Source: a bacterium
Lineage (GTDB): Bacteria; BMS3Abin14
Reading direction: 5' to 3'
NCBI GenBank assembly: GCA_022865845.1
Contig: JALHUC010000230.1
Span: forward strand, 1-13,767
DNA length: 13,767 bases
Made by a program: the position numbers and the translations under genes. The stretch's first letter is position 1. Every line of letters starts with the position of its first letter. A model generated the notes under the pieces. It ran no database searches, was not told the origin of the DNA, and saw nothing but the letters and a program-made list of their open reading frames with translations. This document shows, in pieces, positions 1-13,767 of the stretch.

Positions 1-40
1 AAAAGCCTGGCCGGAGTTTTGCTCCAGCCAGGCTTTCGGT
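1..40 (-). terminator. Intrinsic terminator downstream of the cytochrome c gene
   Basis: Bases 2-11 and 27-36 form a perfect 10-bp stem (AAAGCCTGGC against GCCAGGCTTT). Four more inner pairs (13-16 with 22-25) follow after one mismatch, with a 5-nt loop. Read on the minus strand the hairpin ends in a short run of four U. It lies 25-60 nt past the stop codon of the cytochrome gene. The A-run on the other side means it could also work for a plus-strand transcript entering from the left. Confidence 0.75.
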
Positions 41-65
41 ATCTGGCAGCGAAGTAAGAATGAAC

Positions 66-830
66 CTATTTGAGTGTCAGGGAGAAGGTCAGAATGTCGA
101 TCGTTTCGGCATCGGACATCCCCTTGTCAGCCACGGCGGAGGGCATCATCGATCCGGGGTGGCCCCAGCGGATTTTGTGGAGAGTCTCCTGGGGGTTGTC
201 ATTGGCTAGCCATCCAACACCCTGGATGCCTTCCTTGCCCTTGTCAAAGTCTCTCTTGTTGCCGTCCTTCCCGTGGCACGCTGCACAGGCCTTGCTGTAG
301 AGGTTGCCGCCGTTCAGGGCGTCCCCCCTGGCAGTGCCGTCGGAGTTTAAGGCAGAACTGATGTCGATCTGACCTTCCCGGATAAACTTCACCAGAGCCC
401 ATACGCTATCACTGTTCGATGCGAGAGCATTGATCGTGTGGGCACTGCCTTTGTCAGTGAGGGCGTCGTAGAGCTGCTGAGGGCTCTTGGTTCTCGCACT
501 GTAAAGCCCATCGATCCCGGTGAAATGAGACCCTTTTTTGTAGCGCCCGTCCTTCCCGATGGAATCCCAGCCGTGACATTCCTTACAGCGCCACGTATCG
601 CCTCCGGATTTTTTGGCTTCAGAAGGGTAGAGGGGGTGATTACCCGAGACCTCGACATCAAGGACCTTGAACCATTTGTCATAGAGCAGCCCACCCACCT
701 GGATGTCCGCCGCCGTATACCCTTGGGGGACCGATTCGGCCATGGCCGCATCTGGGATGTGGAAGATCAGGGCTCCCAGGGCAAAAACCACAGCCGTGAA
801 AGCCACTACCACTATGTTTTTTCTGTTCAT
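66..830 (-). CDS. Exported diheme c-type cytochrome
   Basis: This 254-aa protein is a secreted electron carrier with two covalent hemes. Residues 1-31 are a signal peptide: MNRK, a hydrophobic stretch, then a likely cleavage after AMA. CKECH (C82, C85, H86) and CAACH (C182, C185, H186) are two CxxCH heme-attachment motifs about 100 residues apart, so there are two cytochrome c domains. The Met pair at 228-229 (SMMP) is the likely axial ligand of the second heme. The ATG at 830 was chosen because AGGAGG lies 7 nt upstream and the signal peptide starts there; an in-frame extension to 914 adds nothing recognisable. It has its own promoter (978-1005) and terminator, so it is a single-gene unit. 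The redox partner is unknown, and no oxidase or reductase gene is adjacent. The family assignment is firm, the physiological role is not. Confidence 0.9.
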   Translation of the reverse strand: MNRKNIVVVAFTAVVFALGALIFHIPDAAMAESVPQGYTAADIQVGGLLYDKWFKVLDVEVSGNHPLYPSEAKKSGGDTWRCKECHGWDSIGKDGRYKKGSHFTGIDGLYSARTKSPQQLYDALTDKGSAHTINALASNSDSVWALVKFIREGQIDISSALNSDGTARGDALNGGNLYSKACAACHGKDGNKRDFDKGKEGIQGVGWLANDNPQETLHKIRWGHPGSMMPSAVADKGMSDAETIDILTFSLTLK

Positions 831-837
831 TATGGAA

Positions 838-844
838 CCTCCTT
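838..844 (-). promoter_or_regulatory. Strong ribosome binding site of the cytochrome gene
   Basis: The minus strand reads AAAGGAGG followed by TTCCATA and ATG. This decides the start at 830 against the longer in-frame reading that begins at 914. Confidence 0.75.
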
Positions 845-977
845 TTGGGGAGAAATCCGAGGCAACCTCCACTGTGAAAGAAATCCACGGTTCTCCGATT
901 ACTGATCCGAACAACGAAAGCCCTTGCTACTGGCCGCATTTCACGGATTTAGCAGGGAAATGATGGTAAGCTCGCTT

Positions 978-1005
978 ATTATAGACAATCAAAATGGTAT
1001 GACAA
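978..1005 (-). promoter_or_regulatory. Sigma70-like promoter for the cytochrome c gene
   Basis: On the minus strand TTGTCA (1005-1000, one mismatch to TTGACA) is followed by a 16-nt spacer and a perfect TATAAT (983-978). The predicted transcription start is near 971, leaving about 140 nt of 5' leader before the ATG at 830. The -35 box and spacer lie inside the 17-bp tandem repeats at 984-1030, so a repeat-binding regulator would sit on the promoter. Confidence 0.6.
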
Positions 1006-1030
1006 TCAAAATGATATGACAATCAAATAG
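984..1030. repeat. 17-bp tandem direct repeats overlapping a promoter
   Basis: GACAATCAAAATGGTAT (984-1000) and GACAATCAAAATGATAT (1001-1017) differ at one base. A partial third copy, GACAATCAAATAG, follows at 1018-1030. The copies cover the -35 box and spacer of the cytochrome promoter, as repeated operator sites would. Confidence 0.8.
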
Positions 1031-1181
1031 TTTTCTAGAATGATACTTTATTAACTTATTAGGCCATCAGGTTGGTGCGGATTGTCTGGAGGATGAAACG
1101 GTTACAATATGATCCGCCCTCATGCTCCCGTCACAGCGTCACATGTTGAGTCCTGCACAGTACGTCCGGGAACGCTGTCTG

Positions 1182-2003
1182 CTAGAGGATGATCCGCTTG
1201 CGGATCTCTCTCACAGCGACGGTGAAGAAGAGCACACTAAATACTGTCAGCCAGAGAAGATCTGCGAATATGGACCAGTCAACATTCCCTGTGAACAGTG
1301 CGCGGCTGATATCTACCCCGTGTGTGAGGGGAAGGAACCATGAGAATGTCTGGGCCCAGCCGGGGAGGTTGGTCACCGGAAAGAAGATCCCGGAAAAAAG
1401 GAACATGGGGGCGATGACCAGTGTAAAGTAGTAGGAGAAGAAGTCGTAGGATGGGGCCCTGGCGGTGACGATCATGGAAAGAGATGCAAAGAGGAGCCCG
1501 ATGAGAAAGGCAAGTCCAAGGGCCAGCACGGCCCAGAAGCTATTGACCAGGCCGAAAAGCGACATGACCAGGAGCATGGCGGTCCCGGAGAGAAAACCTT
1601 TGGTGCCTCCCCAGAGGATCTCACCGGCGACGATGTCTTCCAGGGAAACCGGCGTGGCCAGTATGGCATCGAAAGTGCTCTGGCGCGTCATCCGTGTGAA
1701 CGACCCGAAGGTGCACTCGAAGGTCGCGGCGTACATGGCGGCGGAGCAGATCAGGCCGGGGGCGAGGAATTCGATGTAAGGGATCCCGTTCACGGTACCC
1801 ACCATGCGACCCAATCCCCAGCCCATGGCCAGCAGGTACAACAGAGGTTCACCCAGGTTGCCGAGGATGCTGGCCTTGTAAAACTTGGTCCAGACCTTGA
1901 TATCGCGGTACCAGACGGTAAAAGCACGCAAGGAGAGGTTGCCCAGCAGCCTTTCTCCCTTCCGGATCAACATCGGCCGGCCGGTGGAAGCGGGTTCGCT
2001 CAT
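1182..2003 (-). CDS. ABC-2 type exporter permease (NodJ-like)
   Basis: This 273-aa integral inner-membrane protein is the membrane half of an ABC-2 exporter. After a cytosolic N-terminus (about 1-50) come roughly six hydrophobic segments, including LLYLLAMGWGLG, the region around FLSGTAMLLVMSLFGL, AVLALGLAFLIGLL, the FFSYYFTLVIAPMFLFSGIF block and the last one near LLWLTVFSVLFF. The sequence FSGIFFPVTNLPGWAQTFSWFLPLTHGVD is characteristic of the NodJ/ABC-2 family, with the FP and PLTH elements visible within it. Its ATG overlaps the stop codon of the upstream ATPase gene as ATGA (2000-2003), so the two are translationally coupled and almost certainly form one transporter. The substrate cannot be told from sequence; lipids, polysaccharides or drugs are all possible. 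The family is clear; calling it nodulation NodJ would overreach. Confidence 0.9.
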   Translation of the reverse strand: MSEPASTGRPMLIRKGERLLGNLSLRAFTVWYRDIKVWTKFYKASILGNLGEPLLYLLAMGWGLGRMVGTVNGIPYIEFLAPGLICSAAMYAATFECTFGSFTRMTRQSTFDAILATPVSLEDIVAGEILWGGTKGFLSGTAMLLVMSLFGLVNSFWAVLALGLAFLIGLLFASLSMIVTARAPSYDFFSYYFTLVIAPMFLFSGIFFPVTNLPGWAQTFSWFLPLTHGVDISRALFTGNVDWSIFADLLWLTVFSVLFFTVAVREIRKRIIL

Positions 2004-2929
2004 TCTCTCAGGTCCCTTCCTGTCAGCCGCAAAAAAACATCCTCAAGGGTGGCGCGTCGGTGGAGGATGGTCCGGTTTGAGTCCAGGGCGAGCCCGGTGA
2101 GAACCTTTGTGGCATCCGGCGAATAGAGATACAAGGTGTCCGCTGAACACTCCACCTCGGTACCCTCGGGGATCATCCCGCCGATGGCGTCCAGGCAGCT
2201 TTCCCTGTCCTCATCGTCCCGCAGGCGGATCTCTACCACCTCGTTGCCAGCGTGTTTGGTGATGAGATCTCGAGGCGACCCTTCAATGAGGATCCGGCCA
2301 TGGTCCATTATCACCAGCCGGTCGCAGAGCTGCTGGGCTTCGTCCATGTAATGTGTGGTGAGGATGAGTGTGACTCCCTGGGACTGCAGCTGGCGCAGTT
2401 TCTGCCAGATAACGTGCCGTGCCTGGGGATCGAGGCCGGTGGTCGGTTCATCCAGGATGAGGAGTTCCGGTTCGTTGATGAGCGCCCGGGCAATGAGCAG
2501 TCGCCGCTGCATGCCTCCGGAGAGTTGGGTGATGGGGCTCTTGACATGGTCGGCCAGTTGAAAAAATTCCAGGAGCTGAAGAGCCCTTTTTCGAGCTTCC
2601 TTCATGGGGATCCCGTGATACCTGGAATAGATGAGAAGGTTATCCAGGACCTTCAGGTCAGTATCCAGGTTGTTCTCCTGGGGCACCACACCGATGCGGG
2701 CTTTTACCTTCCTTGCGTTGGCCATGACCTGCATGCCCAGCACAGACAAGGACCCTTCCGTGACCGGCAGATGGTTGGTGATCATCCTCATAGTGGTGGT
2801 CTTACCGGCGCCGTTGGGGCCCAGGAACCCGAAGCACTCGCCTTTGCCCACATTAAAGGAGATGCCATCAACTGCTGTGAAGGATCCAAATCGCTTGGTT
2901 AAATCTGATGCGGAGAGGACTGTAGTCAT
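2000..2929 (-). CDS. ABC exporter ATP-binding protein (NodI/DrrA-like)
   Basis: This 309-aa cytosolic ATPase drives the ABC-2 permease encoded next to it. It has all the nucleotide-binding elements: Walker A GPNGAGKTT (37-45), Q-loop at Q84, signature LSGGMQRR (136-143), Walker B LLILDEPTTGLDP (156-168) with catalytic E161, and the H-loop at H193 in TTHYMDEA. A C-terminal extension of about 100 residues after the ABC domain matches the NodI/DrrA/CcmA-type subfamily. The ATG at 2929 is preceded at 1 nt by a heptad array, and the only Shine-Dalgarno-like bases are the GGA of its last unit. It shares the 4-base ATGA overlap with the permease gene. Confidence 0.93.
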   Translation of the reverse strand: MTTVLSASDLTKRFGSFTAVDGISFNVGKGECFGFLGPNGAGKTTTMRMITNHLPVTEGSLSVLGMQVMANARKVKARIGVVPQENNLDTDLKVLDNLLIYSRYHGIPMKEARKRALQLLEFFQLADHVKSPITQLSGGMQRRLLIARALINEPELLILDEPTTGLDPQARHVIWQKLRQLQSQGVTLILTTHYMDEAQQLCDRLVIMDHGRILIEGSPRDLITKHAGNEVVEIRLRDDEDRESCLDAIGGMIPEGTEVECSADTLYLYSPDATKVLTGLALDSNRTILHRRATLEDVFLRLTGRDLRE

Positions 2930-2930
2930 A

Positions 2931-2993
2931 ATTCCAGATTCCAGATTTCAAATTCCAAATACTAAACTCCAGATTCCAAATCCCAGAATCCAG
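2931..2993. repeat. Heptad array, nine units, left partner
   Basis: Nine consecutive 7-mers in exact register: ATTCCAG, ATTCCAG, ATTTCAA, ATTCCAA, ATACTAA, ACTCCAG, ATTCCAA, ATCCCAG, AATCCAG. The array starts 1 nt outside the start codon of the ABC ATPase gene. In that gene's mRNA it reads as repeated YTGGAAT ending right before AUG. Its inverted partner is at 3530-3557, on the other side of the four-helix-bundle gene. Confidence 0.9.
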
Positions 2994-3048
2994 AGCAGCT
3001 CAATAACTAAAACTTATACTCAATCAGCTCATTGTACTTCTGTGCCTG

Positions 3049-3444
3049 TTATCTGTCCTTGTATTTTCTTCCCCTCATCGTAGAACCTTTCAAATATTTC
3101 ATAAATCCAGACAGCTGCCTGCTAATGCTCATAACTTTATCATGAAGCTGCTGAAAATCTTCTTTTGTTACTAATCCCATATCGTATCCAGCAAGAAGTT
3201 GAGATCGTAATTCGCCAGCTGAACCTTTTGCTAGGGACAAAAACTGTAATAACTCTTTATTGCCATCACGCTCAAATCCTTCAGCTATATTGGACAAGAT
3301 GGAAAGAGCGCTTTTTTTCAATTGATCCTGAAGAAAGTACTCTCCCTTCATTAGTTTGGACTTGGTGACATGGAATACATTTTTAGTCAATTTGCGTGCA
3401 TCGTTCCAGACCTCGGTCCTTTCATAAGATTTACTTCCTGGCAT
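3049..3444 (-). CDS. Four-helix-bundle protein (S23 / 23S rRNA intervening-sequence protein family)
   Basis: A 131-aa basic helical protein. ERTEVWNDARKL near the N-terminus, then LKKSALSILSNIAEGFER and FLSLAKGSAGELRSQLL, are the hallmark stretches of the S23-type four-helix-bundle family (known from 23S rRNA intervening sequences, and related in fold to the Avd protein of diversity-generating retroelements). The biochemical role of the free-standing members is not known to me. The ATG at 3444 is preceded by AGGAGG at a 5-nt spacing, which makes it better than the ATG 18 nt upstream. The gene is much poorer in GC than its neighbours: bases 3121-3300 count 68 G+C of 180 (38%), against about 60% in sampled lines of the flanking genes. 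It also lies between two inverted heptad arrays. Both facts suggest acquisition. Confidence 0.85.
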   Translation of the reverse strand: MPGSKSYERTEVWNDARKLTKNVFHVTKSKLMKGEYFLQDQLKKSALSILSNIAEGFERDGNKELLQFLSLAKGSAGELRSQLLAGYDMGLVTKEDFQQLHDKVMSISRQLSGFMKYLKGSTMRGRKYKDR

Positions 3445-3529
3445 GAAATCCTCCTGCTGCATTGATTTTAAAATTTACATAGCCTTACCTTGCAACCGGG
3501 GTGCCAGAAGATCTCGCAGTTGAATTTAT

Positions 3530-3557
3530 CTGGAATCTGGAATTTGGAATTTGGAAT
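3530..3557. repeat. Heptad array, four units, right partner
   Basis: CTGGAAT, CTGGAAT, TTGGAAT, TTGGAAT in register. The last T is the first base (plus-strand view) of the TGA stop codon of the glycosylase gene, so the array begins exactly where the coding sequence ends. It is in inverted orientation to the array at 2931-2993. Confidence 0.9.
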
Positions 3558-4213
3558 CAAGCGCGCGCACAAACACTCTCAACAGGACACCCTTCACAGC
3601 ATGGCGCACGCTTGGCACACCTTTGTTTGCAATGAGTAACGATTAACGCGTGATATTCGTTGAACATCCCTGTTTCGGGTTCCAGGTTGTCCATGAACAG
3701 GTCCTGCACATCGTGGTATTTTGCTTTTTCATCGCACAGGCCCAGCCGTGAAAAAAGCCGCACCGTGTAGGCATCCACAACAAAGACAGGCCTGTCCAGC
3801 GCGTAGAGGAGGATAGAGTCAGCGGTTTCCGGCCCGATTCCCTTCAGGGAGAGAAGCTCTGCCCTCATCTCGCCGGTATCGTATCCTCCCATACAGGACA
3901 GATCACCTCCGTACCGGTCCTTCAGAAATTGGCAAAAACTCCTCAGCCTGGCCGACTTCTGACGGAAATAGCCAGAAGACCGTATTGCCTCCTCCAGACG
4001 GTCAGGAGTAAGGGAGAGGATGCCCTCTGGAGTCAACTCGCAGACCTCTCTGAGGCTTGCCATGGCCTTTTCAACGTTGGCCCAGGAGGTGTTCTGAGTC
4101 AGGATCGCCCCCAGCATGACCTCAAAGGGGGTGTCGGCGGGCCACCAGGACTGTTCTCCATACGCTTTCAGCAGGAGTTCATAGATATCAATAAGGAGGG
4201 CTGGTTTGGTCAT
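3557..4213 (-). CDS. Endonuclease III-family DNA glycosylase, probably monofunctional (MagIII-like)
   Basis: This 218-aa base-excision-repair glycosylase has the HhH-GPD fold. The helix-hairpin-helix is LLSLKGIGPETADSIL (120-135), with the catalytic aspartate D147 in VFVVDAYT. C199-X6-C206-X2-C209-X5-C215 is the [4Fe-4S] cluster loop of the EndoIII/MutY family. At the position of the EndoIII lyase lysine (K120 in E. coli, GRKTA) there is E129 (GPETA). This predicts a glycosylase without AP-lyase chemistry, as in the 3-methyladenine glycosylase MagIII, which has GKESA there. The substrate is therefore more likely alkylated purine than oxidised pyrimidine. The ATG at 4213 has no clear Shine-Dalgarno; a TTG at 4231, inside a heptad array, is an alternative start. 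Heptad arrays lie on both sides. Confidence 0.87.
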   Translation of the reverse strand: MTKPALLIDIYELLLKAYGEQSWWPADTPFEVMLGAILTQNTSWANVEKAMASLREVCELTPEGILSLTPDRLEEAIRSSGYFRQKSARLRSFCQFLKDRYGGDLSCMGGYDTGEMRAELLSLKGIGPETADSILLYALDRPVFVVDAYTVRLFSRLGLCDEKAKYHDVQDLFMDNLEPETGMFNEYHALIVTHCKQRCAKRAPCCEGCPVESVCARA

Positions 4214-4224
4214 AGGAGTTTCTG

Positions 4225-4325
4225 ATTCCAAATTTCAGATTCCAAATTCCAGAAAGACCAGAAGTAACAACCTGAAGGATTTGTGTTTAGTTTTTCTCTG
4301 GGATCTGGATTCTGGAATCTGGAAT
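4225..4325. repeat. Short inverted-repeat element built of heptads
   Basis: Left arm 4225-4252: four heptads (ATTCCAA, ATTTCAG, ATTCCAA, ATTCCAG) followed by AAAGACC. Right arm 4298-4325: CTGGGAT, CTGGATT, CTGGAAT, CTGGAAT. The arms are complementary around a core of about 45 bp, so the transcript could fold into one long hairpin. It fills the gap between the glycosylase start and the RDD-protein stop. Confidence 0.85.
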
Positions 4326-4352
4326 TCAGGGTCTAGTAATGTACCCATTTAT

Positions 4353-4901
4353 CTAGACCTTGATAACCACCGTTCTCGCGATCTTATCATGCCAGGCCTG
4401 GTTCTTTTTATCCCACAGGGCCCAGAGAAAACCGAGGAAGGTCATAAAGAAAACGGAAACGGCGTATCCCAGGGTCCGCATAAAGGCGCGTCCGTAGCCG
4501 ACCGGGGAACCGTCTGTGCGCTGGACTCGGATCCCCAGCAGCATCTTCCCCAGGGTCTGTCCCCCTTCCCCCGTTAAAAGGGTGAAGTAAAGTATAAAAA
4601 GAACAGCTGAAAGGAATAGAGCGATATCCAGGTGGGCCATTCCTGGATCGGTGCCGCTGCCAATCCTGTAGGCGAACCTTACGATGTCCGCGATGATGCT
4701 GAGTGTAAGCCAATCAAGGGCAAAAGCCGCCAAACGCCGGAAGAACCCTGCCCTGACCGCGGGTTGCTCCTTCCGGGTGAACTGCACTCCGATCATCCCG
4801 GAGGGGGTGGACAATGAGCCTATCAACGGCTTTTTACAGGATGTACAAAATATTGTGCCGTAGTTGGTGGCTCCGCAGGAAGGACAGGTTCTCGTCGCCA
4901 T
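4353..4901 (-). CDS. Zinc-ribbon RDD-family inner-membrane protein
   Basis: A 182-aa protein with an N-terminal zinc ribbon (C6, C9, C19, C22: CPSC and CTSC) and a C-terminal RDD domain. The RDD hallmarks are visible: FFRRLAAFALDWL with the R and D in the first membrane segment, a second segment at IALFLSAVLFILYFTLLT, the GQTLGKMLLGIRV motif, a third segment around VSVFFMTFLGFLWALW, and WHDKIARTVVI at the end. RDD proteins are poorly characterised; some have been linked to transport. I assign no specific role. The start at 4901 was chosen because GAGGAG lies 8 nt upstream and it puts the zinc ribbon at the N-terminus; the reading to 4937 runs into the heptad array. It lies between two inverted heptad elements. 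Confidence 0.85.
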   Translation of the reverse strand: MATRTCPSCGATNYGTIFCTSCKKPLIGSLSTPSGMIGVQFTRKEQPAVRAGFFRRLAAFALDWLTLSIIADIVRFAYRIGSGTDPGMAHLDIALFLSAVLFILYFTLLTGEGGQTLGKMLLGIRVQRTDGSPVGYGRAFMRTLGYAVSVFFMTFLGFLWALWDKKNQAWHDKIARTVVIKV

Positions 4902-4921
4902 GTTATATGCTCCTCGGGTTG

Positions 4922-5064
4922 ATTCCATATTCCACATTCCAAATGGCAGAGATAAAATTCCATATTCCCGATCTCAAATTCCAAATAATAAAAAGACAAG
5001 TATTCTCACTTCATATAGGCTGCCTATCACTTTTCTTTGGAATCTGGATTCTGGAATCTGGAAT
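4922..5064. repeat. Inverted-repeat element with 9 + 4 heptads
   Basis: Left arm 4922-4984: nine 7-mers in register (five close to ATTCCAN, the rest degenerate), followed by AATAAAAAGAC. Right arm 5037-5064: TTGGAAT, CTGGATT, CTGGAAT, CTGGAAT, preceded by TTTTC. The core between the arms is about 50 bp. The right arm stops 5 nt from the rsmE stop codon; the left arm begins just outside the Shine-Dalgarno of the RDD gene. The size of the left arm (63 bp) equals that of the array at 2931-2993. Confidence 0.87.
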
Positions 5065-5069
5065 TCGCT

Positions 5070-5798
5070 TTACATGTCTCCAAAGAGATACTGCATCAGT
5101 GCAGCGCCGGCAGTGACAGCGGTTTCCGTGCGAAGGACTCTCGATCCCATCCCGGCAACCTTAAACCCTTTATCCTTGAGCAGCTCCACCTCATCGACGG
5201 TGAGGCCGCCCACGGGACCTATGAGCATGAGGACGGATCCAGGAGGTTCGATCCCCTCTGTCACCTCTTTCAGATGCCTGACAGTTTTTTCTTCCCAGAA
5301 AACTACAGACAGATCGTAAGGGTCGGTTTTAAGCTCTTTTAATGATACCGGTTCGGAAATGGTGGGGAAGCGGGATCGTCCACACTGTTTGCAGGTTGAA
5401 ACGATAACTCGTTTCAACCTGTCTAGCCGCTTCCAATAACCCCTGATCTTCAATTCAGTGCGTTCGGTCAGTAGGGGGATAAAATCAGCGGCGCCAAGCT
5501 CAGTGCCCTTCTGTATCGCCCAATCGAAACGGTCACCCGGTACGATCCCCATGGCAATGGTAAGCTTGAAAGAAGGGATAGGCTCAACTTCCTTGTCCGA
5601 AAGCGTGAGGGTACTCTTCTCTTTATCCATAGACTTGATCAGGGCGTTCCATGAGGCTCCCTCGCCGTCCACGATCTTCACTGAGTCTCCGGTACCCAGT
5701 CGGAGAGTCAAACGGGCGTGCCGCAGTTCGTCGCCTTCCAGGATGGCCGATTTCCCAGTTATCCTGGAAGGAGGTATGTAAAAAGTCGGTAGGGACAT
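5070..5798 (-). CDS. rsmE: 16S rRNA m3U1498 methyltransferase RsmE
   Basis: This 242-aa SPOUT-class enzyme methylates N3 of U1498 in the 30S decoding region using S-adenosylmethionine. The N-terminal PUA-like part includes EGDELRHARLTLRLGTGD (21-38). The family signature QKGTELGAADFIPLLTERT follows (96-113), then KQCGRSRFP (137-145). The C-terminal trefoil knot has IGPVGGLT (193-200) and the SAM-loop MGSRVLRTETA (217-227). The family usually has GPEGG; here the glutamate is V196, a notable change, although the rest of the knot is intact. The ATG at 5798 has no obvious Shine-Dalgarno. It lies downstream of prmA, a common order, but a tautomerase gene sits between them. Confidence 0.95.
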   Translation of the reverse strand: MSLPTFYIPPSRITGKSAILEGDELRHARLTLRLGTGDSVKIVDGEGASWNALIKSMDKEKSTLTLSDKEVEPIPSFKLTIAMGIVPGDRFDWAIQKGTELGAADFIPLLTERTELKIRGYWKRLDRLKRVIVSTCKQCGRSRFPTISEPVSLKELKTDPYDLSVVFWEEKTVRHLKEVTEGIEPPGSVLMLIGPVGGLTVDEVELLKDKGFKVAGMGSRVLRTETAVTAGAALMQYLFGDM

Positions 5799-5806
5799 GG
5801 GAAATC

Positions 5807-5893
5807 AGTCCAGAGTCCAGAGTCCAGAGCGAAGCATCGCCATGGATAATGAATAGATATTATTCTCAATCCTCAATTCGTAATCCTTAATCT
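5807..5893. repeat. Two heptad arrays between tautomerase and rsmE
   Basis: AGTCCAG repeats three times without change at 5807-5827. At 5866-5893 lie four related 7-mers: TCAATCC, TCAATTC, GTAATCC, TTAATCT, reaching into the tautomerase stop codon. Unlike most gaps, both arrays here have their C-rich strand on the plus strand (same orientation), so they do not make a hairpin with each other. Confidence 0.75.
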
Positions 5894-6086
5894 ATTTTCT
5901 TCTGTTGGAAACCGTTTCCCCGCCGATGCCCCAGTTGTCGGTGTCTATTTCGTCGATGACCACCACCGTGGTGGCAGGGTTCTTGTTCAGGACCTTTACT
6001 AAAAGGTCTGTCGCTCCCTTGATAAGGGCGGCCTTTTGTTCGGCGGTGGCGCCATCTTTTGTAATTTTGATGTTAACAAAGGGCAT
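5892..6086 (-). CDS. 4-oxalocrotonate tautomerase family protein
   Basis: A 64-aa protein of the size typical for 4-OT subunits, which assemble as hexamers. It begins Met-Pro-Phe-Val-Asn-Ile, so removal of Met exposes Pro1, the catalytic base of the superfamily. TDNWGIGG near the C-terminus matches the conserved 4-OT segment with an aromatic residue at about position 50. The ATG at 6086 has GGAGG at a 6-nt spacing and fixes Pro1; longer readings would bury the proline. Many such small proteins are annotated as tautomerases without a known substrate, and no aromatic-degradation genes are nearby, so a role in catechol catabolism is not supported. It separates prmA from rsmE and has heptad arrays on both sides. 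Confidence 0.88.
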   Translation of the reverse strand: MPFVNIKITKDGATAEQKAALIKGATDLLVKVLNKNPATTVVVIDEIDTDNWGIGGETVSNRRK

Positions 6087-6104
6087 GAAAATCCTCCGGA
6101 TTTC

Positions 6105-6132
6105 AGTTCCATGTTCCAACTTCCAGGTTCCA
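6105..6132. repeat. Heptad array, four units, upstream of the tautomerase gene
   Basis: AGTTCCA, TGTTCCA, ACTTCCA, GGTTCCA in register, followed by GGAAAGAC. The AAAGAC that follows the C-rich arm also appears at 4253-4258 and near 4990. The array is about 20 nt upstream of the tautomerase start codon. Confidence 0.8.
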
Positions 6133-6219
6133 GGAAAGACAATACAAGAAGAGGAATAGTACATCATGGAGGTTGTTTTATAGAACAGATATTAAATTGT
6201 CTTAATGGGTCTGGTTTGA

Positions 6220-6254
6220 GTTTCCAATGCTAAATACGAAATCCGGAATCCGAA
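6220..6254. repeat. Degenerate heptad array downstream of prmA
   Basis: GTTTCCA, ATGCTAA, ATACGAA, ATCCGGA, ATCCGAA: five 7-mers in register, more diverged than the other arrays. It ends 5 nt from the prmA stop codon and has the same orientation as the array at 6105-6132. Confidence 0.6.
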
Positions 6255-6259
6255 ACCCC

Positions 6260-7144
6260 TTACTCGTTTCCAATTGGGGAAACGAGTAAGGCCGCCACCC
6301 AAACCTTCTCGTTCATGATCCGCTCCACCCTGAGGCCGCACCGGGTATACGCCTCCATCACCTCTTCACTCTCGTCTTCCAGGAGACCGGAGATGATCAG
6401 TAAGCCGCCAGGTTTCAGGTGCTCAGCAATGTTGGAAGCCAGCCTTTTGAGCAGTGATGCGGAAAGGTTGGCTGTGATGATGCCGTATAAACCTTCAGCG
6501 GTTTCGATGCCTCCCTCCGCGACCCGGACGCGATCATCAGCGTTGTTGTTCTGAACATTGTCATAGGCTACAGCAGTGGCCATGGAGTCGATGTCCACCG
6601 CGAGGACATCCCCAACGCCGAGAATGGCCCCGGCAATGGCCAATATGCCGGACCCGGTTCCCAGGTCGAACATCCGTTCTGGAGCCTGGTCGCCGATACA
6701 ATCATTAAGTAATACCAGGCACATCCTGGTTGTGGCGTGGCTCCCGGTTCCGAAGGCCAATCCTGGGTCAAGAACGATCTCCTGGTCCCCAGTGGGAGTG
6801 CACCACGTGGGTCGAATTACAAGTCTGTCTGAAATATGTACGGTAGTGTGCTGGGACCGGAATACGGCCATCCAGTCCTCTTCCGGAAGCTCCTCAATTT
6901 CATATCGCGAACCCTCAGGAAGCAGCTTCATCTGCACGAGGTTGCTCAGCTGTTTCTCGATCCGCAGCAGGTGATCTTCACTTTCATCGGGCTCCAGAAA
7001 GGCGTCTATAACGCTAAGCCCGGATTCCGCCCGGATGCATACGCCTCTACCGGTCAGGGTTGTGAGGAAGTCTGATACGGGATCTTCCCTCTCCGGTGGA
7101 ACTCTTACTGTAACCTGTTTCCAGATGCGCTGATTCATCTTCAT
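6260..7144 (-). CDS. prmA: Ribosomal protein L11 methyltransferase PrmA
   Basis: This 294-aa cytosolic class I SAM-dependent methyltransferase trimethylates ribosomal protein L11. The length is typical. The N-terminal about 90 residues are the L11-binding region, ending in LPEEDWMAVFRSQ. The family signature LDPGLAFGTGSHATT is at 125-139 and SAM motif I is FDLGTGSGILAIAG (159-172). ITANLSASLLKRLA carries the N of the usual NI/NL motif, and GGLLIISGLLEDE follows. The start is taken as the ATG at 7144; the ATG at 7138 is equally possible, and neither has a good Shine-Dalgarno. Downstream order prmA - tautomerase - rsmE suggests an old prmA-rsmE pair into which a gene was inserted. Confidence 0.95.
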   Translation of the reverse strand: MKMNQRIWKQVTVRVPPEREDPVSDFLTTLTGRGVCIRAESGLSVIDAFLEPDESEDHLLRIEKQLSNLVQMKLLPEGSRYEIEELPEEDWMAVFRSQHTTVHISDRLVIRPTWCTPTGDQEIVLDPGLAFGTGSHATTRMCLVLLNDCIGDQAPERMFDLGTGSGILAIAGAILGVGDVLAVDIDSMATAVAYDNVQNNNADDRVRVAEGGIETAEGLYGIITANLSASLLKRLASNIAEHLKPGGLLIISGLLEDESEEVMEAYTRCGLRVERIMNEKVWVAALLVSPIGNE

Positions 7145-7282
7145 ATATTAACACAACACCCGAAATCAGACGAGAAAGGCGTCAAATTTCTGGTTTTGAT
7201 TGACAAGCGTTTATGTTTGTGCTCTATTTCACATCGAAGGGAAGGGCGCTTCTCTTCAGGGGGGGACCCGGGGTAGAGATAT

Positions 7283-7324
7283 CCCGGGTTTCTTATGTCT
7301 GCACACAGACATAAGAAACCCGGG
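7283..7324. repeat. Perfect 19-bp palindromic hairpin
   Basis: CCCGGGTTTCTTATGTCTG (7283-7301) is exactly complementary to 7306-7324, with a 4-nt CACA loop. No T-run follows on either strand, so it is not a standard intrinsic terminator. A second CCCGGG-containing stretch (ACCCGGGG, 7266-7273) precedes it. The right foot touches the first heptad of the array at 7325. Confidence 0.85.
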
Positions 7325-7531
7325 AAGCCCAAACTCCAAAGCCTAAAGCCCAAAGTTTGAAATTCACAACAGGACAAACAATACGACTTTAAATCTGAAA
7401 TTTCCTGTTTATATAATAGGCTAGAGCTTCAATTCGAGATTATCCGGGAGAGGAACTGGGTGTCCGCTTGTTTGACCTTTCTTTGGGCTTTGGGCATTGG
7501 TCCTTGGGCTGTATCGCTTTGGCCCTTGGCC
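7325..7531. repeat. Inverted heptad arrays of the AAGCCCA / TTTGGGC variety
   Basis: Left arm 7325-7366: AAGCCCA, AACTCCA, AAGCCTA, AAGCCCA, AAGTTTG, AAATTCA, all in register. Right arm 7482-7531: TTTGGGC, TTTGGGC, ATTGGTC, CTTGGGC, then less regular units to CTTGGCC, preceded by GACCTTTC. The period and layout equal those of the ATTCCAR arrays, but the base sequence is distinct, so this is a second sequence type of the same family. The right arm ends about 5 nt from the ptsP stop codon. Confidence 0.75.
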
Positions 7532-7535
7532 TGTT

Positions 7536-9848
7536 TCAGTGAAGTTCTGTTGGTTGAAATACCACTTCCGCCCGTATCATCTTCTCAAACCTCGACAAGA
7601 TCCTCCTCACATCGGCTGACGTTCCTGCTTTCAGAGCTCGGCGGGCAGCGCGCAGGCAGTCCTCGTGCTTGATAAGGCGGATGGATCGCTTGATAAGAGG
7701 TATGGAGGAGGCGTTCATGGAAAGCTCAGTGATCCCCAGGCCTATAAGCAGTGGTGTCCAAAGCGGATCCGCTGCTATCTCCCCGCAGACAGCGATGGGT
7801 ACCCCACCCTCTCTTGCCGCTCTCGCGGATATGGAGATGAGCTTTAAGACGGCCGGGTTCATAGGGTCATACATGTGGGCCACCCTTTTATTGTTCCGGT
7901 CCACCGCAAGTGTGTACTGGGTGAGGTCGTTGGTGCCGATGGAGAGGAAATCCACCTCCCTGACCAGACTTTCTGCCAGGAGGGCTGCCGAGGGAACCTC
8001 TATCATAAGTCCAATCCGCACGGAGCTGTTGTAAGGGATCTTTGAGGACTTGAGCTCCATCCTGGATTCATCCAGGAGCCTCCGGATCCCTTTCACCTCC
8101 TCAAGGGTGGATACCATGGGTATGAGTATGCTCACCGGTCCGTGGCGGGCCGCCCGCATGATCGCCCGGATCTGGGTCTTGAAGATGTCAACCTTCTCGA
8201 GGAACATCCTGATGGACCTCCAGCCCAGGAAGGGGTTTTCCTCAACGGGGAAGTTCAGATAGGGGATGGTCTTGTCTCCTCCCACATCCAGGGTCCTGAT
8301 GTTGACCATCTTTCCCTTTGCCCCCTCCACCATGCTCCGGTATATCCTGTACTGTTCGTCCTCAGTGGGCAGGATGGAGCGGGCCATGAACGGAAGTTCT
8401 GTCCGGTAAAGGCCGATCCCCTCTGCGCCGTAGTAATTAATGAATTTAAGGTCAGACAGCAGGCCGACGTTGGCCATCAGGTCCACTTTATATCCATCCA
8501 GAGTTATAGCCGGCAGCTCTTTTTCGCTGACAAGCTCCACAACGTGCCTTGTGTAGTCCTTCAACAGTCGCTTGTACTCTTTTACAACGTTCTCGTCCGG
8601 GTTTAAGAATATGGTACCTGTGTTTCCGTCCACGATGATGTAATCACTCGGTTGTACGACCTCGAGCAGTTCCTCAACCCCTACCACGCAGGGTATTCCG
8701 AGGGAGCGGGACAGGATGATGGCGTGGGAGGTGTGGCCCCCGGCCGATGTTGCGACACCCTGGACCTTTTCCGTGGAAAGGACGGCAGCGTCTGAAGGGG
8801 TGATCAATCTGGTGATGAGGATGCCTTCCTCGTGGAAATGGAGAGAGCCCTCCCTGGATGGGTCGGAGAGGAGGCGTATCACTCTGCGCCCTACATCCTC
8901 AATATCGACGGCTCTGTCCTTGAGGTACTGGTCATCCATATCCTGGAAACTTCTCAGGTATCCTGCCAGGACGCTTTTGACTGCGTAAAGCGCAGTGGTT
9001 CCGGAATCGATCACTTCGAAAACCTTCTGATTAAATCCCTGGTCTTCCAGCATCATCAGGTGGATATTGAATATCTTTGCATCTTCCTCGCCCAGCTGTT
9101 CCTGCACCCGCTCACGGAGAACCTCTATCTCCTTTTGTCCGGCTTCAGCGGCCTCTCTGAACTTTTTCTTCTGCCCCTCCGGATCATCCGTATGCTCTTC
9201 GACGATATAGTGAAAATCGTCAGAGATCTCCATGAGAACAGCAGGACCCATGGCGATGCCAGGGGTGGCGGAGGTTCCGTGCAGGACGAGGGAGGAGCGC
9301 TCTGGTTCGAGGGAGGGTGAGGTGCCCGGGCTCCCCGTTGTTAACTCGCGCAGAAGCCTCGCGTTTGTCACGACACCCGCAACCTGTCCTGCTATGGTGT
9401 TAAAAAGCTGCAGTTCCTGGGTGTTATAGGTTTTGTTGTCGCGATCCTGGACCACCAGAACGCCGATGGGGCTCTTGCGGTTGATGATAGGGACACCCAG
9501 GAAGGTTTTGAACTTTTCCTCCTGGGTCACAGGGAAGTATTTGAAACGAGGATGTTCGTCGGCGTTCTGAACGATGAGGGAGGTCATGCTTTCGAAAACC
9601 AGCCCGGTGAGCCCTTCTGAGGGCTTCATTTCAACTTTCCCTATGGCTGTTGGGTCCAGCCCTTCTGTGGCGACCAGAACGAGCCGGTTCTTTTCCTCAT
9701 CATACAGGTACAAAGAGCAGACATCGGTGTCCATCTCCATCTTTACCAGTGAAACGACATTGTCTACTGTCTCCCTGAAATCGTGAGAATCAGCGATCAT
9801 ACGGGTGATGCGGTCGAGCAGGCCGATCTGAAACTTAACAGAGCTCAC
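7536..9848 (-). CDS. ptsP: Phosphoenolpyruvate-protein phosphotransferase PtsP (enzyme I-Ntr) with GAF domain
   Basis: About 770 aa. This cytosolic enzyme takes phosphate from PEP and passes it to an HPr-type protein (NPr) in the regulatory nitrogen PTS. An N-terminal GAF domain (about 1-165, MDTDVCSLYLYD, LGVPIINRKSPIGVLVVQD) is followed by the enzyme I part: LHGTSATPGIAMGPAVL, the phosphohistidine motif AGGHTSHAIILSRSLGIPCVVG with active His, then GIGLYRTELPFM, IRTLDVGGDKTIPYL, NPFLGWRSIRMF, LMIEVPSAAL, SIGTNDLTQYTLAVDR and VCGEIA of the PEP-binding barrel. The start is uncertain. GTG at 9848 (AAAGGA about 10 nt upstream) places the GAF domain at the N-terminus. A TTG at 9980 would add 44 residues read out of a hairpin and repeat, which I consider unlikely. 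No NPr or EIIA gene is in the window. Confidence 0.93.
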   Translation of the reverse strand: MSSVKFQIGLLDRITRMIADSHDFRETVDNVVSLVKMEMDTDVCSLYLYDEEKNRLVLVATEGLDPTAIGKVEMKPSEGLTGLVFESMTSLIVQNADEHPRFKYFPVTQEEKFKTFLGVPIINRKSPIGVLVVQDRDNKTYNTQELQLFNTIAGQVAGVVTNARLLRELTTGSPGTSPSLEPERSSLVLHGTSATPGIAMGPAVLMEISDDFHYIVEEHTDDPEGQKKKFREAAEAGQKEIEVLRERVQEQLGEEDAKIFNIHLMMLEDQGFNQKVFEVIDSGTTALYAVKSVLAGYLRSFQDMDDQYLKDRAVDIEDVGRRVIRLLSDPSREGSLHFHEEGILITRLITPSDAAVLSTEKVQGVATSAGGHTSHAIILSRSLGIPCVVGVEELLEVVQPSDYIIVDGNTGTIFLNPDENVVKEYKRLLKDYTRHVVELVSEKELPAITLDGYKVDLMANVGLLSDLKFINYYGAEGIGLYRTELPFMARSILPTEDEQYRIYRSMVEGAKGKMVNIRTLDVGGDKTIPYLNFPVEENPFLGWRSIRMFLEKVDIFKTQIRAIMRAARHGPVSILIPMVSTLEEVKGIRRLLDESRMELKSSKIPYNSSVRIGLMIEVPSAALLAESLVREVDFLSIGTNDLTQYTLAVDRNNKRVAHMYDPMNPAVLKLISISARAAREGGVPIAVCGEIAADPLWTPLLIGLGITELSMNASSIPLIKRSIRLIKHEDCLRAARRALKAGTSADVRRILSRFEKMIRAEVVFQPTELH

Positions 9849-9931
9849 GTATGGTTGTTCCTTTCCGGTGTTATTTTCAGGATGTTTTCCACAAAATGAA
9901 TACTCTGGATTCGATAATTTTAATATACCTT

Positions 9932-9964
9932 GAATTGCCTTACCTTGCCAAGGAAAGGCAATTC
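9932..9964. repeat. Hairpin in the ptsP leader
   Basis: GAATTGCCTT (9932-9941) pairs perfectly with AAGGCAATTC (9955-9964), with an inner CCTTG/CAAGG palindrome. Its right foot merges into the heptads at 9961. It lies 84-116 nt upstream of the chosen ptsP start and is not followed by a T-run. Confidence 0.7.
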
Positions 9965-10091
9965 CAGAATCCAGATACAAACGCTCCTTCGAAAAACCGG
10001 TTTACTATATTGTCTGTTATAAATGGCAAAAAATATGGAGCTACGATGTGGTTTGGTCTTTCTTTGGAATTTGGAATCTGGAATCTGGAAT
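9961..10091. repeat. Inverted heptad element between radC-like gene and ptsP
   Basis: Left arm 9961-9974 has two clear heptads (ATTCCAG, AATCCAG) and a third degenerate one. Right arm 10064-10091 has TTGGAAT, TTGGAAT, CTGGAAT, CTGGAAT, preceded by GGTCTTTC, the mirror image of the GAAAGACC that follows the left arm at 4225-4252. The right arm ends 4 nt before the radC-like stop codon. Confidence 0.82.
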
Positions 10092-10095
10092 TAGT

Positions 10096-10689
10096 TTACA
10101 ATGCGCCTGCGTCTGAAAAAGAATAATAGGACTGTGCGGCTACGATCACGTGGTCCAGCATCCTTACCCCCATGAGGGAGGATGCCTGGCTTATCCTTTC
10201 GGTGAGAAGTCTGTCTTCCGGTGATGGTGTTGGATCTCCCGATGGATGGTTATGAAGGCATATGATGCTGGGGGCGGACCTGATAACCGCCTGCCTGACC
10301 ACCTCCGAGGGGTGAATATGGACAGTGTTGACGCTGCCCAGGGCGCAAAGGTCCTCGGAAAGGATCCGGTTGCGTGTATTCAAGGTGAGAACCATGAACT
10401 GTTCTCTGGGCAAAGAGACCAACCGGGAACGGAACAGGTCATACACATCTTTGCTGCAGGAGATAGACAGCCCCTCGGTAGGTTCATAAACAAGCTGCTG
10501 GAGCAGTTTTGGCAAGGCCAGGATTGCTTCAGCCCTGCGCGGGCCGATGTACCGCATTCTGAGAAGACTTTGTTTGTCCAGATGAAGGATATCGCTGATG
10601 CTGCAGTGGCGCAGCACTTCTCTGGCTGCCCTGTGGCCTATTATGGGTGAAAGGGTGGTCACTCCCGTCCTGTCATCATCCCGGGTCAT
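10096..10689 (-). CDS. radC: RadC-family JAB-domain protein
   Basis: A 197-aa protein. A helix-hairpin-helix-like region (LLRMRYIGPRRAEAILAL, about 42-59) precedes the C-terminal MPN/JAMM-fold domain. The metal site is clear: HNHPSGDPTPSPED with H146, H148 and D159, matching the HxHPSG...PSxxD signature, followed by LDHVIV. At 197 aa it is somewhat shorter at the N-terminus than typical RadC. The name is historical: a direct DNA-repair role for RadC is not well supported, and the function of the family is uncertain. The ATG at 10689 has GGAGG at a 6-nt spacing (an ATG 4 nt upstream is out of frame). It is transcribed divergently from the yjbQ-family gene. Confidence 0.92.
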   Translation of the reverse strand: MTRDDDRTGVTTLSPIIGHRAAREVLRHCSISDILHLDKQSLLRMRYIGPRRAEAILALPKLLQQLVYEPTEGLSISCSKDVYDLFRSRLVSLPREQFMVLTLNTRNRILSEDLCALGSVNTVHIHPSEVVRQAVIRSAPSIICLHNHPSGDPTPSPEDRLLTERISQASSLMGVRMLDHVIVAAQSYYSFSDAGAL

Positions 10690-10749
10690 TCATGTCCTCC
10701 AGTGTGCTGTTTACCCACCAGGGTACCGTTAACAAAAGGTTGCCCTTAA

Positions 10750-10778
10750 TGGACTTTTGTTGGCTCATCCGTTATAAC
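10750..10778 (+). promoter_or_regulatory. Candidate promoter of the yjbQ-family gene
   Basis: TGGACT (10750-10755, four of six to TTGACA), a 17-nt spacer and TATAAC (10773-10778). The predicted start of transcription is near 10785, only about 4 nt before the ATG, and no Shine-Dalgarno is present. An inverted repeat, AACAAAAG (10731-10738) with CTTTTGTT (10754-10761), overlaps the -35 box and could be an operator. Confidence 0.4.
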
Positions 10779-10788
10779 GCCATTCAAG

Positions 10789-11247
10789 ATGAGTGCCATA
10801 ATTACAAAGTTGTTGATTATTAAGGATGAGATCCCTGTTAGTACCAGTGGTGAGCTGGACGTGGTCGATATCACCGGGGAGGTCGGGCAGCTCATCAACA
10901 GGTCTGGTATCAGTGATGGGATGGCCCACCTTTTTGTGGCGGGGGCAACGGCGGCTCTTACCACCATCGAGTTCGAACCCGGAGCTGTTGCGGACTTGAA
11001 ACAGGCGGTTTCAAGGCTGGTCCCCATGGAAATGGAGTATGCGCACAACGCCAGGTGGGGGGATGGCAACGGCCACTCCCACGTGAGAGCGGCCATGCTG
11101 GGTCCTGATATCACTGTGCCGGTTCGTAACGGAAGTCTTCTGCTGGGGACCTGGCAGCAGATAATCCTGGTTGAGTTCGATACGAAGAGCAGAAACCGGA
11201 AAATCCACCTCACCGCTATGGGCGAAGGTGCTCTCAAAGAGGTTTAA
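10789..11247 (+). CDS. yjbQ: YjbQ / UPF0047 family protein
   Basis: A 152-aa cytosolic protein of the YjbQ family (UPF0047, often named secondary thiamine-phosphate synthase). The family signature is present: EFEPGAVADL near 61-70 and ARWGDGNGHSHVRAAMLGP at about 88-106 with the conserved histidines, then a C-terminal GTWQQIILVEFD. The thiamine-related name rests on weak activity seen with family members and should be taken with care. The start ATG at 10789 lacks a Shine-Dalgarno; with the promoter proposed just upstream the mRNA may be nearly leaderless. The next gene begins 1 nt after its stop codon, so the two form an operon. Confidence 0.9.
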   Translation: MSAIITKLLIIKDEIPVSTSGELDVVDITGEVGQLINRSGISDGMAHLFVAGATAALTTIEFEPGAVADLKQAVSRLVPMEMEYAHNARWGDGNGHSHVRAAMLGPDITVPVRNGSLLLGTWQQIILVEFDTKSRNRKIHLTAMGEGALKEV

Positions 11248-11248
11248 G

Positions 11249-11695
11249 ATGAAGATTACTGACACTGATGACCTGAAAGGAGTTCTCCGCTTTGCCACGA
11301 ATCCGGAGAGGCAGACGGAGAATGACCGTATTACACTAACTGTTCTGGATGTGGAGCAGATCATGGGGGAAGGCAGGATCGACCCTGATGAGGGTAAGTC
11401 CGAGGAAGCCAGACGGGTCAAGAGGCCCCTAAGAAAATCATCTCAGGACCCGGCCGGCAACTGGGATCTGGTACAGGGACCCTACTGGGTGACCTACAAC
11501 GAAACGGTTGAGATACCCGATGGAAGTTCACTTATCCTGCAGCCCCATGAGGAGTTGATGAAAAACGGCTTGTGGCACCCGACCCTGGTGGCCAGGGATT
11601 GGGCAGATGTACCCGGGATTCTTCTTGTGGTCACAGCAAGAGGTGTACGGCTTATGGAAGGCGCACCGATTTCGACGGGATTTATTGTCACCTGA
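11249..11695 (+). CDS. dUTPase / dCTP-deaminase-like domain protein (degenerate)
   Basis: A 148-aa protein. The C-terminal half resembles the jelly-roll of the dCTP deaminase/dUTPase superfamily: GPYWVTYNETVEIPDG (77-92), LMKNGLWHPTLVARDWADVPG (113-133), then ILLVVTARGVRLMEGAPISTGFIV. In active members the segment before LMRNG reads RSSL; here it is HEEL (110-113). I cannot identify the catalytic residues, so it may be an inactive or binding paralogue. The first 70 residues are charged and unlike anything I recognise. The start is ATG 11249: AGAGG lies 6 nt upstream and overlaps the end of the yjbQ-family gene, and the ATG follows that stop by 1 nt. A longer in-frame reading from 11171 would overlap the preceding gene. 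The fold call is moderate, the function open. Confidence 0.6.
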   Translation: MKITDTDDLKGVLRFATNPERQTENDRITLTVLDVEQIMGEGRIDPDEGKSEEARRVKRPLRKSSQDPAGNWDLVQGPYWVTYNETVEIPDGSSLILQPHEELMKNGLWHPTLVARDWADVPGILLVVTARGVRLMEGAPISTGFIVT

Positions 11696-11714
11696 AAGCG
11701 ATAAAAGACGATTT

Positions 11715-11971
11715 ACCGCAGAGTACGCGGAGGAACGCAGAGGTAAGTAATGATCTGGGGAACCAGTACTTTATTGATACCTCCACCTACCCATTGTGTC
11801 CTTCATGTTGAATAAAAAACGCTTTTTCAGAAACTACTCTTCCCCTTTCAGATTGCACCCTTCTTTTTTCCAACCTTATGAATTATTTTGTGGATTATTT
11901 ATCGCATCCAAAGGATTCGCTCTTCCCTCCTGTCTTTGGTGTCCTCCGCGTCCCTCCGCGTACTCTGCGGT
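11715..11971. mobile_element. MITE-like element with 29-bp inverted repeats (ACGCGGAGG type)
   Basis: The left end 11715-11743 starts ACCGCAGAGTACGCGGAGG and the right end 11943-11971 is its reverse complement with 27 of 29 bases matching. Inside each arm the motif ACGCRGAGG recurs about every 10 nt. The core of about 200 bp is AT-rich and has no convincing gene. It is a different repeat family from the heptad arrays. I believe similar ACGCGGAGG-rich repeats occur in other environmental bacteria, but could not check. Confidence 0.6.
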
Positions 11972-12121
11972 TAAACAATACCGCATTTAAAGGAGCCGTT
12001 TTGCCTGATTCCGGGTTCTCGTATTTATTTCACCCTCCCCTCAAGGGAGAGGAAGAGTAAGGAAGGTGATTATTGTAGGCTCTGCCCGGAATGACGGCAA
12101 CCAAGTTTCGTGGAGACGAAC
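11972..12121. other. Non-coding stretch upstream of the trp leader, with a small imperfect palindrome
   Basis: CTCCC (12035-12039) pairs with GGGAG (12045-12049), and an outer CACC/GGTG pair frames 12031-12068. It resembles REP-like intergenic palindromes. Nothing else recognisable is seen between the MITE-like element and the trp promoter. Confidence 0.35.
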
Positions 12122-12150
12122 TTGACTTTATGGCGAGCGTTTGGTATTTC
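12122..12150 (+). promoter_or_regulatory. Candidate trp operon promoter
   Basis: TTGACT (12122-12127, five of six to consensus), a 17-nt spacer and TATTTC (12145-12150, weak -10). Transcription would start near 12157, about 3 nt before the leader-peptide ATG. The weak -10 makes this tentative. I saw no clear TrpR operator. Confidence 0.4.
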
Positions 12151-12159
12151 CTTTCAATC

Positions 12160-12243
12160 ATGAATATCAAAGAGCATAACAGCGCATTCAATGCTAATTG
12201 GTGGTGGCACAGGAAAACTGCAGGGGAGGGTCCGTGCCGTTGA
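12160..12243 (+). CDS. trpL: trp leader peptide with three consecutive Trp codons
   Basis: A 27-codon reading frame, ATG at 12160 to TGA at 12241. It contains NANWWWHRKT: Trp codons at 12199, 12202 and 12205. Position, size and the following terminators make it a classical attenuation leader. When charged tRNA-Trp is scarce the ribosome stalls at these codons and changes the RNA fold downstream. No Shine-Dalgarno precedes the ATG. An in-frame ATG at 12130 would give 37 residues and a fourth Trp codon, but would lie inside the proposed promoter. The Trp run and the terminators are plain in the sequence; the exact start is uncertain. Confidence 0.85.
   Translation: MNIKEHNSAFNANWWWHRKTAGEGPCR
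12202..12242 (+). promoter_or_regulatory. Leader 1:2 (pause) hairpin of the trp attenuator
   Basis: 12202-12210 (TGGTGGCAC, covering Trp codons two and three) pairs with 12234-12242 (GTGCCGTTG): five Watson-Crick pairs at the loop side and four G-U pairs at the base. A ribosome stalled on the Trp codons would block this stem. A candidate antiterminator can then form between 12226-12233 (GAGGGTCC) and 12276-12284. Confidence 0.55.
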
Positions 12244-12269
12244 TTGGGTAATTTGTACCAGATGACTAC

Positions 12270-12303
12270 ACCGCGGGTTCTCTCGAACCCGCGGTTTTTT
12301 TTT
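12270..12303 (+). terminator. trp attenuator terminator (3:4 hairpin, T1)
   Basis: CCGCGGGTTC (12271-12280) is perfectly complementary to GAACCCGCGG (12285-12294), with a TCTC loop and nine T (12295-12303). It lies 27 nt after the leader-peptide stop and 44 nt before trpE. This is the expected structure when tryptophan is plentiful. Confidence 0.93.
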
Positions 12304-12334
12304 GGGGTCGCGGGTAACGCGGCCCCATTTTTTT
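12304..12334 (+). terminator. Second intrinsic terminator directly before trpE (T2)
   Basis: GGGGTCGCG (12304-12312) pairs with CGCGGCCCC (12318-12326): nine pairs with one G-U, loop GGTAA, then A and seven T (12328-12334). It begins on the base after the T-run of T1 and ends 1 nt before the trpE ribosome binding site (AGGAGG, 12336-12341). Its 5' arm can instead pair with the 3' arm of T1. Confidence 0.85.
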
Positions 12335-12346
12335 CAGGAGGAGATC

Positions 12347-13767
12347 ATGGAATCAGCTGCTCAAGCTTCCCATAGAAGGCTTTCGCTCACAGGCGCGGCC
12401 ATGGAGCTGTCCTACGAGCTTGGCGAAATGCCTCAGCTGTACAGGGCTCTTTCCGCCTTCGACCCTGTCGCTTTTCTCGAGAGCCGTGAAGGGACCGAGA
12501 AGAACGCCAGGTACGGTATTGTCGCCGCACGGCCTTTGCTGACTGTCATGGGAAAAGGCAGCGATTATGAGGTCGTGGATGATTCGGGTGTGAAAACCGC
12601 TCACCGTGCCCGAGACCCTCTGCAGCTGCTTCGTTCATTGCAGCCCGATGTCCGTCTGCCGGACATGCTGGACAACTATCGTTATGCTGCAGGGTGGGTG
12701 GGATCCCTCGGTTATGAGGTTTGTGAGCTGTTTGAAGGGATCCCGCGGGCCCCGGATGACGATATTGATCTGCCCGATACAATCTTCTACCTGCCCTCCC
12801 TGGTGATCCTCAAGGATGCCACGACCCGGCGGCTCACCCTTGTGTGCGTCGAAAGGAGCGAGACTTCGGCTCGGCAATTGATGGAAGAGGTATCAATGTT
12901 CCTGGCAGACCATGTCCCTGTGGATGCCCCTGCTTTGAACGGTGAGGAGAGGGTAGCAAGGACCAGCTTTTCGGAAGCGGATTTTCTAAGCGCGGTATCA
13001 GAATCCAGAAGGCTTATTCATGATGGGGAGCTGATCCAGGTCGTCCTTTCAAGAAGGTGGGAGGTGGATCGAGCCCCGGATCCGGAAGCTGTTTATGGGG
13101 CGTTGTCTGACCTTAACCCATCCCCCTACCATTTCTTCCTCAAAATGCCCGGTGGGGTTCTATTTGGAGCTTCCCCCGAGCTGCTGGTTCGGAAGGAGGA
13201 CGAGGTCCTCACCGTTCGGCCAATTGCCGGAACAAGACCCAGAGGTTCCAGTGAGGAGGAAGATCTTGCTCTTGAAAAGGAGATGATGGAAGACCCCAAG
13301 GAGAGGGCCGAACACACCATGCTGGTTGATCTGGGACGGAACGACCTGGGTCGCGTGTCTGACCCTGGCAGTGTTCAGGTTACCAGGAGAATGCTCGTTG
13401 AGCGATATTCCCACGTCATGCACCTTGTTTCAGAGGTCCGGTCCCGGATAGCCGAAGGAAAAGACTCCTTTGATGTGGTTCGGTCCTGCTTTCCGGCCGG
13501 GACAGTCTCGGGGGCACCCAAGATCAGGGCCATGCAGATCATAGCTGAACTGGAACCGGTGGAGCGGGGGCCTTACGCAGGAGGCGTGGGATATTTCGAT
13601 GTGCGCGGCAATATGGATTTCTGCATTACCATAAGGTCGATCTTCTACTCTGGGGGAAGAGCATATATTCAGTCAGGAGCCGGGATCGTCGCCGACTCGG
13701 TTCCCGAACGGGAGCGGGATGAGATCGCCCATAAGGCGGCCGCTATGGTCCGGGCGTTTGGGAAAGT
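12347..13767 (+). CDS. trpE: Anthranilate synthase component I, TrpE (3' end beyond window)
   Basis: 473 codons are visible; probably about 20 more lie outside. TrpE converts chorismate to anthranilate with ammonia delivered by TrpG, the first step of tryptophan synthesis. FLESREG (43-49) corresponds to the LLES element of the tryptophan feedback site. The chorismate-binding domain has PIAGTRPRG (292-300), ERAEHTMLVDLGRNDLGRV (319-337) with the catalytic His at 323, FPAGTVSGAPKIRAMQ (382-397), and YAGGVGYFD followed by MDFCITIRS. The ATG at 12347 has a perfect AGGAGG at a 5-nt spacing. It is the first gene of a trp operon under the attenuator immediately upstream; trpG or trpD would be expected next. 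The feedback site and attenuator together indicate normal biosynthetic use rather than PabB or phenazine roles. Confidence 0.96.
   Translation, partial: MESAAQASHRRLSLTGAAMELSYELGEMPQLYRALSAFDPVAFLESREGTEKNARYGIVAARPLLTVMGKGSDYEVVDDSGVKTAHRARDPLQLLRSLQPDVRLPDMLDNYRYAAGWVGSLGYEVCELFEGIPRAPDDDIDLPDTIFYLPSLVILKDATTRRLTLVCVERSETSARQLMEEVSMFLADHVPVDAPALNGEERVARTSFSEADFLSAVSESRRLIHDGELIQVVLSRRWEVDRAPDPEAVYGALSDLNPSPYHFFLKMPGGVLFGASPELLVRKEDEVLTVRPIAGTRPRGSSEEEDLALEKEMMEDPKERAEHTMLVDLGRNDLGRVSDPGSVQVTRRMLVERYSHVMHLVSEVRSRIAEGKDSFDVVRSCFPAGTVSGAPKIRAMQIIAELEPVERGPYAGGVGYFDVRGNMDFCITIRSIFYSGGRAYIQSGAGIVADSVPERERDEIAHKAAAMVRAFGK

Follow-up and report, generated by a model that had tools for sequence, protein, structure and literature searches.

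The heptanucleotide arrays that lie between genes in the window, the 13,767-nucleotide stretch of DNA analysed here (contig JALHUC010000230.1 of assembly GCA_022865845.1), probably represent both ends of a small mobile element around an IVP/S23 gene, or its remnants, a reading to which we assign a rough probability of 0.68. A complete copy would measure ~460-650 nt and consist of a short tandem array, one IVP/S23 gene and an inverted array. We conclude that this element is an intergenic relative of the intervening sequences (IVSs) of 23S rRNA that spreads as a mobile element, and that array pairs with no gene between them are largely its remnants.

Heptanucleotide arrays in the window and in its genome

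The original prediction placed 7-mer arrays in each of the eight gaps between the ABC ATPase gene and the radC-like gene, and we found them in 8 of 8 (Table 1). Since a scan of lags 3-12 (at least 25 of 35 matches) found lag 7 alone, these arrays are not a product of chance. The two longest had been credited with exactly nine units each: 2931-2993 indeed comprises nine 7-nt steps (by eye), while in 4922-4984 the register runs for nine steps and several units are degenerate. At the other extreme, 9961-9976 consists of two units only (by eye), below the TRF cut-off. Several array edges lie at start or stop codons, as had been noted (2931 by the ABC ATPase start, 3558 at the HhH-GPD stop), and the array end at 10092 falls just ahead of the radC-like stop (10096). 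Of the remaining gaps, all described as array-free, 831-1181 and 10690-10788 lack 7-mers, and 11696-12346 harbours an inverted pair of ~10-nt units. How strongly ATTCCAR arrays cluster here is a biased estimate, because the window was chosen for its arrays.

Table 1. Arrays and IVP gene in the window. TRF denotes a tandem-repeat call, at period 7 for all rows down to 10063..10092 and with the coordinates of the row unless others are given; inverted and direct are partner scores.
Feature	Position	Strand	Evidence
Outer arm of IVP element, ATTCCAR, beside ABC ATPase start	2931..2993		TRF 2931-2994; partner 3528-3558, inverted 20, direct 6.5
Intact IVP/S23 gene (four-helix bundle, 131 aa) flanked by both arms	3049..3444	-	PF05635
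Second arm of IVP element, YTGGAAT, 4.4 units, ends at HhH-GPD stop	3528..3558		TRF; inverted-partner score
Left arm, gene-less inverted pair, HhH-GPD/RDD gap	4219..4253		TRF 4225-4251; gap RNA fold z -3.8
Right arm of HhH-GPD/RDD pair; loop 43 nt	4297..4325		TRF; inverted 16.5, direct 6.5
Left arm, RDD/RsmE gap pair, degenerate	4922..4984		TRF 4922-4941 only, remainder by register; weak gap fold, z -1.5
Right arm of RDD/RsmE pair	5038..5064		TRF; inverted 13.5, direct 6
AGTCCAG array, no clear inverted partner	5807..5829		TRF; inverted 7.5, direct 7; gap fold z 0.1
GTTCCAG array, no clear inverted partner	6106..6134		TRF; inverted 8.5, direct 9.5; gap fold z +1.1
AAGCCCA arm, PrmA/ptsP gap pair	7325..7355		TRF; inverted 17.5
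CTTTGGG arm, PrmA/ptsP gap pair	7481..7510		TRF; inverted 17.5
Short left arm, two units, ptsP/radC-like gap	9961..9976		by eye; pairs with 10063-10092 in fold
Right arm, ptsP/radC-like pair	10063..10092		TRF; inverted 14.5, direct 6.5; gap fold z -3.5
Arm of inverted pair, ~10-nt units, missed in the original prediction	11717..11743		TRF; inverted match
Partner arm of ~10-nt-unit pair	11941..11969		TRF; inverted match

In 20 unselected contigs of the same genome (G000; 87 kb, ORF fraction 0.70), TRF detected 32 arrays in gaps at period 7, 2 at period 6 and 6 at period 8, as well as 8 period-7 arrays inside ORFs; one dinucleotide shuffle of these contigs yielded 2 arrays. Judged by these gap, ORF and period counts, the arrays extend beyond the window, are commoner in gaps than in genes and favour 7-nt spacing, and a scan for three successive NNTCCAR units returned 190 genome-wide matches versus 24 for the reversed pattern. 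Period is kept better than sequence, as anticipated, and therefore a copying or selecting process is needed. An enrichment in co-directional gaps was not found: arrays were present in 7/14 co-directional, 4/7 divergent and 4/4 convergent gaps of the unselected contigs, and in 37/69, 8/19 and 8/10, respectively, across all 41 contigs, which include the window and 20 contigs picked because they carry arrays or IVP. An array-adjacent motif, CCAAAGAAAG (one mismatch), showed no total excess (13 matches versus 13.6 expected in 230 kb of G000). The original interpretation was right about the period and the genome-wide spread; it missed the inverted pairing, the IVP gene enclosed by one pair, the link to IVP genes across phyla and the turnover of unit types between sister species.

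Most arrays form inverted pairs

Most arrays are organized as (ATTCCAR)n-loop-(YTGGAAT)n. Nine window arrays have 7 or 8 as their best TRF period (2931-2994 and 4219-4253, filed under period 14, are left out). For six of these nine, the inverted partner within 700 nt clearly outscores the direct one, none shows the reverse and three show neither. The arrays at 5807-5829 and 6106-6134 are without a partner and lie in gaps that do not fold, and the whole 2930-3560 stretch folds little better than shuffles (z -1.0). The excess of inverted partners is absent from the genomes G002 (2 versus 5 of 21) and G003 (1 versus 4 of 22). The arrays of these two genomes resemble the direct heptamer (TAACTGA/STRR) kind.

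IVP genes tend to lie between inverted arrays across Bacteria

The gene enclosed by the first pair matches PF05635 (E 4.7e-29) and TIGR02436 and has a solved relative, 2gsc, which is Xcc0516 of Xanthomonas campestris (E 7e-14). It is located between the ABC ATPase and HhH-GPD genes, outside an rRNA gene, and the window has no Rfam matches. According to the accessible part of PMC4990558, the function of S23 genes is not known. IVP/S23 genes were present in 73 of 193 sampled genomes, with up to 19 matches per genome; none of the window type was confirmed in viral contigs, and no transposase or polymerase gene lies within the unit. IVP relatives also occur in 18 plasmid records.

Judged from the sequences, arms of this kind and the match between them recur around IVP genes elsewhere. 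Flank complementarity reached a score of at least 16 at 44 of 73 named IVP loci (from the best 80 of 404 related stretches, 7 of the 80 having been dropped for short flanks) versus 6 of 223 control ORFs. It was likewise strong for 127 of 216 IVPs in an extended set (216 of 232 scored) versus 7 of 282 other ORFs, these controls coming from the earlier set (170 of 182 distinct IVPs scored), before the last loci were added; the other 89 of 216, about four in ten, stayed below 16. Moreover, arms fit their own partner: for period-7 elements the own-partner mean was 20.6 versus 9.5 when partners were permuted among other elements of equal period, the highest of 2000 permutations reaching 11.8. The element would occupy intergenic gaps, and it is more often co-oriented with its neighbours than opposed to them, +IVP+ outnumbering -IVP- by 78 to 19 (140 loci).

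Replication slippage in the host might instead create and renew 7-8 nt repeats in gaps, into which IVP genes insert as a preferred target. Speaking for such host-made arrays, they far exceed IVP genes in G000, where 87 kb contain 38 intergenic 7/8-nt arrays and the genome 6 IVP; a 7-nt unit gained or lost distinguishes one gap of G000 from that of its sister species G007; and members of the window's family in which IVP was not detected (G002, G005 and G010) still carry 184, 20 and 81 TCCAR matches. We nevertheless consider this origin unlikely, as arms are inverted and matched to their own partner, period tracks IVP clade within one host (see below), and ten IVP-free genomes had 0 intergenic 7/8-nt arrays in 186 kb. 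By genome, such arrays occurred in 5/10 IVP-bearing versus 0/10 IVP-free genomes (20 kb from nearly each), although IVP-bearing genomes other than G000 are poor in them (6 in 200 kb).

Repeat period follows IVP clade

On a protein tree, clade A IVPs have a 7-nt period in 66 of 81 cases and clade B IVPs an 8-9 nt period in 57 of 61, leaving 19 exceptions among 142. This table covers 142 of 232 IVPs (period score at least 1.45, period 7-9, protein of at least 85 aa, no stop; three IVPs assigned period 10 or 11 are left out), and its A/B split is the branch that best separates the periods, a like split in an earlier run being the midpoint root. It is unevenly sampled, because a clade-B query served to retrieve the named loci and a clade-A query many of the unnamed ones. 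Two fairer tables, which overlap each other, gave the same tie: in the window's own bacterial family clade A has 7 nt in 11 of 11 and clade B 8-9 nt in 6 of 7; among IVPs from the seven hosts that carry both, clade A keeps its period in 12 of 14 and clade B in 8 of 10.

The IVP protein itself might set the repeat length, its two clades making or keeping 7- or 8-9-nt inverted arrays in which sequence is free, period is fixed and the arms are copied from each other; we regard this as a tentative and rather doubtful proposal. If true, the ends of such a mobile element would be marked out by measured spacing and self-complementarity, not by sequence. The arrays could be made by slippage, or by fold-back copying in which one arm serves as template for its partner.

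Turnover and probable movement

Near-identical copies at different sites come from Nostoc, where ~500-nt units, two of them in one genome, are 87-97% identical over 491-546 nt and end at or within arrays. The elements would seem to transpose, and IVP may play a part in this. The window gaps were compared by eye at loci that happened to overlap in sister species, a non-systematic set. In these sequences, the ABC ATPase/HhH-GPD gap holds an IVP gene in G000 and none in G007 and G008, and the HhH-GPD/RDD gap is occupied by a complete IVP element in G006, an internally deleted one in G007 and the gene-less pair in G000, the one case of a gene-less copy derived from a gene-bearing one. In the window's genus many copies appear to have lost the gene, leaving hairpin pairs or solitary arrays behind, and one unit type seems to give way to another from species to species. 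Unit types differ between sister species in most window gaps, and there are no clean empty sites, since another array type is usually there; the gap of the 6106-6134 array is nearly identical in G007 save for one 7-nt unit further along.

These comparisons bear on a second alternative, in which the arrays are selected regulatory or RNA-processing hairpins (mRNA stability, termination, translation control) and IVP is their RNA-binding partner. Some gaps do outfold shuffles (z -3.8 for HhH-GPD/RDD, -3.5 for ptsP/radC-like), ATTCCAR-type pairs with differing loops sit in the ptsP/radC-like gap of G000, G006 and G008, and a regulatory role was suggested for TAACTGA repeats (PMC4679880, accessible part). 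Set against this are the different array set of G007 in that same gap, the turnover of unit types, the equal richness of divergent and convergent gaps and the near-identical copies at different sites, which make selected hairpins improbable.

Ordinary miniature transposable elements that carry the IVP gene as a mere passenger and owe their movement to an unrelated transposase would also be small, inverted, of many copies and often gene-less, and end duplications of at least 8 nt flank 14 of 104 elements (at least 10 nt, 2 of 104) versus 3.6% (0.3%) of mixed pairs. These duplications are, however, of no fixed length, the ends have no common sequence and a passenger gene should not predict repeat period across hosts, so that we hold this origin to be very unlikely.

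Several findings also weigh against the mobile-element reading that we favour: weak end duplications, sister gaps without clean empty sites, the lack of a transposase or polymerase gene in the unit, arrays in relatives with no detected IVP (G002, G005 and G010), the missing excess of inverted partners in G002 and G003, the two partnerless window arrays, the scarcity of arrays in other IVP-bearing genomes, and the IVPs that depart from their clade's period or stay below score 16.

Relation to known systems

The proposed IVP element resembles the 23S rRNA IVSs of Coxiella and Leptospira, in which an S23/IVP ORF likewise lies within complementary ends. Those IVSs interrupt rRNA genes and are excised by RNase III, whereas the window copy lies between protein genes; in the window element, moreover, both arms are arrays, copies are many and period varies with IVP clade. 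The Coxiella IVS has two to three tandem heptamers and a degenerate one, varying in number by strain, just before its S23 ORF, and S23-ORF IVSs have been termed selfish or possibly once mobile (PMC4990558, accessible part). As in rRNA IVSs, the arms could pair in the transcript to form a stem that closes a loop containing the IVP gene; RNase III may cut this structure out, and insertion between genes would then be nearly harmless.

The view that the arrays have no described counterpart was too strong: besides the Coxiella IVS, heptamer arrays have been published, in the accessible parts of the papers, for Xanthomonas and Nostoc (PMC4692102) and for Beggiatoaceae, some Cyanobacteria and Bacteroidetes (PMC4679880). 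The Xanthomonas (GGGAATC) and Nostoc (GGGGA(C/T)T) arrays are intergenic, as in the window, and two Xanthomonas genomes have 70 and 75 inverted pairs; the arrays were treated as quadruplex-forming and generally without mobile-element association, and the text of PMC4692102 does not contain "S23" or "four helix". TAACTGA repeats are intergenic and near start codons; in the accessible part of PMC4679880 they are direct repeats of a single unit with one inverted case, and no S23 link was found there. Window arrays, by comparison, are clearly inverted in 6 of 9 cases and direct in none.

Direct heptamer arrays of the TAACTGA kind also include STRR. In REP/REPIN systems, which have RAYT transposases, and among bacterial MITEs, inverted elements that lack a gene are more numerous than those that carry one; the window element differs from these in that its unit has no transposase and its ends are set by period and pairing, not by a common sequence. 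The text of PMC4596501, on a tandem repeat inside a MITE, lacks both "S23" and "four helix". Avd proteins of diversity-generating retroelements are related four-helix bundles (PMC10053308, accessible part). Of four IVPs, two matched the Avd model, at 46.6 and 23.1 bits and under its cut-off of 80, and no reverse transcriptase was found among ten scanned window proteins, which sets the element apart from such retroelements. We found no paper joining S23/IVP genes outside rRNA with tandem arrays in open-licence PMC, where the searches were partly noisy; PMC8700078 and PMC10910872 mention the family and, in their accessible parts, not the repeats.

Linking the S23 family to inverted arrays whose period tracks clade gives it a testable role. 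The link could unite heptamer arrays in gaps, rRNA intervening sequences and the relatives of Avd, suggests an element with ends recognised through period and pairing, and would explain why the gaps of some genomes are full of fast-changing hairpins.

Heptanucleotide arrays in the window and its genome

The window corresponds to contig C73 in a draft genome (G000; 2.86 Mb, 662 contigs). A scan of it bore out the original observation of 7-nt tandem arrays in all eight gaps from the ABC ATPase to the radC-like gene and of a preference for 7-nt spacing, as lag 7 alone passed among lags 3-12. That such arrays might be confined to the window, equally common inside genes or devoid of a 7-nt excess is contradicted on each count by 20 unselected G000 contigs, in which intergenic arrays of period 7 numbered 32 and those of periods 6 and 8 numbered 2 and 6, with 8 period-7 arrays within ORFs (70% of bases) and 2 after dinucleotide shuffling (one run). 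The sister genome G006 had 47 arrays at period 7, 17 at 8 and 3 at 6 over 200 kb (4 at 7 in the shuffle), and the relative G003 a weak period-7 peak over the same length (12 in gaps versus 7 in the shuffle). One gap described as free of arrays does carry an inverted pair (11696-12346, Table).

Array anatomy is mostly that of inverted pairs, with ATTCCAR at lower coordinates, a loop, and YTGGAAT at higher coordinates. A symmetric test set the best inverted partner against the best direct one, both sought up to 700 nt away, with a winning margin above 3. Inverted:direct counts were 6:0 in the window (9 arrays, two without a partner), 15:7 in unselected (49 arrays) and 25:4 in selected (77) G000 contigs, and 31:2 (83), 10:3 (41) and 6:1 (19) in the relatives G006, G007 and G001; the excess was absent from G002 (2:5, 21 arrays) and G003 (1:4, 22 arrays). 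Inverted pairing is thus typical of the genus of the window and of some, but not all, of its relatives. TCCAGAG and TCCAATG arrays in G001, G002 and G003 are perhaps another array kind; arrays of this type show no inverted excess in G002 and G003, and G002 is also without any IVP gene (see below). When the ATTCCARx2 arrays of G000 were collapsed to 43, those lying no more than 800 nt apart were convergent in 6 cases, divergent in 1 and same-way in 1.

On the minus strand, the HhH-RDD (z -3.8), ptsP-radC (z -3.5) and PrmA-ptsP (z -5.6; this gap has a second, perfect hairpin as well) gaps fold better than shuffles. Folding was not clearly better than shuffles for ABC-IVP (z -2.0), RDD-RsmE (-1.5), RsmE-tautomerase (0.1), tautomerase-PrmA (+1.1), IVP-HhH alone (+0.8) or the whole of 2930-3560 (-1.0).

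Inverted arrays often flank IVP genes

The gene enclosed by one inverted pair encodes a 131-aa protein of the 23S_rRNA_IVP family (PF05635, TIGR02436, solved relative 2gsc) and is one of six IVP matches in G000 (Table).

Features of the window, other IVP loci of G000 and related stretches in G007
Feature	Position	Description
17-nt unit	984-1027	GACAATCAAAATGATAT x2.6, in a gap without 7-mers
Lower arm	2931-2993	inverted pair around IVP gene
IVP gene	3049-3444	minus strand
Upper arm	3528-3558	inverted pair around IVP gene
Tautomerase-PrmA gap	6087-6259	near-identical in G000 and G007
Conserved stretch	7227-7302	93% identity to another genus (G008, L169), above that of surrounding genes
Perfect hairpin	7268-7334 (approximate)	CCCGGGTTTCTTATGTCTG + complement; adjoins AAGCCCA array
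Inverted pair	in gap 11696-12346	~10-nt units; gap fold z -4.1 (plus, coding-side strand)
L009		loose repeats only; period score failed
L010		flanked by inverted 7-mers, GATTACC type
L011		flanked by inverted 8-mers, GGTGACRC type
L013		8-mers after gene; contig begins within gene
L014		8-mers adjoin; partial frame; below the later period-score cut-off of 1.45
L184 (G007:C31)	8258-9065, reverse complement	short GIY-YIG-endonuclease-like ORF near short repeats (by eye)
L165 (G007, ptsP-radC gap)	14466-15231	765 nt, at least 4 repeat types, as if nested insertions

For GTDB species, the best 80 of 404 named IVP loci were taken, 73 of them with full flanks. The left flank matched the reverse complement of the right with a score of at least 16 in 44 of the 73, versus 6 of 223 other ORFs at the same loci. 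Where the arms of these loci were written out, they consisted of tandem repeats, usually with 8- or 9-nt units, in hosts from the Cyanobacteria, Chloroflexota, Bacteroidota, Planctomycetota, Armatimonadota and Nitrospirota, among other groups. In an extended set that included genomes domain-wide, 127 of 216 IVPs reached this score, against 7 of 282 control ORFs. An arm fits its own partner better than permuted ones at period 7 (mean 20.6 versus 9.5, maximum of 2000 permutations 11.8; own best in 33/44), period 8 (23.4 versus 11.2, maximum 14.2; 23/49) and period 9 (36.4 versus 21.1, maximum 32.7; 6/13). In nine closely related cyanobacterial elements, cross-pairs frequently equal own pairs.

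IVP genes were present in 73 of 193 genomes (E <= 0.001; 70 above the family cut-off) and absent from all 14 well-known genomes used as controls. Of 182 loci, 140 have a neighbour to the left and to the right; gene order there was +IVP+ in 78, +IVP- in 24, -IVP+ in 19 and -IVP- in 19. Ten other IVP-bearing genomes yielded only 6 intergenic 7/8-nt arrays in 200 kb, spread over five genomes, and ten IVP-free genomes none in 186 kb; the low count in the former indicates that the array load of the window's genus is exceptional. One of the ten IVP-bearing genomes, G019, has 19 IVP matches, but its 20 kb contained no 7/8-nt array; G002, G005 and G010 have TCCAR-type arrays yet no detected IVP.

Repeat period tracks the IVP protein clade

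When 109 IVPs were placed in a tree, its midpoint branch (support 99/97) separated a side with period 7 in 40 of 50 from one with period 8 or 9 in 54 of 59, with 16 label changes versus 44.7 shuffled (0/200 shuffles as low). With 142 IVPs, the best split (SH-aLRT 98) gave 66 at period 7, 13 at 8 and 2 at 9 in clade A, and 4, 47 and 10 in clade B, with 22 changes versus 55.4 shuffled (0/200 as low); 19 of 142 break the rule. Stricter thresholds left the shape of the table unchanged (38/9 and 1/36 at 1.6). As these trees have few alignment columns, many open forks and uneven sampling, within-host tables are the fairer test. In the window's bacterial family, period 7 versus 8-9 was 11/0 in clade A and 1/6 in clade B (Fisher 4e-4), and in seven hosts with both clades 12/2 and 2/8 (Fisher 0.003), the two tables sharing rows. 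In these tables the period goes with the gene, which argues against arrays made by the host, as those would track the host instead.

Probable mobility and turnover of units

Nostoc units L066, L074, L078, L088 and L107 share 87-97% identity over 491-546 nt, in alignments that end at or within arrays, the outer sequence seeming unrelated by eye; L066 and L074 lie in one genome. Other close pairs are one locus in related species, e.g. L093 and L103 (6.9 kb). L078 has a 12-nt direct repeat beyond both arms; over 104 elements, end duplications are weak, with lengths of at least 8 nt in 14 (against 3.6% of mixed pairs) and of at least 10 nt in 2.

Gaps of G000 and its relatives, compared by eye, differ in content. 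In the ABC-HhH gap, the IVP element of G000 has no counterpart in G007 and G008, where other short repeats stand. The HhH-RDD gap of G006 holds a complete IVP element whose arms are of ATCTCAR type; in G007 the same arms enclose an IVP that seems to be internally deleted, and G000 has an ATTCCAR pair whose loop measures 43 nt. C59/C60 has an IVP element in G007 and a gene-less pair of a different unit in G000. At C283/C31, G000 has the IVP and G007 a GIY-YIG-like ORF at the equivalent place; in the adjacent gap this is reversed, G007 having the IVP and G000 a gene-less pair.

Unit types also shift: ATCTCARx2 matches number 55, 176 and 225 in G000, G006 and G007 (reversed pattern 0-2), and ATTCCARx2 matches 63, 29 and 11 (reversed pattern 0). 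The window is 0.5% of G000 bases yet holds 6 of 43 collapsed ATTCCAR arrays; since it was picked for its arrays, this clustering is only suggestive of local spread or conversion around the like-unit IVP element. A single stretch of exactly 7 nt separates the G000 and G007 versions of the tautomerase-PrmA gap. Their near-identity, in a flanking stretch overall only ~86% identical, suggests recent exchange or constraint.

Relation to intervening sequences

Searches of the open-licence PMC literature showed no paper connecting S23/IVP genes with short tandem arrays between genes, or repeat period with protein clade. The unit carries no gene for a known nuclease or polymerase; the element is putatively mobile, and IVP is a candidate for a part in its movement. 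Units differ between copies but agree within a copy, which points to arms made alike by fold-back copying or arm-to-arm conversion. The Coxiella 23S rRNA intervening sequence follows the same plan, combining an S23 ORF and complementary ends with heptamers in front of the ORF; it has an RNase III site where the first heptamer begins (PMC4990558). Unlike that sequence, the window element sits outside rRNA and so is not one of its class, although gene and plan are equal. Intergenic copies would be tolerated because cutting between two genes may be nearly harmless and, given the Coxiella plan, we think that intergenic IVP copies form the wider population of intervening-sequence-like elements.
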